Shown: in pieces, positions 1 through 64,000 of the stretch | How positions within the stretch are numbered: the first letter of the stretch is position 1 | How the letters are laid out: every line of letters begins with the position of its first letter | Assembly: GCA_014323545.1 (NCBI GenBank) | Contig: CP058647.1 | Coordinates: forward strand, 502,001 to 566,000 | DNA: 64,000 nt | Source of the DNA: Hyphobacterium sp. CCMP332 | Lineage (GTDB): Bacteria; Bacteroidota; Bacteroidia; Cytophagales; CCMP332 | Direction of reading: 5' to 3' | Notes under the pieces: generated by a model | The model's input: only the letters and a program-made list of their open reading frames with translations | Databases searched by the model: none | Told to the model about the DNA's origin: nothing | Translations under genes and position numbers: made by a program

Positions 1-313
1 CATAAGAAAGCACTCTTCCCGAGCCATCAGCACTAAGCAATTGTGCAAAATCCGGGTGAAATGCCAATGCCGAAATTGGGTCATTATGGAAATTGGATTG
101 GCGTATCTCCTTTTCAGCATCAAAATTCCAAATGGTGTATGAATTATTTCCCTGACTACTCGCCAGCCATCGCTCATTATTGTGATAATCAATTAAAACA
201 ACAGGCGTAGTATGACCCTTTGGAACAATTAATTCAGCCTCCTGGGCGAGTATATGACCACAACTAAGAAAAACACAATAGAAAAATGAAGAAAAGGAGA
301 AACTTATTTTCAA
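1..313 (-). CDS. Secreted WD40-repeat protein, N-terminal part (cut by window edge)
   Basis: This minus-strand frame runs off the left edge, so only about 104 N-terminal residues are visible. The first codon I can support is TTG at 311-313; an in-frame stop lies a short way upstream and no ATG falls between. The product begins with a signal peptide (about 21 residues ending in HILAQ). Beta-propeller-like sequence follows, with tryptophan-bearing strands such as 'NSYTIWNFDAEKEI' and 'ISALAFHPDFAQLLSADGSG', typical of WD40 blades. It starts 8 bases after the stop of the DUF962 gene, so the two are probably co-transcribed. The layout (signal peptide, then WD40 blades) is the same as at the N-terminus of the WD40-caspase protein at 42724-44547, but whether a peptidase domain follows cannot be seen. 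Confidence 0.7.
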   Translation of the reverse strand, partial: MKISFSFSSFFYCVFLSCGHILAQEAELIVPKGHTTPVVLIDYHNNERWLASSQGNNSYTIWNFDAEKEIRQSNFHNDPISALAFHPDFAQLLSADGSGRVLSY

Positions 314-321
314 TTCAATTC

Positions 322-804
322 TTAATATGGAATTCCGGTTTTTTTATATATGAAATGCAATAACCAAATTGGACCTATTAGTAAAAATTGTACATCTTTT
401 AAAAAGGATGGTTTTTTGCCTTCAATATTATGTCCAAAAAATTGACCTACCCAGGCCAATACAAATACAATTATAGAAAACTGCCAGAGTGGTAATTCTA
501 GATATTTATCAATCGCATAACAAGACCATAGTAAAGCATAAGAGATGATTATCATACCTATGGCCAATGCAATGGATAATCGGAAGTAATAAAGCAAGGC
601 AAAAATGATAAACAGGCTTGCAAAATTTACATACTTCTGAAAAGCTGATGGAAAAAATCCTTGTATAAAATCACTCGGAATTGACCAAAGCAGACCAAGT
701 AAACTAAATGTGATGGCGGGAACACAAATCCAGTGAATTAATTTATTGGTAGGGTTTTGATGACTAGACCCGTACTCTTCAAGAAGTCTATCAATTGTTC
801 TCAT
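322..804 (-). CDS. DUF962 / Mpo1-like family membrane protein
   Basis: 160 residues. The N-terminal 'SSHQNPTNKLIHWICVP' and C-terminal 'WVGQFFGHNIEGKKPSF' segments carry the conserved His/Asn/Glu pattern of the DUF962 family. Its yeast member Mpo1 is an Fe(II)-dependent dioxygenase that shortens 2-hydroxy fatty acids. Four hydrophobic segments (about residues 26-46, 58-78, 80-97 and 105-122) fit an integral inner-membrane protein, and the length is normal for bacterial members. The ATG at 802-804 is the only sensible start. It lies 8 bases upstream of the secreted WD40 gene. The enzymatic role in bacteria is inferred from the yeast protein only. Confidence 0.75.
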   Translation of the reverse strand: MRTIDRLLEEYGSSHQNPTNKLIHWICVPAITFSLLGLLWSIPSDFIQGFFPSAFQKYVNFASLFIIFALLYYFRLSIALAIGMIIISYALLWSCYAIDKYLELPLWQFSIIVFVLAWVGQFFGHNIEGKKPSFLKDVQFLLIGPIWLLHFIYKKTGIPY

Positions 805-867
805 TTCATAAAAAGTATAGCAATTTAATCAATCTTAGAAAAATTGATCAATAATCAGAGGTCTGAT

Positions 868-1380
868 TTAAGATTTAGTTCTGACCTGTTCCCAGGATTT
901 TAACTGCCAAACAATATTGGAACTGCAGATTTCATTATTGTTCTGATCGAAGGTAATTAGTTTAACGGGAAAATCAACTGGAGAGATTTTAGCCTTATCT
1001 TTTAATTCTTGAATTTCTGCTTCGCTCAATTTAAAGCTCACATAAACCTTTGCTTTTGCCTGATAAACGTAGTCAAGATGGATGCTTTTCATGATTATCC
1101 GAAATTCAGACGGATCAAGTCTTGAAATAATTAGAATACCTGAGGCAAGTTCATTGAGTGTTGCAAGTGCACAAGCGTGAATCCCTTTGATATGATTTAA
1201 ATTCCTTTTAATATAAGGCAACTCGATTCTGACTGAATTTGGACTTATTTCTATTATTTTAAATCTATGGGGCTTATTGAAAGGTACGAATCGCGAAATT
1301 CCAAGATTGAGTAAAAACAAATGAAATTTAGACTTGTATGCACGCTGAAATGCAGATTGCAAATATGATTTTCCTTTCAT
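868..1380 (-). CDS. DUF4442 domain protein (hotdog-fold thioesterase-like)
   Basis: 170 residues resembling DUF4442 proteins, which adopt the hotdog fold of acyl-CoA thioesterases. Visible features are 'IPYIKRNLNHIKGIHACAL'-type sequence around residues 55-72 (the helix and loop preceding the hotdog core) and the beta-rich 'HLDYVYQAKAKVYVSFKL' stretch. The first base of its ATG (1380) is the last base of the stop codon of the DUF2911 gene (TAATG), suggesting coupled translation. No signal peptide or membrane segment is seen, so it is probably cytoplasmic. The substrate is unknown. Confidence 0.7.
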   Translation of the reverse strand: MKGKSYLQSAFQRAYKSKFHLFLLNLGISRFVPFNKPHRFKIIEISPNSVRIELPYIKRNLNHIKGIHACALATLNELASGILIISRLDPSEFRIIMKSIHLDYVYQAKAKVYVSFKLSEAEIQELKDKAKISPVDFPVKLITFDQNNNEICSSNIVWQLKSWEQVRTKS

Positions 1381-1913
1381 TACAAAATTTTTAAGGGAAT
1401 GTGAACTTGAATATTATCCCACCACAGGATCATATTTACAACATTTTCTTTTTCCGCTTGCCTAAATTCTATTAAAAAGTCTTCCCTTTCTGCAGATTTT
1501 ATTATCGGGACAGTAATTCTTAACAAATCCTGCTTTCTGTCGTATTCAAAAGCTCCAAACTGCCCTAGTTTTTTGTTGAGAATAATAATCCATGAATTTT
1601 CACCGGGTACAGTAAAAAGTGAGTATGTCCCTGCTTTTAAGAATTTTGGCCCAAAGTAAATGTCTTTGGTAAAAGTAATTTCAGTAGCTTCATTTGCTCC
1701 TGTGCGCCAAACTCTGCCATATGGGACAAAACCGCCAAAAACTTTGCGGCCTCTTTTGAAAGGTTTTCCATAGGTAACCTTAATATAGGTATTGTTTAAC
1801 TTGTATTGAGCGATGGCAATAGGACTGTCCCTATACCCCGGGTATTCCTGTGATATTGCCGAATTTGTGGCAATTACGAAAATAAAAAATAAGCCAAGCC
1901 CAATTTTTTTCAT
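1380..1913 (-). CDS. DUF2911 domain protein, secreted
   Basis: 177 residues with a cleavable signal peptide (about residues 1-21, ending TNSAISQ). The rest is a single DUF2911 domain, recognisable from 'YIKVTYGKPFKRGRKVFGG', 'PYGRVWRTGANEATEITF', 'LKAGTYSLFTVPGENSWIII' and 'LNKKLGQFGAFEYD'. The family is abundant in Bacteroidota and its function is unknown; the signal peptide indicates a periplasmic or surface location. It is coupled to DUF4442 by a one-base overlap. A second DUF2911 protein with a TPR extension lies at 37268-38320. Confidence 0.85.
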   Translation of the reverse strand: MKKIGLGLFFIFVIATNSAISQEYPGYRDSPIAIAQYKLNNTYIKVTYGKPFKRGRKVFGGFVPYGRVWRTGANEATEITFTKDIYFGPKFLKAGTYSLFTVPGENSWIIILNKKLGQFGAFEYDRKQDLLRITVPIIKSAEREDFLIEFRQAEKENVVNMILWWDNIQVHIPLKIL

Positions 1914-1948
1914 AGATTGAATGCTAACCTCAAAAATCGTACTAAATA

Positions 1949-2971
1949 TTATATAATATTGACTTCGCGTTCGAGTTGTATTCCGAATTTGCTTTTAATA
2001 TCATTCAAAATTAATTGAGAAAGCTCAAGAACATCATTTCCTGATGCATTTCCTTTATTTACAAGCACCAGTGCCTGCTTTTCATGAACCCCTGAGTTTT
2101 TATATATTTTGCCTTTCCAACCTGCATTTTCGATTAGCCAGCCAGCGGGAATTTTTACTGAATTTTGATCAATTGCATAAGAAGGTATTTCCGGATGTTT
2201 TTCTTTAAGTTTTTGAAACTCTTGAATTGAAATCACCGGATTTTTGAAAAAACTTCCTGCATTTCCTATTTCATTTGGATCGGGTAATTTGGAGCTCCGG
2301 ATTTTAATCACAGCATCACTAATATCCTGTATTCCAGGATTATCAATTCCCATGGCTTTTAATGTCTCTGCAATTGCGCCATAATTGGTATTTAGTTTTG
2401 GATTTTTCTTAAGCCTTAAACAAACCCTTGTAATAATGTATTTATTCTTGTGGACGGTTTTAAATACACTGGATCTGTATCCAAAGTCGCAAGCCTCAAG
2501 ATCAAATTTCACCACCTGGCCGCTCTCCTTTTCAAATGCAAAGAGGTATTCAAATACATTTTTAATTTCAACACCATAAGCACCTATATTTTGCATAGGT
2601 GCAGCCCCTACAGTTCCTGGAATTAAAGATAAATTTTCAATTCCGGCCCATTGATTTTGAATTGCATGTAATACAAGATCATGCCAATTTTCTCCCGCCC
2701 CTATTTCTATCAGGACAGAATCTTCATCTTCACTAATAATTAATTTTCCTTTGAAATCGATTTTGATTACAATCCCTTCAAAATTATCTGTAAGAAGAAT
2801 ATTGCTTCCCCCTCCGAGTATTAAATGCTTCTTTTGAAAATATCCTTCATGGTAAAGCTCAATAAGCTGAGATATTTCCTTTACTACAATAAACTCCTTT
2901 GCGTAAACGTCAATACCAAATGTATTGTAATCAATCAGGCTTATATTTGTATTTAAATTATTAAGACTCAA
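1949..2971 (-). CDS. murB: UDP-N-acetylenolpyruvoylglucosamine reductase MurB
   Basis: 340 residues, the size of type I MurB (E. coli is 342). MurB reduces UDP-GlcNAc-enolpyruvate to UDP-MurNAc with NADPH and FAD in cytoplasmic peptidoglycan precursor synthesis. FAD-binding signatures are 'LGGGSNILLTD' and 'LIPGTVGAAPMQNIGAYG'. 'GYRSSVFK' holds the substrate-binding Tyr/Arg characteristic of type I, 'NAGSFFKNP' the catalytic serine, and the C-terminal catalytic region is near 'SGVHEKQALVLVN'. The start is a TTG at 2969-2971; it places 'SLIDYNTFGID' at the usual distance from the N-terminus and no in-frame ATG precedes it. It is divergent from the small metal-binding protein gene at 3030. Confidence 0.95.
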   Translation of the reverse strand: MSLNNLNTNISLIDYNTFGIDVYAKEFIVVKEISQLIELYHEGYFQKKHLILGGGSNILLTDNFEGIVIKIDFKGKLIISEDEDSVLIEIGAGENWHDLVLHAIQNQWAGIENLSLIPGTVGAAPMQNIGAYGVEIKNVFEYLFAFEKESGQVVKFDLEACDFGYRSSVFKTVHKNKYIITRVCLRLKKNPKLNTNYGAIAETLKAMGIDNPGIQDISDAVIKIRSSKLPDPNEIGNAGSFFKNPVISIQEFQKLKEKHPEIPSYAIDQNSVKIPAGWLIENAGWKGKIYKNSGVHEKQALVLVNKGNASGNDVLELSQLILNDIKSKFGIQLEREVNII

Positions 2972-3029
2972 TATCTGAACTTTTTAATATTTCAATTTGT
3001 GCAATGTTATGTATTTAAAATAATTTTCA

Positions 3030-3269
3030 ATGCCAAAGTATAAATTCAAATCAAATATTAAATGCAGCAATTGCGAAGCTCAGGTTCGCGAGCTACTGAA
3101 TACCAAGGATGAAATTATTTCCTTTAATGTTAACCTTGATGATTTGGAAAGAGAAGTAGAAATTAAAACGAGTTCTGAAATTGAAGAAAGCACCATTGTG
3201 GATTGGGTAAAAGATGCAGGCTTTCAACTCAAACCAAAAAAGTCTTTTTTGAAAAAGCTCTTCAAATAA
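3030..3269 (+). CDS. Heavy-metal-associated (HMA) domain protein, CopZ-like
   Basis: 79 residues with a ferredoxin-like HMA fold. The metal-binding loop has Cys12 and Cys15 in 'IKCSNCEAQV', then the usual 'IISFNVNLDD' strand and a C-terminal 'DAGFQLKP' segment. The protein ends in a lysine-rich tail. HMA proteins of this size are cytosolic copper or other soft-metal chaperones. No P-type ATPase or metal regulator lies nearby, so the metal cannot be assigned. It stands alone between divergent murB and the SDR gene. Confidence 0.75.
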   Translation: MPKYKFKSNIKCSNCEAQVRELLNTKDEIISFNVNLDDLEREVEIKTSSEIEESTIVDWVKDAGFQLKPKKSFLKKLFK

Positions 3270-3328
3270 ATTATTGATTTTCTCTTTGTTTGGCTTTAAT
3301 ATTGGCCCTTGTTAATCCTAATAAATTA

Positions 3329-3353
3329 TAAAATACTGATTTATAGTATTTTA
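3329..3353. repeat. Perfect 9-bp inverted repeat upstream of the SDR-gldA operon
   Basis: TAAAATACT at 3329-3337 and AGTATTTTA at 3345-3353 are exact reverse complements separated by seven bases. The element ends 11 bases before the ATG of the SDR gene. No T-run follows the right arm, so it does not look like an intrinsic terminator. An operator or a 5'-UTR hairpin is more plausible. It is AT-only apart from one G/C pair per arm, so chance cannot be excluded. Confidence 0.4.
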
Positions 3354-3364
3354 AGTATAAGTGA

Positions 3365-4057
3365 ATGTCTGATAGTCAAAAATTAGTTTTAGTCACCGGA
3401 AGCAGTAAGGGAATAGGTTATGAAACCTGTAAACTGTTTTTGAATAAAGGATTCCTGGTGGCAGGAGCTAGCAGATCAGAGACAACTTTTAATAATAATA
3501 ATTTCAAACATTATTCCATTGATGTTTCAGATTCTTCTTCGGTGAGCAAAATGATTGAAGAAATACAAAACAATTTTGGTCGCTCCATCGACATCCTTAT
3601 TAACAATGCAGGTTTGGGCTATTCTTCAGTTTTGCATGAGATGAGCGATGAAAAATGGTTAAAAATGTTTGATGTCAATGTTCATGGGCTATTTTACTGC
3701 ACTCGGGCCGTTTTACCCAAAATGATTGAAAGAGGCCAAGGACATGTTGTAAACATTTCCTCCATCGCAGGAACTACTGGAGTAGAAACCATGGCCGGTT
3801 ATTGCGGCACTAAGCATGCAGTTCGAGGTATTTCTCATTCTCTTTATAAAGAAGTAAGAAATCACGGCATAAAAGTGACTTGCATTTATCCTGGTTCGGT
3901 TAATACTAATTTTTTTGATGAAATTGATTCGGTAAAAGCCAATGATAACATGATGAGAGCTGAAGATATTGCAAAGACTATTTATGAAAGTATTGACTCC
4001 CACCCCAATTACCACGTGGTAGATATTGAACTCAGACCATTAAAACCAAAAGGATAA
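3365..4057 (+). CDS. Short-chain dehydrogenase/reductase (SDR family)
   Basis: 230 residues of a classical SDR. The NAD(P)-binding 'TGSSKGIGYE' is at residues 11-20, 'NNAGLGYS' is the conserved strand-4 motif, and the catalytic tetrad is represented by Ser in 'NISSIAG' and 'YCGTK' (YxxxK). An Arg or Ser after the glycine motif would suggest NADP(H), but this is not decisive. The stop overlaps the gldA start by one base (TAATG), so it is translationally coupled to the gliding ABC transporter genes. The substrate is unknown. Confidence 0.88.
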   Translation: MSDSQKLVLVTGSSKGIGYETCKLFLNKGFLVAGASRSETTFNNNNFKHYSIDVSDSSSVSKMIEEIQNNFGRSIDILINNAGLGYSSVLHEMSDEKWLKMFDVNVHGLFYCTRAVLPKMIERGQGHVVNISSIAGTTGVETMAGYCGTKHAVRGISHSLYKEVRNHGIKVTCIYPGSVNTNFFDEIDSVKANDNMMRAEDIAKTIYESIDSHPNYHVVDIELRPLKPKG

Positions 4058-4971
4058 TGTCAGTAATTGTATCGCATTTGACCAAAACTTACGGTGAGCA
4101 AAAAGCAGTGGATGACATCTCCTTTTCCATAGATAGCGGTGAAGTGGTTGGTTTTTTGGGACCAAATGGTGCTGGTAAAAGTACTACCATGAAAATAGCG
4201 ACAGGCTTTATACCCCCAAATAATGGTTCTGTAAATATTGAAGGTCTGGACATACAGGAAAACACAATTGAAGTAAAAAAAATTGTAGGCTATCTACCTG
4301 AAAACAATCCGCTTTACCTTGACATGTATGTTTATGAGTATCTCAAGTTTGTGGCAAAATTGCACGGCTTAAAAAAATCATGCCAGAAAACCAGAATTGA
4401 TCAGTTAATTGAAATGGTAGGCCTTGGAAGAGAAAGACATAAAAAAATAGAAGAATTGTCGAAGGGTTATCGCCAGCGAATTGGTCTTGCTCAAGCGTTG
4501 ATTCACGATCCAAAAGTGCTTTTTCTGGATGAACCTACTTCAGGACTCGATCCTAATCAAATTGTGGATATTCGAAAACTGATTAGTGATTTAGGAAAAG
4601 AAAAAACTGTTGTACTTTCGAGCCATATAATGCAGGAGGTAGAGGCTGTGTGTAATCGCGCTATCATCATTAACAGGGGTCGATTAGTAGCCGATGACAA
4701 AGTGGAAAATCTCAAGAAAAAAATTCAAGGCTCAATTACTTTTCACATAGAATTTGCGCAAGCCGTTGACACTGATAAAATTAAGGAAATCAATACCATA
4801 AGCTCGGTCAAAGCAGTGTCACAATTTGTTTTTGAAGTCACATCTAAAAGCAATACAGACCCGAGAAGTGATTTATTTGATTTGTCTAAGCAAAATGATT
4901 GGATAATTCTGGAGATTAGAACTCTGGAGTCCAACCTTGAAAGTATTTTTCACCAACTAACGCAAAACTAA
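4057..4971 (+). CDS. gldA: Gliding-motility ABC transporter ATP-binding protein GldA
   Basis: 304 residues. Walker A 'GFLGPNGAGKSTTMK' is near residues 32-46, the signature is 'LSKGYRQRIGLA' with 'YRQR', Walker B is 'VLFLDEPTSGLD', and the switch His is in 'VLSSHIMQEVEA'. A C-terminal extension of about 80 residues follows. The permease (gldF) and the large auxiliary protein (gldG) come directly after, the diagnostic order of the GldA-GldFG transporter required for gliding in Flavobacterium johnsoniae. The complex sits in the inner membrane with GldA on the cytoplasmic face. The transported substrate is not established. Confidence 0.92.
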   Translation: MSVIVSHLTKTYGEQKAVDDISFSIDSGEVVGFLGPNGAGKSTTMKIATGFIPPNNGSVNIEGLDIQENTIEVKKIVGYLPENNPLYLDMYVYEYLKFVAKLHGLKKSCQKTRIDQLIEMVGLGRERHKKIEELSKGYRQRIGLAQALIHDPKVLFLDEPTSGLDPNQIVDIRKLISDLGKEKTVVLSSHIMQEVEAVCNRAIIINRGRLVADDKVENLKKKIQGSITFHIEFAQAVDTDKIKEINTISSVKAVSQFVFEVTSKSNTDPRSDLFDLSKQNDWIILEIRTLESNLESIFHQLTQN

Positions 4972-4972
4972 A

Positions 4973-5701
4973 ATGATAGCAATCTATTTGCGTGAAATAA
5001 ACAGCTTTTTAAGCTCGCTTATTGCTTATCTGGTAATAGGAGTTTTTCTTTTAATAACCGGCTTGTTTTTATGGGTTTTCCCGCAAAGCAGCATTCTGAA
5101 TACCGGGTTTAGCAATATGGACTCCCTGTTTTTGATTGCGCCCTATGTCTTTTTATTCCTGATTCCTGCAATTACAATGAGAGCTTTTGCGGAGGAGAAA
5201 AAAAGCGGCACCATAGAATTTCTGCTTACCAAACCGGTTAGCGATTATCAAATAATAATTGCCAAATATTTAGCAAATTTAACTTTGGTATTGTTTTCCA
5301 TTGCCCCAACCCTGATCTATTACTATTCGGTTTATCAATTGGGAAACCCGGTAGGTAATATCGATTCCGCTGGAATTGCAGGTTCTTATATCGGATTGAT
5401 TTTTCTTTGTGCCGTTTTTACTTCCATCGGTTTATTCGCCTCCTCGCTCACTCAAAATCAGATTACTGCCTTTGTTTTGGCTGTATTTTTATCGTTTATA
5501 ATTTTTGAAGGTTTTCAATCATTGTCTGAGATCAACGTTTGGGGAAAAGCATCGGTGATCATTTCCAAACTTGGGATAGCGCATCATTATAACTCAATAA
5601 GTAAAGGACTTATTGATTCACGTGATCTGCTGTATTTTATAAGCGTTATTATACTCATGCTATCAGGTACAAAATTAATTCTTGATTCCAGAAAGTGGTA
5701 A
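4973..5701 (+). CDS. gldF: Gliding-motility ABC transporter permease GldF
   Basis: 242 residues with six hydrophobic segments and the ABC-2 permease hallmark 'ITMRAFAEEKKSGTIEFLL' followed by 'TKPVSDYQIIIAKY' on the coupling region. It begins two bases after gldA stops and its stop is one base before the ATG of gldG. Together with GldA it would form the inner-membrane transporter. The length and order match the F. johnsoniae-type gldF. Confidence 0.92.
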   Translation: MIAIYLREINSFLSSLIAYLVIGVFLLITGLFLWVFPQSSILNTGFSNMDSLFLIAPYVFLFLIPAITMRAFAEEKKSGTIEFLLTKPVSDYQIIIAKYLANLTLVLFSIAPTLIYYYSVYQLGNPVGNIDSAGIAGSYIGLIFLCAVFTSIGLFASSLTQNQITAFVLAVFLSFIIFEGFQSLSEINVWGKASVIISKLGIAHHYNSISKGLIDSRDLLYFISVIILMLSGTKLILDSRKW

Positions 5702-5702
5702 T

Positions 5703-7424
5703 ATGAAAAGGTCAATACGATATAACAGCTTATTTACATTTTCAGTAATCCTTATAAGTCTGATACTTGTAAATATTATTTCTGGACAATTCTTTTTTAG
5801 GTTGGATCTTACTGAGGAAAAAAGGTACTCCTTGGCCGAAAGCACAAAAACATTATTGTCAGATCTTGAAAATGTGGTTTATATTGAAATATTTCTGGAA
5901 GGAGAAATGCCGGCAGATTTTCAAAGACTTCAACAATCAATTAAGGAAATTCTCGATGAGTTTAAAGTATATGCAGGTTACAATCTTCAATACGAATTTC
6001 GAAACCCCTCACCACCTGAAGCAGATAACAAATCCCGACAGGAAATCTTTAAACAAATTTACGATCGCGGTATAAACCCCACAACACTTTATGTTAACCA
6101 AGGTGATGAACGCACTGAAAGAATCATTTTCCCGGGAGCCATCATTAATTATCTCAATATGGAAATGCCTGTAAATTTTTTGAAATACAATTATAATGCA
6201 GGAACTCGGGCCCAGCTCAATCAGAGTATTGAAGGATTGGAATACGAGCTTATTTCTACAATTAAAAAATTAAGTAAACCCAAAAAGAAAAAGATAGCTT
6301 TCTTACAAGGTCATGGTGAATTGGATCCAATACAAGCTGAAGACATCTTAAGAAGTCTTTCAGAATATTACGATGTGCGAAGAGTCAGACTACAAAGTGC
6401 TACCAATGGTGATTTTGAAGGAACAGAGAATTTAGACGCCTTCGATGCCATTATAATGGCCTCTCCCGATTCGGCATTTAACGAGATTGATAAATTCAAA
6501 ATTGATCAATATTTGGTTAAAGGAGGAAATGCTTTGTTTTTAATCGATGCCATGAAAGCAAGTATAGATAGCATTGGTAATTCAGGGAGCGTTGCAATTT
6601 CTAATGATTTAAAATTGGATGATATCTTTTTTAAAATGGGATTGCGTCTTAATCCTGATCTGATCCAGGATCAATTATGTGCCTATATTCCATTAATCGT
6701 GGGTTATGTTGGAGACAGACCTCAATATAAAATGATGAAATGGTGGTATTTTCCTATCCTGAATAATTTTGCAAAACACCCAATTTCAAGAAATATAAAT
6801 GGTGTTTATTCAAAATTTATAAGTTCTATTGACACGGTTAAATCTCCGGGAATTAAAAAAACACCCTTGGTATTTACCTCACCTGAAACCCGGGTATTGT
6901 CTTCGCCGGTAAGACTTGATTTTAATGATGTAAGAATGCCACCAAATCCTCAATTGTTCAACAAAGGCAAATTAGCAGTCGCATATCTCTTGGAAGGTAA
7001 GTACCGCTCCACCTTTGAGGGTCGGGTAACTGAAAAAACTGCAGAAAAATTTAATTATAAAACTATTGATAAGGCTTCAAAGATCGTTGTTTTTTCCGAT
7101 GCAGATATCATTGAAAATGACATAAACAGCAAAAGCAATACCGCATACCCCCTGGGTTATGACAAATTCACTAAAAATACTTTTGCCAACAAAGACCTGA
7201 TATTGAATTGCATCGATTATATGCTCGACGACTCAGGCATTATTGAAGCCAGGAATAAACAGGTAGTTATTCGGCCACTCAATATTACAAAAGCCAATAA
7301 AGAAAGATTGAAATGGCAAGTAATAAATATAGGCCTACCGGTAGTTTTATTGATTTTATTTGGTGTTGTTAAAAATTACATCAGATCTAAAAAATACGGA
7401 AATCAAAAAAAGTTGAATGAATAG
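5703..7424 (+). CDS. gldG: Gliding-motility ABC transporter auxiliary protein GldG
   Basis: 573 residues from the ATG at 5703. A longer in-frame start at 5682 would overlap gldF by 20 bases and add only seven residues before the membrane anchor. A transmembrane segment (about 8-30) is followed by a large extracytoplasmic ABC-type-uncharacterised domain ('LTEEKRYSLAESTKTLL', 'KKIAFLQGHGELDPI', 'LFLIDAMKASIDS'). A second membrane segment lies near 545-562 ('VINIGLPVVLLILFGVV'). GldG is the second membrane component of the GldA/F/G transporter. It overlaps the DUF4340 gene by 8 bases. Confidence 0.92.
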   Translation: MKRSIRYNSLFTFSVILISLILVNIISGQFFFRLDLTEEKRYSLAESTKTLLSDLENVVYIEIFLEGEMPADFQRLQQSIKEILDEFKVYAGYNLQYEFRNPSPPEADNKSRQEIFKQIYDRGINPTTLYVNQGDERTERIIFPGAIINYLNMEMPVNFLKYNYNAGTRAQLNQSIEGLEYELISTIKKLSKPKKKKIAFLQGHGELDPIQAEDILRSLSEYYDVRRVRLQSATNGDFEGTENLDAFDAIIMASPDSAFNEIDKFKIDQYLVKGGNALFLIDAMKASIDSIGNSGSVAISNDLKLDDIFFKMGLRLNPDLIQDQLCAYIPLIVGYVGDRPQYKMMKWWYFPILNNFAKHPISRNINGVYSKFISSIDTVKSPGIKKTPLVFTSPETRVLSSPVRLDFNDVRMPPNPQLFNKGKLAVAYLLEGKYRSTFEGRVTEKTAEKFNYKTIDKASKIVVFSDADIIENDINSKSNTAYPLGYDKFTKNTFANKDLILNCIDYMLDDSGIIEARNKQVVIRPLNITKANKERLKWQVINIGLPVVLLILFGVVKNYIRSKKYGNQKKLNE

Positions 7425-8382
7425 AAATAAACTTATTCTTGGAATTCTTACATTAATATTTCTCGCACTTCTGGCATTTTATGCGATTGATCAGAAAAAA
7501 AGTAAAAGCACACTTAATATTAATGAAAGTGCTTTCAGCATAAAAGATACTGCATCAGTTGACAAAATATTTATAGCTTCCAAATTTGGATGGTCTGCTC
7601 TGCTGGAAAAAAGAAACAATGGTGATTGGTTCTTAAATAATCAATATAAAGTCAATAAAGGCCAATTATCTATATTACTTAAAACACTTTATTGGCAAAG
7701 AATTAAAAGGCCTGTACACAAGGGTGAGCGTGAAATGGTCATTAAAAACATTGCCACTAAAGGAAGTAAAGTGGAAATCTATCAAAATGGTAAAAAAACC
7801 AAAGTTTTTTATGTTGGTGGAGATGCCAACGATGCAAAAGGAACCTATTTTATTATGGAAGGTTCAGAAAATCCATTTGTAGTTTATATGCCAAATCACA
7901 CGGGATTTTTGAGTCCAAGATATGTGGTCAAAGAAGAGAACTATCGAAATTCACAAATTTTCAAAAGCAATCTCAATTCATTTATTCAAATAAAAGTTGA
8001 TTATCCGGCAAACCCATCGGAAAGCTTTGTAATTGTAAACGAAGACAATAGAGCAAAGATTTTGGGAATTGAAAATGTAAATAAAACTGTGCTAAACAAT
8101 TATATATCTTCGTATAATCGAATTTTCATAACTAGATTTATTGAGGACAATGATTTCATTAATAAAATAGACTCATTAAGTCAATACCCACCAAATGTTA
8201 GTATTTCGGTTCAAGACAAAGTCAGTGAATTTAGTAATTCGATTGACATTTATCTCAATGAAAAGGATCCGGATGGGATGCTGGGAATAGCAACTATTGA
8301 AGGAGATAAGAAATACGTTTTGATTCAAAATTATGTGTTTGACAAATTGATAATACCCGCAAGTAGATTTAGAGCAAACTAA
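7417..8382 (+). CDS. DUF4340 domain protein, gliding transporter-associated
   Basis: 321 residues with one N-terminal membrane anchor (about 5-24, 'LILGILTLIFLALLAFYAI') and a long extracytoplasmic part. DUF4340-like sequence is seen in 'WSALLEKRNNGDWFLNNQYK' and 'VFYVGGDANDAKGTYFIME'. The family commonly follows GldG-like ABC-2 auxiliary genes. The 8-base overlap with gldG suggests co-translation and a role as an extra periplasmic subunit of that transporter. The biochemical role is unknown. Confidence 0.78.
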   Translation: MNRNKLILGILTLIFLALLAFYAIDQKKSKSTLNINESAFSIKDTASVDKIFIASKFGWSALLEKRNNGDWFLNNQYKVNKGQLSILLKTLYWQRIKRPVHKGEREMVIKNIATKGSKVEIYQNGKKTKVFYVGGDANDAKGTYFIMEGSENPFVVYMPNHTGFLSPRYVVKEENYRNSQIFKSNLNSFIQIKVDYPANPSESFVIVNEDNRAKILGIENVNKTVLNNYISSYNRIFITRFIEDNDFINKIDSLSQYPPNVSISVQDKVSEFSNSIDIYLNEKDPDGMLGIATIEGDKKYVLIQNYVFDKLIIPASRFRAN

Positions 8383-8413
8383 TTGCAAAGCACTTCTTAC
8401 AATACTATGTTTA
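8382..8413 (+). promoter_or_regulatory. Putative dnaN promoter
   Basis: ATTG (8382-8385), a 20-base spacer and TATGTTTA (8406-8413) match the Bacteroidota sigma-A pattern TTTG-N19-TAnnTTTG with one mismatch in each box. Transcription would begin near 8418, about 40 bases before the dnaN ATG. dnaN could also be reached by read-through from gldG-DUF4340. Confidence 0.35.
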
Positions 8414-8456
8414 AGACCAACATTTTATTAATTTGGGCACCTCAAATGATCTTGAT

Positions 8457-9581
8457 ATGAAATTTATCGTTTCCTCTTCAAATTTGCTTAATCATTTAAA
8501 CAGAATTAGTGGCGTAATTCCAAGTAATGCCATTGTTCCAATTCTTGAAAACTTCCTGTTTGATATTCAGGATGGCAAGTTAACCATCACTGCCTCTGAT
8601 TTGCAGACTTCAATAATTACCGAAATGGAAGTGGAAGCGAAAGAATCAGGCCAAATCGCAGTTCCTGCAAGAATTTTAATTGATACTTTAAAAAATCTGG
8701 CTGAGCAACCTATTACATTTACGATTGACGAAGACTCATACAGCATTGAATTAAGTTCTGATAATGGGCGATATAAGTTAGCCGGAGAAAACGCCACAGA
8801 CTTTCCCAGAATCCCCGATGTATCAGATGGTCATGGCATAACAATTTCTACCGAAGCACTACACAGGGCTATATCAAATACCATATTTGCGGCTTCAAGT
8901 GATGAACTCCGTCCTGCAATGACAGGAATTTACCTGCAATTCAGTGATAGCAATACAACATTTGTTGCAACTGACGGCCATCGGCTGGTTCGATATCGAA
9001 GGGTAGATGTAGTTTCGGATTCTGATACATCAATATTAATTCCAAAAAAGGCTATGAATCTCTTGCACAAATCACTGCCTCAAGAAAACAATGATTGCAC
9101 CATGGAATTTAATACTTCTAATGCTTTTTTCACTTTTGGAGATATTAAAATGATTTGCAGACTAATCGATGAAAGATTTCCCGATTATGAATCTGTTATA
9201 CCTGCAGATAATCCCTATGAACTAATCATTGATAGAAATGAGTTTTTAGGCACACTAAAAAGAATTTCTATATACGCCAATAAAACCACAAATCAAGTGG
9301 TATTGAAGTTGAGCGGTAGCGAATTGCAAGTATCTGCTGAAGATTTAGATTTTTCAAATGAAGCCAATGAAAGACTTGCCTGTGAGTATAGCGGAGAAGA
9401 TATGGAAATAGGTTTTAATGCCAGATTTCTAATAGAAATGTTGAACAACATGAATTCAAAACAAATCAAGCTCAATCTTTCAGCACCCAATAAGGCAGGA
9501 TTACTTATTCCAGTTGAAAAAGATAAGGAAGAAGATTTGTTGATGCTCGTTATGCCTGTCATGTTGAGCAATTATGTCTAA
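8457..9581 (+). CDS. dnaN: DNA polymerase III beta subunit (sliding clamp) DnaN
   Basis: 374 residues from the ATG at 8457, the normal clamp length; the frame extends upstream to a TTG at 8433, but DnaN proteins begin at 'MKFIVSSSNLL'. Three topologically similar clamp domains are visible: N-terminal 'VPILENFLFDIQDGKLTITA', central 'ELRPAMTGIYLQF' with 'FVATDGHRLVRY', and C-terminal ending 'VMPVMLSNYV', the usual 'MP(V/M)' tail. DnaN encircles DNA and tethers replicative polymerase. Here it sits away from dnaA, between gliding genes and an ABC-F gene. Confidence 0.96.
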   Translation: MKFIVSSSNLLNHLNRISGVIPSNAIVPILENFLFDIQDGKLTITASDLQTSIITEMEVEAKESGQIAVPARILIDTLKNLAEQPITFTIDEDSYSIELSSDNGRYKLAGENATDFPRIPDVSDGHGITISTEALHRAISNTIFAASSDELRPAMTGIYLQFSDSNTTFVATDGHRLVRYRRVDVVSDSDTSILIPKKAMNLLHKSLPQENNDCTMEFNTSNAFFTFGDIKMICRLIDERFPDYESVIPADNPYELIIDRNEFLGTLKRISIYANKTTNQVVLKLSGSELQVSAEDLDFSNEANERLACEYSGEDMEIGFNARFLIEMLNNMNSKQIKLNLSAPNKAGLLIPVEKDKEEDLLMLVMPVMLSNYV

Positions 9582-9602
9582 AATTAAGAGTACCCCTCTC
9601 TT

Positions 9603-11468
9603 ATGATTTCCATTAATGGAATATCATTTTTCTTTGGTAGCCGTCCTATTTACAAAGATGCCTCACTGCATATTTCCGATGGAGAAAAAATCGGTTTAAT
9701 AGGAAAAAACGGAACAGGTAAATCCACCCTTTTAAAGATTTTGCAAGGTGAATACCAATGTGAATCCGGTGCGATTGAAATGAGTAAAGAAACAAGTATT
9801 GGCTATTTCCATCAGGACTTACTTTCTCAAACCGAAAATAAAAGCATCAAAAATGTTGTGCTCGATGCCTTTGGAAAACTCTTAGATCAACAAAAGGAAA
9901 TTGACACTATACTTCATAAGCTGGAAAGTGATTATTCTGAAGATTTATTAATTCGTCTCAATGAACTGCAGGACCATTTTAATACAATGGGCGGCTATTC
10001 AATGGAGTCAAGTGTGGAAGAAGTTTTAGCTGGGTTGGGATTTAGCAATAGTGAAATGGATCAAAAAATTGAAACCTTTTCCGGAGGCTGGCGAATGAGG
10101 GTTTTACTGGCAAAAATGTTGCTTCAAAAACCTAACCTTTTAATGCTTGATGAGCCTACTAACCACCTCGATTTACCTTCAATTCAATGGCTGGAAGAAT
10201 ATTTAAGCTCATATCCGGGAAGTGTTATTGTAGTTTCTCATGATCAGGATTTTATAAATAACATCGCAGAAATAATAGTTGAAGTAGCTTTTCAAAAATT
10301 AAATCGATATCCGGGCAATTATGACAGCTATCTGGTTCAAAAAAATGAGCGGGCCGAAGTACAACAGAACGCCTTTCAAAATCAGCAAAAAAAAATAAAG
10401 GATACCGAAAAATTCATTAACAGATTTAGAGCTAAAGCAACTAAAGCCAAACAAGTGCAATCACGGGTGAAAGCTTTGGAAAAAATGGAAATTGTAGATG
10501 CACCGGAAGAAGATACCAAAAAAATTTCCATAGAATTCCCTGTAAAAGTCCAGCCCGGAAAAGATATTCTCAATCTCAACTTGAAAGAAAAAAGTTATGG
10601 AGATAATCTGGTTATAGCTAATACTCATCTAAATGTGGCAAGAGGTCAAAAAATTGCACTAATAGGCGCCAATGGGAAAGGTAAATCGACCTTGCTTAGA
10701 ATATTAATGGGCACTGAAAGTTTTGAGGGAACAAGAAAATTAGGTCATAATGTAAAAATGGAATTCTATGCCCAACATCAGTTGGAAGCGCTTAATTTGA
10801 AAAATGACATTATTTCTGAAATGCAGCAGGCAGGGCTTCAAAAAACAGATCTTGAAATAAGAACGTTGCTGGGTGCATTTTTATTTACCGGTGATGATAT
10901 CTATAAGAAAATTAAAGTCTTATCAGGAGGAGAAAAATCCAGAGTCGCTTTGGCAAAAACGCTTCTGGGCGAAGCTAATTTTCTTTTGTTGGATGAACCT
11001 ACTAATCACTTAGACCTTGATTCGACAGAAATTCTAATAAATGCATTAAAAAAATATAAAGGCACATTTATCATTGTTTCACATAATAGACACTTTATTT
11101 CAGAGGTTGCCAATGAGATCTGGTACATCGAAGATAAAGTCATTAAAACTTATCCCGGAGATTACAAAGAATATCAAAATTACAGTTTAAAAAAGGAGAA
11201 ACCGTTATCTGCCAGTGTCAAATCCAAACCCAAAACCAATAAACAGAAACCAGTAAAAGAAAATAAAAACGATAATTCCGCGTATATTAAAAAACTGGAA
11301 ACATCGATTGAAGAACATGAAAAAGCAATTTCAGAAATTGAACAGAAACTTTCTTTGCCGGAAATCATTGAAGAAAAAGATAAATTTAATGAACTCTTAA
11401 AGCAACATCAATTTGAAAGTGAAGAATTGGAGCGTAAAATGAATGAATGGGAAAAGTATTTAAGCTAA
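9603..11468 (+). CDS. ABC-F family ATPase (translation factor type)
   Basis: 621 residues with two ABC cassettes and no membrane segments. Walker A sites are 'GLIGKNGTGKSTLLK' (about 33-47) and 'ALIGANGKGKSTLLR' (about 350-364). Signatures are 'FSGGWRMRVLLAK' and 'LSGGEKSRVALAK', and both Walker B motifs read 'LDEPTNHLD'. The linker between cassettes carries the charged P-site tRNA interaction motif region ('RFRAKATKAKQVQSRVKAL'). A charged C-terminal coiled coil (about 545-620) makes it Uup/YdiF-like. ABC-F proteins act on ribosomes, some giving antibiotic protection; nothing here points to resistance specifically. Its 3' end overlaps the plug gene by 22 bases. Confidence 0.9.
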   Translation: MISINGISFFFGSRPIYKDASLHISDGEKIGLIGKNGTGKSTLLKILQGEYQCESGAIEMSKETSIGYFHQDLLSQTENKSIKNVVLDAFGKLLDQQKEIDTILHKLESDYSEDLLIRLNELQDHFNTMGGYSMESSVEEVLAGLGFSNSEMDQKIETFSGGWRMRVLLAKMLLQKPNLLMLDEPTNHLDLPSIQWLEEYLSSYPGSVIVVSHDQDFINNIAEIIVEVAFQKLNRYPGNYDSYLVQKNERAEVQQNAFQNQQKKIKDTEKFINRFRAKATKAKQVQSRVKALEKMEIVDAPEEDTKKISIEFPVKVQPGKDILNLNLKEKSYGDNLVIANTHLNVARGQKIALIGANGKGKSTLLRILMGTESFEGTRKLGHNVKMEFYAQHQLEALNLKNDIISEMQQAGLQKTDLEIRTLLGAFLFTGDDIYKKIKVLSGGEKSRVALAKTLLGEANFLLLDEPTNHLDLDSTEILINALKKYKGTFIIVSHNRHFISEVANEIWYIEDKVIKTYPGDYKEYQNYSLKKEKPLSASVKSKPKTNKQKPVKENKNDNSAYIKKLETSIEEHEKAISEIEQKLSLPEIIEEKDKFNELLKQHQFESEELERKMNEWEKYLS

Positions 11469-12703
11469 TAATATTATCAATTCTTTTTTTTAACAATTGT
11501 ATTGCTCAGACCAACAATCCGGATAGAGTTAATGGCAAAAACATCCATACAGTTCAGTTTTACAGAAATGATCTTAGTCCTCAAACAATTATCAATCCTC
11601 CCGTAACCAATTTAAATCAAAGGCATAGAATTATCTTAGAATTTGATGAATTGGGGGATCAGGCAAAATATTATTATGCAAAAGTGCTGCACTGTAATGC
11701 TGACTGGTCGGAGTCATCTTTATCAAGTGCAGAATTTATGTCCGAGTACAATGAGTTCCTAATCGAAGATTACAATTTCTCCTTTAATACTAAAGTCGAG
11801 TTCACTCATTATCGATTTGTTGTTCCAAAAGTTAAGGTAAGTGGTAATTATCTTTTAAAAGTTTATCAATCAGATAAGCCGGATGATATAATTATTTCTA
11901 AAAGATTTATGGTATATGAAAGTCTGGTAAATATAGTTCCCCATTTCAGAGTTTCAGAATTGGTCGGCAAAAGAGAGTCACACCAACAAGTGGGTTTTGA
12001 AGTATATTATGATCAATTTGAAATTGTGATGCCACAAAAAGAAATTAAAGCTACAATACGACAAAATCAGAGATGGGATAATGCAAGAATGGAATTAACT
12101 CCATTGTATTTTGACATAGGAAGAGAACAATTGGATTTTAGATATTTTGATGAAAGTACAAATTTCATTGCATGGAACGAGTTTAGAAATTTTGCTTTTC
12201 GCAGCGCTCAATTTGATGATATTAATGTAAAAGAGCTGGATATAAAGAATCAAGAGGTATTGTTAAGCCCTTTGAGAAGTAGAGCGGAGAAATCCTACGT
12301 TAATTATCTTGAATTAAACGGTAATTATATAATTGAAAATAATCGTGGTGATCCGCAACTATCTTCCGATTATTTCAATACTCATTTTGAATTTTTTTCT
12401 GACAAGAAGGGCGGTGATTTTTACATCGTGGGAAAATTGAGTAATTGGGAATTTATGGAGAAGAATAAATTCATTTATAATCCTGAATATAAAAAATATG
12501 AATGCAATATAATGCTAAAACAAGGTTATTATGATTACCTGGTGCACTATGAATCCAATTCAATAGAGGAAGAACCATACATTATGGAGGGTTCCTTTTT
12601 TTCAACTCAAAATGATTACGAAATAATTATTTACCATACGGCCATCGGATCACGATTTGATCGAATTGTGGGTTATTTATTCAGGCCCTTTTTTGATAGG
12701 TAA
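11447..12703 (+). CDS. Type IX secretion system plug protein (DUF5103)
   Basis: 418 residues with a signal peptide (about 1-20, 'LIILSILFFNNCIAQ'). The sequence matches the T9SS Plug/DUF5103 family: 'NGKNIHTVQFYRNDLS', 'HRIILEFDELGD', 'YYYAKVLHCNADW', then 'HYRFVVPKVKVSGNYLLKVY' and a long beta-rich remainder. In F. johnsoniae, Plug binds the periplasmic side of the SprA translocon and closes the pore when PorV is absent. The signal peptide supports the ATG inside the ABC-F 3' end. Together with gldA/F/G it shows that the organism has gliding and T9SS machinery. Confidence 0.88.
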   Translation: MGKVFKLIILSILFFNNCIAQTNNPDRVNGKNIHTVQFYRNDLSPQTIINPPVTNLNQRHRIILEFDELGDQAKYYYAKVLHCNADWSESSLSSAEFMSEYNEFLIEDYNFSFNTKVEFTHYRFVVPKVKVSGNYLLKVYQSDKPDDIIISKRFMVYESLVNIVPHFRVSELVGKRESHQQVGFEVYYDQFEIVMPQKEIKATIRQNQRWDNARMELTPLYFDIGREQLDFRYFDESTNFIAWNEFRNFAFRSAQFDDINVKELDIKNQEVLLSPLRSRAEKSYVNYLELNGNYIIENNRGDPQLSSDYFNTHFEFFSDKKGGDFYIVGKLSNWEFMEKNKFIYNPEYKKYECNIMLKQGYYDYLVHYESNSIEEEPYIMEGSFFSTQNDYEIIIYHTAIGSRFDRIVGYLFRPFFDR

Positions 12704-12707
12704 TAAA

Positions 12708-13595
12708 TTAGCGACGATTTTTGAGCATTCTCTTTCTATTTCTCTTAGTGAGTTTAGAAATGTGAGCTCCCGAATCTCTTTGTCCTTTAACACCTGACCT
12801 GATTGAAGGAATCGTAATTTCAGCCTTAACACCGGCTACAAAGTATCCATCCCGTGAATCTGGATTTCCTCTTACATCTCCAATTTCGGCATTCCCATTT
12901 TTAATTTCCAAACTTCGATTGGAAAGTGCAGCAGCAATTGGATCATCTTGTGCTGTGTAAACTGTACTAACATCGTCGAGATAATCCGTAAATGTCAAGC
13001 GGTATCCCCCTTCTACCGAAAGGTCAATAAATTGGTTAATTTTAATTCTCACTCCAATGCCGCCAGGAACAACTATTGTTACAGGTGAATAGGCCACTCC
13101 TTCAGTTTGCAAAGGTCTCAAGGAATAGGTTACCCCATCCAATTCAGCCTTTGGATTAAAGTAAGTAAAACCCAAACCACCATATGCAAATGGTGTGAAG
13201 CGTTTTCTAGAATAAAAATTGGTTGAATGTTGATATAAATCGACAACACCGGCTGCAATGAATTCAATATTATTTGACTTAAATGATAAATTTCGTGGCT
13301 CATAGTGATCCTGAGCCTCAAGTTGATACCAGTTTAACTCAGCCTTGACACTAATCCTTTCAGTAAATCTTAAATGTGCTCCAAGATTCAGGTTTGCTTT
13401 AGGTTTGATGCAATTATCACATAGGTCACCATAATACCATGAAGTCCCTGCTCCAACAGTTAATTTTACAATACCAAAAGAATTGTATCCTGCATACAAT
13501 CTTGATCTTTTTATTCTACTGGACTGAGCAAATCCCAAATCTGAAATAAAAGACAGGAGGAGAATAGAGACAAGAATCTTGTAAAATATCTTCAT
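12708..13595 (-). CDS. DUF6089-type outer-membrane beta-barrel protein
   Basis: 295 residues with a signal peptide (about 1-23, ending LGFAQ). The mature part has alternating aromatic beta-strands typical of an eight-strand barrel ('GAGTSWYYGDLCDNCI', 'AHLRFTERISVKAELNWYQL', 'FTPFAYGGLGFTYFNP', 'GGIGVRIKINQFIDLSVEGG', 'YFVAGVKAEITI'). A basic C-terminal tail 'KLTKRNRKRMLKNRR' is unusual for a barrel, which normally ends in an aromatic residue. A Cys pair in 'DLCDNC' may form a disulfide. It is convergent with the plug gene at 4 bases. Function unknown. Confidence 0.72.
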   Translation of the reverse strand: MKIFYKILVSILLLSFISDLGFAQSSRIKRSRLYAGYNSFGIVKLTVGAGTSWYYGDLCDNCIKPKANLNLGAHLRFTERISVKAELNWYQLEAQDHYEPRNLSFKSNNIEFIAAGVVDLYQHSTNFYSRKRFTPFAYGGLGFTYFNPKAELDGVTYSLRPLQTEGVAYSPVTIVVPGGIGVRIKINQFIDLSVEGGYRLTFTDYLDDVSTVYTAQDDPIAAALSNRSLEIKNGNAEIGDVRGNPDSRDGYFVAGVKAEITIPSIRSGVKGQRDSGAHISKLTKRNRKRMLKNRR

Positions 13596-13703
13596 AAAGT
13601 TAATACCTGAGCACTCTAAGTTAACAACTATGGAGGGTAAAGTTAAAATTTAATATGAAATTATAAACTCAATTATTTTAATACTTATGAAAGAGGCTGT
13701 ACT

Positions 13704-14609
13704 TCAAATCATTTTTGCCCGTTTTATTAAAAAAGAATTGAGAATTTTGTACATATCTTCATTTATATTACATTCAAAATAATCAATCTTATTTCTGGCG
13801 CAATTGTCTTTCAAATTAGCCTTGATTTCTGTAATTCTGTTGATATAAGATTTCCGCAATTCAATCGGGTTCAATTTTAATTTGACACCACTTTCCAAAT
13901 CTGTGAAATTGTAAAATCCTTTATTGTAATCTAGTTCAAGTTCTTTTTCCTTGTCAAACACGTCAAATACAATCACCTCATGTTGCTTATAACGGAGGTG
14001 ACTTAAAGCATTAAACAATTCGCTCATATTATCAAATTCTGCAAGAAAATCACTAAAAATTATAATAAGTGATCGGGGTTTTGCCTTCTCCGCAGTGTGG
14101 TGAAGCACTTCAGAAATATTGGTTTTTTTATTGCTTTTTTCCTGTTTTAGCAACCTCTGAAGCATAACCAATATTTCATGTTGATGTCGTCTATTGGCCT
14201 TAGAATCGGTTTCTTCTTCAATAAAATCACTAAATAACGTTAATCCAACAGCATCTCTTTGTCTGTTCAAAAGAATAGTAAGTGCAGCGGCAGCGGTAGT
14301 AGAAAAGGTAATTTTACCGAGATTTTCCACAGGAAAGTACATGGAACTGGAATTGTCAATTAAAATTTGACATCTCAGGTTTGTTTCCTCTTCAAACTTT
14401 TTAACATATAACTTGTCTGTTCTTGAATAAACGCGCCAATCTATGAATCGAGTGCTTTCACCGGAATTATATAATCTATGTTCTGCAAATTCGACAGAAA
14501 ATCCATGATAAGGTGATTTGTGTAATCCGGTGATGAATCCTTCAACTAGCTGTCTGGCCAACAACTCAATGTTTTCATAGGTCCTGATTCTTTCAAAATC
14601 TAATTGCAT
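13704..14609 (-). CDS. DUF58 domain protein (vWA-like, MoxR-associated type)
   Basis: 301 residues from ATG 14607-14609; a TTG one codon earlier is ignored because the ATG overlaps the upstream stop (TGATG). The DUF58 hallmark 'YNSGESTRFIDWRVYSRTD' is followed by 'KKFEEETNLRCQILIDNSSS', a MIDAS-like DxSxS in a von Willebrand A fold. DUF58 proteins usually accompany MoxR AAA ATPases that mature metal or surface complexes, but no moxR is adjacent here. It is translationally coupled to rlpA. Probably cytoplasmic. Confidence 0.82.
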   Translation of the reverse strand: MQLDFERIRTYENIELLARQLVEGFITGLHKSPYHGFSVEFAEHRLYNSGESTRFIDWRVYSRTDKLYVKKFEEETNLRCQILIDNSSSMYFPVENLGKITFSTTAAAALTILLNRQRDAVGLTLFSDFIEEETDSKANRRHQHEILVMLQRLLKQEKSNKKTNISEVLHHTAEKAKPRSLIIIFSDFLAEFDNMSELFNALSHLRYKQHEVIVFDVFDKEKELELDYNKGFYNFTDLESGVKLKLNPIELRKSYINRITEIKANLKDNCARNKIDYFECNINEDMYKILNSFLIKRAKMI

Positions 14610-15289
14610 CAATAGGTTTTTACAAATCCCGAATAATTCATTTTCTCAAGCTTTCTTAAATAACGTGAGGCCTCATCAATATTGTTGAAATCACCTGCCA
14701 TGATACGATAAAATGTTTTTCCGTCTTGATCAAATACTTTAATCAAAGGCAATTTTATTCCATTTTCATAAGCTTCTTTTCCAAATTTTAAAGCCGCCTC
14801 TTCCGACTCAAATGAAGCCAGTTGAATTCCATAAAGAGGTGCTTTTCTCTTGGTTCCCCAAATACTCATAACATAAGAGTTTTCTTCCGGAATCTCCGAT
14901 ATTATACTTTCAGCAACCCGGCTCTCTTTCTGTATTACTTCAGTTATTTGAACTTCCGCAAGACCATTTTCCAACATATTGAGCTCGGCAGCCGCCTTTT
15001 TTGAAAGATCAATTGTTCTTCCATGCGCATATGGACCACGGTCGTTAATTCGAACAAGCACTGATTTACCATTGCTAAGATTAGTAACTTTTACAATTGT
15101 CCCAAATGCCAAAGTTCGATGCGCAGCCGTTAAGTCGGAGTTGCGAAATACCTCCCCACTTGCAGTAGTTCGTCCATCAAACTTATCGGCATAGTAGGAA
15201 GCAATTCCTTTTTCAGAGTATTTATTCTGCGCAAACAGAGTAGTGAAACCTAAAAAATAAAAAAACGATATTCTTAAAACTTTCCGCAT
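14609..15289 (-). CDS. rlpA: RlpA-like lytic transglycosylase with SPOR domain
   Basis: 226 residues from the ATG at 15287-15289; an in-frame TTG six codons upstream is less likely. Signal peptide about 1-20. A double-psi beta-barrel follows ('GIASYYADKFDGRTTASG', 'AHRTLAFGTIVKV', 'VRINDRGPYAHGRTIDLSK', holding the conserved Asp). The C-terminal SPOR domain ('YGIQLASFESEEAALKFG', 'YRIMAGDFNNIDEASRYL') binds denuded septal peptidoglycan. In Pseudomonas, RlpA cleaves naked glycan strands at the septum. There is no lipobox, so unlike E. coli RlpA this one is predicted to be soluble in the periplasm. Confidence 0.9.
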   Translation of the reverse strand: MRKVLRISFFYFLGFTTLFAQNKYSEKGIASYYADKFDGRTTASGEVFRNSDLTAAHRTLAFGTIVKVTNLSNGKSVLVRINDRGPYAHGRTIDLSKKAAAELNMLENGLAEVQITEVIQKESRVAESIISEIPEENSYVMSIWGTKRKAPLYGIQLASFESEEAALKFGKEAYENGIKLPLIKVFDQDGKTFYRIMAGDFNNIDEASRYLRKLEKMNYSGFVKTY

Positions 15290-15341
15290 TTCAATGTTAA
15301 AGCCCAAATATCATCAATTATTGTTCATTCATTAATTTATT

Positions 15342-15372
15342 TTTGAATGAAATTATAAAGTATTTAGTTTTA
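15342..15372 (+). promoter_or_regulatory. Putative promoter of the PUR-domain gene
   Basis: TTTG (15342-15345), a 19-base spacer and TAGTTTTA (15365-15372) fit the Bacteroidota consensus with one mismatch in the last base. The start would be near 15378, giving a leader of about 18 bases before the GTG at 15396. Confidence 0.5.
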
Positions 15373-15395
15373 CACAATCGCAAAATTTAAAGGTA

Positions 15396-15752
15396 GTGGA
15401 AGAAAATAGCGGCAACGAGCGGAACGAGATTTTTTCTAAAAAAGTTAGGGCTGGTAAGAGAACTTATTTTTTCGACGTCAAGTCTACACGTTCAAACGAT
15501 TTTTATTTAACAATTACTGAAAGCAAAAGAAAACAGAAAGACGACGGTTTTTTCTATGAAAAGCACAAGATCTTTTTATACAAAGAAGATTTCTATAAGT
15601 TTAGAGATGCTTTGAACGAATCTGTTTCTCACATAACCGATGAATTGTTAAATGGTTATGAACCTCCATTGGATGAAGACAGTAATATTGAAGGTTCAAA
15701 TCAGAAGGAGAAAAGCGATACAAAATTAGATACTGATCTCAACTGGGATTAG
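15396..15752 (+). CDS. DUF3276 / PUR-domain nucleic-acid-binding protein
   Basis: 118 residues starting at GTG (15396). The core 'NEIFSKKVRAGKRTYFFDVK', 'DFYLTITESKRK' and 'HKIFLYKEDFYKFRDAL' is the PUR repeat found in Bacteroidota DUF3276 proteins and in the Borrelia regulator BpuR; these bind single-stranded DNA or RNA. The C-terminal 30 residues are acidic and look disordered. It has its own probable promoter and is monocistronic or leads into the permease gene 48 bases downstream. Targets are unknown. Confidence 0.85.
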   Translation: MEENSGNERNEIFSKKVRAGKRTYFFDVKSTRSNDFYLTITESKRKQKDDGFFYEKHKIFLYKEDFYKFRDALNESVSHITDELLNGYEPPLDEDSNIEGSNQKEKSDTKLDTDLNWD

Positions 15753-15800
15753 TTTTTAATTGGGCTTTTTCTTTTTTTCACTTTTGAATCGGAAAAGTGA

Positions 15801-16916
15801 ATGTTTAGCAGATACAGAATTTTATTCTATCTATTACTTATTCTGGCAGTTTTATTGTTAGTTGTAAGTCTCGGATATGTCTTTTCCAATATCCTCGCTT
15901 ATTTTATAGTTTCGATTATCCTCGCCACCATCCTCCGCCCATTGGTAGATAGACTGTCTTCACTACAAATTTATAAGGTTAAATTTCCCAGAGTTGGGGC
16001 AATACTCATTTCATTTATCTTTTTAGGATTTGTGATTTATCTTCTTTTAGAGCTATTCGTGCCACTTTTAAGCAATGAAATTTCAAAGCTGTATAAATTA
16101 GATTTTGATACAATACTGACCAATCTGGCCGGAAGTTTAACTGGAATTGAAAATTTTTTAATCAGTAATAATATCGTCAATGAAAAACGTGGTTTCATAC
16201 TTGAAAAAAGTAAAATATACTTTTTTGAGTATATACAGAATACTGAATTCAGCACTTTAATAAATAATACTTTTTCAGTTATTGGCTCCTTTTTAGTTGG
16301 TCTTCTGGCTATATTTTTTATTACATTTTTCTTCCTCTATGAAAAGGGAATTTTAAGGGGACTCTTCTTGAAATTAATTCCTAATGCCTATTTTGAGCTT
16401 ACAGTTACGGCTTTTTACAAGATTGAAAGGTTACTATCAAATTACCTCATAGGTCTACTATTTCAAATGATAGCATTTTTTACTTTGGTTTCGATCCTGC
16501 TTACAATTGCCGGAATCAAGTATGCATTTACCATAGCTTTTTTTGCTGCAGCGGCCAATCTTATACCTTACCTTGGACCGGTTCTGGGCGCTAGCTTTGG
16601 CATTATTGTAGCTCTAACAACTTCGGGCTTTGGAATGGAATTTCAGCATTATATTATAATAATTATAAAAGTCCTTATTTCATTTGGTATTGTTCAGTTA
16701 GCTGATAATTTAATTTTCCAGCCAATAATATTTTCGAGAAGTGTTAAAGCCCATCCACTTGAAATTTTTGTAATTGTTTTTGTTGGAGCTACTTTAGCGG
16801 GCCCAATAGGAATGATCTTTGCCATACCTACATATACAATTCTTAGAGTATCGGTTATTGAGTTTTATTTGGGCTATCAGGAATACAGAATATTTAATAT
16901 AAATCAAAACAATTAA
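15801..16916 (+). CDS. AI-2E family transporter (TqsA/PerM-like permease)
   Basis: 371 residues of a polytopic inner-membrane protein with about eight segments. The family signature 'AAAANLIPYLGPVLGASFGI' is near residues 251-270. A long extracytoplasmic loop (about 80-150) follows the third segment, as in other members. The family includes TqsA (AI-2 export) and Na+/H+ antiporters, so AI-2 transport should not be assumed. Its stop abuts the ychF ATG with no intervening base. Confidence 0.85.
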   Translation: MFSRYRILFYLLLILAVLLLVVSLGYVFSNILAYFIVSIILATILRPLVDRLSSLQIYKVKFPRVGAILISFIFLGFVIYLLLELFVPLLSNEISKLYKLDFDTILTNLAGSLTGIENFLISNNIVNEKRGFILEKSKIYFFEYIQNTEFSTLINNTFSVIGSFLVGLLAIFFITFFFLYEKGILRGLFLKLIPNAYFELTVTAFYKIERLLSNYLIGLLFQMIAFFTLVSILLTIAGIKYAFTIAFFAAAANLIPYLGPVLGASFGIIVALTTSGFGMEFQHYIIIIIKVLISFGIVQLADNLIFQPIIFSRSVKAHPLEIFVIVFVGATLAGPIGMIFAIPTYTILRVSVIEFYLGYQEYRIFNINQNN

Positions 16917-18014
16917 ATGGGTTTAAGATGTGGAATTGTAGGTTTGCCAAATGTGGGAAAATCAACATTATTCAATGCTTTATCAAATGCAAAAGCAGAA
17001 GCTGCAAACTATCCTTTTTGTACAATTGAACCGAATATTGGAATTATTAAGGTTCCCGATGAAAGACTTAATATTCTGGAACAATTAGTTGACCCAGAAA
17101 AAGTAATTCCCGCAATTATCGAATTTGTAGATATTGCCGGATTGGTTAAAGGAGCAAGCAAGGGTGAAGGACTGGGAAATAAATTTCTAGCAAACATTAG
17201 AGAGGTCGATGCAATTGTCCATGTTGTTCGCTGTTTTCAAGATGATAATATCGCTCATGTTGAAGGGCGAATAAACCCTATTAATGATAAAGAAGTAATA
17301 GACACCGAATTACAACTCAAAGATCTTGAGACAATTCAAAAGCGAATAGACAAAGAAGAGAAAGTAGCAAAGTCCGGAGACAAAGTGGCCAGGCAAAAAA
17401 TAGAGGTATATAATAAAATAAAAGATGCCCTATCTAAAGGATTGAATGCACGAGTTGTCGAGGTGAATGATATGGAGAATGAAATTGTGGAAGAAGCACA
17501 ACTTTTAACAACTAAACCTGTCATTTATGTAGCAAATGTGGATGAATCAGGATTGAAAGAGAACAATCATTTCTACAATGAATTAAAGGATAATGTCAAA
17601 GGCGAAAATGCTCAGGTAATTAAAGTATGTGCAGCTATAGAATCACAAATAGCAGAATTTGACGATCCCGAAGAAAAAACAATGTTACTTGAAGAATATG
17701 AATTGGAGGAGTCGGGTCTAAACAAATTAATAAAAGCGGCCTATTCAATTTTGAACCTGATTACCTATTTCACTGCAGGAAAACAGGAAGTAAGAGCCTG
17801 GACCATTAAAAAGAATTGGAAAGCTCCAAAAGCTGCAGGAGTTATTCACACCGATTTTGAAAAGGGATTTATTAAAGCTGAGGTCATTAAGCTCAAAGAC
17901 TATCAACAATACAAGACTGAGCAAGCTTGTAAGGAAGCCGGTAAAATTGCAATACAAGGAAAAGATTATATTGTGGAAGACGGAGATATAATGCACTTCC
18001 GTTTTAATGTTTGA
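16917..18014 (+). CDS. ychF: Redox-regulated ATPase YchF (Obg-family)
   Basis: 365 residues. G1 is '[14 protein letters not shown]' (about 8-21), G3 is '[18 protein letters not shown]', and the G4 position reads 'NVDE' instead of NKxD; this change gives YchF its preference for ATP over GTP. A coiled-coil insert and a C-terminal TGS domain ('[18 protein letters not shown]', '[15 protein letters not shown]') complete the family plan. YchF binds ribosomes and takes part in stress responses. The gene follows the permease gene directly and its stop touches the stop of the convergent sugar dehydratase gene. Confidence 0.95.
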
Positions 18015-19961
18015 TTAAGCATTGCGTATTACGCGCATTGGGATATCCTTTTTCGGATCCAGTCTCTCAAATTTCGAATGATTGCTAATGAAAGAAGGCA
18101 CTAATTTTTTCATTTTCTTTACGATTAGCATTTCATCATCCATTGCCGTGATATCAAGCAATTCTACAATTTCAGAATTAATCTTTTGGAAATCTGCATT
18201 ATCTGTTTCAGCTATTAAAATTTTAGGATTATGCGTTGGTTTTGTGTTTTCTTTATTGCTTAGAAGCTCTTCATAAAGTTTTTCACCTGGTCTTAATCCA
18301 CTAAACTCAACTTCAATATCCTTGCCGAGTTTTAAACCTGACAATTGAATCATCTTTTTGGCAAGATCAAGTATTTTTATGGCTTTACCCATATCAAAAA
18401 TAAAGATTTCACCTCCTTTACCCATAACACCGGCCTCTAATACCAGTTGACAGGCTTCTGGTATGGTCATGAAAAATCTTGTGATTTCCGGATGTGTAAC
18501 AGTGACCGGTCCACCCTGAGCAATTTGTTTTCTAAATAGTGGTATCACAGAACCGTTGGATCCAAGCACGTTTCCAAATCGCGTTGTTATAAAACGTGTA
18601 TTAAATGCCGAATTATCAAAATAATCTCCTCTTTCCAAAGCATAGTTCAGGGATTGAACATACATTTCAGCCAATCGCTTTGATGCTCCCATGACGTTGG
18701 TTGGGTTTACCGCTTTGTCGGTTGATACCAATACAAATTTGGATACATTAAATTTTACAGCGAGATCAGCCAGATTTTTAGTGCCTAAAATATTAGTTTG
18801 GATAGCTTCGATTGGATTTTCTTCAAGCATTGGTACATGCTTATATGCAGCAGCGTGAAACACAACATTTGGTTTGTGTTCTTTAAATGTAGCATGTACT
18901 CTGTTATAGTTATTCACTGCTCCCAGAATTACAATTTTTTCCACAGCAGGATTTAAGTCAGCTGCTTCCATCTCCATATCAAATAATGGAGTTTCAGCCT
19001 GATCGAATAAGATCACTTTCCTGGGATTATTTTGTATAACCTGCCTTACAATTTCACTTCCTATAGACCCGGCCGCTCCTGTTATTAAAATTGTTTTGCC
19101 CTGTAATTCATTCTTTACAAGTGTATTTTCAATTTTGATTGACTCTCTGCCAAGCAGGTCTTCGATTTTTACATTCTTGATTTGATTGAAGCTCAGCTCA
19201 CCATTTACCCACCTGTAGGCCGGTGGTACGTGCTGAACCTCGATATCATACCTTAAGCAAAAATCTACAATTTCATTTTTTCGCTCTAAGCTGAGATCTT
19301 GTATCGCAATTACAAGTTTATGAATTCTTTGAGTTCTTAATAAATACTGTAAATCTCTTTCGGAATGAAAGATTTTCACGCCATTAAAATTTTTACCCAC
19401 TTTCCTTTCATCATCATCCAGGTAGGCCACAACCCGCATATCAGAAATTGGGTCATTATCTATAATATGTTTAGTAATTAAACCGAGTTGTCCTACGCCA
19501 TATATGACGGCAGATTTTCTGCTGTATTTTAAATTACTTGCCTTGCTGAAAATAAATTTGACGGCAATTCGATAACTGAAAAGAAAAAATGTTGTATTTA
19601 AATAGGCAATAATCAATACTGATACAGGAATAAAAGCAATGCCTGATAAATAGAAATTGAGGTAATTGATCAATCCAACGATGGCCGAACCGGACGTGCT
19701 TGTAAACAATATTCGTGTTCCGTCCTCTAAACTCGTATATCGAATAATTCCAGAATAGGTTTTATTCAATAAAACAGCCCCCAGGTTACAGACAAAGAAA
19801 AGTGAAACTCCTGTAACAAACTGATCAACTTCAATATTATCAAGATTTAAATTGAATCGAAGCAGGTAAGCAAACATTACACTGAAAAGAATTATTCCAG
19901 CATCAATGCAGATAATAATCCATCGAGGCAGAATATTCAGGGAAGTAATTCTTTTTAACAT
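18015..19961 (-). CDS. Membrane nucleotide-sugar 4,6-dehydratase (WbpM/CapD/PglF type)
   Basis: 648 residues. Four N-terminal membrane segments (about 15-125) are followed by a CoA-binding-like Rossmann domain ('SAVIYGVGQLGLITKHII', about 148-165) and a C-terminal extended-SDR domain ('ILITGAAGSIGSEIVRQV', about 292-309). The active-site region 'VSTDKAVNPTNVMGASKR' has Met in place of the usual catalytic Tyr, which is characteristic of the WbpM/PglF group. These enzymes convert UDP-GlcNAc to the 4-keto-6-deoxy sugar for O-antigen, capsule or glycoprotein glycans. No other glycan genes are adjacent. Confidence 0.9.
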   Translation of the reverse strand: MLKRITSLNILPRWIIICIDAGIILFSVMFAYLLRFNLNLDNIEVDQFVTGVSLFFVCNLGAVLLNKTYSGIIRYTSLEDGTRILFTSTSGSAIVGLINYLNFYLSGIAFIPVSVLIIAYLNTTFFLFSYRIAVKFIFSKASNLKYSRKSAVIYGVGQLGLITKHIIDNDPISDMRVVAYLDDDERKVGKNFNGVKIFHSERDLQYLLRTQRIHKLVIAIQDLSLERKNEIVDFCLRYDIEVQHVPPAYRWVNGELSFNQIKNVKIEDLLGRESIKIENTLVKNELQGKTILITGAAGSIGSEIVRQVIQNNPRKVILFDQAETPLFDMEMEAADLNPAVEKIVILGAVNNYNRVHATFKEHKPNVVFHAAAYKHVPMLEENPIEAIQTNILGTKNLADLAVKFNVSKFVLVSTDKAVNPTNVMGASKRLAEMYVQSLNYALERGDYFDNSAFNTRFITTRFGNVLGSNGSVIPLFRKQIAQGGPVTVTHPEITRFFMTIPEACQLVLEAGVMGKGGEIFIFDMGKAIKILDLAKKMIQLSGLKLGKDIEVEFSGLRPGEKLYEELLSNKENTKPTHNPKILIAETDNADFQKINSEIVELLDITAMDDEMLIVKKMKKLVPSFISNHSKFERLDPKKDIPMRVIRNA

Positions 19962-20064
19962 TAAAAAGATCTTTTGTTTGTGTGCCTAATTCAGGATTGC
20001 TGAATATTAAGACAAAGAGTTAAGGTTAATTTCAAATTAAATATATACAAATATATCTCATTAA

Positions 20065-21720
20065 TTAAATTGGTATACGCGTTCCTACCCACACAAATCT
20101 TTTTATAACGTATTCCGGGTTAGTAAACGAAGCATTGCCTGCAGGGTTGCCTCCCGTTACATGAAAGTCAGAAAAGGCAGCATTTTGATTGACATAAATA
20201 CCTCCTGTCAGATTAAAAGAAACACTTGTATAGCTCAATTCCATTGCACTTTTGATCTTTTCTTGCACATCGTTGTCAATACTATATGCTCCACAGGAAA
20301 TAGCACCATATTCTTTGGCCAAAGAGCTTGCCAATTCAATGGATTCCTCAGTATTACTCGTTTTTATCAACATTGCATAAGGTCCAAATATTTCTTTTTT
20401 AAAATGCTCTCTATCTTTTTTATCCACTACAGATAACTTTGGAGTCATTACACGGGCTTCTTTAAACATTGGGTTTTCAATCTTATTTTCAGCAAGAATA
20501 TTGTTCCCAAAATTTAAGTTTTTCATTCGCTCGATTGTGGCAGGATTCTGAATAGCGCCCAATACAAAAGGTCCGGCTTTTGGATTATTTACCAATGAAT
20601 TTACAGCTTCACTTAGTTTATTAGCAACATCATCAAAGCTGACATGTCCTTCTTTTGTTTTTACACCACTTTCAGGAATAAAAATGTTTTGGGGAGCTGT
20701 ACACATCTGACCTGAATAAAGTGTAATTGAAAAAGCTATATTTTGAAGGACTTTGTCCAAATCTTCCACAGAATCAAGGATTATACTGTTAATACCTGTT
20801 TTCTCTGTAAAGGTAACCTTGCCTTCCAGTGACTCGAGGTAATTACCGAATTCACTACCTCCTGTATAGTCGATTAATTTAACATTACCGTCTTCAGCTA
20901 ATTTTTTACTTATAAGATTTTCAGGACTGTCCGGAGCAAATTGACAAATTTCCTTTGGTAATCCATTTTCAGCAAGCACATTCTGTATCTCGGCTGAAAG
21001 TATGGCAATTGGTAAAATGGACATGGGATGTGGCTTGATTATTACCGGATTTCCCGTAATCAAGCTGGCATAAATCCCGGGAACTGAATTCCAGGTGGGA
21101 AAGGTAGAACAACCAATTACAAGTCCAAGTCCTTTGGGAACAGCTGTCCAGCTTTTCTTAAGTTTAATATTGTATTTACCCATTGGTTTGTCCCAAACTG
21201 CTTCTTTGGGAAAACGGTTAAGTTCTTCATAGCCGGCAGCAATTGCTTCCAATGCCCTGTCGGCAGCATGGGGCCCTGAAGCCTGAAAAGCCATCATATA
21301 GCCCTGACCAGTTGTATGCATTGTAGCATATGCTACTTCAAAAAATCTTTTCTTAAATCGCTCTAAGGATTCTATTAGAATACCGGCTCGGTCACCCGGA
21401 CTGGTCCGGCGCCATAGTTCAAATACATTTTTGCCTTTTTCTATCAAAGTTTCCGGCTCAAAAAATGGGTAGTTTATTCCCAGTTCCATATTCAGGTATG
21501 GCGAGATTTCGGATCCGACACTTGAATTTGAACCCTTGGAATTTAATTCGGTAAAGTCCGATTTTAATTGTTTCTGGAATTTTTTTCTGCCATCGGCATC
21601 TGCTTCTTCTCCATATATTTTAGGTGATGGATGTTCCGGATATTGAGCAAAAAAAGTCCTTTCATGAAGTGCTTTTATGGCTTTGTTTAAAGTCTCCTGA
21701 TGTTTTTGAAATAATGACAT
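20065..21720 (-). CDS. paaN: PaaN-type aldehyde dehydrogenase
   Basis: 551 residues matching the aldehyde-dehydrogenase-only form of PaaN. ALDH features are 'FTEKTGINSII' around the general-base Glu, the nucleophilic Cys in 'YSGQMCTAPQNIF', and the terminal 'VTGGNPAGNASFTNPEYV'. PaaN enzymes oxidise the ring-opened semialdehyde of phenylacetyl-CoA degradation, but the fused MaoC hydratase domain of PaaZ is absent. No other paa gene lies in the window. It follows the small membrane-anchored gene at 21723 by two bases, so they probably form one transcript. Confidence 0.85.
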   Translation of the reverse strand: MSLFQKHQETLNKAIKALHERTFFAQYPEHPSPKIYGEEADADGRKKFQKQLKSDFTELNSKGSNSSVGSEISPYLNMELGINYPFFEPETLIEKGKNVFELWRRTSPGDRAGILIESLERFKKRFFEVAYATMHTTGQGYMMAFQASGPHAADRALEAIAAGYEELNRFPKEAVWDKPMGKYNIKLKKSWTAVPKGLGLVIGCSTFPTWNSVPGIYASLITGNPVIIKPHPMSILPIAILSAEIQNVLAENGLPKEICQFAPDSPENLISKKLAEDGNVKLIDYTGGSEFGNYLESLEGKVTFTEKTGINSIILDSVEDLDKVLQNIAFSITLYSGQMCTAPQNIFIPESGVKTKEGHVSFDDVANKLSEAVNSLVNNPKAGPFVLGAIQNPATIERMKNLNFGNNILAENKIENPMFKEARVMTPKLSVVDKKDREHFKKEIFGPYAMLIKTSNTEESIELASSLAKEYGAISCGAYSIDNDVQEKIKSAMELSYTSVSFNLTGGIYVNQNAAFSDFHVTGGNPAGNASFTNPEYVIKRFVWVGTRIPI

Positions 21721-21722
21721 AA

Positions 21723-22244
21723 TTAAAATATTTCTTGAATTTCCTTTTTAATATAAAGTATAGCCCTGGCACAAGGATCCACATTTGCTGCAACCATGGC
21801 TTCAATAATTTTTTTACCCAAAACATTAGATTTTTCTTCCGGATCGAGGTTTTGAGCTATCCGGTTTATTAGAGAAATGGTCTCCTCTTTAGATTGCTTT
21901 ACGAGGCTCCACGCTTTATCGCTGATGTAAACCTGTTGTGAAAGATTGTGATTGTACTCTTCGCGTATTGAAGCTATTAAAATCTCCTGAAATTGGGCCA
22001 CATTAAATTTTTGATTTTTTACCCGCATGATAAGGTTTGGAGGACTGATCCTTTCCAATAATAGAATTATTCTCTCATAGGCCTGCAACCTTACAGGAAG
22101 GACATGCTCCGTATTTTTCAATTTTAATTCTGCTAATCTCTTTTCAAAATCTTTTTCAAGAAAAGCTTTGACTGTGAGGTACATTGCAAAAAGAATAGCT
22201 CCGGCTGGAACTAATATCTTTATGAGGTCTGTTGCTATTTCCAT
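21723..22244 (-). CDS. Conserved hypothetical protein with N-terminal membrane anchor
   Basis: 173 residues. One membrane segment (about 8-28, 'ILVPAGAILFAMYLTVKAFL') is followed by a helical cytoplasmic part with 'RLQAYERIILLLERISPPNL' and 'QEILIASIREEYNHNLSQQV', a pattern conserved among Bacteroidota hypothetical proteins. No catalytic motif is visible. The sequence and length look like a real gene: it has a near-consensus promoter and a two-base gap to paaN. Function unknown. Confidence 0.7.
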   Translation of the reverse strand: MEIATDLIKILVPAGAILFAMYLTVKAFLEKDFEKRLAELKLKNTEHVLPVRLQAYERIILLLERISPPNLIMRVKNQKFNVAQFQEILIASIREEYNHNLSQQVYISDKAWSLVKQSKEETISLINRIAQNLDPEEKSNVLGKKIIEAMVAANVDPCARAILYIKKEIQEIF

Positions 22245-22251
22245 ATGTTGG

Positions 22252-22283
22252 CAAAATTAGTCGGATTAGACATTAGTTTGAAA
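22252..22283 (-). promoter_or_regulatory. Putative minus-strand promoter for the anchored protein-paaN transcript
   Basis: Reading the minus strand, TTTC (22283-22280), a 20-base spacer and TAATTTTG (22259-22252) match the Bacteroidota promoter with one mismatch in the upstream box and a perfect -7 box. The predicted start (about 22247) is only a few bases from the ATG at 22244, so the mRNA may be almost leaderless. Confidence 0.45.
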
Positions 22284-22314
22284 CTTAATTGCTTTTATTT
22301 CTTTTACAGTATAA

Positions 22315-22611
22315 ATGGCACAACCCTATATCGATATAAGCCCAAAGGCGCTCGGCGAAATTAAAAATATAATGCAGAATAAGAATATCCCGGAAGGATA
22401 CGGTTTGCGAATTGGCGTAAACGGTGCCGGATGTGCAGGTGTTCGTCAGTTTCTGGGATTTGATAAAATGAAAGAAAAAGATGATAAATTCATTATTAAT
22501 GAGATTGAAGTGTACATTGATAAAAAAGATGCAATGTATTTAATTGGTCTTGTTCTTGATTTTCAGGATGATGCTGAGGCACGCGGATTTGTATTCCGAT
22601 CCGGAAATTAA
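22315..22611 (+). CDS. HesB/IscA-like protein lacking the C-terminal cysteine pair
   Basis: 98 residues of the A-type Fe-S carrier fold: 'ISPKALGEIKNIM', 'LRIGVNGAGCAGVRQFLGFD' and 'VYIDKKDAMYLIGLVLDF'. Canonical IscA/SufA/ErpA have one Cys in the middle plus a C-terminal CGCG. Here only Cys40 remains, and the protein ends 'RGFVFRSGN' just where the CGCG tail should begin. It may be a specialised or regulatory paralogue, or hold a cluster with other ligands. It is convergent with folB and overlaps it by four bases. Confidence 0.82.
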   Translation: MAQPYIDISPKALGEIKNIMQNKNIPEGYGLRIGVNGAGCAGVRQFLGFDKMKEKDDKFIINEIEVYIDKKDAMYLIGLVLDFQDDAEARGFVFRSGN

Positions 22612-22967
22612 TTACTTTTTGCTTTTGTAATTACTGTAGCTTTTTTACATATCCCGCCTAAAGGTGGATTAAACTTACTTACTGCTGTTTCAACCAGAGT
22701 TATTTTTGGGTAGGCGAGTAAAACTTCCTGATTTATGCGGTGGGATAAATGTTCCAACAGTCTTGCCGGTTTAGCCATCTCATCTTTAATGATTTTGTAA
22801 ATCACTTCGTAATTAACGGTGTCTTTTAAGGTGTCGGACTCAGCTGCTTTACTCAAATCTGTAATAATACGCATGTCCACACTGTATTTATTTCCTGTTA
22901 CTCTTTCTTCATCATGATGTCCATGATAGGCAAAAAATTCAATGCCATTTAAACGAATTTCTGCCAT
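22608..22967 (-). CDS. folB: Dihydroneopterin aldolase FolB
   Basis: 119 residues, the usual FolB size. 'IRLNGIEFFAYHGHHDEER' is the N-terminal signature with the substrate-binding segment, 'TVNYEVIYKIIKDEM' is the conserved helix, 'LLEHLSHRINQEVL' carries the pterin-binding Glu, and Lys in 'GGICKKATVI' lies near the catalytic position. FolB converts 7,8-dihydroneopterin to 6-hydroxymethyl-dihydropterin in folate synthesis. Its ATG overlaps the DivIVA-protein stop (TAATG), making it the last gene of the K+ channel-WD40-DivIVA-folB run. Confidence 0.92.
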   Translation of the reverse strand: MAEIRLNGIEFFAYHGHHDEERVTGNKYSVDMRIITDLSKAAESDTLKDTVNYEVIYKIIKDEMAKPARLLEHLSHRINQEVLLAYPKITLVETAVSKFNPPLGGICKKATVITKAKSN

Positions 22968-23719
22968 TATTGATTTATTTCATCAAAAAAAGACCCGCCT
23001 TTGGATTTTTTCTGATCTTCTTCCTGCTTATTTTCCTGAAGTTTTTCTTCCTCCATGTCCTTTGTTGTTTCTTCCTTATTTTCGGATTCCTTTACTTCTT
23101 TTTCTTGTTTTGCCTCTTTGGGAATTAAGTCTTTCACAACTTTTTTTCCTTTAAATTCTTTTTTAGTCTCTTTTATTTTAGCAGCCAGATTCTCACTGGA
23201 ATTCGTTCTGGATTCCATTTTTTTCAATCTATCGAGAATATCATTGGCAGAATTTTTCATGTCTTGCATAAAATCTTCTCTCATCTTTTCTATGCTTTTG
23301 AAATTATCCTCCAGATCTTTTAATTCATCGACCAAATTTTGAAAGGTACTTGCAGCAAGATCTTCTGCCTCTTCAATAATATTTCGGGCTTTGTTATTGG
23401 CATCGTTGAGCATCGATTCAACCTGCATCTTTGCTTCTTTCAAATGCAATTCGGCAGCCTGCTTACTTTGTTCAACCATATTGGCTCCGGTATCTTCTGC
23501 CGTTTTTAAGGTTTTAAAAAGAGAACTCTCAACCTCTTTTAATTTTTGAACTTCCTTTTCTGACTCTTCGAGTTTTTTAAGTGTATTTTGATATTCAGTC
23601 TGAAGTTTTTCCCATTCTGATGACAGCGACTGAAGGAAGGCACTCACCTCATCTTTATCATATCCCCGGAAGTTTTTGTTAAATTCTTTTTGTCTTATTT
23701 CTAAGGGCGTAATTTTCAT
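22967..23719 (-). CDS. DivIVA-domain coiled-coil protein
   Basis: 250 residues. The first 50 residues match DivIVA/GpsB N-termini ('ITPLEIRQKEFNKNFRGYDK', 'DEVSAFLQSLSSEWEKL'). Long heptad-rich coiled coil runs to about residue 190, and a Lys/Glu-rich low-complexity tail ends the protein. DivIVA proteins polymerise at curved or septal membranes and recruit partners. The domain is best known in Gram-positives, and its role in Bacteroidota is not defined. It overlaps the WD40 gene by four bases (ATGA). Confidence 0.85.
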   Translation of the reverse strand: MKITPLEIRQKEFNKNFRGYDKDEVSAFLQSLSSEWEKLQTEYQNTLKKLEESEKEVQKLKEVESSLFKTLKTAEDTGANMVEQSKQAAELHLKEAKMQVESMLNDANNKARNIIEEAEDLAASTFQNLVDELKDLEDNFKSIEKMREDFMQDMKNSANDILDRLKKMESRTNSSENLAAKIKETKKEFKGKKVVKDLIPKEAKQEKEVKESENKEETTKDMEEEKLQENKQEEDQKKSKGGSFFDEINQ

Positions 23720-24621
23720 TTTATAGACTTATTTATTTCCCAAATACTAAGGCTTCTGTCATCGCTACAAGATACAATATAATTGTTAAAATTTGTCCAG
23801 AGCAGTTTATTGACTGAAGTGCCATGTCCGGCGTGTCTTGCTTTATCAATGACCTTAAGTAATTTCTTGTTTTTATAATCCCAAATCTTAATTGTTTTGT
23901 CCATACTGCATGTGGCCAAATAATTCAAATCAGGACTCAGGCAAATATCATTTATTGCGTACATATGGGCAATAATATCTTCTTCTAATTGACCGTCAAT
24001 TTTCCAAAATTTTAAATGGGCATCGCGTGAGGAACTCATAAGGGTTCCATCTTCAGAAAAGAGCACCTTGAAAACCGAGTTTTCATGGGCCGTCCATTCG
24101 TCAATTTTCTTTCTTTTATCAATATCAAATAGCCGAATTGTATTGTCGCTGTAACCAACGGCAGCTATATTATCAAGTAGAGAAATGCTCCGCGCACTTT
24201 TATCTGTTTCATCCCAAACATGCAGAACTTTTAGTGTTTCTCGTTCCAGTAAAAATAATCGACCCTGACCTTCAGCAACTATTATATATTGATTGTTATA
24301 CTGTATATCAAATAAATAGGATTTTGATAATTGAACAGAGGTTTTTTCCTTATTTGTTTCAAGATCAATTAAATGAAGGCCGTCAAAATTTTGAGCTATT
24401 AATAGATGATTTTTATTACTGATATACTTTATAGCATAAACTGATGCAGGGACTCTTGCTATGATCTTTCCAAAATTCTTTTGACTAATATCCCAAAGTA
24501 CCACCATACCATCTGAGGATGCAGAAAATATCAAATTATCCACTTTGTGAAAATCCAGGGCAAAGACAGAGTCTTTATGACCTTTTAACGTGTCTATTTT
24601 TTTTACATCAAACTTATCCAT
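23716..24621 (-). CDS. Cytoplasmic WD40-repeat protein
   Basis: 301 residues made almost entirely of WD40 blades, about seven. Clear repeats are 'LKGHKDSVFALDFHKVDN...VVLWDIS', 'NTIRLFDIDKRKKIDEWTAH', 'HLKFWKIDG', 'DKTIKIWDYKNKKLLKVIDK' and a last blade ending 'RSLSIWEINKS'. There is no signal peptide, unlike the other two WD40 proteins in the window. The ATG (24619-24621) overlaps the channel-gene stop (TGATG). A single-domain propeller of this kind is a scaffold, plausibly for the DivIVA protein encoded next. Confidence 0.88.
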   Translation of the reverse strand: MDKFDVKKIDTLKGHKDSVFALDFHKVDNLIFSASSDGMVVLWDISQKNFGKIIARVPASVYAIKYISNKNHLLIAQNFDGLHLIDLETNKEKTSVQLSKSYLFDIQYNNQYIIVAEGQGRLFLLERETLKVLHVWDETDKSARSISLLDNIAAVGYSDNTIRLFDIDKRKKIDEWTAHENSVFKVLFSEDGTLMSSSRDAHLKFWKIDGQLEEDIIAHMYAINDICLSPDLNYLATCSMDKTIKIWDYKNKKLLKVIDKARHAGHGTSVNKLLWTNFNNYIVSCSDDRSLSIWEINKSIK

Positions 24622-25376
24622 CACATCGATCGAGGACGCTTACTGGATTTTTTTTCTTCCTCCACCCTTCTTGCCTGATTTAGTGCTGCCGCTATTAATC
24701 CGGCAGGTATAGAAATTATTCCCACACCAATGATCAATATCAAAAATGTAAACATCCGTCCTCCTAGAGTAATTGGATAAACATCTCCATATCCCACCGT
24801 TGTTAAAGTTATTACTGCCCACCAAAGACTGTGAAAAATCGATGAAAAAGAATCGGGTTGAGCTTCATTCTCAAAATAGTATATTCCTACTGCACTTACG
24901 TAAATCAATGTGCCGCTTAACATCAGAAACAAGATCAGTTCTTCCCTCGCCAATCTTAAAGCTGTGGTGATCCTTTCAGTTGCTGTGTGAAACTTGGTCA
25001 ATTCAAACATTCTGAACAATCTCAAAAATCTCAGTATTCTTATTGTTCTTAAGTCAATTCCAAGGGTCAGATAGAATGGAAGAATCGCAAGTAAATCCAC
25101 TATACCAAAAAAGCTAAAAATAAACTTCACCCGGTTTTTTGCAATTACAATTCGCAATATATACTCCGCCGTAAAAATGCTAACGGATACTATTTCAAGT
25201 ATGTAAAAGGTAGTGCTATAAGTTTCTGCAAGACCAGGTACTGTTTCTAAGGAAAATGTAATGATCGAAATTAGAATCATTACTTGAATAAAAACATCAA
25301 AAATCTTAGCTTTTGGATCATGGGAATCCTCAACGATTTTTCTCATTGATATTATAAAAGAACTTTCGGAACTCAT
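24621..25376 (-). CDS. Voltage-gated-type potassium channel
   Basis: 251 residues with six membrane segments and a pore loop. The selectivity filter 'TTVGYGD' is at residues 192-198. S4 has Arg at 110, 113, 116, 119 and 122 ('LRTIRILRFLRLFRMF'), the every-third-residue pattern of a voltage sensor. The inner gate helix has 'IPAGLIAAAL'. There is no RCK or cyclic-nucleotide domain after S6, only about 20 charged residues. It is the first gene of a coupled run with the WD40, DivIVA and folB genes, and divergent from the phosphopantetheinyl transferase gene. Confidence 0.92.
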   Translation of the reverse strand: MSSESSFIISMRKIVEDSHDPKAKIFDVFIQVMILISIITFSLETVPGLAETYSTTFYILEIVSVSIFTAEYILRIVIAKNRVKFIFSFFGIVDLLAILPFYLTLGIDLRTIRILRFLRLFRMFELTKFHTATERITTALRLAREELILFLMLSGTLIYVSAVGIYYFENEAQPDSFSSIFHSLWWAVITLTTVGYGDVYPITLGGRMFTFLILIIGVGIISIPAGLIAAALNQARRVEEEKKSSKRPRSM

Positions 25377-25395
25377 ATCCCTTTCATTAGATTTG
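25364..25395 (+). promoter_or_regulatory. Putative promoter of the phosphopantetheinyl transferase gene
   Basis: TTTC (25364-25367), a 20-base spacer and TAGATTTG (25388-25395, a perfect -7 box) predict a start near 25400. The opposite strand has a perfect -7 box (TAAGTTTG at 25415-25408) for the channel operon but no clear -33 partner, so the divergent promoters may interlock. Confidence 0.4.
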
Positions 25396-25455
25396 CTTTT
25401 CTTTAACCAAACTTATCAAAAGTTAATGTTAATTTTTAATTAGTTCGATCCACAA

Positions 25456-26112
25456 TTGTCATACAAATTTGAAATACTGCTCAATGATGACAATAATATG
25501 GTAGGGATCGCACCTGTCATTAGGTCTTCGAATATATCGCCAAATTTATTTCTACATAAAGAAGAGCTGCGTGAACTAAAATTAATTACGAATCCCACAT
25601 ACAAAAATCAATGGCTAAGTGCTAGGTGGCTGGCCTCACAATGTAAAAAACAAATTAAAAAAGAGAAGGTTAATGAAATTTTAAAAAATCAGGAAGGCAA
25701 ACCATACTTGCGGGAATCTACTTTACATGTAAGCCTAAGTCACAATAAAAATATTGCCGCAGTTATGTTTTCAAATTATTCCTGCGGCATCGATGTGGAG
25801 TTATTTCGCGAAAAGATTATTCGCATTCAGGATAAGTTTTTGACCACAAAAGAAAAAAAACAGTTTTCCCAAAATATTCCCGCACTCACATTGATCTGGT
25901 CAGCAAAAGAAAGTGTATACAAAATGCTGGGAATTCCCGGTTTAATTTTCAAGGAGCAAATCGATTGTGAAATAATCGAAATCAAAGAAGAAGACAGTTT
26001 TAATACTTGGGTTAGGATAAACCCGAATAAAATTATAGGAATTAAGGTCAATTATAGGATTTTTGAAAAAGAGCTTCTCACATTTTGCCATTTAGGTGAT
26101 AGCCATGAGTAA
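25456..26112 (+). CDS. 4'-phosphopantetheinyl transferase superfamily protein
   Basis: 218 residues starting at TTG (25456). The next in-frame ATG is 14 codons in and would remove the N-terminal beta-strand seen in related proteins, so TTG is preferred. PPTase motifs are 'VSLSHNKNIAAVMFS', 'GIDVELFREKIIRI' (the Mg-binding Asp and Glu) and 'LIWSAKESVYKMLG' (WxxKEAxxK). The enzyme transfers phosphopantetheine from CoA to a carrier-protein serine. It resembles Sfp/HetI-like types more than the short AcpS type. The last 21 bases overlap the convergent SirB1 gene. Confidence 0.88.
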   Translation: MSYKFEILLNDDNNMVGIAPVIRSSNISPNLFLHKEELRELKLITNPTYKNQWLSARWLASQCKKQIKKEKVNEILKNQEGKPYLRESTLHVSLSHNKNIAAVMFSNYSCGIDVELFREKIIRIQDKFLTTKEKKQFSQNIPALTLIWSAKESVYKMLGIPGLIFKEQIDCEIIEIKEEDSFNTWVRINPNKIIGIKVNYRIFEKELLTFCHLGDSHE

Positions 26113-26922
26113 TTGTTCAACTTCTTCAAGTTTGTCGAGATCACCTGTTTTTTTAAAACTAACCATTAAATTTCTCAATACTCTTTGAATAATAGCAAGA
26201 TTGTTACAGGGTTCGTAAAATGAATCCACCGGTTCCATTTTTAACTGATCCAGGTAATGATCGATATCATCTTTGCTGAAAATCAATCCTTTATTAAAAA
26301 CATTGATATAGAAACTAAATTCTTCTTCCTTGTGGATAAGGATAAAAAGATTGGGAAGGTTTACACCGTAAAGTGGCATTTTTAATCTTTGCCCTAATAA
26401 CATATATACTACACACAAAGAGATTGGATTACCTTTTCTGCTTTCCAAAACCTGATTAATCATTGAGTTGGCCGGTGAATGAAAACTTCTGGTATTTGCC
26501 GAAAATTTAAATTTGTTAAAAATGACATGATTCAAAATCCGTACCTTATCCATGGGTTGGAGGTCTTCTTTGAAATTACTCCAGGCTTCATAATACAGTT
26601 GATCTAGTTTTGCTGACACATTTTCCAAACTTAGATCAGGGTACTGATAAGTCGCTATAAGCCACATCCCTTTTAAAAGGTCATTTTGCTCATTATCCTT
26701 CCAATCAATGAGTCTTTTTTCCAATTGGTCGAACTGCAATTTGTGTATAACATCCTCAATTCTTGTTTGAAGTGAAATATCAAGTGTATTTTCCCATTGT
26801 TCTTCAAGATAAGGGATCGCTCTTTCTCCCAAATGATGAATTTGTTTCATTATTTCTGTGTGAACAACCGGGTCATCATCCTCCAACAATGAAATTAAAG
26901 CCTTTATCTCCTTTTTTTTCAT
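26092..26922 (-). CDS. SirB1-type transglutaminase-like protein
   Basis: 276 residues. The SirB1 N-terminal region ('LLEDDDPVVHTEIMKQIHHL', HEAT-like) is followed by the transglutaminase-like core: 'RILNHVIFNKFKFSANTRSF', then 'ESRKGNPISLCVVYMLLGQR', the family's 'G.PISL' motif. In this family the transglutaminase Cys is usually changed or displaced, and 'ISLCVVY' has a Cys nearby. Function is undefined. It overlaps the carboxylase gene by four bases (ATGA) and so is probably expressed with it. Confidence 0.8.
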   Translation of the reverse strand: MKKKEIKALISLLEDDDPVVHTEIMKQIHHLGERAIPYLEEQWENTLDISLQTRIEDVIHKLQFDQLEKRLIDWKDNEQNDLLKGMWLIATYQYPDLSLENVSAKLDQLYYEAWSNFKEDLQPMDKVRILNHVIFNKFKFSANTRSFHSPANSMINQVLESRKGNPISLCVVYMLLGQRLKMPLYGVNLPNLFILIHKEEEFSFYINVFNKGLIFSKDDIDHYLDQLKMEPVDSFYEPCNNLAIIQRVLRNLMVSFKKTGDLDKLEEVEQLLMAIT

Positions 26923-28544
26923 GTTTGAATTACACCAACGTTATATTTTTCGACTTTCTTGTGATTTGCAGCTTCTATACCCATCGATATTACTTTTCGA
27001 GTTTCAAGCGGATCTATAATTCCATCCACCCATAACCGCGAAGCTGCATAATATGGAGATAGCTGCTCAAAATATTTGTCCTGAATATCTTTTAACAGTT
27101 TTTCTTCAGTTTTCTTGTCTATTGTTTCGCCTTTGGCTTTTAAGGATGATACTTTGATTTGAAGCAGTGTTTTTGCTGCACTTGCACCGCTCATAACTGC
27201 CATTTGAGCGCTTGGCCATGCATATATCAATCTGGGGTCATAAGCTTTTCCACACATGGCATAATTTCCTGCTCCATATGAATTACCTAAAATAAAAGTG
27301 AATTTCGGAACAACTGAATTGGACATGGCACTTACCATTTTTGCCCCGTCTTTAATAATCCCCCCATGTTCTGCTCTGCTTCCTACCATAAATCCTGAAA
27401 CATCCTGTAAAAAAACAAGTGGAATCTTTTTCTGGTTGCAATTCATTATAAATCGAGCAGCTTTATCCGCAGAATCAGAATATATCACTCCACCCATCTG
27501 CATTTCGCCCTTTTTATTTTTCACAATTTTTCGCTGATTGGCTACTATTCCTACAGCCCAGCCATCAACTCGCGCCAGACCACAAATGATCGATTGTCCA
27601 TATAGTTTTTTATACTCTTCAAATTCTGAATCATCAATTAAGCGTTCTATGATGTCCATCATATCATAAGGTTTTACCCTGTCGGCCGGCATGATACCGT
27701 AAATATCTTCTGCTTTTTTCTTAGGTTCTGAGCTCTTTTTCCTGCTAAAACCCGCATTTTCCGATTCTCCAATTTTATCAAAAATATTTCGAATTGAATC
27801 GAGGCAAGTTTTATCATCAGGGTGTTTGTAATCAGTTACTCCTGAAATTTCACAATGCGTGCTCGCACCCCCCAGTGTTTCATTGTCAATATCTTCACCG
27901 ATTGCAGCTTTTACCAGATATGAACCGGCGAGAAATATAGATCCGGTACCTTCAACAATCATCGCTTCATCGGACATAATCGGTAAATAAGCCCCGCCCG
28001 CTACACATGAGCCCATAATTGCTGCAATCTGAACAATACCCTTGCTGCTCATTATTGCATTATTTCTAAACATTCTTCCAAAATGTTCTTTATCAGGAAA
28101 TATTTCATCCTGCATTGGTAAGTACACACCTGCACTGTCCACTAAGTAAACAATCGGTAAATTATTTTCTATGGAAATTTCCTGTGCCCTCAGGTTCTTT
28201 TTAGCAGTAATTGGAAACCAGGCACCCGCTTTCACTGTAGCATCATTGGCAACAATTACACTTTGTTTTCCTTGAATGTAACCGATTCCCGTTATAACAC
28301 CTCCACTTGGGCAACCCCCATGTTCTTCATACATCCCCTCACCGGCGAATTCACCTATTTCAAGAAACTCACTTTTATCATCAATCAAATAATCTATTCT
28401 TTCCCTGGCAGTAAGTTTACCTTTTTGGTGTTGCTTTTCAATTTTCTTTTCACCACCACCCAGATGAACTTTTTTGCGCTTTTGTTTCAAATCGTGAATC
28501 AAAAGTTTCAATGAGTCTTCGTTTTTATTAAAATTGATGTCCAT
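26919..28544 (-). CDS. Acyl-CoA carboxylase beta (carboxyltransferase) subunit
   Basis: 541 residues from the ATG at 28542-28544 (an in-frame TTG nine codons upstream is less likely). Biotin-dependent carboxyltransferase features are 'KLTARERIDYLIDD', 'VIVANDATVKAGAWFPIT', 'IMGSCVAGGAYLPIMSDE', 'ETLGGASTHCEISGVTDY' and 'SYGAGNYAMCGKAYDPRLIY'. 'FPDKEHFGRMF' and the overall layout resemble methylcrotonyl-CoA carboxylase beta more than propionyl-CoA carboxylase, but substrate assignment from sequence alone is uncertain. No biotin-carboxylase subunit gene is adjacent, so the alpha partner must be elsewhere. Confidence 0.85.
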   Translation of the reverse strand: MDINFNKNEDSLKLLIHDLKQKRKKVHLGGGEKKIEKQHQKGKLTARERIDYLIDDKSEFLEIGEFAGEGMYEEHGGCPSGGVITGIGYIQGKQSVIVANDATVKAGAWFPITAKKNLRAQEISIENNLPIVYLVDSAGVYLPMQDEIFPDKEHFGRMFRNNAIMSSKGIVQIAAIMGSCVAGGAYLPIMSDEAMIVEGTGSIFLAGSYLVKAAIGEDIDNETLGGASTHCEISGVTDYKHPDDKTCLDSIRNIFDKIGESENAGFSRKKSSEPKKKAEDIYGIMPADRVKPYDMMDIIERLIDDSEFEEYKKLYGQSIICGLARVDGWAVGIVANQRKIVKNKKGEMQMGGVIYSDSADKAARFIMNCNQKKIPLVFLQDVSGFMVGSRAEHGGIIKDGAKMVSAMSNSVVPKFTFILGNSYGAGNYAMCGKAYDPRLIYAWPSAQMAVMSGASAAKTLLQIKVSSLKAKGETIDKKTEEKLLKDIQDKYFEQLSPYYAASRLWVDGIIDPLETRKVISMGIEAANHKKVEKYNVGVIQT

Positions 28545-28598
28545 ACTTCCAAAAATAGAAATGAGTGACAAATAATATTCATTTCTTTAATTTATTTC

Positions 28599-28615
28599 AT
28601 TTTGAAATTCAAAAT
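28599..28615. repeat. 17-bp perfect palindrome in a divergent promoter region
   Basis: ATTTTGAA (28599-28606), one central base, then TTCAAAAT (28608-28615) form an exact inverted repeat. It lies between the divergent carboxylase gene (start 28544) and the acidic-protein gene (start 28734). The size and symmetry suit a homodimeric repressor operator. No regulator gene is adjacent. Confidence 0.45.
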
Positions 28616-28733
28616 CGATTAATGAAGCTGATTCTATCTTATTTTTGACAAAAAAATCTAAAATTTAATTTCAGAGGCTTGATTTATATAGATTTTATTT
28701 TGTTTTTTCAACATTGAAATCCATAATGTTAAA

Positions 28734-29156
28734 ATGGACAAAAAAAGAATTGTAAAAGATTACGACAAACTTCCTGAGGATGTATTGGTCAGACTAAAAC
28801 AAAAATATCCTTATGGTTATGCTGATAATCTAGTATCGTTTGTCAATAAAGAGGGCAACAAGGTTAGCGCATTGCCATTTGAAACGGAAGAAATTTACTA
28901 TCTCATTAGAATGACTATCTCACAGGCCAACAAAATTATCGAGGACGATGATGATTACGATAAGGATGGAAATTTAAAAGAGGAATTTGCACTGAACATC
29001 GCTGATTCTGATTTTGAAGATTCTGAGAAAGGTGAGGAGGAGGACAATGAAGATGATGATAGTATAAGTGTAAGACTGAAAAAAAAGAAAAACAGTGATG
29101 GAGATGATTTTGATGATGAAGATGATGATCCTTCGGAATCTCCTGACTATTATTAA
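28734..29156 (+). CDS. Conserved hypothetical protein with very acidic C-terminus
   Basis: 140 residues. The first 70 form a compact conserved domain ('KRIVKDYDKLPEDVLVRLKQ', 'KYPYGYADNLVSFVNKEG', 'VSALPFETEEIYYLIRMT'). The second half is dominated by Asp and Glu with a short basic island 'VRLKKKKN'. Homologous N-terminal domains are common in Bacteroidota without known function, and some databases carry the label 'DNA primase' for them without support. Acidic tails of this kind suggest a nucleic-acid mimic or a chaperone-like interaction. The 3' end overlaps the convergent aldo/keto reductase gene by four bases. Confidence 0.75.
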   Translation: MDKKRIVKDYDKLPEDVLVRLKQKYPYGYADNLVSFVNKEGNKVSALPFETEEIYYLIRMTISQANKIIEDDDDYDKDGNLKEEFALNIADSDFEDSEKGEEEDNEDDDSISVRLKKKKNSDGDDFDDEDDDPSESPDYY

Positions 29157-30148
29157 TCTGTCAGTTTTAATTGTGATAGTTCCTGATCAATGATTTGAAT
29201 TTCTGCTTCACTTAAATTAAAGTCAAGTGATTTAATGTTTTGTTCAACCTGTGCAGAATTTCTTCCTCCCAACAAGGTGCATGTAATACCTTTCTGCTTA
29301 ATGGTCCAATTAATAACTAGCTGACTTAAAGACATTCCATGATCGTTTGCAATCGGCTGAACTTTACCGAGAAATGCATTAATTTTTTCACGGTTTTCAG
29401 GCTGAAACCACTTAGTATCCTTTCGATGATCGTCTTCATCCCAGTTTATTTTTCCTCTGTATTTACCGGTTAATATTCCTCTTTGCAAAGGACTGTAAGC
29501 AAGAATTCCAATATTCTGTTCCATGCAAAATGGAACCATATCTTTTTCGATGTCTCTTTCAAGCATACTGTATGAAAGCTGATTTGAAAGTACAGGAAAA
29601 TGATTGACGGCTTTCTTAAGCTGCTCCAAATTATAATTACTAACAGCCCCTTCCCGTATTTTACCTTGAGTTTTTAGTAATTCCATAGCTTCCATTGTCT
29701 CGGAAATATCGGTAGTTGGATCGGGCCTATGGACTTGATAAAGATCAATATAATCTGTTTGCAATCTTTTTAAACTTGCCTCACATTCTTCGATGACACC
29801 GTCTTTGCCTGAATACAAGTAAACATCCAGATCCTGACCATTGTGAGATCCGGTAAAATAAAATTTGCCCTTTTTGATATTCCAATTGATCCCAAATTTG
29901 GTTAGTATTCTTAAGTGATCCCGTCTCCCTCTGTTTTTAATTACTTTACCAATAATTTCTTCGCTTTTTCCATAGCCGTAAATTGGTGCAGTATCAATGG
30001 TCACAAGTTCATTATCGATGGCAGCACAAATTGCATCAAAAGAATCCTTTTCATCATTGCCACCCCAGGCGGCTCCACCTATAGCCCATGCTCCGAAAGC
30101 AATTGGATTTATATCTAAATCCGAGTTTCCAAGCTTAATCAAATCCAT
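29153..30148 (-). CDS. Aldo/keto reductase
   Basis: 331 residues of a TIM-barrel AKR. The catalytic residues are Asp and Tyr in 'TIDTAPIYGYGKSEEIIG', Lys in 'LRILTKFG' and His in 'DLYQVHRPDP'. NADPH-binding elements appear in 'AYSPLQRGILTGKYRG' and near 'LLGGRNSAQVEQN'. It belongs to the YajO/Tas-like group acting on aldehydes or ketones. It stands alone, divergent from the PAP2 gene. Substrate unknown. Confidence 0.9.
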   Translation of the reverse strand: MDLIKLGNSDLDINPIAFGAWAIGGAAWGGNDEKDSFDAICAAIDNELVTIDTAPIYGYGKSEEIIGKVIKNRGRRDHLRILTKFGINWNIKKGKFYFTGSHNGQDLDVYLYSGKDGVIEECEASLKRLQTDYIDLYQVHRPDPTTDISETMEAMELLKTQGKIREGAVSNYNLEQLKKAVNHFPVLSNQLSYSMLERDIEKDMVPFCMEQNIGILAYSPLQRGILTGKYRGKINWDEDDHRKDTKWFQPENREKINAFLGKVQPIANDHGMSLSQLVINWTIKQKGITCTLLGGRNSAQVEQNIKSLDFNLSEAEIQIIDQELSQLKLTD

Positions 30149-30204
30149 AGCGTGAAATTAACAATCCCTTAGTATATCTATACAAATTTTGATATTTGCA
30201 TGTC

Positions 30205-30861
30205 ATGAACATGGATAAACAATCTTTTAATCTCGATTTCAAAAGCCAGAACATATTATTTATCAGCATGATAGCTTTTTTTGTCCTTGGAGCATTGCTT
30301 ATGTTCATAAAAAGTAATAAGGAGATTTTTCTTATTTTAAATGGAGATCTGGGTGTGTTTATTGACCAATTTTTTAGGTATGCCACCTATCTTGGAGATG
30401 GAATTTTTTATGCGGTCATTTTTATACTTTTATTATTCATTAGGTATGGTTATGCGCTTGACTTTGCTTTTTCTGCGGGTGTTTCTACCCTCTTTGTTCA
30501 GTCGGGAAAGCGCTTGATTTTTGCGGATGCTAAAAGACCATTGTCAGAATTGGGTTCTGAATTGGTCCATTTAGTTGAAGGCGTTGATGTACACATGGCC
30601 AGAAGCTTTCCATCAGGACATTCAACTTCCGCCATGTTAATTTTCTTTTTTTTAGCACTGATAGTCAAAAATAAGTTTCTGAAGTTTTTAATGCTTGTAT
30701 TGGCATTTTTGGGAGGCTATTCCAGGATTTATTTAAGTCAACATTATTTTAAGGACGTTTATGCCGGTTTTGCAATTGCAATACTGAGTATATTGGTTAT
30801 TGCAATAGTCAGAAATAAAATCGGAGAACCGATTTGGTACAGAAAAAAATTTCGGTTTTAG
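30205..30861 (+). CDS. PAP2 family membrane phosphatase
   Basis: 218 residues from ATG 30205 (ATG 30211 is an alternative; the frame also opens at TTG 30196). The three PAP2 motifs are present: 'KRLIFADAKRP' (KxxxxxxRP), 'PSGHS' and 'SRIYLSQHYFKDVYAG' (SRxxxxxHxxxD). About six membrane segments surround them. Such enzymes dephosphorylate undecaprenyl pyrophosphate or other lipid phosphates on the outer face of the inner membrane; which one is not determinable here. It is convergent with the DUF4296 gene. Confidence 0.88.
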   Translation: MNMDKQSFNLDFKSQNILFISMIAFFVLGALLMFIKSNKEIFLILNGDLGVFIDQFFRYATYLGDGIFYAVIFILLLFIRYGYALDFAFSAGVSTLFVQSGKRLIFADAKRPLSELGSELVHLVEGVDVHMARSFPSGHSTSAMLIFFFLALIVKNKFLKFLMLVLAFLGGYSRIYLSQHYFKDVYAGFAIAILSILVIAIVRNKIGEPIWYRKKFRF

Positions 30862-31208
30862 TTATTTTCATGTTTGTCCTTTTCCGCTGATCTTAAATTT
30901 AAACTGTCAAGGACCGTCTCATATATTTTATCAAGCTCTTTAATATTTTCAGCATAGTAATGCATACTTGAATTAAACTGTGCGGAATCAATCTCATACT
31001 TCTCATAAATATTGGATTCCAGATATTTGTAATAGCTCAGAGCTGAATCCATGGGTAGTTTTGCCTGATTCACTTTGGCCTCGGCGATATGAATATCTAC
31101 AAGAATATTTGTCATTTTACTTTTTTCAATAATTCCTTCTTTATTAGTCTGCCCTTCATTACAAGACAGGAAAAAAATAATTCCTATAGCCAATAAAGCA
31201 CTCTTCAT
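30858..31208 (-). CDS. DUF4296 lipoprotein
   Basis: 116 residues from ATG 31206-31208, which overlaps the DUF423 stop (ATGA). A lipoprotein signal ends in 'FFLSC' with the lipidation Cys at about residue 16. DUF4296 sequence follows ('MTNILVDIHIAEAKVNQAKL' and 'ALSYYKYLESNIYEKYEID'), a helical domain found in Bacteroidota lipoproteins of unknown function. It is the last gene of the PLPBP-DUF423-DUF4296 operon. Confidence 0.82.
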   Translation of the reverse strand: MKSALLAIGIIFFLSCNEGQTNKEGIIEKSKMTNILVDIHIAEAKVNQAKLPMDSALSYYKYLESNIYEKYEIDSAQFNSSMHYYAENIKELDKIYETVLDSLNLRSAEKDKHENN

Positions 31209-31579
31209 TTCTTCAATAATTGATAAGTTAGTAATAACCACGCAAGAATAAACAATACACCACCAAAAGGTGTAATGATTCCAATTTTAGATATTCCGCT
31301 TATAGCAAGTGCATAGAGAGAGCCTGAAAATAGTAGTAAGCCTGCGACAAAGCACCAATAAATCAATTTGATGTTCTCAATTTTAATTGAAGTATTTAGA
31401 ACAGATAAAATCAAAATTGACACCGCATGAAAAATGTGATAAATAACTGCAGTTTTATAAGTTTCAAGTTTTCCGTTACTCGTCAAGAGATTATTTAATG
31501 CATGTGCACCGAAAGCACCAAACACAACTGCTAAAGCACAAAATATGGCTCCTGTTACTGCTATATATTTTGTTTTCAT
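31205..31579 (-). CDS. DUF423 membrane protein
   Basis: 124 residues with four hydrophobic segments. The family signature is 'TGAIFCALAVVFGAFGAHAL', then 'YKTAVIYHIFHAVSILIL' with conserved His and 'ITPFGGVLFILAWLLL'. The ATG 31577-31579 overlaps the PLPBP stop (TGATG); a TTG one codon earlier is ignored. The family (E. coli YgdD) has no established function. Placement between PLPBP and a lipoprotein is an operon fact only. Confidence 0.88.
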   Translation of the reverse strand: MKTKYIAVTGAIFCALAVVFGAFGAHALNNLLTSNGKLETYKTAVIYHIFHAVSILILSVLNTSIKIENIKLIYWCFVAGLLLFSGSLYALAISGISKIGIITPFGGVLFILAWLLLTYQLLKK

Positions 31580-32256
31580 CAATTTCTTGCTCCAAATATT
31601 GTGCTTCCAATTCTTAACATATTGCTGCCATTTTTTAATGCAATCTGGTAGTCATGGCTCATTCCCATTGATAGGATATCCATGTTTAAATTAGGAAGAG
31701 TATAATCTTTCTTAATTGCATCAAATTTCTCTTTTAAATATCTAAACTCAGAATCTATGATTGATTGATCTTCAGTAAAAGTAGCCATGCCCATTAAGCC
31801 TTTGACATTGACATTTTTAAATTTTTCTAAATGATCATCTAAAATACCTTTCAGCTCATCCTCATCGAGTCCGTATTTTGTTTCTTCTTTTGCAATAAAC
31901 AATTGTAGTAAACAATCAATTATTTTGTCTTCCTTAAGTGCTTGTTTGTTGATTTCCTTCATCAGTCTCAAAGAATCTACGGAGTGTATCAAATGAACAA
32001 AAGGTATTATTAATTTGACTTTATTTCTCTGCAAATGTCCGATGAAATGCCAAAGGATGTCTTTGGGCAATTCCTCGAATTTAGGAAGCAATTCCTGAAC
32101 CTTATTTTCACCAAAATCCCTTTGCCCTGAATTATATGCTTCCATAACAAATTCATTTGGCTTTGTTTTACTAACAGCAACAAGGGTAAATTTATACGCT
32201 CTATTCTCTTTTTTAATTGATTGAATATTCTTGGCAATTTCTTCTTTTTGCGTCAT
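31579..32256 (-). CDS. PLP homeostasis protein (YggS/PLPBP family)
   Basis: 225 residues of the single-domain alanine-racemase-like barrel. The PLP Lys is in 'LVAVSKTKP', followed by 'RDFGENKVQELLPKF', 'WHFIGHLQRNKVK', 'IHSVDSLRLMKEI' and the phosphate-binding end 'LSMGMSHDYQIALKNGSNML'. The protein binds pyridoxal phosphate and buffers vitamin B6 and amino-acid metabolism; it has no confirmed enzyme activity. It is the first gene of a three-gene operon and divergent from rpsF. Confidence 0.93.
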   Translation of the reverse strand: MTQKEEIAKNIQSIKKENRAYKFTLVAVSKTKPNEFVMEAYNSGQRDFGENKVQELLPKFEELPKDILWHFIGHLQRNKVKLIIPFVHLIHSVDSLRLMKEINKQALKEDKIIDCLLQLFIAKEETKYGLDEDELKGILDDHLEKFKNVNVKGLMGMATFTEDQSIIDSEFRYLKEKFDAIKKDYTLPNLNMDILSMGMSHDYQIALKNGSNMLRIGSTIFGARN

Positions 32257-32321
32257 CTTTGATACCCGTTTATAGAATTAGAATAAAGATCAATAATAAC
32301 AATATGTTCTTAATAGTTTCT

Positions 32322-32352
32322 TTTGATTGTAAACAATTAATTTCTACATTTG
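32322..32352 (+). promoter_or_regulatory. Consensus Bacteroidota promoter of rpsF-rpsR-rplI
   Basis: TTTG (32322-32325), a 19-base spacer and TACATTTG (32345-32352) match TTTG-N19-TAnnTTTG at every fixed position. Transcription is predicted near 32358, leaving a leader of about 22 bases before the rpsF ATG. That is too short for the structured S6:S18-binding leader known from other phyla. Confidence 0.75.
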
Positions 32353-32379
32353 CACTCCCAAAAATTTGAGCAGCATTTT

Positions 32380-32745
32380 ATGGCCGTAACGAGATTTGAA
32401 ACAATATTTATAATGACTCCTGTTCTTTCAGAACAACAAATGAAAGAAACAGTGGAAAGATATCTTGCCTTTTTGAAAGAAAATAAGGCCAAAGTCATTC
32501 ACGAAGAGAACTGGGGACTAAGAAAATTAGCTTACCCAATTCAGCATAAATCAACTGGTTTTTACCAATTGGTAGAATTCGAATGCGAAGGTTCTATGAT
32601 TGAATCTTTGGAAGTTGAGTTTAGCCGGGATGAAGCAATAATGAGATTTCTTACTGTTAAACTTGATATAGACGGTATTAAGTACAACGAAAGAAGAAGA
32701 GAGAAGCAAAAAAATCTTGATCAGAAAAAAGCAGAAATACTATGA
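32380..32745 (+). CDS. rpsF: 30S ribosomal protein S6
   Basis: 121 residues from ATG 32380; the frame opens 10 codons earlier, but that region holds the promoter start site and S6 proteins begin near '[16 protein letters not shown]'. Typical S6 segments are '[20 protein letters not shown]', 'LVEFECEG' and '[14 protein letters not shown]'. S6 forms a heterodimer with S18 on the 30S platform, and rpsR follows with a four-base overlap (ATGA). Confidence 0.96.
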
Positions 32746-32993
32746 CACTTGTCAATGAACCTATTAACCAGGAAAGAAAACGAAAAAAGTTCTGCTGGTT
32801 CAAAAAAAACAATATTCGATATATTGATTACAAGGACCCAAATTTCCTCTTGAAATTTGTGAATGAGCAGGGAAAAGTTACACCTAGGAGAATCACAGGC
32901 ACAAGCCTTAAGTATCAAAGAAAATTATCTACTGCGATAAAAAGAGCAAGACAACTTGCTTTATTACCTTATGTAGGAGATTCATTAAAATAA
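32742..32993 (+). CDS. rpsR: 30S ribosomal protein S18
   Basis: 83 residues, normal length. The conserved core reads '[20 protein letters not shown]', '[20 protein letters not shown]' and '[20 protein letters not shown]'. One Cys remains of the zinc-binding set, so this is the zinc-independent form. It overlaps rpsF by four bases and lies 6 bases ahead of rplI. Confidence 0.97.
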
Positions 32994-32999
32994 TAGGCA

Positions 33000-33446
33000 A
33001 TGGAAATTATTTTAAAAGAAGATATTCAGGGATTAGGTTATAAAAATGACCTTATCGATGTAAAACCAGGATATGGAAGAAACTTTCTTATCCCTCAAGG
33101 TAAAGCGATCATAGCAAGTGAATCGAATAAAAAAGTCCTTGAAGAAAATCTAAAGCAAGCGGCTCATAAAATCGAAAAGGTTAGAAAAGAAGCAGAAGCT
33201 TTATCAGATAAAATTGGTGATGATGTAGTTACATTGAAGGCCAAAGTTGGAGAGAAAGGTAAAATATTTGGTGCTATCACTACCTTGCAGGTAGCAGATG
33301 CCTTAAAAGAAAAAGGCATAGATATAGACAGAAAGAAAATTCAATTCAATGAAGACATTAAATTTGTAGGCGACTATACTGCTGTCATTGATTTGCATAA
33401 AGAAATTAAGCATAATCTAAAAATCTCGGTTATTGCGGAAGATTAA
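33000..33446 (+). CDS. rplI: 50S ribosomal protein L9
   Basis: 148 residues. The N-terminal domain 'MEIILKEDIQGLGYKNDLID' with 'VKPGYGRNFLIPQGKA' is the diagnostic L9 signature. A long central helix ('NLKQAAHKIEKVRKEAEAL') and the C-terminal domain ('GKIFGAITTLQVADALKEK') follow. It is the last gene of the ribosomal operon, with an intrinsic terminator 25 bases after the stop. Confidence 0.97.
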   Translation: MEIILKEDIQGLGYKNDLIDVKPGYGRNFLIPQGKAIIASESNKKVLEENLKQAAHKIEKVRKEAEALSDKIGDDVVTLKAKVGEKGKIFGAITTLQVADALKEKGIDIDRKKIQFNEDIKFVGDYTAVIDLHKEIKHNLKISVIAED

Positions 33447-33471
33447 TTTCTCAAGATAATTATTGATATTT

Positions 33472-33495
33472 AAAGGCGCATTAGCGCCTTTTTTT
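33472..33495 (+). terminator. Intrinsic terminator after rplI
   Basis: AAAGGCGC (33472-33479), loop ATTA (33480-33483) and GCGCCTTT (33484-33491) form an 8-bp stem followed by a T-run to 33495. The ATG of the next gene begins at 33496, the very next base. Confidence 0.85.
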
Positions 33496-34455
33496 ATGCA
33501 GTTTCGTACCGAATTAAAGTATCCTAAATCAAAATGGGACATTGATTATAATTCCAAAATAATCTCTGTCGGATCTTGCTTTTCGACAAATATAACTGAG
33601 CGGATGTCTGAATTACAATTCGACATTGTCAATAATCCCTACGGTACATTTTACAATCCAATTTCAATTTTCAGAGCTCTTAATTATACAGAATTAGATT
33701 TTGAGAATACATTTATAGAGAGAGATGGCCAATGGATGAGCTTTTTATCTCATTCCGATATTTCAGCTAATGATAGAACAAGCTTAACCTCTCTTTTAAA
33801 GGACCGGCTTAAATTTCTAAATCAAAAAATCAAGTCTGCTGATTATCTAATTTTAACACTGGGCTCAGCAAAGATCTATACGCATAAAAAAACAGATTTG
33901 ATAGTGGCTAATTGTCACAAAGTTTCTCAAAATGAATTTGATTCGCGAATTCTAACAGTAAAAGAAATTACGCAGGCATTTCGCTCAATGCACAGCCAAT
34001 TGAGTAAAATAAAGCCGGAAGTTAAAGTTATTATTACAGTAAGCCCTGTTCGCTATTTAGCAGATGGATTTGAACAAAATAGCATCAGCAAAGCCATGTT
34101 AATTGCATCAGTCCATGAGATATTAAACGAATTTGACAATGTTGAATATTTCCCTGCTTATGAATTGGTTTTAGATGATCTTCGGGATTACAGGTTTTAC
34201 AATGAAGACCTGATCCATCCAAATTCAATTGCTGTCAATTATGTATTTCAAAAATTTAGCGAATCATATTTTAATGATTCAACGAAACAGATTGCACATA
34301 AAGTTTATAAGATAAACAAAGCCTTAAATCATATACCATTTAACAGAGATGCTGATTCCTACAAAAAATTCCTAATTGATCTTAAAGTCAAAATTGATGA
34401 AATCTCAAATCATGTTGACACTACTCATTTTAAAGAAAGGTTGGCAGAGAAATGA
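33496..34455 (+). CDS. GSCFA domain protein (SGNH-like)
   Basis: 319 residues from ATG 33496. The name-giving motif 'VGSCFSTNITERM' is at residues 25-37, with the Ser of an SGNH-hydrolase-like active site in 'GSC'. 'NNPYGTFYNPISIFRAL', 'LTLGSAKIY' and 'YFPAYELVLDDLRDYRFY' with 'DLIHPNSIAVNYVFQKF' (Asp and His) complete the family pattern. GSCFA proteins may act on acyl or carbohydrate esters, but no substrate is known. An earlier in-frame start at 33463 would put the upstream terminator inside the coding region and is rejected. Confidence 0.82.
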   Translation: MQFRTELKYPKSKWDIDYNSKIISVGSCFSTNITERMSELQFDIVNNPYGTFYNPISIFRALNYTELDFENTFIERDGQWMSFLSHSDISANDRTSLTSLLKDRLKFLNQKIKSADYLILTLGSAKIYTHKKTDLIVANCHKVSQNEFDSRILTVKEITQAFRSMHSQLSKIKPEVKVIITVSPVRYLADGFEQNSISKAMLIASVHEILNEFDNVEYFPAYELVLDDLRDYRFYNEDLIHPNSIAVNYVFQKFSESYFNDSTKQIAHKVYKINKALNHIPFNRDADSYKKFLIDLKVKIDEISNHVDTTHFKERLAEK

Positions 34456-34456
34456 G

Positions 34457-34756
34457 CTATTTAATATACTTTTCAAACAATGCTTTGCCCAGACCAATGG
34501 AAATTCTTGAGGATATTGGCTGAGTGACTGATTTTTCAGTTCTTAAAGCCTGGGAATCATTGGATTTTTTAAAAGAATCGGGATTTCCATTTTCCTCAAT
34601 TGCATCAACCGCTATTTCTTCTTTCTGACTGATATCGTTTCTTTCATCAGAAATATTAATTTGAAAAAAAGTGGATAAGGATTGTGAATAAGTAATTTTA
34701 CTCGATGTAAAAAATATTAATGAAAGAAAGGCCAGAGAAAAAAATGATTTTTTCAT
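34457..34756 (-). CDS. Small secreted hypothetical protein
   Basis: 99 residues from ATG 34754-34756 (an upstream in-frame start adds 10 polar residues before the signal peptide and is unlikely). Signal peptide about 1-24, ending 'SKITYSQ'. The remainder is polar, Ser/Asn/Glu-rich, without recognisable domain. It is convergent with the GSCFA gene (one-base gap) and divergent from the OmpA/PD40 gene. The start and signal peptide look genuine, but I cannot propose a role. Confidence 0.55.
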   Translation of the reverse strand: MKKSFFSLAFLSLIFFTSSKITYSQSLSTFFQINISDERNDISQKEEIAVDAIEENGNPDSFKKSNDSQALRTEKSVTQPISSRISIGLGKALFEKYIK

Positions 34757-34823
34757 ACTGAATAAATTCTTTTTCCTGTAAGACAATTCTTATACCAAAT
34801 TAATAACTATCTGTATATCTGTG

Positions 34824-34844
34824 TTTTATAAATATTTTATAAAA
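34824..34844. repeat. 21-bp all-AT inverted repeat
   Basis: TTTTATAAA (34824-34832) and TTTATAAAA (34836-34844) are exact reverse complements around TAT. It lies between divergent genes (starts 34756 and 34926). It may be an operator or simply an AT-rich promoter region; the all-AT composition weakens the case. Confidence 0.35.
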
Positions 34845-34925
34845 ATTAACAACAACTAAAATGTACGATTTGATACACTTATGCTCGGAACTGTACAAAT
34901 TGAAAGAACTATTTATAAACTTTGA

Positions 34926-36584
34926 ATGAGAATGAAGAAACTCATTTTGATATTAATACTTTTCACAGCTTTTTCTAACAATATTGTTTTATCTCAGAAA
35001 TTAGAAAATACAGCATTAATAGCTTTGGATAGCATCAATAGTGAATTTGACGATTCTTCGCCTTTTGTTGAAAGTACTTCCAAACAGCTGTTCTTTAGTA
35101 AAAGAAACAAGGCTGGCGATACAGATGCGTTTTTAGCAGAATGGAATGGCACGAGCTGGTCTAATAACCCAATATCCTTATCCATTAATAATCGATTTGA
35201 TAATGAGATTTACCATGTCGATTCAAAGGGGCTCATTTATTTCCAAAAAGCTATTTTAAATAATGCAGGCCAAGCCATTTTTGGAATATTCACCACAGAA
35301 TTCAACGAAGGAAAATGGTCCATACCCATTAGGCAAAGCATAAAATACTTTAATAACAAGTCCAGCGATCAATCATTTTGTTTAAACAAACATGGGGATA
35401 TTATGCTAATATCAATGCAAAGTTATTTCAGCTATGGTGTAGAAGATATTTATGTGTCATTTAGAAATGACAACAATTCATGGACTGAGCCGAAAAACCT
35501 GGGCAATTCAATTAATACGCCATATGAAGAATTTACACCCTTTCTGGATGATGATGATCGCACTTTGTATTTTTCTTCAAATGGGCATCCAGGTGGTTTT
35601 GGAAGTAAGGATATTTGGGTTTCTTATCGATTGGACAGTACATGGACCAAATGGTCTTCACCGGTCAACTTAGGGGCTAATGTAAATACCATGGGAATGG
35701 AAATGTCTTTTAGGAAGACCGGTATAAGTCAAATTCCATTTCTTGTAGTATCGTCCAGAACCAGCGATGGTCAATCAGATATTTTTGGTTTAAAACTCGA
35801 CAAATCGGAATTGGATTCTTTGATCTTAGCAGTAAAACCTGTTGAAAAGATAAGCACAACGATTGATTCAATTGGAGAAATAAATGTAATTATTGATTCA
35901 AACATCAGCGCAAATTTATCCGATACAATAAATGCCGTTGATTCATTAAATACTCATTTACTGGACAGCACGAATAACATCCTTATAATTAGCACCAAAA
36001 ACAGATCGAACAATCAAGCTATTCCAAGTTTGGTTATTTACAAAAATCGAATCAAAAGCGACAGCATTTATCTTGAAAGAGATAGTGTTTTAGAAATTAG
36101 CTGCGAGTGGTTAGATACCGTGGAAATTAATGTAAGATCACAATATTTTCTACCTCAGACAAAAACTATCATTTTTGAGAATCGCCATTTTGGAATTAAA
36201 CTGGAAGAAGAAATTTTCCTCGATAGTTTGGAAATAGGCAAATCGATACAATTTGAACATGTCTTATTTAAAAGAGGAACGCCCGAACTCCTGGATCAAT
36301 CCTACGGAGACCTGGACTATGTGGCTCAAATTTTAAATAAAAATGAAGACCTAAATATTCAAATCGCTGGGCATACAGATAATTCGGGAAATGCCTATCT
36401 AAACTATATATTAAGTGAAAAAAGAGCGAATACAATCAAAAAATATTTAATAAATAAGGGAATAAATCCCGCCCGAATTGAAACTAAAGGATATGGTGGC
36501 ACTCAACCAATAGCCAGCAATGAAAGCGAAGAAACAATGAAACTCAATAGACGAGTGGAATTCAAATTAATCAAAAATAAATAG
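34926..36584 (+). CDS. OmpA-family protein with PD40 propeller
   Basis: 552 residues. Signal peptide about 1-23 ('ILFTAFSNNIVLSQ'). The N-terminal half has PD40/WD40-like blades ('DSSPFVESTSKQLFFSKRN', 'YEEFTPFLDDDDRTLYFSSN' then 'GHPGGFGSKDIWVSYRLD'). A beta-sandwich linker follows, then an OmpA-C peptidoglycan-binding domain (about 440-552: 'FKRGTPELLDQSY', 'IQIAGHTDNSGN' and 'LSEKRANTIKKYL'). Unlike the PorE-like protein at 44598-46508 it lacks the TPR and CRD regions. There is no lipobox. A YfiR-family gene follows 117 bases later. Confidence 0.85.
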   Translation: MRMKKLILILILFTAFSNNIVLSQKLENTALIALDSINSEFDDSSPFVESTSKQLFFSKRNKAGDTDAFLAEWNGTSWSNNPISLSINNRFDNEIYHVDSKGLIYFQKAILNNAGQAIFGIFTTEFNEGKWSIPIRQSIKYFNNKSSDQSFCLNKHGDIMLISMQSYFSYGVEDIYVSFRNDNNSWTEPKNLGNSINTPYEEFTPFLDDDDRTLYFSSNGHPGGFGSKDIWVSYRLDSTWTKWSSPVNLGANVNTMGMEMSFRKTGISQIPFLVVSSRTSDGQSDIFGLKLDKSELDSLILAVKPVEKISTTIDSIGEINVIIDSNISANLSDTINAVDSLNTHLLDSTNNILIISTKNRSNNQAIPSLVIYKNRIKSDSIYLERDSVLEISCEWLDTVEINVRSQYFLPQTKTIIFENRHFGIKLEEEIFLDSLEIGKSIQFEHVLFKRGTPELLDQSYGDLDYVAQILNKNEDLNIQIAGHTDNSGNAYLNYILSEKRANTIKKYLINKGINPARIETKGYGGTQPIASNESEETMKLNRRVEFKLIKNK

Positions 36585-36701
36585 TTGAATTTTATTGATT
36601 TTATTACCTAAATAGTAATTATTCTAATAAGCATTACCCTTTTTCACTACTTCTTTTTAACATTGAACTTAGATTATTATTAATTCCATTACTATCGTCA
36701 T

Positions 36702-37235
36702 ATGAGGTTATTTTATCTCCTTTTAGTGTTATTGCTATTTGTGGGTTTCAAATCGGCAAATTACAATCCCGGAGAAGAGCAAAGGCTTAAATTTCTTTAT
36801 TTAAAAAATTTCATTAAGAATATTGAATGGCCAAAGGATTCAAAGAGACATGAATTCAAAATTGGAATTTTAGGTGAAAGGAATATTTACAATAAGATTT
36901 CTATGAGCAATATTAAACCTGAACATGCCAATGGCTCAAATATCGCTTATTATTTTTTTGAAGACGCAGATCATTTACTTGATTGTCAATTGATTTATAT
37001 TCCAAATCAAAAATCCTATCAGTTGGCAAAAGTTGTTAAACAATATCAAAATCAATCAGTATTAATCGTAAGTGAAGCACCGAATGCCTGCAAAAGAGGG
37101 TCTATGATTAATTTCTATAAATCATCTGAAAATAAAATATCTTTTGAATACAGCGCCGATGCATTGCGAAATGCCGGGTTATTATATTCTAGTAATTTTA
37201 TGGAGCAGGGCAAGCTTGTCAACGCAATACAATAA
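36702..37235 (+). CDS. YfiR family protein (DUF4154), periplasmic
   Basis: 177 residues. Signal peptide about 1-19, then a YfiR-like core: 'QRLKFLYLKNFIKNIEWP', 'FKIGILGERNIYNKI', 'CQLIYIPNQKSYQLAK', 'VLIVSEAPNACKRGSMINF' and the end 'DALRNAGLLYSSNFM'. In Pseudomonas, YfiR is a periplasmic repressor of the diguanylate cyclase YfiN and is sequestered by the OmpA-like YfiB. Here an OmpA-family gene precedes it, but no diguanylate cyclase is near. Cys residues are at the disulfide-prone 'CQL' and 'NACK' positions. Confidence 0.8.
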   Translation: MRLFYLLLVLLLFVGFKSANYNPGEEQRLKFLYLKNFIKNIEWPKDSKRHEFKIGILGERNIYNKISMSNIKPEHANGSNIAYYFFEDADHLLDCQLIYIPNQKSYQLAKVVKQYQNQSVLIVSEAPNACKRGSMINFYKSSENKISFEYSADALRNAGLLYSSNFMEQGKLVNAIQ

Positions 37236-37237
37236 AA

Positions 37238-37262
37238 AGCCCTCCGAAGAGGGCTGTAAATT
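37238..37262 (-). terminator. Intrinsic terminator of the DUF2911-TPR gene
   Basis: On the minus strand AGCCCTC, loop TTCG and GAGGGCT form a 7-bp GC-rich stem (37255-37249 pairing with 37244-37238), followed by TTTTTATT. It lies just after the stop of the minus-strand gene. On the plus strand the same hairpin lacks a T-run, so plus-strand termination of the yfiR-like transcript is less certain. Confidence 0.8.
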
Positions 37263-37267
37263 TAGCT

Positions 37268-38320
37268 TTAGCTGCTGAGTGAGTCAATTGTTGATTTAAT
37301 CCGATTCCTTTGCTGCTCGGGTGCCATCGACAATGCCTTCTTATAATATTTAATCGCTTCTTTCTTATTTCCTTTGGTTTGATAAGCCTCTGCAAGACTA
37401 TCATATACATTCCATGATTCTGGATAGTCCTTTACATTCTTTTGAAATACTTTTATTGCTGCATCCACATCTTTAAGATTATAAAGCAGACCATAACCGT
37501 AGGTATTCATTGCGTTTTCATCAGCCATTGGCATAGCTTTCTCAATAAATTCATCAGCTTCTTTGGCTTTTCCTTGCATTCTTAAAATCAAACTTTTGGT
37601 GCTCATATTTGCAAAGTTCTTGTTGATAGAAATTGATTGATCTGCCCAGGCTAGTCCTTTATCCAAAGCAATGTTGTTAACAATGGCATAATTAGCAGCA
37701 TTGTTAAATCCCTGCCAAAAAAATCCGGCAATATTCTTTAAGTACTCATCTTCAATATGTTTGATAATAAGATCATTGGTATTAATCTTTATCGGAAACG
37801 AGACTTTAAAAGTGGACCAATGCAAAAAAACATCTGCTCCGTTGCTTGAAATATTATCAAAACCATAGGCTAATCTTTCCTGTGAATAATCTGTCTTCGT
37901 CATATTTGCCTTTAAGCGTGTGACGTCATTGTCTTCCGAATAAAAATAACTTCCCCATGACTCATGATCCTTACTTATAATGACAGTCCAATCTTCTTGG
38001 GAAGGAATCATATGTAAGCCGTATGTACCGGCAGGTATAGTCTTTTCTCCCAGAACGACAGGTTTGTCAAATGATATTCTCGTGTTTTCATTTGCACCTG
38101 CTCTCCATATTTGATCAAATGGAACAAGCTTGCCTAGTATTTCCCTTTCCTTTACAGCAGGACGTCCGTAATCAATGCTGACGGTAGTTATTCCAATCGT
38201 TTGACTAATCTCAGCACGTGGACTGGCCTGAGGTTGAGTTATTGGTGGTGGCCCCTGAGCATAGGCAATTGTAAATACTAATAAAAAGGTAATTGATGTT
38301 AAAGTGCGTTTAAGATTCAT
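37268..38320 (-). CDS. DUF2911 protein with C-terminal TPR region
   Basis: 350 residues. Signal peptide about 1-21 (ends TIAYAQ). DUF2911 domain about 30-175: 'ISQTIGITTVSIDYGRPAVK', 'FDQIWRAGANENTRISFD' and 'IPAGTYGLHMIPSQEDWTVI'. C-terminal TPRs follow about 200-345 ('ALAWADQSISINKNF'-like, 'EADEFIEKAMPMADENAMNT', 'NVYDSLAEAYQTKGNKKEAI' and 'KYYKKALSMAPEQQ'). It is about twice the length of the DUF2911 protein at 1380-1913. A TTCG-loop terminator follows it, and it is divergent from the secreted-protein cluster at 38577. Confidence 0.87.
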   Translation of the reverse strand: MNLKRTLTSITFLLVFTIAYAQGPPPITQPQASPRAEISQTIGITTVSIDYGRPAVKEREILGKLVPFDQIWRAGANENTRISFDKPVVLGEKTIPAGTYGLHMIPSQEDWTVIISKDHESWGSYFYSEDNDVTRLKANMTKTDYSQERLAYGFDNISSNGADVFLHWSTFKVSFPIKINTNDLIIKHIEDEYLKNIAGFFWQGFNNAANYAIVNNIALDKGLAWADQSISINKNFANMSTKSLILRMQGKAKEADEFIEKAMPMADENAMNTYGYGLLYNLKDVDAAIKVFQKNVKDYPESWNVYDSLAEAYQTKGNKKEAIKYYKKALSMAPEQQRNRIKSTIDSLSS

Positions 38321-38415
38321 GATTCTATAGTTTGTTTCACTTCCTTATAACAAAGACCATACAAAACAAGGAAAGGCTAATTGGGAGTCATTTAAACGTA
38401 TTTTGAGGATATAAA

Positions 38416-38433
38416 CTGTTCATTTAAGAACAG
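38416..38433. repeat. Inverted repeat in the divergent region 38321-38576
   Basis: CTGTTC (38416-38421) and GAACAG (38428-38433) are exact reverse complements around ATTTAA. It lies between divergent starts at 38320 and 38577. No T-run follows on either strand, so an operator is likelier than a terminator. Confidence 0.35.
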
Positions 38434-38500
38434 AAAAAATAAAAGCGTACACTTTGCTTAAGCTAAAACATATATATAATTGTATAATCTTTGATTTTCA

Positions 38501-38531
38501 TTTGCTTTGAAATAAGAAAATACTACTTTAG
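38501..38531 (+). promoter_or_regulatory. Putative promoter of the secreted barrel-lipoprotein cluster
   Basis: TTTG (38501-38504), a 19-base spacer and TACTTTAG (38524-38531) match the consensus with one mismatch. The predicted start near 38537 leaves a leader of about 40 bases before the ATG at 38577. Confidence 0.5.
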
Positions 38532-38576
38532 TAGAAGTTAATTTTTAAGCTTTCATTTAAATAAACCTTATTCAGT

Positions 38577-39434
38577 ATGAAAAAATTACTACTTGTTTTG
38601 GTATCAGTTGTGTTTTTGTCTGAAATGACATTTGCTCAACTATCACAACGTCAGAGCAATCCTTCAAATTACTCTACAGGTACAAGACCTTTAGCCGGTG
38701 ACATGGGTATATTTTTGGCCGTAGATGTTTTTGATGCTCAAAGTATTCTTGATGATATAGCAGGTGATGAAAATCCTTCTGATGAATTGGAAGTTCCAAA
38801 TTTCTCACTTGTCAATTTCAAGTATTATAATTCCAATGACGTTGTCTACAGAATCGGATTGGTTGCTGCAAAAGACAAATCAGTTGAGAAAGGAGACTTA
38901 TTCTTTGCTACGGGAACTGCACCTCAACCGACAGATATTGTTCGGATAGAGTCTAAGAATTCCGAAAGGGATTATGCAATTAAGCCGGGTGTTGAGAAGC
39001 ACTTTAACCCAACCAACCTAATTGACATCTATGTAGGAGTCGAAGCGCTATTGGGAACGCATATTCAGCGATCAATTAACTCTCAGGAAAGGAATGATGG
39101 TAACACAATCTTAAATGATGTGAAAGGTACCTCATTGCTTTACGGAGCAGGCGGATTCGTTGGAATGCAGTTTTTTATCGCAGATTTGCCTTTGGCATTG
39201 GGTCTTGAGTACGGAATAATAGGAAAGGGTTATGCTTTCAAAAGATATAAAGTAGTTCAAGAACAGGACGATGGTACAGGAACTTTCGTAAGCAATGAAT
39301 TTTTTGTGCGTCCTGGTGATATTACTGCATTTAACGGAGGTGCCACCGTGCCGCTTTTTGAATCATTAAGTTCCAGAACTTACAATCTTGATAATCAAGT
39401 GCGTGTAACATTGAGTTACTTCTTTTCTAACTAA
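38577..39434 (+). CDS. Secreted outer-membrane beta-barrel-like protein, unrecognised
   Basis: 285 residues. Signal peptide about 1-20 ('LVSVVFLSEMTFAQ'). The mature part has amphipathic strands ('DMGIFLAVDVFDA', 'FKYYNSNDVVYRIGLVAAKD', 'NLIDIYVGVEALLGTHIQRS', 'LYGAGGFVGMQFFI', 'PLALGLEYGIIGKGYAFK') and ends in 'VRVTLSYFFSN', like a barrel with an aromatic terminal strand. I do not recognise a named family. It leads a three-gene run with two lipoprotein genes (gaps of 20 and 23 bases). Confidence 0.7.
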   Translation: MKKLLLVLVSVVFLSEMTFAQLSQRQSNPSNYSTGTRPLAGDMGIFLAVDVFDAQSILDDIAGDENPSDELEVPNFSLVNFKYYNSNDVVYRIGLVAAKDKSVEKGDLFFATGTAPQPTDIVRIESKNSERDYAIKPGVEKHFNPTNLIDIYVGVEALLGTHIQRSINSQERNDGNTILNDVKGTSLLYGAGGFVGMQFFIADLPLALGLEYGIIGKGYAFKRYKVVQEQDDGTGTFVSNEFFVRPGDITAFNGGATVPLFESLSSRTYNLDNQVRVTLSYFFSN

Positions 39435-39454
39435 TTGAAAAAACAGAATCTGAT

Positions 39455-39913
39455 ATGCATAATTTTTTGAAAAATCAAAAATACAGTATGCTGCTGATCG
39501 CACTTGTGATTGTAATATCATCGTGTGGTAGAGGTGTATTTATTAAAAAAAGTATTCAAGGTTCACCTTTGAATGCTTCTGTGGATCTGAGATTATTCTG
39601 GAATGATTTTGAATACATTGGAGAAATTGATGGTACAATAAGTTATACCCAATATGTTTGGGGAACAAGAAGATACCATGAACCAAGGTTTAATAATCTA
39701 ACCAGAACAACATTTCTTACTTTTAATGGAAGAAGTTTCCTTCCTATTCAAAATGCTCCTTTGAGCAGGGCGCTTTACGACGCTCAGGAAAAGTATCCTG
39801 ACCTGGAATTTATAATTCCTTATCAGGTAAATGAGGAAATTCAAAGAATGTTCCTGGGTAGGAAAATAACAATTAATGTTAAAGCTAAAGCTTATAAGTT
39901 AAAACAGAATTAA
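39455..39913 (+). CDS. Lipoprotein, unrecognised
   Basis: 152 residues. Hydrophobic signal followed by a lipobox with Cys at about residue 24 ('LIALVIVISSC'). The mature domain is beta-rich and aromatic ('VDLRLFWNDFEYIGEIDGT', 'SYTQYVWGTRRYHEPRF', 'TTFLTFNGRSFLPI'). No family recognised. It is the middle gene of the barrel-lipoprotein-lipoprotein run and probably outer-membrane anchored. Confidence 0.65.
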   Translation: MHNFLKNQKYSMLLIALVIVISSCGRGVFIKKSIQGSPLNASVDLRLFWNDFEYIGEIDGTISYTQYVWGTRRYHEPRFNNLTRTTFLTFNGRSFLPIQNAPLSRALYDAQEKYPDLEFIIPYQVNEEIQRMFLGRKITINVKAKAYKLKQN

Positions 39914-39936
39914 CATTGATTAAGCAATTTTTTAAA

Positions 39937-40743
39937 ATGAATGCCAATTTGCTTTTTGCAATTGGCATTCTTCTTATACCCCTATCCTGTAACGACGACA
40001 ATGATTTTTTGATACTTGATGTTGTTCCTCAGGATATTTTTAAAGTTTATCCTATTGATGAACCGGTAATATTCTTTACGCGCTCTCAAAGCTCTACAGA
40101 TAATTTAAGCAGATTTACGATAGCTGTAAGAGAAGAAAATGAAGTTAATCGTAGCATTGTTTTCGATAGCGCAATTTCAGGTAGTTTTTTTGAATACAAT
40201 TTTGGCTTTCCGAGACCTTTGGATCAGTCCAGAGAATATGATTTTGAATTCAAAGTATATACCAGTGATGGAAAATCAACCACGCAATTTCGATCGGCTC
40301 TGATAATTTATGATTCATTAGAAGTTCCTCTCACAGAAACTACAGGTCATAGAATTTATCCGAAACTTACTCAAAATCCAGATGGATTTGATTTGATAAA
40401 CAGAGTTGCAGTATTTACGGATACAGCACTTCTCGATACAAATACAGTAGATATTTATGAATTGGCCGACACAACGGTAAACCTCACCAGAATCTGGAGA
40501 AGTAATACCAATGGCAAATTTGTTCGGTTTAATGGCTTTGATTATCCCAATGCAACCTTGTCCAAATTAATAGAGGCATACGAATCAGGTCAGAAACTTG
40601 ATCAAATGATAAATATCCAGGAAGATGATATAATTATTTTTCATTCAAGTGAAAGAGCCGTTTATGCCGCAATTAAAATTGATGAAATAGAAAGCGGCGA
40701 CTCTGTAACAAATGCTTTTTACGAGTTCAATTTGAAAAAATGA
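39937..40743 (+). CDS. Lipoprotein, unrecognised, Asp-rich after the lipid Cys
   Basis: 268 residues from ATG 39937, which puts the lipobox 'GILLIPLSC' (Cys at about 18) at normal distance; a TTG at 39916 would add seven residues. 'CNDDNDF' directly after the Cys resembles Bacteroidota lipoprotein export signals for surface display (acidic residues just after Cys). The rest is beta-sandwich-like ('EPVIFFTRSQSSTDNLSRF', 'EYDFEFKVYTSDGKSTTQF'). No family recognised. It overlaps the convergent CHASE2 gene by 25 bases. Confidence 0.65.
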   Translation: MNANLLFAIGILLIPLSCNDDNDFLILDVVPQDIFKVYPIDEPVIFFTRSQSSTDNLSRFTIAVREENEVNRSIVFDSAISGSFFEYNFGFPRPLDQSREYDFEFKVYTSDGKSTTQFRSALIIYDSLEVPLTETTGHRIYPKLTQNPDGFDLINRVAVFTDTALLDTNTVDIYELADTTVNLTRIWRSNTNGKFVRFNGFDYPNATLSKLIEAYESGQKLDQMINIQEDDIIIFHSSERAVYAAIKIDEIESGDSVTNAFYEFNLKK

Positions 40744-41909
40744 ACCAGTACATATTTCTCAAACATGGTTTTAAGCCTCTCAAAAATCTCCATATAAAGA
40801 GAAAATAGTAAAATAGTCAAGATAAAATCAAAAATGAGATAGGAAATAAAACTCATTAAAAAGAAATAAAGTAAATACCCTCCAAAACTTAATAAATCAG
40901 CATTAATCTTGTATTTACTCGATAGTTTATCGGTAAGAATATCAAAAATACTATCATTGCTAAAACAGATATAGGACACAAAAAAATAGCCTAATAGCAG
41001 GTATACAATAAATAAGGCATTGATTTGATTGGCTTTATTAATTATTGAGTTATAAATATTTACCAATATAATTGGCCCGGGAAGATCACCGTAAATCGTT
41101 TCAACTAAATCATTATCCTCGTAATCCCCTATAAAAATTAGTTTATCCTTAACTATTTTTTCAATACTTTCATCATCCAATAAGAGTAATTCCGACAAGT
41201 AAACTTTTCTTGTGATTTCTGATTCAAAAAGGTCATAATTCCTGACACCATGATCTACAACAAAAGAATTAAGATTAATTTTAAATGTAGACCAATTAAA
41301 ATGATCATCAGCCCTTAGTTTTTTGCCTTCAGTATATTCATACAATTGTACAGGGAGTGTCTTAATTGTATCGGCAAATACAAGTTTTGTTTTAAGAAAT
41401 ACACCTTCGGAAGTTTCAAACGATGTTGTAGCTGTTGGCACATCTAAAACAGGGTAATATGCTGTATCGTATTGACTATCGTAAAGCGAAACGCATAAAA
41501 TATTATCAAACTTATTTATTTCTTTTTCCAGATCCCTATCATATTCAGTAGGCACATCGAAAAAGATATCGCAAACAATAAATTTAGGACCATCATTGAA
41601 TTTTGCAACTCTCCGGAAAAAATCTAATAGAACAGGTCTTGATGTGACCGCTTCTTTTCCAATAGGAAACCCGTATTCATCATATTTATCGACCAGCATT
41701 TTTTCCCACGAAATGTCAATAAAAAGGTATTTAGACATATCCGGTTTATCATCGATATGAAGTACTAAACGTTTGAAATATGAACTTATCCGCAGTAAAG
41801 TAAGCTCTTCGTCATACAAAAATGGCTGTTTATGCCAGTAGTAACTTACAACAATGAGAAAAATAGCATGTATTGCCGAAACAAGCCACAATAAAATTTT
41901 GCGGCTCAT
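40719..41909 (-). CDS. CHASE2-domain membrane protein without output domain
   Basis: 396 residues. Membrane segment 1 at about 5-25. The extracytoplasmic region to about 290 carries CHASE2 features ('LFIDISWEKMLVDKYDEYG', 'PVLLDFFRRVAKFNDGPKFI', 'VCDIFFDVPTEYDRDLEKEI', and 'IVKDKLIFIGDYEDNDLVE' with 'GPIILVNIYNSII', the CHASE2 end motif). Three membrane segments follow (about 298-316, 338-358, 359-378) and a short tail. CHASE2 proteins normally continue into GGDEF, cyclase or kinase domains; none is present. It is the last gene of the caspase array, 3 bases after the secreted unknown. Confidence 0.75.
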   Translation of the reverse strand: MSRKILLWLVSAIHAIFLIVVSYYWHKQPFLYDEELTLLRISSYFKRLVLHIDDKPDMSKYLFIDISWEKMLVDKYDEYGFPIGKEAVTSRPVLLDFFRRVAKFNDGPKFIVCDIFFDVPTEYDRDLEKEINKFDNILCVSLYDSQYDTAYYPVLDVPTATTSFETSEGVFLKTKLVFADTIKTLPVQLYEYTEGKKLRADDHFNWSTFKINLNSFVVDHGVRNYDLFESEITRKVYLSELLLLDDESIEKIVKDKLIFIGDYEDNDLVETIYGDLPGPIILVNIYNSIINKANQINALFIVYLLLGYFFVSYICFSNDSIFDILTDKLSSKYKINADLLSFGGYLLYFFLMSFISYLIFDFILTILLFSLYMEIFERLKTMFEKYVLVHFFKLNS

Positions 41910-41912
41910 GTA

Positions 41913-42758
41913 TTAGAATTGAAAGCTTTTATCTATCCAATGTGCTACTGCTTCTCTGGATGTTTTGCCGTAAAATGAATTGAGATAATCATTAATTTCA
42001 AGCTTTATTGACTCTTTATCCATTTCTGCATCTTTATAAAAGGATATCAAAATATCACATTCTCCCTTTAACCTTTCTTCAGATAGTACTATTGGTTTGA
42101 ATGAAGAAATCAATCGGGTGTCTTTTTTAATTTCATCTCTATAAAAAAGTTTAGCCTCGGCAATTTGAGAATGGTCAACCGGCTCTCCATTGAAATTAAA
42201 AAGCTGATCCGGTCTAAATATCAGCAGATTATCCTCAAAATATACTTTTTTATTAACCGCTTCTTTTCCCAGAAAATATGAAAATATAAAATAACGTTGA
42301 TCATCCATTGGATAATAGGCAGGATCCAGTGTTAGAATCATTTCTTCCCCTATAAAAACAAAATTTTTATCACCAATCATCGCCTCCAAATCTATGATCT
42401 TATGATCTTCAGAGCCTCTGGTAGTCAATGCAGACATCCTTTTCATTGGAACCAGAACATCCTTAATTGTGGCCATCAACTCAGAGTCTCTTTCAGCACT
42501 GCTTTGACTTTTAAGAATGAAGCGTTCACCTTTTGAGCTAATCAATACGGCCATAGCTTGTGGATCTTTAAAAGTCAGTGATTCATTCAAATCAACTTTT
42601 GCTCCTCTGCTCAATTCTTGTTTTTCACTTCCATAAAGGATTGAACCCTTGGTAGTAACAACAGAATATGACTGAGCCATAATTGAGCTATAACCAATAA
42701 ATAAGGCTAATACCAGTAATATTTTAATTTTTCCTAAATATGAATTCACCACCTTCAT
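41913..42758 (-). CDS. Secreted protein of unknown family in the caspase-CHASE2 array
   Basis: 281 residues. Signal peptide about 1-28 ('ILLVLALFIGYSSIMAQ'). The N-terminal region has a FecR/SH3-like beta pattern ('VVTTKGSILYGSEKQELSRG', 'AKVDLNESLTFKDPQAMAVL' and 'GERFILKSQ'). A second domain starts near 'IIDLEAMIGDKNFVFIGEE' and 'LDPAYYPMDDQRYFIFSYF'. No catalytic motif is seen. Its first 35 bases overlap the 3' end of the caspase gene, which implies coupled expression. The ATG at 42756-42758 fits the signal peptide. I infer an adaptor or sensor between caspase and CHASE2 protein. Confidence 0.6.
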   Translation of the reverse strand: MKVVNSYLGKIKILLVLALFIGYSSIMAQSYSVVTTKGSILYGSEKQELSRGAKVDLNESLTFKDPQAMAVLISSKGERFILKSQSSAERDSELMATIKDVLVPMKRMSALTTRGSEDHKIIDLEAMIGDKNFVFIGEEMILTLDPAYYPMDDQRYFIFSYFLGKEAVNKKVYFEDNLLIFRPDQLFNFNGEPVDHSQIAEAKLFYRDEIKKDTRLISSFKPIVLSEERLKGECDILISFYKDAEMDKESIKLEINDYLNSFYGKTSREAVAHWIDKSFQF

Positions 42759-44547
42759 CTCCTACATTTTTTAATGGACTACCTATCGGAGTTTGATCCG
42801 AATTGTTTGATACTGCTACTTTAACATACTGAATTAATTCAGAAACAGGGACTTGCTCCTTGTCATTAGACTCCAAATACTTTAAAAAGTACGATGTAAA
42901 TGGACTATTCCTTTTGCCGTAATTTCCATCAGATACAAATTCAAGGCGACCGGATGTCAAGGCCCATCTCGATTTATATTTTTCTACATTTTCTACATAT
43001 CCACGAGTACTAGGCGAAAACAAGGAACCGCTGAAACAAGCGTCTGCAACCAGAAATATATGTTTCGAATCCAGCGCTTTTATGTATTTTAAAAGATTTG
43101 AATTTGGTAGATAATCAGTGGTTTTCCCGGATTCGGCATCAACAGGAATCCAATATCCTTCGTCCAGGTCTTTATCATAAAATCCATGACCGGAATAAAA
43201 TATTAATAGGTTGTCTTTTTCACCCACCTTGGTACGTAAATCCTGAAATGCATTGTGAATATTTTCCAATGTTGCCTCTTCTTCTGCGACCATATAAACA
43301 TTTTCATCGCGGAATTGATACTTTTCAGTTAAAATATCTTTAACATCAGAGGCATCATTTAAGGCATTGTTTAATCTTGGCCAGTGTTTATAATCGTTAA
43401 TTGCTATAAGCAACAAATGATTCTTGCCAGTTTCTAAAGGATTGAAATCAATATTTTCACTAAAACTAGAATTTGAAGTTTTTGTCGAACTTTTAGTGTT
43501 ATTTGAACTTGGGTTTGATGAGCTTCTAGCAGCTATCTGTCGATTTCCATTTCTATCGGGAATCTCCAAAACATATTTGCCCGCATTTAGCTGTTGCATT
43601 TCGAATAATCTAATGTTAGATCCTAGTTCCGCGGTTGCAAGATAAATTCCATCCCATGAAAATATTAAATCATTAATTGCAGCCTTATGTTTTTCTGTAT
43701 TAGCAAGCAAATTACCCGATTCGACGTCGTATATATTGACCGTTTTATCATAACTGCCAGATGCCAATAATTTTCCATTACCGCTTATATCGAGACTTGT
43801 GATATGCCCTTTTTGGCCACTTATTTCTATCAATGGTGAATAAACATTGTCGTTCCATACTCTAATGACCTTATCATGTCCGCCGCTTGCATAGACATTA
43901 TTCATTGGACTACGACTTAGATCATTTACCCAGGTTCTATCCATAGTCAGGGATTTCAATTCCTGGCCATTATTCAAATCCCAGGTTTTTAAGGTCAAAT
44001 CTTTACTCGTAGAAAAGAGATAATTCCAATCACTAGAAATACTAATGGCCGTCATGTCCTGACTATGACCATAAATTGTTCTTTGTAATTCTCCCGTACT
44101 TTTATCCCAAATACTGATTGTTTTATCAGCTGATGCGGTGATTACATTCCCTCTGAAATAATCGATTCGCAGATCCCAAACTTCCATTTCATGGGCTTTT
44201 ACATCAAATTCGATTTTACCTTTTTGGATATTCCAGGCAATGAGTCGATTATCTCTTCCGGTTGAATACAGCCAACCGGTTTCAAAATCAAATTCTAGCG
44301 CCTCTACAGGAGCTATATGACCTTTTAATGTTCTCATTTCACGAAATGTCTTAAGATCCCACAATATTATATTGGCATCTGTTCCTCCTGAAGCGAGAAT
44401 TGTATTATCAGAATTAAAAGCCAAAGCCTGGACGATGTGGCCATTCTTGGAGAGAGTTTTTAAGGTTTTTATCTCTTTTTGGGAATATGAGCATATACCT
44501 TGTAATACGAATAAAAAAGTGAATAATATCTTAATTGAGTTACTCAT
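42724..44547 (-). CDS. Secreted WD40-caspase (peptidase C14) protein
   Basis: 607 residues from ATG 44545-44547 (an in-frame start eight codons upstream would precede the signal peptide with acidic residues). Signal peptide about 1-23 ('FLFVLQGICSYSQ'). WD40 propeller about 35-320 with clear blades ('LASGGTDANIILWDLKTF', 'VITASADKTISIWDKSTGE', 'LLASGSYDKTVNIYDVESG'). Ser/Asn/Thr-rich linker 341-362. Caspase-like domain 376-607 with catalytic His454 in 'YSGHGF' and Cys504 in 'VADACFSGSLF'. All visible catalytic elements are intact. The signal peptide sends the peptidase out of the cytoplasm, unlike caspases in defence systems. Confidence 0.88.
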   Translation of the reverse strand: MSNSIKILFTFLFVLQGICSYSQKEIKTLKTLSKNGHIVQALAFNSDNTILASGGTDANIILWDLKTFREMRTLKGHIAPVEALEFDFETGWLYSTGRDNRLIAWNIQKGKIEFDVKAHEMEVWDLRIDYFRGNVITASADKTISIWDKSTGELQRTIYGHSQDMTAISISSDWNYLFSTSKDLTLKTWDLNNGQELKSLTMDRTWVNDLSRSPMNNVYASGGHDKVIRVWNDNVYSPLIEISGQKGHITSLDISGNGKLLASGSYDKTVNIYDVESGNLLANTEKHKAAINDLIFSWDGIYLATAELGSNIRLFEMQQLNAGKYVLEIPDRNGNRQIAARSSSNPSSNNTKSSTKTSNSSFSENIDFNPLETGKNHLLLIAINDYKHWPRLNNALNDASDVKDILTEKYQFRDENVYMVAEEEATLENIHNAFQDLRTKVGEKDNLLIFYSGHGFYDKDLDEGYWIPVDAESGKTTDYLPNSNLLKYIKALDSKHIFLVADACFSGSLFSPSTRGYVENVEKYKSRWALTSGRLEFVSDGNYGKRNSPFTSYFLKYLESNDKEQVPVSELIQYVKVAVSNNSDQTPIGSPLKNVGDEGGEFIFRKN

Positions 44548-44597
44548 TTCAAATTCAATTCCGTCTATCAAATTTACGAAATTCTACAATCAAAGTT

Positions 44598-46508
44598 CTA
44601 CTTTGTTATAACAGTGAATTCAATTCTTCGGTTTCTTTGTCTGTTTTCTTCCGAATTATTATCTTCTACAGGTTTAGATTCTCCATAACCCTTAAAACTT
44701 AAGCGATCAAGAGGCACCTTGTGTCCGACCAAAAAATCTCTTACGGCTTTTGCTCTATCTTCAGATAGTTTTTGATTATCCTCAATGCTTCCAATATTAT
44801 CTGTATGTCCTCCAATTTCAATTCTTACGTTTTCATTTATTTTAAGAAAATCAATTAGCTTTTCCAATTCAGGAATTGAGGATGAACGAAGGCTGGCTTT
44901 TCCAAAGTCAAAAAATATATTGTTCATAATGGTGCTGGCATTGACATTTATGGGCGTTAAAGCAATGTCAATATTTAGTTTACCAGAAGCATCCGAATCT
45001 TTTAAATTAAAATTTAAACTCTCAAACAAATAACCTTCACGACTTACAAAAAGCCCATACTCTGCACCTTCCGTTAAAACAATCAAGTATTCGCCATTAC
45101 TAGGATCAGAACTTACGCTTTGTTCGGTTTCATCTGTTTCCAAATCAATTAAATCAATTTGTGCACGCAATTTTTTCTTAGTCTCCTTATCGTAAACCGT
45201 ACCTTTCAAGGAGTAACTTTTGTTTTTTAATTGCAAGCGGGGTGGCAGGTCTAGTTTATATAAAAAGCTTCTTGCACCTTTTTCATCTTTTTCATTGGTC
45301 GAATAATAAGCCGTTTTGCCATCAGCTGCAACAAAAAATGCCACTTCATCTTTCCATGTATTAATTGGAGCCCCTAAATTTTCAGGTTTAGACCATTTGC
45401 CATCTTCTTTTAATGAATAGAATAAATCAAGTCCACCAAAACCGTCGTACCCATTTGTTGCGTAATAGAGCGCTTTATTGCTAGGATGTAAAACGGGAGA
45501 AAATTCTTCTCCTCGGGTATTAATTGGCGCCCCTACATTTCTAGCGGGGCTCCATCGGCCTAAATGATCTCTGGAAGAAACCCAAATATCCATGCGACCT
45601 TTACCACCGGGCCTGTCCGAAGAAAAATAAAGATGCCTACCATCAGCTGATAATGATGGTTGTGAATCCCAGTATTTTGAATTTACATTGGGGCCCATAT
45701 TATTTGGCTTGGTCCATTTATTTCCATTTCTGAAAGCTATATATAAATCACATCTACCTCTTCCTCCCGGTGAGTTGCATGATGTAAAAACAATCATTCT
45801 TCCATCCCCTGAAACTGTACATGTTCCTTCATTGTAAGCAGGCGTATTAATAACAGGAGAGATACTCTGTGGATTTACCCAATTGCCATCGTAAAAACGA
45901 CTGACGAATATGTCTTCTGTACTGATATCATCTCTGGCAGTAAAAAAAATATATTCCTGATCGGCTGTTAATACAGGAAAATATTGATATTGAAATTTAT
46001 TGAGTATTTCATCCAGTCTTTGAGGTTTTATTTTATCCGAGCGATGCGCCGGATCCATGGCATAATCGCAATTTTTTATTTTTTCCTCTGCAATAGCTTT
46101 TGACCTTTTGTCTCCAGGAATAAGAAATAAATATTTTTGAAAGGCATTTTTAGCATTTTCATAATTCCCATTTTCGAATTCTTCCATTCCAACAAAAAAA
46201 TGTGCTTTTCGAAATTTTCGATCATCGGGTTCTAAGGCAATTACTTTTTCGTACATTTTAAATGCCGTTTCCCTTTCACCATAGGAGTTGTATATAATAC
46301 CTTTAAGGAAATAAGCTTCCACAAACTGATCGTCTTTTTTTATCGCTTCATCCAGCAATTGCTGAGCCAGCTTGTAGTTTCTGCGTGAAGCTTCAGATTG
46401 AGCTTTTAGATAATACCTTTCGGCTTTTGCAGAACTCGTATGAAGAGCATCTTTATCCTGGGCCTTTATACTCAGTGAAAAAAAAAGAAAAACTATTAAA
46501 AATCTCAT
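44598..46508 (-). CDS. PorE-like OmpA protein: TPR, PD40, CRD, OmpA-C
   Basis: 636 residues. Signal peptide about 1-17 (ends SIKAQ). TPRs about 30-140 ('NYKLAQQLLDEAIKKDDQF', 'TAFKMYEKVIALEPDDRKF'). PD40 propeller about 170-420 ('EFSPVLHPSNKALYYATN', 'GGLDLFYSLKEDGKWSKPEN'). CRD-like beta-sandwich about 430-515. OmpA-C 525-636 with peptidoglycan-contact Asp570 ('IEIGGHTDNIG') and Arg585 ('LSEDRAKAV'). This is the domain order of PorE, the T9SS protein of Porphyromonas that anchors the complex to peptidoglycan. No lipobox is seen. It starts one base after queE stops and precedes the caspase gene by 50 bases. Confidence 0.85.
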   Translation of the reverse strand: MRFLIVFLFFSLSIKAQDKDALHTSSAKAERYYLKAQSEASRRNYKLAQQLLDEAIKKDDQFVEAYFLKGIIYNSYGERETAFKMYEKVIALEPDDRKFRKAHFFVGMEEFENGNYENAKNAFQKYLFLIPGDKRSKAIAEEKIKNCDYAMDPAHRSDKIKPQRLDEILNKFQYQYFPVLTADQEYIFFTARDDISTEDIFVSRFYDGNWVNPQSISPVINTPAYNEGTCTVSGDGRMIVFTSCNSPGGRGRCDLYIAFRNGNKWTKPNNMGPNVNSKYWDSQPSLSADGRHLYFSSDRPGGKGRMDIWVSSRDHLGRWSPARNVGAPINTRGEEFSPVLHPSNKALYYATNGYDGFGGLDLFYSLKEDGKWSKPENLGAPINTWKDEVAFFVAADGKTAYYSTNEKDEKGARSFLYKLDLPPRLQLKNKSYSLKGTVYDKETKKKLRAQIDLIDLETDETEQSVSSDPSNGEYLIVLTEGAEYGLFVSREGYLFESLNFNLKDSDASGKLNIDIALTPINVNASTIMNNIFFDFGKASLRSSSIPELEKLIDFLKINENVRIEIGGHTDNIGSIEDNQKLSEDRAKAVRDFLVGHKVPLDRLSFKGYGESKPVEDNNSEENRQRNRRIEFTVITK

Positions 46509-46509
46509 A

Positions 46510-47115
46510 TCAGGGGATATTCATGATTTTATGAATCTGTAAGGAAATGTTCCATTTTGGATTTTCTTTTACATAGTTAATTATTAATGGTAACATTTCT
46601 TTTTCTCTGGAAAATTCCGGTTGAAGATAAAGCTTGCAATCTGAATTAACCTTTGATGCATATTCTTCGGCCCATTTGAAATCACTTTTGTTAAAAACAA
46701 TGATTTTTAATTCATCAGCTTGCAGGCATATTTCTTCTTTTGGTTTAAGAAACTTTTTTGGAGAAAAACAAATCCATTCCCATTCCCCGGTAAGCTTATA
46801 AGCACCGGAGGTTTCAATATGCCTTCTAATTTTGTGTGCTCTTAAAGTTTCACATAAATCACCCAGATCATACATTAAAGGTTCCCCGCCTGTAATTACA
46901 GCCATTTTTGCTCCCGATAATTCAACTTCATTGATCAATTCCTCCGCAGTTTTTTCAGGGTGCCCCTCCAATGGCCATGATTCTTTTACATCGCACCAAA
47001 CGCATCCTACATCGCAACCCCCAAAACGGATAAAGTAAGCTGGAGCACCTGAAAAGTCTCCTTCTCCCTGAATGGTATAAAACGATTCCATTATGGGGTA
47101 TTTGATTATAGACAT
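46510..47115 (-). CDS. queE: 7-carboxy-7-deazaguanine synthase QueE
   Basis: 201 residues of a compact radical SAM enzyme. The [4Fe-4S] cysteines are Cys34, Cys38 and Cys41 in 'FGGCDVGCVWCDVKESW' (CxxxCxxC). 'MESFYTIQGEGDFSG' is the QueE N-terminal motif and 'VITGGEPLMYDL' the SAM-binding GGE. QueE converts carboxytetrahydropterin to 7-carboxy-7-deazaguanine on the queuosine path. It is one base from the PorE-like gene and 35 bases after folD, in the lepA-folD-queE run; no other queuosine gene is visible. Confidence 0.92.
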   Translation of the reverse strand: MSIIKYPIMESFYTIQGEGDFSGAPAYFIRFGGCDVGCVWCDVKESWPLEGHPEKTAEELINEVELSGAKMAVITGGEPLMYDLGDLCETLRAHKIRRHIETSGAYKLTGEWEWICFSPKKFLKPKEEICLQADELKIIVFNKSDFKWAEEYASKVNSDCKLYLQPEFSREKEMLPLIINYVKENPKWNISLQIHKIMNIP

Positions 47116-47150
47116 TCGGTTTGATTTTTTTTGATATCTGAAAATAGAAA

Positions 47151-48029
47151 TCAGTAATATTCTCCCGTGGCAGCAGAATAAGTATTCAACATCAGTCCTG
47201 CAATTGTCATTGGCCCTACTCCACCGGGTACTGGCGTTATATAACTACATTTTGGAGAAACCTCGTCAAATTTCACATCTCCTTTTAATTTAAATCCAGA
47301 TTTTTTCGTGTTATCCGGAACCCTGGTAGTTCCCACATCTATAACAATTGCGCCTTCTTTTACCATTTCAAAGGTTATGGTTTCAGGACGGCCAATGGCT
47401 GCGATTAGAATGTCAGCTTGTTTGGTGTATTGTTCTAAATTTTTAGTTCGGCTATGACACAATGTGACGGTACAATTTCCCGGATTGCCATTGCGGCTCA
47501 TAAGATTTGACATAGGCGAACCAACAATTTGACTTCGCCCAACCACCACACAATGCTTGCCTTCGGTTTCAATACCATAAGTTTCTAAAAGTTTTAGTAT
47601 TCCAAAAGGTGTTGCTGATATAAATGATGGCAAATTCTTGATCATTCTGCCAACGTTAATTGGATGGAAACCGTCCACATCTTTTTCAGGCTTTACTGTT
47701 TCTATTACACGTTTCTCAGAAATATGTCCGGGAAGCGGTAACTGAACGATGAGTCCGTCTATTTCCGAATCATAATTTATTTCCTCGATCTTTCTCAGAA
47801 GCTCTTGTTCTGTGATGGTATTTGGCAATGTTATTAATGTGGACTCATAGCCAATTCTCTCACAAGCTTTTACTTTAGCTCCTACATATGTTTTACTGGC
47901 GCCATCTTCTCCTACCAAAATTGCAGCTAAATGGGGTGCTCTTTTATCCTGATTTTTAAGTTGGGATACTTTATCTGCCAGTTCCTTTTGAATATTGAGT
48001 GAAGTTTGTTTTCCGTCTAATAAATTCAT
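47151..48029 (-). CDS. folD: Bifunctional methylene-THF dehydrogenase/cyclohydrolase FolD
   Basis: 292 residues, the standard FolD length. Conserved segments are '[16 protein letters not shown]' with catalytic Lys, '[14 protein letters not shown]', '[13 protein letters not shown]', '[16 protein letters not shown]' (NADP site) and '[15 protein letters not shown]'. FolD interconverts 5,10-methylene-THF and 10-formyl-THF in the cytoplasm. A -7-like TATTTTTG box (minus strand, 48074-48067) sits upstream without a clear -33 partner. It lies 68 bases after lepA in the same direction. Confidence 0.96.
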
Positions 48030-48097
48030 TTAACTAATTCTAAAATTCTATTAAATAGCAATTACTCAAAAATATCTTAAAGGAGCTAAAATTTGAA

Positions 48098-49888
48098 TTA
48101 ATTGTCCATTTTCAAGACAGCCATAAAAGCTTCCTGTGGTATTTCAACATTGCCTACCTGTCTCATTCGTTTCTTACCTGCCTTCTGTTTTTCAAGTAAT
48201 TTTCTTTTTCGGGTAATATCACCGCCATAACACTTTGCAGTAACATTTTTCCTTAATGCCCTAACAGATTCTCTGGCGATTATTTTAGTTCCTATAGCTG
48301 CCTGAATGGCTATTTCGAATTGTTGCCTTGGAAGCAGTTCTTTCAGTTTTTCACATAACCTCTTCCCCCATTCATAAGCTTTATCTCTATGAACGATAGC
48401 AGAAAGTGCATCTACTTTATCACCATTTAACAAAATATCCAGTTTACTCAAATTGGATTTGTCATAACCCGTTAGTTCATAATCAAGCGAGGCATATCCT
48501 CTTGAAATTGTTTTGAGTTTATCAAAAAAGTCAAAGACTATTTCAGCAAGAGGTAATTTAAATGTAAGTTCTACCCGGTCAGAACTTAGGTAGACCTGAT
48601 TCTTCAATTCACCTCTTTTGTCAATACACAAAGACATAATATTCCCTACATACTCAGATTTACTTATAATCTGTGCCCGAATAAAAGGCTCTTCAACAAA
48701 GGATATATTTGTGGGATCAGGCATTTCTGAAGGCGCAGAAACCGCAATTTGACTTCCATCGGATTTAGTAACCATATATCGTACTGAAGGCACCGTGGTA
48801 ATTACCGTCATATCAAATTCGCGCTCGAGCCTTTCCTGTACTATTTCCATATGCAGCATTCCAAGAAAACCACATCGAAATCCAAAACCCAATGCCATTG
48901 AAGTTTCCGGTTCCCAAACAAGAGATGCATCATTTAACTGAAGCTTTTCCATACAGGATCGAAGTTCTTCAAATTCAGTTGTATCTACTGGGTAGATACC
49001 CGCAAATACCATTGGTTTCACATCTTCAAAACCCTTTATTGCACTGCTGCAGGGCCGATCAAGATGTGTTATAGTATCCCCTACTTTAACTTCTTTGGCC
49101 TGTTTGATACCGCTTATTAGGTAACCAACGTCTCCAGTGCCTACTTCTTTAACAGGGAAATGCTTAAGTTTTAAGGTGCCGATTTCATCCGCTTCATATT
49201 TTTTACCTGTATTGACGAATTTTACCTTGTCCCCCTTTTTGATGGTTCCATTTTTAACTCTAAAGAAAACCTCTATTCCCCTGTATGAATTAAAAACCGA
49301 ATCAAAAATTAATGCCTGAAGAGGTGCATCAGGATCGCCTGAAGGAGCGGGAATCCTTTTGATAATAGCATGTAGGATATCCTGAATTCCGATTCCTTCT
49401 TTTGCACTTGCATGAATAATATCCTCTTTATCACATCCAATTAGTTCGATGATTTGATCGGACACTTCATCAGGCATAGCTCCGGGAAGGTCAATTTTAT
49501 TAAGAACAGGAATTATTTCAAGATTGTGGTCAATGGCCAGATATAAATTTGAAATGGTTTGGGCTTCAATTCCCTGAGCTGCATCTACTACAAGAAGAGC
49601 GCCCTCACAAGCAGCTATTGCTCTCGAAACTTCATACGAAAAATCCACATGCCCTGGTGTGTCAATTAGGTTTAGAATGTAATTTGTATCATCCTGCTCA
49701 TATTCCATTTGAATTGCATGGCTTTTAATGGTTATTCCCCTCTCCTTCTCAAGATCCATATCATCAAGAACCTGGGCCTGCATTTCCCTTTCCGTAATGG
49801 TATTGGTTTTTTCTAATAATCTATCGGCCAAAGTAGATTTACCGTGATCAATATGGGCGATGATGCAAAAATTTCTAATATTTTTCAT
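48098..49888 (-). CDS. lepA: Elongation factor 4 (LepA)
   Basis: 596 residues. G1 '[16 protein letters not shown]' (about 10-25), G2/switch '[16 protein letters not shown]', G3 'DTPGHVDF', G4 'NKIDLPGA'. The LepA-specific C-terminal domain ends '[20 protein letters not shown]' then '[17 protein letters not shown]'. LepA is a ribosome-associated GTPase active in initiation or back-translocation. The ATG at 49886-49888 follows a -7-like box on the minus strand. Confidence 0.97.
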
Positions 49889-49905
49889 AAATCTTTAATG
49901 GAGCG

Positions 49906-49913
49906 CAAAATTA
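49906..49913 (-). promoter_or_regulatory. Putative -7 box for lepA
   Basis: On the minus strand TAATTTTG (49913-49906) is a perfect TAnnTTTG box, predicting a start near 49900 and a leader of about 12 bases. No TTTG lies 19-20 bases upstream, so this is only a partial promoter match. Confidence 0.3.
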
Positions 49914-49996
49914 GTAAAACAAACAATCTGTACTATTTTATATCTTTCCATTATTGAATTAATAATTGAATAAAGAATCTTATCTTATAAGCAAAA

Positions 49997-52285
49997 TTGA
50001 GATCGCGAAGTTTGAAAAATACTAAGAACTGGAATAAGATATTTTATTTCTTTCCATTACAGCTCCTTATATTGAATTTGAGAAAGAATCAAATTCTCCT
50101 TCTTTTCTGGCTAATAATTTTCGCCGTAACTGTTGAGGGAATAGGAAGTGGTCTTGGTATACCTACGCTTTTTCTGGACCCTGAGTACAATGGCGATACT
50201 GGATTTGTCAGTTTTGCGCTTTTAGGTTTATCACTGGCAGGTTTTACAATGGCCTTTAACATCGCCAATTATATACTTGATAGCTATCGTTTTAACTTTT
50301 TAGGCTTTATCAGAAGGCCATTCACACACTTTTGTATTAACAATTCAATAATCCCGATAGCCTATCTCATCACATTTACTATTTCCGTTATTTTTTTTCA
50401 AAAGGAGCAAAATGTTTACTGGATAGATATACTAATAAAAGTTTTAGGTTTCTATTTCGGTTACTTTTTCACACTTTATCTTATCATTTTATATTTCGGA
50501 ATTACAAACAAGGACTACATTAAAAACTTTGTCAATGAAGTTGATAGAAATCTTAAAAAAACACCATTATCACGCCAAAATATTCTAAAAAGACTGAATG
50601 CGGTCAGAAAAGGAAATGTTGTTAAAATTAATTCCTATATCAGAATACCTTTCAAATTTGTAAACGTTAAACCAACAAAGCGATTTGACAGAGAAGCACT
50701 AGTCCATATTTTTGATCAAAATCATTTAAATGCTGTTCTTTTTGAGATAATCTCATTTATCCTGTTTATGGTCATTGGACTTTTTAAGGATTATCCAATT
50801 TTTCAAATTCCCGCGGCTTCATCTGCACTTTTGTTAGGCACCATTATTATTATGTTTATTGGAGCATTTACCTATTGGCTAAGATCCTGGGCTCTCACTT
50901 TTTTAGTGATACTTTTTCTGATTCTCAACTACACTGTTCAATACGGATTTTTTCAAAAGCAAAACTTTGCATTGGGTCTTAATTATGAGATTCCACCTGT
51001 AGAATACAATTTGGATAACATTAAGAAATATAATACTGACTCCATCTATACACAGGATAGTCTGTATACAATTAAGATACTTGAAAACTGGAAAAATAAA
51101 TTTATAGGCCCTGAAAAACCAAAAATGATTTTTATCGCTACAAGCGGAGGTGGTCAAAGGGCTGCTGTATGGACCTTAAGAACACTTCAATATGCAGATA
51201 GTGTCACTCAAGGTAAATTAATGCAACATACACAATTGATTACTGGTGCCTCTGGTGGAATGATAGGAGCGAGCTATTTCAGAGAGCTTTATTACAGGGC
51301 ACAACATAACGATATTTCAAAGTCTTATTGGTCTAATGGTTTCGTTGACAAAATCTCCTTGGATAACCTGAATCCCATCATATTTAGCATGGTTGTGAGT
51401 GATTTATTTTTAAGAGTTCAGAAAACTGAATTTGAGGGTATGTACTATTATAAAGACAGAGGTTATGCATTGGAAGATAAATTGAATCAAAACACAGATT
51501 ACGTACTGGATAAAAAATTAATGGATTATAAATATCCCGAGCTCAGTGCTGAAATCCCTATGGTCATAATGTCTCCTGCTATGATAAACGATGGACGAAA
51601 ATTATATATTTCTCCACAACCGCTTTCTTATATGAACAGAGCTGCACCTGAGTTTATGGGCACTAAGACTCCATTGATGAAAGGTGTTGAGTTCATGCGG
51701 TTTTTTGAAAATCACGGTGCGGAAAATTTACCTATGCTAACCGCCTTAAGGATGAATGCCACTTTTCCTTATATCACTCCAAATATTGATTTGCCCAGTA
51801 ATCCTGTAACAGAAATAATGGACTCGGGGATTTCTGATAATTTTGGCACTTCCGATGCTGTTCGTTTTCTTTTTGTGTTCCGAAAATGGATTAAAGAAAA
51901 TACATCGGGTATTATATTTATTAGAATCCGCGATACAGAACGAAATAAGCAAGCAGAAGAAAAATCAACGCCAAGTATCGTTTCCAAATTTTTAAATCCA
52001 ATTTCTTCTATTTATACCATTTGGGGATCTATTCAAGAAATAAAGAATGATAATTATATTGAATACGCCGAACAGTGGATCGATAATCCTGTAAGTGTAA
52101 TAGATTTTGAATATGACCCCAGGGTTTATTATTTTCCCAAAGAACCAAAACCCGATATAACCTGGAAAAGAGCAGCTTTAAGTTGGCACCTTACGGACAA
52201 AGAAAAACGAAGTATCAACAATGCCATTTACGCTCCCGTAAATCAAAATGCACTTCTGGAACTCCAAAAACTATTAATTAAATAG
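49997..52285 (+). CDS. Membrane-anchored patatin-like phospholipase
   Basis: 762 residues, start uncertain (TTG 49997; TTG 50012 also possible; no ATG nearby). Six or seven N-terminal membrane segments lie between about 32 and 314. The patatin domain (about 370-700) follows: oxyanion loop 'IATSGGGQRAAVW', nucleophile Ser419 in 'ITGASGGMIG' (GxSGG variant) and dyad Asp609 in 'EIMDSGISDNFGTSD' (DSG where DGG/A is usual). Patatins hydrolyse acyl chains of phospholipids. The membrane domain is far larger than in ordinary patatins. The next gene, a DUF5686-like barrel, begins 10 bases downstream. Confidence 0.82.
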   Translation: MRSRSLKNTKNWNKIFYFFPLQLLILNLRKNQILLLFWLIIFAVTVEGIGSGLGIPTLFLDPEYNGDTGFVSFALLGLSLAGFTMAFNIANYILDSYRFNFLGFIRRPFTHFCINNSIIPIAYLITFTISVIFFQKEQNVYWIDILIKVLGFYFGYFFTLYLIILYFGITNKDYIKNFVNEVDRNLKKTPLSRQNILKRLNAVRKGNVVKINSYIRIPFKFVNVKPTKRFDREALVHIFDQNHLNAVLFEIISFILFMVIGLFKDYPIFQIPAASSALLLGTIIIMFIGAFTYWLRSWALTFLVILFLILNYTVQYGFFQKQNFALGLNYEIPPVEYNLDNIKKYNTDSIYTQDSLYTIKILENWKNKFIGPEKPKMIFIATSGGGQRAAVWTLRTLQYADSVTQGKLMQHTQLITGASGGMIGASYFRELYYRAQHNDISKSYWSNGFVDKISLDNLNPIIFSMVVSDLFLRVQKTEFEGMYYYKDRGYALEDKLNQNTDYVLDKKLMDYKYPELSAEIPMVIMSPAMINDGRKLYISPQPLSYMNRAAPEFMGTKTPLMKGVEFMRFFENHGAENLPMLTALRMNATFPYITPNIDLPSNPVTEIMDSGISDNFGTSDAVRFLFVFRKWIKENTSGIIFIRIRDTERNKQAEEKSTPSIVSKFLNPISSIYTIWGSIQEIKNDNYIEYAEQWIDNPVSVIDFEYDPRVYYFPKEPKPDITWKRAALSWHLTDKEKRSINNAIYAPVNQNALLELQKLLIK

Positions 52286-52295
52286 ATTGCCCAAA

Positions 52296-54668
52296 ATGAG
52301 AATAATTTTCACCTTGCTTTTGCTTATAGGTGCAGTTAGCCATTTGTCAGGACAATTTTACATTTCAGGAAATATTCAGGACGGAATATATGGAGATCCG
52401 GTTCCATTTTGTGAAATAATTGTTGATGACAGTCTAAGTTTATTATCCGATGGTTTGGGCATGTTTCAGATAAGTTCAACATCACAAATTTCAAAACTGA
52501 CTTTTAATGCACCTTTTCACAAGGAATTAGAATACAAGGTCTTTTCTGATTCGATTGATTTGAACATTCGTCTGATTGCTTATACTGTTTTCTTACCCTT
52601 GAGGAAATCTGATGAAAGTGTTCTGGGTATTATCAAAAACTATTTAGCATCAAATTCCAAAAAATACGATCGGGAATTCAAACTCCTTCAATTTGAGCGA
52701 AATAGTTATGAAATTCTAAAAAGCAATGATATTAAAAGGTTTAAAAGGAATTTTAATAGTTATTTGGGATTATTTGGACAAAGATTAAATCATTACCCGA
52801 ATGACCATTATTTGATTTATAATAGTTCACATGATCTCATTGAATACAAAAACAAATACAATTTCGAGGAAAAAACCATTTCAAGAAAGAGTATTGGAAT
52901 TCAAAATTCATTTGAGTTTACAGGGGCAAATTATTTATATGAGATTTCAATTTATAATAATTTCTGGCGCATCGGATCGGTGTATTATCCAAATCCGCTT
53001 TCCGGAGAAACTCAGAAACGTTATTTATTTAGATCAACCGATACTGTACAGTTAGCTAATTCTGAATTGTTAGTGATACAGTTTTCTCCAAAGCTGAAAA
53101 ATGAAGCTAACAAACTCCGCGGCTTCATCTATTTTGACAAAACGAATAACAGGGTTCACGCGGTTTGGGCTGAGAAAGCAGTGGATACGGATTCAAAACT
53201 TAGAATCAGCGCTGAATATCAGAATTTTAACGGGGTCAATGTTATAGAGTCGAGTCACCTTGTACAGAACCTTACAGGCATACAATCCTTTTCTACACAA
53301 ATAAAATTGCTTAGCTCTGTAAAATACAGTTCTTACCAATTCAATTCACAGTTACAAAGCAAATACTATGATGAAATTATCAAAACCTACAGTAATGTTT
53401 CAGACTTTCACGCAGATCATTCAAGTCCTGAAAATGATTCGCTGATTAAAAATACTCAGGAGTTTTATAGTGCAAATCCTCAACTAGAAAGTGTTTATAG
53501 GGGTTTAAACTTTGGAAAAGAATTATATCAGGGAAAAATTCCAATCGGAGGTTATGAATTAAATATCCATGATATTATCGCATATAATAATCACGAGGGA
53601 ATAAGACTTGGGTTGGGTATTCAGACCAAACAAAAGCTATCAAAAAGATTTAAAACAAGAGCTTTTCTTGCTTATGGATTTCGCGATGAAGAAATAAAAT
53701 TCGGGGCTTCTGAAAAGATCTATTTGGATCGCAATTATTGGAACTGGATTAAAGTTTATGGTAGAAAAGATGTATTTGAATCAGGCAGTGTTGATTTCCC
53801 AATGCAAGAGTCAGATATGTTTAGAAGTGAATTGCTTAGGAGATATGGTATTAGCATTATGGATAATGAAGTGGCAATAGGAATTGGAAGCAAAGTTAGA
53901 TTGACCAAATACCTGCAAAGTCAATTCGGCATTGATTATTCTATTCTTGAACCAACTTATGACTATGTTTTTCAAAACGATTCTGCCGTGGATTTTAGAT
54001 ATACTGAAGTAAAATTCGGATTGCGATTTGCATTTGGAGAACAAAGGATAAGGTGGGGTAGAAATCATTACCTGGTAAATAATCCTTTTCCCGAATTTTA
54101 TATTCAATGGAAAAGAGGATTAAAAACCTTGGGAAGTGACTTTAATTACAATAAATACGAGTTCAGAATAAATTATCAAAAACATATCCTTGGGTTCGGA
54201 AAGTCAAGCATTCAAATAAATACAGGTTTTGCGGATCGTTCATTGCCTTATCATAAATTATATGTAGGCCGGGGAGGTTTAAGAAATTTATCTGTCGTTT
54301 TTCACAATACCTTCGAAACGATGGCTTTTAATGAGTTTCTGTCAGACAGGTATTTTTATCTTTTCTACTCGCATAATTTTGGGCCGTTGTTTTTTTCATT
54401 TCTCAATCATTATCCAAGTCTGGAAATGCTTCATAACTTTGGGATAGGTGATTTGAATCACCCAGCCGACCATGGCTTAATTGGATTTAATATTATGAAT
54501 AAAGGTTATCTCGAGTCCGGTCTCTTTGTCAATGATATTTTAATAATTAATACAGCAGGATTAAAGACGGGTTTAGGTACTGGATTCTTTTATAGATATG
54601 GGGCATATCAAAATCCGGACCTGATAAAAAATATTGTTCTAAAAGTATCTCTTAATCTTGATCTATAA
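52296..54668 (+). CDS. DUF5686-like outer-membrane protein with CRD-like N-terminus
   Basis: 790 residues from ATG 52296. Signal peptide about 1-21 (ends SHLSGQ). A CarboxypepD-reg-like domain follows ('FYISGNIQDGIYGDPVPFCE', 'DDSLSLLSDGLGMFQISS'), then a DUF5686-like middle and a C-terminal barrel of aromatic strands ('RAFLAYGFRDEEIKFGAS', 'YFYLFYSHNFGPLFFSF', terminal 'IVLKVSLNLDL'). This is the layout of Bacteroidota DUF5686 proteins, sometimes related to BamA-like barrels. It is probably co-transcribed with the patatin gene. The 3' end overlaps hemY by 17 bases. Confidence 0.7.
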   Translation: MRIIFTLLLLIGAVSHLSGQFYISGNIQDGIYGDPVPFCEIIVDDSLSLLSDGLGMFQISSTSQISKLTFNAPFHKELEYKVFSDSIDLNIRLIAYTVFLPLRKSDESVLGIIKNYLASNSKKYDREFKLLQFERNSYEILKSNDIKRFKRNFNSYLGLFGQRLNHYPNDHYLIYNSSHDLIEYKNKYNFEEKTISRKSIGIQNSFEFTGANYLYEISIYNNFWRIGSVYYPNPLSGETQKRYLFRSTDTVQLANSELLVIQFSPKLKNEANKLRGFIYFDKTNNRVHAVWAEKAVDTDSKLRISAEYQNFNGVNVIESSHLVQNLTGIQSFSTQIKLLSSVKYSSYQFNSQLQSKYYDEIIKTYSNVSDFHADHSSPENDSLIKNTQEFYSANPQLESVYRGLNFGKELYQGKIPIGGYELNIHDIIAYNNHEGIRLGLGIQTKQKLSKRFKTRAFLAYGFRDEEIKFGASEKIYLDRNYWNWIKVYGRKDVFESGSVDFPMQESDMFRSELLRRYGISIMDNEVAIGIGSKVRLTKYLQSQFGIDYSILEPTYDYVFQNDSAVDFRYTEVKFGLRFAFGEQRIRWGRNHYLVNNPFPEFYIQWKRGLKTLGSDFNYNKYEFRINYQKHILGFGKSSIQINTGFADRSLPYHKLYVGRGGLRNLSVVFHNTFETMAFNEFLSDRYFYLFYSHNFGPLFFSFLNHYPSLEMLHNFGIGDLNHPADHGLIGFNIMNKGYLESGLFVNDILIINTAGLKTGLGTGFFYRYGAYQNPDLIKNIVLKVSLNLDL

Positions 54669-55992
54669 GAAACTCAGATAACTTTTTAGATTTTTTCATA
54701 CAATCTCCTATGGAAACCCCTTCGTAATAATTGCCTAATAGAAAATAATTTTTATTAGCCTTGTGGAATTTTTTAATGTTTTTAACTACTCTTTCATACC
54801 CAGAATTGTATTGAGGTATTGCTGCAGGCCAGGAAAAATGATGGATAAAATCGGGCCTGGCATTGATTCTGAAGGTTGAGTTAAAATCCTCAATCACTTC
54901 ATCTCTTATTTTTCGATCAAAATTTAGTGCATAATTTGGGTTTCGCGCCCCTCCTATTAAAAGTGTAAAAAGTCTGAAACCTTTAGGCGCTGTATGTGGA
55001 AAAATATCGCTATTAAAAATACAACCGAGATATTTTTTATCAGCCATTTTATTATTTAAAAGTCCAAAACCCTTAGGAACCTTAACGGTTTCACTTGTTT
55101 TATATCCGAGATGCAAACTTACCACAGGGACATATTCAATTTCAGGAAAGGACTCATTAAGATTAAAGCTTTTTGCTGTTTCTTTTAAGGCTCTCGTATC
55201 TACAATATAATTGGAAGTAATCGTCCTAGTCGTATGCTTACTGCTGATTTTGATATGAAAATTACCTGAATTTTGTTTCTTTATACTCTGTACTTCAGCA
55301 TTTAAAATCAAGCTATGGTCGATTTGACTTGATATGCTTTGAACTAGTCGGTTCAAGCCTCCTTCAAAACTAAATATTCCTTCATTTTTTGAGTTATTCC
55401 CGCGTTCGGATGTAAGCCCTTTTATCAGGCTCCCCTTTTCATTATCTGCCTTAAATAAAGCGGGAAAGGAGTATTTAAAACTCATTTTACTGATATCACC
55501 GGCGTATATTCCGGTAACAAACGGATCAATAAAATTTCGGGTGACATTTTTACTAAATTTCTTATTGAAATAGTCTTCAACTGTAATACTTTCATTTGAA
55601 TAGGACGTTTTTGAAAAAACATCCTTTATTATTTGCCATTTATCATAAAATGTAATCAGTTGAGAACTGAAAAAACTAAAAGGACCCGAGGGTATTTTGA
55701 ATATACCATTTTCGGTATTTACGAACCTGTTCTTTCCAATTGATTTACTGGCAAAAATGATTGATTTTAAAAGGTTTAAGTCAAATAAAACTTCCTTTAG
55801 AGCGGGTTCTTTTAATAATACCGTGTTTGGGCCACACTCTAATGTGAAATCATCTTTAATCAGAGTTTTGATTTTACCACCCGTTTCACTTTCTTTTTCC
55901 AACAGGATAAAGTCTATTCCGGATTTCTTGAGAAAATGCGCCAGGCTTAAACCTGTTATTCCAGCACCAATGATTACAATTTTTGTGTCCAT
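54652..55992 (-). CDS. hemY: Protoporphyrinogen/coproporphyrinogen oxidase, HemY type
   Basis: 446 residues. FAD-binding 'IVIIGAGITGLSLAHFLKKS' at residues 5-24, 'ETGGKIKTL' and 'LECGPNTVL' near the flavin, then 'FIDPFVTGIYAGDISKMSF' and 'GGLNRLV' typical of oxygen-dependent HemY-type oxidases; some pipelines name this family hemG. It carries out the six-electron aromatisation to the porphyrin. The C-terminal 'NKNYFLLGNYYEGVSIGDC' completes the dinucleotide-binding fold. The ATG overlaps the hemN stop (TAATG), so the two haem genes are coupled. Confidence 0.92.
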   Translation of the reverse strand: MDTKIVIIGAGITGLSLAHFLKKSGIDFILLEKESETGGKIKTLIKDDFTLECGPNTVLLKEPALKEVLFDLNLLKSIIFASKSIGKNRFVNTENGIFKIPSGPFSFFSSQLITFYDKWQIIKDVFSKTSYSNESITVEDYFNKKFSKNVTRNFIDPFVTGIYAGDISKMSFKYSFPALFKADNEKGSLIKGLTSERGNNSKNEGIFSFEGGLNRLVQSISSQIDHSLILNAEVQSIKKQNSGNFHIKISSKHTTRTITSNYIVDTRALKETAKSFNLNESFPEIEYVPVVSLHLGYKTSETVKVPKGFGLLNNKMADKKYLGCIFNSDIFPHTAPKGFRLFTLLIGGARNPNYALNFDRKIRDEVIEDFNSTFRINARPDFIHHFSWPAAIPQYNSGYERVVKNIKKFHKANKNYFLLGNYYEGVSIGDCMKKSKKLSEFLIDQD

Positions 55993-57350
55993 TATATGGT
56001 CATGGAAAACAATTGAGTGCTCGGCTTATTTCGATACAATCTCAAGTCGAAGGACATGCAAATATTTCTAATAAAGGGCAATCCTTTTTCCAGGATCTTT
56101 ATTTGACTACCTGATAGTTTAATTAGATTATCTTCTAGGAGTTCTTCCAATCGCTCAAGAATTCCAGTTTTAATATCAGGTGGCAAATCCTCTATATTCG
56201 TTTCAAAGCGACACATAAGATCCAGTATTTTTGCCCGGATTTTTAAATCTTCATTGTTGAGAATATGACCTCGGAATATTGGTAATTCATTCTTGTCAAT
56301 TCTTTGATAATAATCCTCAAGGCCTTTTTCATTCTGTGCAAAGGCAGACCAGGTATCTCCAATCGCCGAAACACCTAAGCCAATCATTAGTTTTGATCCG
56401 GAAGTGGTATAACCCATAAAATTTCTGTGCAGTGTTCCACTTTTAAAAGTTTTGTATAATTGATCGTGTGTCTTTGAAAAATGATCCATCCCTATTTCAA
56501 AATATTCATTCAATTCCAGCAGTTCTCTTCCTTTCTCATAAAGGAGTCGCTTTTCATCATTTTTAGGAAGATCTTCTTCTGAAAATCCTCTTTGCCCTAC
56601 TCCTTTTATCCAGGGTACATGTGCATAGGAGTAAAAAGCAATTCTATCAGGACTCAATTCTGCCGTTTTATTAATTGTATTTTCAATTGAGCTTAATTTT
56701 TGGTGAGGCAGTCCAAATACCAAATCGTGGGAAATTGACTTGAAACCAATCTTTCGACTCAATTCGGTGATCCTTTTTACATTGTCAAAAGGTTGAATCC
56801 TGTTAATCGTTTTCTGTACAATTGGGTCGTAATCCTGTACTCCGTAGCTACATCTTGTAAAACCGAGATCATAGAGTACTTTTAAGTGGTCTTCCTGAGT
56901 ATTATTTGGATGACCTTCAAACCCAAATTCATAGGTATTGTGTATTTTAGAATTTTTCAAAATCCCATTTAACAAATGCTGTAAATTTTGAGGATTAAAA
57001 AAAGTCGGTGTTCCACCTCCAAGATGGATTTCGCCAATCACTGGTTCAGTACCAAAAATTTTCAGATACATTTGCCATTCTTGGAGCAACGCATTAATAT
57101 ATTTTTCTTCTACATTGTGGTTCTTAGTAATTCGTTTGTTGCATCCACAAAACGTACATAGGCTTTCACAAAATGGCAGATGGATATATAAACTAATTCC
57201 TCCATTATTGTTTTCTGAATTAAAACTGAGTTTCATATGTCTTTCCCATTCCTCTCCAGTAAATCCATCATACTCCCAATAGGGAACTGTAGGGTAACTT
57301 GTGTATCTGGGACCGGGAACATTGTATTTATTAATAAGACTACTACTCAT
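55992..57350 (-). CDS. hemN: Oxygen-independent coproporphyrinogen III oxidase HemN
   Basis: 452 residues, the typical HemN size. The radical-SAM cluster motif is 'PFCESLCTFCGCNKRI' (CxxxCxxCxC), preceded by 'NKYNVPGPRYTSYPTVPYWE', the HemN N-terminus. 'IHLGGGTPTFFNPQNLQHLL' is the SAM-binding GGTPT region and the HemN C-terminal domain is seen in 'LNLNEYFEIGMDHFSKTHD'-like sequence. HemN decarboxylates two propionates to give protoporphyrinogen IX, the substrate of the following HemY. Coupled to hemY by TAATG. Confidence 0.95.
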   Translation of the reverse strand: MSSSLINKYNVPGPRYTSYPTVPYWEYDGFTGEEWERHMKLSFNSENNNGGISLYIHLPFCESLCTFCGCNKRITKNHNVEEKYINALLQEWQMYLKIFGTEPVIGEIHLGGGTPTFFNPQNLQHLLNGILKNSKIHNTYEFGFEGHPNNTQEDHLKVLYDLGFTRCSYGVQDYDPIVQKTINRIQPFDNVKRITELSRKIGFKSISHDLVFGLPHQKLSSIENTINKTAELSPDRIAFYSYAHVPWIKGVGQRGFSEEDLPKNDEKRLLYEKGRELLELNEYFEIGMDHFSKTHDQLYKTFKSGTLHRNFMGYTTSGSKLMIGLGVSAIGDTWSAFAQNEKGLEDYYQRIDKNELPIFRGHILNNEDLKIRAKILDLMCRFETNIEDLPPDIKTGILERLEELLEDNLIKLSGSQIKILEKGLPFIRNICMSFDLRLYRNKPSTQLFSMTI

Positions 57351-57782
57351 AAATTTTTTTTATCAAAATCAGCAAAAAACACCATTTAATTTTGGAACTA
57401 TTTGATAAATATTTTTTATATTCATTTGCTGCTTCAGAAAGGAAGAATGCTATAAAGGTGCAAATGAATACTTGCAAATTATATCGAACAACAAAAAATC
57501 CAATTAATTATTATTCCAGTTCTATAAATCTTCCTTTAATACAATTTTCAAATAGTTTAGTTACCAAATCAAATTCAATTAATTCTGAATTTGAGCTGAA
57601 GTTTAAATCTTCATTTCAAACAGGATTAAGATTAAATTTTACCAACAACCTTGATACAGGAAAATTTACCATCCTTAAATCAAAACAATTTCCATTAAGT
57701 TCATTATTTACAAAACCGTTAATTCCGGATTTGTTACGGATGTTCTGTTGGTGCTATATATTAATCTTAATTTATTACGAAC
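57351..57782. other. 432-base intergenic stretch without a supported gene
   Basis: This lies between divergent hemN and the LytTR regulator gene. One plus-strand frame stays open from a TTG at 57392 into the regulator gene (to 57811), with its first ATG near 57464. The translation is Ser/Asn/Lys-rich with no signal, domain or repeat, and it would overlap the regulator start by 29 bases. I do not call it a gene. No tRNA, terminator or convincing promoter is seen. Confidence 0.5.
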
Positions 57783-58535
57783 ATGAAGATAAAGACTATT
57801 CTCATCGATGAAGAGAGGACAGCTTTAAATTGCTTGAAATCTCAACTTAAAAATTATGCGCAAAATGTTGATGTAGTAGATACTGCATTAGGAATAGAAG
57901 ATGGGTATGAAAAAATTATATTTTCTAAACCGGATTTAATCTTTTTAGACACAGCATTTCAAAACGGAACAGGCTTTGATCTTTTAAAAAAGTTTGATAC
58001 CATTAATTTCAAGGTGGTTTTTACGACTTCAAATGATCAATATGCGTTGGATGCCTTTAGAGTAAATGCTCTAGACTATTTGCTCAAACCGGTAGATGAG
58101 AGTGATCTTAATGTTACCATTTCAAAAGTATGTCACTCATTGGAACATGAAGGCGACTTTGATAAGATTAATCAATTGGCCAAAGCTTATTTTAATTATT
58201 CTATTAAAAACAAAAAACTAGCAATTAAGGAATCTAAATCGATCAATTACATTGACATTGAAGAAATAGCTCATTTGAAAGCCGATGGGAATTACACCAA
58301 TATCGTTCTTAAATCCGGACGAAGTTTAGTGTCTTCCAAAGTATTAAAGCATTATGATGCCTTACTTTCAGACTATGGCTTTTTAAGAGTGCATAGATCC
58401 AATATGATTAATCTTAATTATGTCAAAGAATTCAGACACAGATATGGGGGAAGTATCGTTTTGGAAAACGATGATGAAATAAACATTGCACCGGATAAAA
58501 AGAAACTCTTTTTCGACAGTTTAGGGATGTGCTAA
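57783..58535 (+). CDS. LytTR-family response regulator
   Basis: 250 residues. Receiver domain about 1-120: phosphoacceptor Asp56 in 'IFLDTAFQNGTGF', the switch region 'VVFTTSNDQYALDAF' and Lys102 in 'DYLLKPVDE'. The acidic pocket reads 'IDEERTAL' (Asp-Glu-Glu) instead of the usual Asp-Asp-Glu. LytTR DNA-binding domain about 140-250 ('YIDIEEIAHLKADGNYTNIV' and 'GFLRVHRSNMINLNYVKEF'). No sensor kinase of the LytS/His-kinase type lies nearby, so it is orphan. It has a long 3' intergenic region. Confidence 0.9.
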   Translation: MKIKTILIDEERTALNCLKSQLKNYAQNVDVVDTALGIEDGYEKIIFSKPDLIFLDTAFQNGTGFDLLKKFDTINFKVVFTTSNDQYALDAFRVNALDYLLKPVDESDLNVTISKVCHSLEHEGDFDKINQLAKAYFNYSIKNKKLAIKESKSINYIDIEEIAHLKADGNYTNIVLKSGRSLVSSKVLKHYDALLSDYGFLRVHRSNMINLNYVKEFRHRYGGSIVLENDDEINIAPDKKKLFFDSLGMC

Positions 58536-58631
58536 TTAAATAGCTTTAATTTTCACACAGTATAATGATATATTCATCAATGATATCCTACCTTTTATTA
58601 ATTAATTGTAACTTTTTAAATAAATAATTTG

Positions 58632-58700
58632 TAAGTTTAATTAATAAAAGTTGCATGAAAAATGACTGAGTAATTCAGCTTTTAGTTTTTCAAGGTTGTA
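58632..58700 (+). ncRNA. Candidate small RNA ahead of a strong terminator
   Basis: The LytTR gene ends at 58535 but the next terminator is at 58701-58729. A promoter-like pair ATTG (58605-58608)-N23-TAAGTTTA (58632-58639) could start a transcript near 58645, which would end at the terminator after about 85 bases. No open reading frame of useful length is present. It may equally be just the 3' UTR of the regulator mRNA. Confidence 0.3.
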
Positions 58701-58729
58701 AAAAGAACGGTTTATCCGTTCTTTTTTTT
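58701..58729 (+). terminator. Strong intrinsic terminator
   Basis: AAAAGAACGG (58701-58710), loop TTTAT (58711-58715) and CCGTTCTTTT (58716-58725) form a 10-bp stem followed by T residues to 58729. It separates the LytTR gene (ending 58535) from icmF (starting 58834). Confidence 0.85.
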
Positions 58730-58767
58730 GTTTGATCCCTTCTGTGGCATAGCAATCCAAATTTGAT

Positions 58768-58775
58768 TATTTTTG
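58768..58775 (+). promoter_or_regulatory. Putative -7 box of icmF
   Basis: TATTTTTG is a perfect TAnnTTTG box, placing the start near 58780 and a leader of about 54 bases before the icmF ATG. No TTTG is found at 19-20 bases upstream, so support is partial. Confidence 0.35.
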
Positions 58776-58833
58776 TATTTCAATAGGATTAACATAAATC
58801 AATTCTAAAGAGAGTTGAAATTATTCTTTTATA

Positions 58834-61800
58834 ATGCCAAATACTAAATCTTACAGCCCAAAAAATAAAATAAGAATCGTCACTGCTGCTTCTTTATTTG
58901 ATGGTCATGATGCCGCCATTAATATCATGAGAAGAATTATACAAGCAACGGGTGTTGAAGTTATTCATCTAGGCCATGACAGGAGTGTCGAGGAAGTGGT
59001 AAACTGCGCGATTCAAGAAGATGCCCAAGCTATTGCTATGACTTCTTATCAAGGAGGGCATACTGAATATTTCAAATACATGTTTGATCTGCTAAAAGAG
59101 AAGAATGCAGGACATATTAAAATATTTGGTGGCGGAGGCGGCGTGATTCTCCCTGAAGAAATCAAAGAATTGATGGATTATGGAATAACCAGGATTTATT
59201 CACCTGATGATGGCAGGTCCATGGGATTACAGGGGATGATAAACGATATGGTTGAAAAATGTGATTTCCCTACAGGTAACCAATTAAATGGTGAGGCCGG
59301 CCATTTAATTGATAAAAACCAAAATGCTATAGCCAGGTTAATTTCCGCAGCAGAAAACCATCCGGATGTTTACAATGAAGAAATTCAAAGAATCAAAGAT
59401 CTTTCCCTAAAATCAAAGTCTCCAATACTGGGAATTACGGGTACGGGTGGGGCCGGAAAATCGAGTTTGGTAGATGAACTTGTTCGACGGTTTTTAATAG
59501 ACTTTGAAGATAAAACACTGGGAATAATTTCTGTTGACCCCTCCAAAAGGAAGACAGGTGGTGCATTGCTAGGTGATCGCATAAGAATGAATGCCATAAA
59601 GGATTCAAGGGTTTATATGCGTTCTCTGGCAACAAGACAATCCAATTTAGCCTTGTCAAAGCATGTGAGTGAAGCTTTGGATATCTTAAAAGCGGCTCAA
59701 TTTGATCTGATAATTCTGGAAACATCGGGCATAGGCCAAAGTGACACCGAAATTCTCGACCATGCGGATTTGAGTTTATATGTCATGACTCCCGAATACG
59801 GTGCAGCGACTCAGTTAGAAAAAATTGATATGCTCGATTTTGCTGACCTGATTGCACTTAATAAATTTGATAAGCGGGGAGCCCTTGATGCTATTAGAGA
59901 CGTAAAAAAACAGTATAAGCGAAATCATCAGCTCTGGGATGCTAAGGATGAGGACTTGCCCGTTTTTGGAACCATTGCCTCGCAATTCAACGACCCGGGG
60001 ATGAATTCCCTTTACAAAAGCGTGATTGAATCCATCAATGCAAAGACCAAGACTAATTTCAAATCGGAATTTGAATTGACTGGAGGCGTATCAGAAAAAA
60101 TCTACATCATTCCTCCAAAGCGCACACGATATTTATCTGAAATTTCTGAGTCAGTAAGAAATTATAATCAATGGACAGACAAGCAAAGCGATATTGCTGA
60201 AAAACTTTACGGACTTGATACCGCAATTAAAACATTAAATGAGGAGAATCAGGATGTTAAGGAAAAGTTAAAGAATATTTATCAGAGCATTGAGCTTGAG
60301 CTTGACCCTAAAAATAAAAAACTGCTTGAAAACTGGGAAAAAGAATCGGGGCGTTATAAGAAATCTGTTTACTCGTTTAAAGTAAGGGATAAGGAAATTG
60401 AAGTGCCTACAACCGTTGAATCACTTTCTCATACAAAAATTTCTAAAGTGGCTGTTCCCAATTACAGAAGTTGGGGAGATATTTTAAAATGGAGTCTTCA
60501 GGAAAACTTTCCGGGAAGGTTCCCATATACCGCAGGTATTTATCCATTTAAAAGAACCAGTGAGGATCCAACAAGAATGTTTGCGGGAGAAGGCGGGCCT
60601 GAAAGAACCAACAAGAGATTTCATTATTTAAGCGCTGATATGCCTGCTGCAAGGCTATCTACAGCCTTTGATTCAGTAACACTTTATGGAAATGATCCGG
60701 ATCATCGACCTGATATTTATGGTAAAATCGGCAATTCAGGTGTTTCTATTTGCTGTCTTGACGATGCAAAAAAATTGTATTCGGGATTTAATTTATGCGA
60801 GCCAAGTACGTCAGTATCAATGACAATTAATGGTCCTGCTCCAATGCTTCTGGCCTTTTTTCTGAATGCTGCTATCGACCAGCAATGTGAATTATATATT
60901 CGGGAAAAAGGAATTGAAAAGGATATCGAAAAGAAAATCAAGGATCTTTATAAAGGTAAGATGCGGCCGGAATACCAGGGTGATTTACCTAAAAATCATG
61001 ACGGACTTGGATTGATGCTTTTAGGTGTAAGTGGTGATCAGGTATTGCCAAAAGACATTTATGAATCCATAAAGGAAAAAACGTTAAAAGTTGTTAGAGG
61101 AACGGTTCAGGCAGATATTTTAAAAGAGGACCAGGCTCAAAATACATGCATTTTCTCTACTGAATTTGCATTGCGCCTTATGGGAGATGTACAACAATAT
61201 TTTATTGAAAATGCAGTTCGTAATTTCTATTCCGTTTCCATTTCCGGTTACCATATTGCAGAAGCAGGAGCTAATCCGATTTCGCAGCTAGCATTTACAC
61301 TTGCCAATGGTTTTACCTATGTAGAATACTATTTAAGCCGTGGGATGGACATCAATAAATTTGCGCCTAATCTATCTTTCTTTTTCTCCAATGGCGTTGA
61401 TCCTGAATACGCAGTAATCGGCAGGGTGGCGAGAAAAATTTGGTCGAAAACCCTTCGTGATAAATATGGTGCAAATGAGCGGTCTCAAATGCTTAAATAC
61501 CATATTCAGACTTCCGGTAGATCATTGCACGCTCAGGAAATTGATTTCAATGATATCAGAACTACGCTTCAGGCACTCTATGCTATTTATGACAACTGCA
61601 ATTCCTTACATACAAATGCGTACGATGAAGCAATTACAACACCAACCGAAGACAGCGTAAGACGAGCAGTGGCCATCCAGTTGATTATTAATAAAGAACT
61701 CGGATTGACTAAAAATGAGAACCCAATACAAGGTTCTTTTATAATCGAAGAACTTACTGATTTAGTAGAAGAAGCAGTTCTTGCTGAATTTGATAGAATT

Positions 61801-62196
61801 ACTGAAAGAGGAGGAGTACTTGGTGCAATGGAAACCATGTATCAAAGAGGAAAAATTCAAGAGGAAAGCCTTTACTATGAAACGCTAAAGCACACCGGTG
61901 AATACCCAATTATCGGTGTGAATACATTTTTAAATTCTAAAGGTTCACCAACAATAATTCCAAATGAAGTTATCAGGGCCACAAGAAATGAAAAGGAATA
62001 TCAAATAGAGATGCTGGAGCGGCTTCAAATGAGAAACTCTGATAAATCAGAAAATGCATTGAGTAAAATACAAGATGCTGCAGTCAAAAACGAAAATATA
62101 TTCGAAGAATTAATGAATGCCGTCAAATATTGTTCATTGGGACAAATCACTTCTTCGTTATTTGAAGTAGGTGGTCAGTATAGAAGAAACATGTAA
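58834..62196 (+). CDS. icmF: Fused isobutyryl-CoA mutase IcmF (B12-binding, MeaB GTPase, mutase)
   Basis: 1120 residues, the IcmF architecture. N-terminal cobalamin domain with His25 in '[10 protein letters not shown]'. G-protein chaperone domain with P-loop 'GTGGAGKS' (203-210), '[20 protein letters not shown]' and 'NKFD' (343-346). Mutase barrel about 540-1120. The substrate-pocket residues are those of isobutyryl-CoA mutases: Phe583 in 'TRMFAGEGG' (Tyr in methylmalonyl-CoA mutase) and Gln769 in 'DQAQNTCIF' (Arg in methylmalonyl-CoA mutase). It interconverts isobutyryl- and n-butyryl-CoA, with the GTPase maintaining B12. It is monocistronic. Confidence 0.94.
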
Positions 62197-62198
62197 TA

Positions 62199-62585
62199 TC
62201 AGCTATTCGCTTTATTTATTCGAAATTCCGTAATTACTTTCTCCAAATTGGTTAATTGGTTATCGGATTTAGTCATAAATGTTCTTGCACCGTATTTTTG
62301 ACCTTGCTTAAGCCAGTGGGTATTTTCTACACCAGACATCATTATAATGGTGCATTTTGGATAATTTTTCTTTAAAACGCGAAGCGCCATAAGTCCATCC
62401 ATAACCTCTGTGCCTACACTTAATTGGTAATCCAGAAAAATTATACCCGGGTCAGTATTTAAACTATTTAAAGCTCTTTCTGCACTTTTATAGGACTCGA
62501 CTTCAAAACCATAGGTAAAAGATAATTTGTGCTTTAATGCCTTGGCAAATAATGGATCATCATCTATAATAACTGCTTTATCCAT
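62199..62585 (-). CDS. Single-domain response regulator (receiver only)
   Basis: 128 residues, a CheY-like receiver with no output. Acidic pocket 'IIDDDPLFAKAL' (Asp8-10), phosphoacceptor Asp52 in 'IIFLDYQLSVGTEVMDG', Ser in 'IIMMSGVEN' and Lys in 'ARTFMTKSDN'. It converges on icmF with a two-base gap and follows miaE by 10 bases. No kinase is adjacent. The partner and output are unknown. Confidence 0.88.
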   Translation of the reverse strand: MDKAVIIDDDPLFAKALKHKLSFTYGFEVESYKSAERALNSLNTDPGIIFLDYQLSVGTEVMDGLMALRVLKKNYPKCTIIMMSGVENTHWLKQGQKYGARTFMTKSDNQLTNLEKVITEFRINKANS

Positions 62586-62595
62586 ATAATAAACT

Positions 62596-63177
62596 TTAGT
62601 GCATTCTATCGCCTCGAACTGTAAGCATGGATATAATCATTTTCTCCTCTTCTAAAAACTCCTCCCAACGCTTTTTAACATATTCAAGAGGCATGTATTT
62701 CTTTGCAAGGTCGATAAAATTTCTATAATGACCGGCTTCTGATACCATGAAATCATAATAGAACTTTCTTAAATACTCTTCCGGATGGTTTTCATATAAT
62801 AATTTAAAGCGCTCACAACTTCTGGCTTCAATTAATGCATTTAACAGTAGTTTCTCTACAAGTTGTTGTTCTCTACTCCCCCCTTTTCTTATTGATTTAT
62901 TTAATTCTGCAACATATTCATCCTTTCTTGCCTTACCCAAATTCATTCCTCTTTTGTTCATTTCATCAATGACTCTTTCAAAATGACTCCATTCCTCAGC
63001 AACAATAGGCGTCAATGCTTCAACTATTTCTTTTTTATCAGCGTATTGTACAATGAGAGAAATACAGGAAGAAGCTGCTTTTTGTTCACAATAGGCGTGG
63101 TCAATTAAAATTTCCTCAACACTTATTTGTGCGAGGTCAATCCACCGTGGATCTGTTGGTAATTTTAACCCTAACAT
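62596..63177 (-). CDS. miaE: tRNA-(ms2io6A)-hydroxylase MiaE
   Basis: 193 residues of a ferritin-like di-iron protein. Iron-ligand motifs are 'EEILIDHAYCEQKAASSCIS', 'VAEEWSHFERVIDEMNKRG', 'EARSCERFKLLYENHPE' and 'MVSEAGHYRNFIDLAKKY' (the two EX2H pairs). MiaE hydroxylates the isopentenyl group of ms2i6A37 in tRNA and needs oxygen. It stands before the receiver gene and 11 bases after the truncated porin gene. miaA and miaB are not in the window. Confidence 0.93.
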   Translation of the reverse strand: MLGLKLPTDPRWIDLAQISVEEILIDHAYCEQKAASSCISLIVQYADKKEIVEALTPIVAEEWSHFERVIDEMNKRGMNLGKARKDEYVAELNKSIRKGGSREQQLVEKLLLNALIEARSCERFKLLYENHPEEYLRKFYYDFMVSEAGHYRNFIDLAKKYMPLEYVKKRWEEFLEEEKMIISMLTVRGDRMH

Positions 63178-63188
63178 AATTTTTAAAA

Positions 63189-64000
63189 TTAATCATAAAA
63201 CTGCCATCTAAAACCCAATGATACTGCATCCGGTCTTTGGACGCCCGTATAATAGGGACTTGAAAAATAACCGGGAACAGCCCAACCTTGTATGAAATAT
63301 GGCACCTTGACAAATGCCTGGGCCTGGCGGAATTGGAAACTCGCAAATACATCCGGTACAATGGTCTGATCTAATCTGAATTCATCTTGTAAATGAAACT
63401 GGAAATTTGCCGGCATGTAAGCATTCCCATAATAGGCCGATCGGTAAAATGCCTCTATTCCGAATTGAATTGAGGATTTTCCACGTGTAATCCGAGATTC
63501 AAAATACAGAATTGCTTTTGAGAATAATTCCGGAAACCTAAATACATCCGGGCCTCCTGATTTTCCGTACTGAACTAATCCTGAAAAGTTTAATTTCCAA
63601 AATTTAAGACTTGTTTCTATGCCCGCATAAACAATAGCATTCTCTTTAGTCGTTTGTCTTGCTTGTGCAAATTGATCATAATAAATATAATTATTGATTC
63701 TATGAAAATTCACAAAAGGTTTAAAGGTTTGCTGGCCAATTCGAAAACGGTATGATGCATTTAAGTTATCGCTTAGTGTTCGGTTAAAATCATTGTTCCA
63801 GATAAAATGATTGCTGTTAAAACGATTTTGTACGATATCCGGTGAATAGTAAATTCTACTTAAAACCACGTTGAATTTTTTTCCACTTATATTTAATCCA
63901 ATTCTGTAATCTCCGGGTAATTGACTTTCACCACTTATTCTTATATCCAAACTATCTATGGCTGAGTTAATTTTTTTTCTCAATACCCCGCCGACAAACA
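63189..64000 (-). CDS. Putative porin (Porin_10 family), C-terminal part, cut by window edge
   Basis: The frame stays open to base 64000 (270 residues visible), so the N-terminus, including any signal peptide, lies outside. Aromatic amphipathic strands fill the visible part ('DYRIGLNISGKKFNVVLSRI', 'ASYRFRIGQQTFKPFVNFHR', 'IVPDVFASFQFRQAQAFVKV'), and the end 'VSLGFRWQFYD' is the aromatic-terminal strand of the Bacteroidota putative-porin family. This would be an outer-membrane barrel. Transport specificity cannot be inferred. Confidence 0.75.
   Translation of the reverse strand, partial: FVGGVLRKKINSAIDSLDIRISGESQLPGDYRIGLNISGKKFNVVLSRIYYSPDIVQNRFNSNHFIWNNDFNRTLSDNLNASYRFRIGQQTFKPFVNFHRINNYIYYDQFAQARQTTKENAIVYAGIETSLKFWKLNFSGLVQYGKSGGPDVFRFPELFSKAILYFESRITRGKSSIQFGIEAFYRSAYYGNAYMPANFQFHLQDEFRLDQTIVPDVFASFQFRQAQAFVKVPYFIQGWAVPGYFSSPYYTGVQRPDAVSLGFRWQFYD

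Follow-up and report, generated by a model that had tools for sequence, protein, structure and literature searches.

The window, by which we mean the whole 64,000-nucleotide stretch of Hyphobacterium sp. CCMP332 DNA that was analysed, carries four minus-strand open reading frames lying one after another in the same direction (Table 1), as a preliminary description of this DNA had reported. With the caspase start taken at the ATG at 44547 (an alternative TTG at 44571 adds 8 aa), the reported spacings of 50, -35 and 3 bases between the PorE-like and caspase genes, the caspase gene and the next, and the last two genes were reproduced. The Pfam search also agreed with the domain content proposed there: CHASE2 in one protein, Peptidase_C14 plus seven WD40 repeats in the second, TPR/PD40/OmpA in the third, and no match for the 281-aa secreted protein, which we call P2 and whose family was defined in the present analysis. 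The numbering of the intact His454 and Cys504 is right for the 607-aa reading of the caspase, and the extracytoplasmic signals were seen as N-terminal hydrophobic signal-like segments on the caspase and P2. The four-gene cassette, however, did not survive comparison with related genomes: the conserved unit consists of three genes, encoding the exported WD40-caspase, P2 and a CHASE2 protein without recognised output, and the PorE-like gene is not a member.

Table 1 Features of the caspase-P2-CHASE2 locus and its flanking gene, in window coordinates
Feature	Position	Strand	Basis
Exported WD40-repeat and C14 caspase-like protein, 607 aa	42724..44547	-	Pfam WD40 x7, Peptidase_C14 67.5 bits; signal-like N-terminus
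C14 caspase domain, residues 378-587	42787..43416	-	Pfam; conserved catalytic residues in alignment
Catalytic His454 codon	43186..43188	-	Translation and alignment
Catalytic Cys504 codon	43036..43038	-	Translation and alignment
P2, secreted protein of a new family, 281 aa	41913..42758	-	No Pfam/NCBIfam match; homologues in 57/390 genomes; model pLDDT 64.7
CHASE2 membrane protein, 396 aa	40719..41909	-	Pfam CHASE2 32.7 bits, no further domain; hydropathy; family alignment
Flanking TPR/PD40/CRD/OmpA (PorE-like) gene, 636 aa, judged a non-member	44598..46508	-	Empty sites in two same-family genomes

The four-gene arrangement was ruled out because two relatives have the site without the cassette. 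These are the other two genomes of the family; in each, an ortholog of the PorE-like protein (53-54% identity) adjoins queE and folD just as it does here, and the caspase, P2 and CHASE2 genes are missing from the corresponding site, which is occupied by an alpha/beta-hydrolase gene. The other side of the site is formed in the window and the two relatives by GSCFA, OmpA/PD40, DUF4154-like and DUF2911 genes (gene names in the relatives were assigned by inspection and synteny). Because these genomes keep the queE-folD neighbourhood without the cassette, we regard the PorE-like gene as a resident. Its product scored 302.6 bits against the NCBIfam PorE cut-off of 600, which does not identify it as the T9SS component PorE, and 320.7 bits against the CHU_0125 cut-off of 620; about ten related matches were found in the window's own genome. 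The interval of 38.6-44.5 kb, where three plus-strand genes lie together with the caspase, P2 and CHASE2 genes, is variable content at a conserved site.

Judged by sequence comparison, P2 is a new family. The window P2 had no match in Pfam or NCBIfam, and 50 P2 homologues searched against Pfam returned no credible family. A profile search found homologues in 57 of the 390 genomes and 33 of the 129 genera of the order Cytophagales and, beyond the order, in another 11 genomes of the class; scanning contigs of named genomes for P2 gave no match. Membership in FecR was considered and rejected, as the 25 families listed in the search of the 50 homologues did not include FecR and the window P2 lacks a Pfam match; a resemblance between P2 and FecR was noted by eye and in secondary structure only. 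An AlphaFold2 model built from 3 sequences (pLDDT 64.7, low confidence) suggests an N-terminal beta domain, a second beta domain and C-terminal helices. Foldseek with this model returned nothing at E<=0.001, its best matches (E 5e-3) being Ig-like, and we therefore assign P2 to no fold. Proteins of 263-283 aa that precede CHASE2 at the L250, L278 and L279 loci matched the P2 profile weakly (probability 45%, E 2e-4) and may be distant P2 relatives. On a tree of P2, where the window P2 forms a long, poorly placed branch, caspase linkage needs 5 changes, which does not support a single origin of the caspase-linked P2s.

The window CHASE2 protein scored 32.7 bits against a Pfam cut-off of 26.3, which identifies its CHASE2 domain. 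Its hydropathy profile has an N-terminal transmembrane segment and C-terminal hydrophobic segments, with the domain between them and predicted to be extracytoplasmic; a structure model from 2 sequences was too poor to use (pLDDT 36). A cytoplasmic output domain is usual, though not universal, in CHASE2 sensor proteins; a Pfam search of the window protein for such a domain (kinase, cyclase or GGDEF) found none, and the CHASE2 relative at L249 carries a guanylate cyclase. In fetched neighbourhoods, the CHASE2 gene directly followed P2 on the same strand in 25 of 64 P2 genes, and the remaining P2-CHASE2 loci included reversed, spaced or interrupted orders. The CHASE2 subfamily occurred in 48 genomes, 43 of which also had P2 (57 genomes with P2); this co-occurrence was significant overall (Fisher 3e-39) and when stratified by family (p=3e-10), and held in 27/30 at the genus level. 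Throughout the order, then, P2 and CHASE2 form a conserved pair. A second CHASE2 gene in the window's genome (L003, 6051-8199) has no caspase beside it; it overlaps the gene for a signal-peptide protein whose N-terminus weakly resembles that of P2.

We then considered the third partner. C14 genes shared same-strand runs with P2 or CHASE2 in 10 GTDB families, some of them outside the order, and the next most recurrent neighbour cluster reached 4 families. The order WD40-C14/P2/CHASE2 was found in the window and at L038, and at L042 up to a contig end after P2; L043 has C14/P2/CHASE2, L058 C14/P2, L269 WD40-C14/P2, and L247 and L248 CHASE2/C14. More elaborate runs were C14/CHASE2-guanylate cyclase/FGE-sulfatase at L249, three C14 genes/CHASE2/P2 at L273, outside the order, and C14...C14/secreted 283-aa protein/CHASE2 at L279. 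A caspase gene lay directly upstream of 5 of the 64 P2 genes against about 0.06 expected, a chance of about 7e-9 under a simple model that takes no account of kinship. Neighbourhood conservation exceeds chance. Neighbours of P2 that inspection of the sequence identified as flavin amine oxidase and GreA-type were set aside as lineage-specific bystanders. The preliminary description had staked its proposal on a conserved neighbourhood in other Bacteroidota, and this is what was found, with the pair kept across the order and signal-peptide C14 genes joining in 10 GTDB families.

Most caspases of the type collected in our alignment A5 are encoded away from P2 and CHASE2, and their distribution was examined by genome. 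An A5-type caspase was present in 44 of the 48 CHASE2-subfamily genomes versus 103/390 overall, and a strong one in 35/48 versus 57/390. CHAT proteases, tried as a negative-control family, proved too common to serve (47/48 versus 254/390). Since they too occur in nearly all CHASE2-subfamily genomes, part of the caspase co-occurrence reflects complex genomes, and genome complexity is a confounder. A family-stratified test was therefore used: among CHAT-positive genomes, strong caspases coincided with the CHASE2 subfamily in 35 genomes against 27.3 expected (p=5e-6, odds ratio 12.8), with kinship inside families still present in this comparison. The relation is one-sided, as the caspase is also present in many genomes that lack the P2-CHASE2 pair. 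No other third partner of P2/CHASE2 is nearly as common as the C14 caspase, yet it is a minority partner per locus.

The window caspase exceeded the Peptidase_C14 cut-off of 21.4 bits and has the His/Cys dyad, placing it among C14 proteins; against NCBIfam NF047832 (EACC1-associated caspases) it scored 68.2 bits with a cut-off of 140 and was not assigned to that family. The nearest solved structures to its caspase domain were metacaspases (E about 1e-9). In alignment A5, the catalytic His and Cys and two putative S1-pocket Asp residues (D33 and D137 in alignment numbering) did not vary among the 7 caspases compared, all of them linked or near-linked. Metacaspases have Asp at the S1-pocket positions, and the putative pocket residues here suggest Arg/Lys specificity. 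By a simple rule, 14 of 15 linked caspases had signal-like N-termini, and the one without (L066) may owe this to a misplaced start codon; His/Cys dyad motifs were likewise seen in 14/15, with an ambiguous reading at L274. Among A5-type caspases unlinked to P2, 25 of 34 scanned were also signal-bearing. The WD40 part had been proposed as a scaffold for the peptidase; because linked caspases may have TPR or no added domain in place of WD40, it is dispensable.

With plant, yeast and trypanosome metacaspases and bacterial orthocaspases, the window-type caspase shares the p20 core, the His/Cys dyad and the Asp at the S1-pocket positions; it differs from them by its export signal and by an N-terminal part that is WD40, TPR or absent. 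Other systems already join caspases or secreted proteins to CHASE2. Trichodesmium erythraeum has a metacaspase and CHASE2 in a single protein, with the caspase predicted to be cytoplasmic, whereas the window has separate genes, an exported caspase and the additional P2 family (PMC3501461). EACC2-caspase proteins, with an EACC2 domain, TRADD-N, ECF-sigma or TPR partners and variable C-termini that include CHASE2, resemble the present case in the proposed coupling of CHASE2 stimulus sensing to caspase activation; here, none of an EACC2 domain, TRADD-N, ECF-sigma or TPR partner was identified, and the caspase has an export signal (PMC8195603). The BiofilmReg operon of Burkholderia and Pseudomonas, encoding a FecR/LysM protein and a CHASE2 histidine kinase, likewise sets a signal-peptide protein gene beside a CHASE2 membrane sensor gene; here P2 has no Pfam FecR match, the CHASE2 protein has no kinase, and the locus has a caspase and no response regulator (PMC5192318). 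A P2 counterpart is not mentioned in the accessible parts of PMC3501461, PMC8195603 and PMC5192318, and a partial literature search found no published description of the caspase-P2-CHASE2 arrangement. CHASE2-caspase coupling and FecR-CHASE2 operons are thus already known; the present locus is set apart from the CHASE2-caspase fusions by separate genes, an exported caspase and the P2 family.

The idea of a periplasmic sensing-proteolysis module was upheld in part. It is supported for the three genes, because the P2-CHASE2 pair is conserved and a signal-peptide C14 protein joins it in 10 families; the PorE-like anchor drops out, and the caspase is found at a minority of pairs. We give a probability of roughly 0.5 to an envelope unit of three genes in which P2 and CHASE2 hold or activate an exported orthocaspase-type protease. 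The CHASE2 protein would span the inner membrane and expose its sensor domain to the periplasm, P2 would be its dedicated extracytoplasmic partner, and the two would form an inner-membrane/periplasmic sensor complex that, responding to some stimulus, controls the protease in the same compartment. The caspase would probably cleave after Arg/Lys. The output would be envelope proteolysis rather than phosphorylation or a nucleotide second messenger, because no output domain is recognised on the cytoplasmic side of the CHASE2 protein. The pair would act in cis within the cassette and perhaps in trans in the many genomes that encode the caspase elsewhere. The CHASE2-cyclase relative beside a C14 gene at L249 fits a sensor role for CHASE2.

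The most serious alternative, though on balance an unlikely one, holds that P2 and CHASE2 work by themselves as an envelope sensor or scaffold, the Bacteroidota equivalent of FecR-CHASE2 pairs, and that the caspase is a frequent neighbour in the same secretome islands, though an incidental one. It draws on the absence of an adjacent caspase at most P2-CHASE2 pairs, on the caspase-free overlap at L003 and on the published operons of a FecR-domain protein and a CHASE2 kinase (PMC5192318). Against it, C14 is the sole neighbour to recur in 10 families, with others in 4 at most, and caspase co-occurrence stays significant when stratified by family. It is improbable that the cassette serves programmed cell death or defence, with the caspase killing the cell when CHASE2 senses a signal. 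Defence and conflict systems of bacteria commonly include caspases, and CHASE2 can occur in EACC2-caspase proteins (PMC8195603). The generic caspase model of PADLOC also matched, with repeat/MotB-like matches as its only other hits in the window; but the caspase has an export signal, no defence island was seen, and gasdermin, STAND/NACHT and CRISPR genes were missing from the genes Pfam-scanned at 33.5-57.4 kb, as the preliminary description had said of such partners. Equally improbable is an accidental neighbourhood, an inserted island of unrelated exported genes whose caspase is cytoplasmic or functionally unrelated: the variable site, occupied by a hydrolase gene in two relatives, and the three plus-strand genes of the same interval would fit it, but the three-gene order is repeated in other families (L038, L043, and L042 to its contig end), C14 recurs in 10 families, and the five directly upstream caspases are hardly expected under the simple model ignoring kinship.

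Discussion of bacterial caspase relatives has centred on proteases that act in the cytoplasm in cell death or defence, and we know of no established signal for the CHASE2 domain. At somewhat less than even odds, the three-gene envelope unit may represent a previously undescribed envelope-proteolysis system of Bacteroidota, in which output-less CHASE2 receptors and P2 would control exported orthocaspases, with sensing and output both extracytoplasmic. If this is true, a conserved, exported caspase tied to an output-less membrane sensor would give CHASE2 domains a testable extracytoplasmic output, the P2 family of unnamed secreted proteins would gain a role, and the locus would offer a simple three-gene system for studying bacterial caspases outside the cytoplasm.

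The variable interval of the window that holds the cassette also carries three genes. Their products are an exported protein of 285 aa, a DUF6567-like lipoprotein of 152 aa and a protein of 275 aa; the gene for the last overlaps the stop end of the CHASE2 gene by 25 bases. At the second CHASE2 locus of the same genome, the 322-aa protein has a signal peptide and an N-terminus that is weakly P2-like or FecR-like, and a caspase gene was absent from the immediate neighbourhood of this CHASE2 gene. The family search that yielded the two further C14 proteins of this genome failed to recover the window's own caspase.

Coordinates of additional features (L, fetched loci with local coordinates; G000:C1, contig of the window's genome)
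Feature	Location	Strand
Three genes in the cassette's variable interval	window 38577-40743	+
762-aa protein with patatin-like phospholipase domain, adjoining lepA	window 49997-52285	+
Second CHASE2 gene and overlapping 322-aa protein gene	L003 6051-8199 = G000:C1:657050-659198	
Two more C14 proteins, ~1200 aa	G000:C1:499146-499889; 3172763-3173503	
Three C14 proteins, then CHASE2 and P2 directly downstream (genome outside the order)	L273 7000-15001	
C14 protease, CHASE2-guanylate cyclase and FGE-sulfatase genes, single same-strand run	L249 4949-8623	
Second secreted family, members	L043 12301-13155; L051 12225-13139; L247 3385-4215; L248 9665-10615	

Among the three C14 proteins of L273, one contains TPR repeats (Pfam). 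Two GTDB families have caspase-CHASE2 loci at which a second family of secreted proteins recurs.

Follow-up and report, generated by a model that had tools for sequence, protein, structure and literature searches.

The window, the whole 64,000-nucleotide stretch of Hyphobacterium sp. CCMP332 DNA analysed here, encodes a CHASE2 protein with no fused signalling output, the last of four envelope genes in one line that also encode an exported protein, MID, and an exported WD40-caspase (Table 1). Judged by sequence, the missing output is a trait that this protein shares with its family of homologues, and two protease families of one clan recur in the same place beside it. From this pattern we propose that a periplasm-facing CHASE2-MID module may control an exported caspase or CHAT protease, a reading that we believe and doubt in equal measure. 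The signal sensed by CHASE2 domains is described as not known in the available text of PMC5192318. A CHASE2 protein without its own output, linked to an exported caspase and in places even through fused genes, makes a small, testable system that bears both on CHASE2 sensing and on the role of exported bacterial caspases, for which we know of no regulator or job.

Table 1. Features discussed in the text (nucleotide coordinates refer to the window unless a locus is named; parts are given in residues)
Feature	Position	Strand	Basis or remark
Output-less CHASE2 protein, 396 aa	40719..41909	minus	ORF with ATG start, translation, PF05226, AlphaFold2
CHASE2 protein, TM1	3-26		
CHASE2 protein, CHASE2 domain	106-298		Pfam
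CHASE2 protein, C-terminal helices	298-316, 337-360, 366-395		366-395 partly tail
MID, exported protein, 281 aa	41913..42758	minus	3 bases between MID end and CHASE2 start
MID, signal peptide			Q at +1
MID, N-terminal beta domain	~30-105		
MID, Ig-like domain	~121-225		
MID, C-terminal helices	227-279		
Exported WD40-caspase (Peptidase C14)	42724..44571	minus	Overlaps MID; GHG and DACFSG motifs
TPR/PD40/OmpA protein	44598..46508	minus	PD40 E 1.4e-25, OmpA E 8.5e-24
OmpA/PD40 gene	34926-36584		
YfiR/HmsC-like gene	36702-37235		PF13689
Second output-less CHASE2 with exported partner	G000:C1 657050-659198 (L080:9051-11199)		Partner ends TPR-like
Row of C14 genes	L225:6941-16912		Upstream of CHASE2
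SpoIIE gene	L040:10318-11688	same as CHASE2	Directly downstream of CHASE2

The window CHASE2 protein and its operon

The Pfam CHASE2 profile (PF05226) matches the window protein with an E-value of 7.4e-8 and 32.7 bits, against a cut-off of 26.3, and the same ORF is recovered by a whole-genome CHASE2 search. The match is more than chance, because 36 other, hand-chosen rows of alignment A1, from which two cyclase-bearing rows were excluded, align along the length of the protein at 21-35% identity. R91, D124, G261, D262, D267 and G278 are invariant in 53 CHASE2 rows. An AlphaFold2 model built on a 53-row alignment (mean pLDDT 90.7, pTM 0.88) predicts helices at residues 3-26, 298-316, 321-333, 337-360 and 366-395 around a mixed alpha/beta domain, an arrangement of one N-terminal helix, an extracytoplasmic domain and three long C-terminal helices, with the short helix 321-333 placed between the first two of the three. 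A simple hydropathy scan marks residues 5-23, 298-316 and a broad stretch at 350-379, in which the last two helices are not parted, so that the count of three comes from the model. No domain follows the last helix, the tail being roughly 10-18 residues; the Pfam scan finds no domain besides CHASE2, and the fused cytoplasmic output of CHASE2 receptor enzymes (kinase, cyclase or GGDEF) is absent. With the model as query, Foldseek returned no match at E 0.001 or better, and a PDB sequence search gave no match of note.

The original prediction, made from the sequence alone, had named this ORF as a CHASE2 protein without signalling output, and the profile search it called for, together with the translation and the model, bears out both points; it named no strand, and the ORF proves to be on the minus strand. 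It had also singled out the three C-terminal helices; these appear in the model, and their supposed oddity falls away, as one N-terminal and three C-terminal helices are normal for CHASE2 according to the available accounts of a CHASE2 kinase and a Trichodesmium caspase-CHASE2 protein (PMC5192318, PMC3501461). The unusual trait of the window protein is the absent output rather than its helices.

The four genes lie on the minus strand in the order TPR/PD40/OmpA, WD40-caspase, MID and CHASE2. The caspase, whose true start is likely the ATG at residue 9 (about 44547), carries a WD40 part (E 6.8e-44) and a Peptidase_C14 domain at residues 386-595 (PF00656, E 1.9e-18, 67.5 bits against a cut-off of 21.4) with the GHG and DACFSG motifs of the His-Cys dyad. 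Orthocaspases are described as cleaving behind positively charged residues (PMC6426788). Both the caspase and MID begin with a signal-peptide-like hydrophobic stretch followed by Q at +1, the residue of the Bacteroidetes Q-rule for signal peptidase I substrates, as given in the available text of PMC5837995. The TPR/PD40/OmpA gene is not regularly kept with CHASE2: members of its related cluster, 7 in all, come within four genes of CHASE2 at 6 loci. The window caspase falls below the curated cut-off for EACC1-associated caspases (NF047832; 68.2 against 140 bits), and in a PADLOC search for anti-phage systems it matches a generic caspase model, with no match for CHASE2 or MID.

MID and a second CHASE2 pair

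MID has no Pfam or NCBIfam match and no PDB sequence match of note, and no Pfam FecR match was found in 28 members of its family at E-values up to 5 (HMMER filters on). Its AlphaFold2 model (pLDDT 87.8) predicts an N-terminal beta domain, an Ig-like domain and three C-terminal helices. Over residues 123-281 the model resembles the C-terminal domain of MtxA (4z29_B; 127 residues, rmsd 4.5, Z 5.7, thus below 8), which alone among the 50 matches listed reaches the C-terminal helices, the rest matching the Ig-like part; a sequence comparison of MID with MtxA found no match. Because MtxA is itself encoded beside a CHASE2-cyclase (available text of PMC4439547), we take the predicted fold likeness as a lead to shared ancestry, though with a Z below 8 it may reflect a common arrangement.

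The window's genome holds a second output-less CHASE2 protein, encoded with its own exported partner, which ends in a TPR-like part. Of 148 genomes of the order, 87 have this partner, which CHASE2 adjoins in 18 of the 20 loci examined. The pair follows the same two-gene logic as MID and CHASE2, and the CHASE2 profiles of the two align (hhalign 96%). The N-terminal domains of MID and the second partner align in hhalign at 94.9% with the signal peptide included and at 63.1% without it, against 0.1-0.2% in six column shuffles and 1.1% in reverse. The second pair differs in its TPR-like partner and in that no caspase is seen next door in the window's genome.

Spread of the family

Homologues of the window CHASE2 protein (P0001 as query) occur in 45 of 291 genomes of its order, Cytophagales. 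Among the order-wide matches listed, only two lie in frames longer than 600 aa, and both have a class III adenylate cyclase after the helices; the cyclase-bearing members are L068/L107 (689 aa) and L057 (616 aa), the latter adjoining a caspase. The CHASE2 parts of L057 and of a further locus, L228, fall below the Pfam CHASE2 model and were assigned to the family only through its own profile. Assembly G140 contains two sister copies of 58% identity, one an output-less CHASE2 encoded with MID (L053/L100) and the other a cyclase CHASE2 (L068/L107), with an SH-aLRT of 99 on a quick tree that L107 entered untrimmed, an effect limited by a 60% column filter. This pair offers a natural experiment for the gain or loss of output. 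A single output change on the tree was considered and rejected, as L107 and L057 form two separate cyclase rows.

Beyond the order, a scan of named genomes yielded 61 CHASE2 loci, mostly filed under Bacteroidota and including Flammeovirga, Flexithrix, Microscilla, Roseivirga, Pedobacter, Mucilaginibacter, Solitalea, Dokdonia, Prevotella and Muribaculaceae. In a phylum-wide sample, CHASE2 was found in 111 of 296 genomes; among the matches listed, most frames outside the class of the window's genome are 640-940 aa long, one of which was scanned and is a CHASE2-cyclase (L182), and six others measure 390-530 aa, so that short CHASE2 proteins exist in other classes too. A class-wide sample, searched with a profile of the more distant members, has the family only sporadically, with matches in 10 of 395 genomes, of which at least one (G720) lacks a CHASE2 ORF.

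Three contigs filed under Thalassobius, a cyanobacterium and Thalassovita (L082, L083 and L097) carry CHASE2 genes like those of Flexithrix relatives and are probably wrongly binned, as judged from the tree for the first two and from gene order for the third. Two loci filed under Desulfatirhabdium (L113, L117) may be wrongly binned or horizontally transferred.

Exported proteases beside CHASE2

The neighbourhoods were compared by calling ORFs in all loci and searching them with profiles made for MID, the caspase domain and CHAT. Of 77 distinct CHASE2 ORFs, four shorter than 320 aa were removed, leaving 73 loci; counts by gene offset use all 77. MID lies within two genes of CHASE2 in 47 of the 73 loci, a figure that leaves out the MID hidden in an N-joined ORF of L113, and no MID is recognised in the other 26, in some because the contig ends. 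A C14 or CHAT gene lies within two genes in 24 loci, which excludes a C14 gene (L117) and a CHAT gene (L046) three genes off, and none lies within that distance in 49, including six rows of the Flammeovirga clade. These counts answer the survey for nearby caspase genes that the original prediction had suggested, and they uphold the tie it drew to the secreted neighbours.

Counted by position, C14 or CHAT genes make up 25 of the 277 genes at offsets 1-2 and 5 of the 638 at offsets 3-11 (nominal Fisher p 1.4e-9, optimistic in that related genomes are counted), and 21 of the 25 lie on the CHASE2 strand, 4 on the other. The same comparison gave 5/277 near and 7/638 far for SpoIIE (p 0.36), 1 and 3 for histidine kinases, and 0 and 0 for class III cyclases, the kinase control profile having been made from one sequence and that for the cyclase from two; unlike C14 and CHAT genes, these are not enriched near CHASE2. 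A whole-genome C14 census was rejected as a background rate because it lists just 2 C14 matches for the window's genome and overlooks the window caspase despite that protein's Pfam score, which makes its counts lower bounds; the offset comparison and a set of C14 genes from elsewhere served instead. The caspase profile recovers 20 of the 20 C14 genes taken from elsewhere in the same genomes and is thus not tuned to the neighbours.

Pfam confirms all 13 neighbouring C14 genes sent, the window's aside (L037, L115, L119, L127, L135, L139, L129, L108, L066, L078, L058, L075 and L113), and all nine CHAT genes (L123, L124, L128, L133, L136, L141 with two, L065 and L125). C14 takes the place near CHASE2 in Cytophagales, Sphingobacteriales and Bacteroidales. 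Same-strand CHAT genes are found there in Flavobacteria, Marinilabiliaceae and a Bacteroidales MAG; in Microscilla, Roseivirga and a Saprospiraceae MAG, the CHAT gene lies on the opposite strand. We take the two to belong to the same protease clan (clan CD). The protease label changes 11 times on a quick tree of CHASE2 loci, which indicates that the pattern is not that of one clone. By a rough rule for export, a hydrophobic start followed by Q at +1, 21 of the 25 neighbouring proteases and 38 of 52 MIDs qualify, compared with 190 of 816 other ORFs.

MID-caspase fusions and further genomes

In a Muribaculaceae MAG (L135) and a Bacteroidales MAG (L139), the N-terminal domain of MID and a C14 domain are apparently joined in one ORF beside an output-less CHASE2. 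Both ORFs have a signal-peptide-like start and are unbroken, with no N; among 1383 ORFs searched with the MID profile, they are the two best matches outside MID itself, at E 0.0019 and 0.0089 with the third at 0.16, and their caspase domains are recognised by Pfam at E 5.6e-33 and 2.3e-26. We regard these predicted fusions as the strongest evidence for a link between MID and the caspase, the MID matches being weak taken alone. A candidate MID-CHASE2 fusion in L113 was rejected, its 584-aa ORF being two genes joined across a run of N.

A class-wide follow-up covered eight regions, seven with CHASE2 (L224-L230); L231 was dropped for having no CHASE2 ORF and a weak match in G596 was excluded. Two of the seven, L225 and L228, have MID and a Pfam-confirmed C14 gene within two genes of CHASE2; in L228 the order is C14-MID-CHASE2, with a MID match (E 1.8e-4) that is weak by itself. 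In L229, a Pfam-confirmed C14 gene lies three ORFs from CHASE2 on the same strand, with two doubtful ORFs between. A C14 match in L227 is on the other strand and comes from the profile only, unconfirmed by Pfam, and L224, L226 and L230 have neither MID nor caspase near CHASE2. L225 also presents a local caspase expansion: upstream of CHASE2 comes a row of three C14 genes, all confirmed by Pfam, plus a short C14 ORF, and MID lies downstream.

Comparison with known CHASE2 systems

CHASE2 receptors with an exported partner are known from other groups, where, in the accounts available, they drive a fused kinase or cyclase (PMC5192318, PMC4439547). The BiofilmReg-type operon of Burkholderia, a FecR/LysM protein with a CHASE2 histidine kinase, has the same succession of one helix, CHASE2 and three helices and an exported partner next door; it differs in its kinase output and response regulator, where the window operon has no output and a caspase (PMC5192318). 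In Magnetospirillum, mtxA is likewise an exported partner beside CHASE2, but this CHASE2 has an adenylate cyclase as output and that of the window none (PMC4439547; PDB 4z29). In Sinorhizobium, the CHASE2 cyclases CyaD1, CyaD2 and CyaK also respond through another envelope protein, NsrA, which is an outer-membrane barrel, and their output is cAMP (PMC13001267).

Two further systems resemble the window operon in their lack of a classic output. The Trichodesmium metacaspase-CHASE2 protein links a caspase to CHASE2, with four helices and no C-terminal output, but its caspase is fused and predicted to be cytoplasmic, while that of the window is a separate protein, exported as judged by its signal sequence (PMC3501461, PMC2853523). 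The EACC2-CHASE2 proteins of TRADD-N systems combine CHASE2 and membrane helices; the window protein has CHASE2 only, and its caspase scores below the cut-off for EACC1-associated caspases (PMC8195603). These comparisons follow the portions of the cited papers available to us. A literature search, with subscription journals mostly outside its scope, did not find an output-less CHASE2 with an exported caspase described in Bacteroidota; this combination appears to be new, and the pairing of CHASE2 with an exported partner is already known.

Proposed mechanism and alternatives

In the mechanism that we propose, the CHASE2 protein would be an inner-membrane receptor with its sensing domain, its partner and its output all on the periplasmic side. 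MID, which has a signal peptide for its own export, would bind the CHASE2 domain, and together the two would hold or gate an exported clan-CD protease, C14 here and, elsewhere, C14 or TPR-CHAT. A change in the pair, caused by an envelope ligand or by stress, would release or activate periplasmic proteolysis, and the four membrane helices would provide an anchor and a dimer interface, not a path to a cytoplasmic enzyme. The proposal draws on the CHASE2 identity, the family-wide missing output, the operon layout, the export signals, the recurrent neighbourhood and the two putative fusions; from these we infer the physical binding, the direction of control, the substrate and the signal. With no enzyme attached to CHASE2 and an exported protease, caspase or CHAT, recurring beside it and sometimes fused to the partner, periplasmic proteolysis as output would be the simplest reading. 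Signalling within the membrane or periplasm, as originally predicted, is thus deduced from gene context and the two fusions. Caspases adjoin CHASE2 in only a third of loci and may be one of several outputs. More tentatively, these genes may constitute a Bacteroidota relay in which MID couples an output-less CHASE2 to an exported protease, caspase or CHAT, at the same membrane face, no cytoplasmic enzyme being needed, and which may run from inside to outside. If true, this would be a second way, besides cytoplasmic caspases, for bacteria to use this protease clan.

The main rival, which we consider rather unlikely, is transmembrane signalling from CHASE2 to a separate output in the cytoplasm, for example through association with a cyclase-bearing CHASE2 or through a short tail that binds another enzyme, the caspase neighbour being an extra. 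It is the main rival because the family can carry a cyclase and the G140 sisters, of which the output-less one has MID, differ in output. The existence of cyclase-bearing members counts against a periplasmic output, as it implies that the helices can work with a cytoplasmic one, and class III cyclases are at hand in 35 of the 41 genomes searched, with 6 matches in the window's genome. The six others (G015, G047, G103, G116, G171 and G208) have no class III cyclase match, which weakens the case for such a partner, as does the lack of enrichment of SpoIIE, kinase and cyclase genes near CHASE2, even though SpoIIE lies within four genes in nine loci and once adjoins CHASE2 on the same strand.

Less probable still is that CHASE2 and MID form a structural or stress-sensing envelope pair, near which exported caspases lie only through the clustering of exported genes. 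In many loci, for example in Flammeovirga and Flexithrix, MID and CHASE2 do occur together with no caspase among the nearest two genes, and the order commonly has a second CHASE2 of the output-less kind, paired with another exported protein. A mere clustering of exported genes fits poorly with an enrichment confined to the nearest two genes, with two protease families in the same place, and with MID fused to C14 in two genomes. Decay of a former CHASE2 cyclase, with loss of the enzyme domain, would account for the absent output of the window ORF, but we consider this very improbable: the ORFs are long, six residues are invariant across the alignment, and the CHASE2 ORF and its partner gene are kept across orders.

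Other genes near CHASE2

SpoIIE was checked as an output in trans because of a cluster among the neighbours, in which Pfam finds SpoIIE in 8 of 9 genes scanned. The loci with SpoIIE within four genes of CHASE2 are L040, L060, L078, L095, L100, L104, L105, L109 and L110, two near-identical pairs among them. Elsewhere in the window, an OmpA/PD40 gene is followed by a YfiR/HmsC-like gene (34926-37235), a pair that presumably resembles yfiB and yfiR; a scan of adjacent genes found no yfiN-type gene. Near the CHASE2 gene of L100, SpoIIE is fused to a YfiR-like domain.
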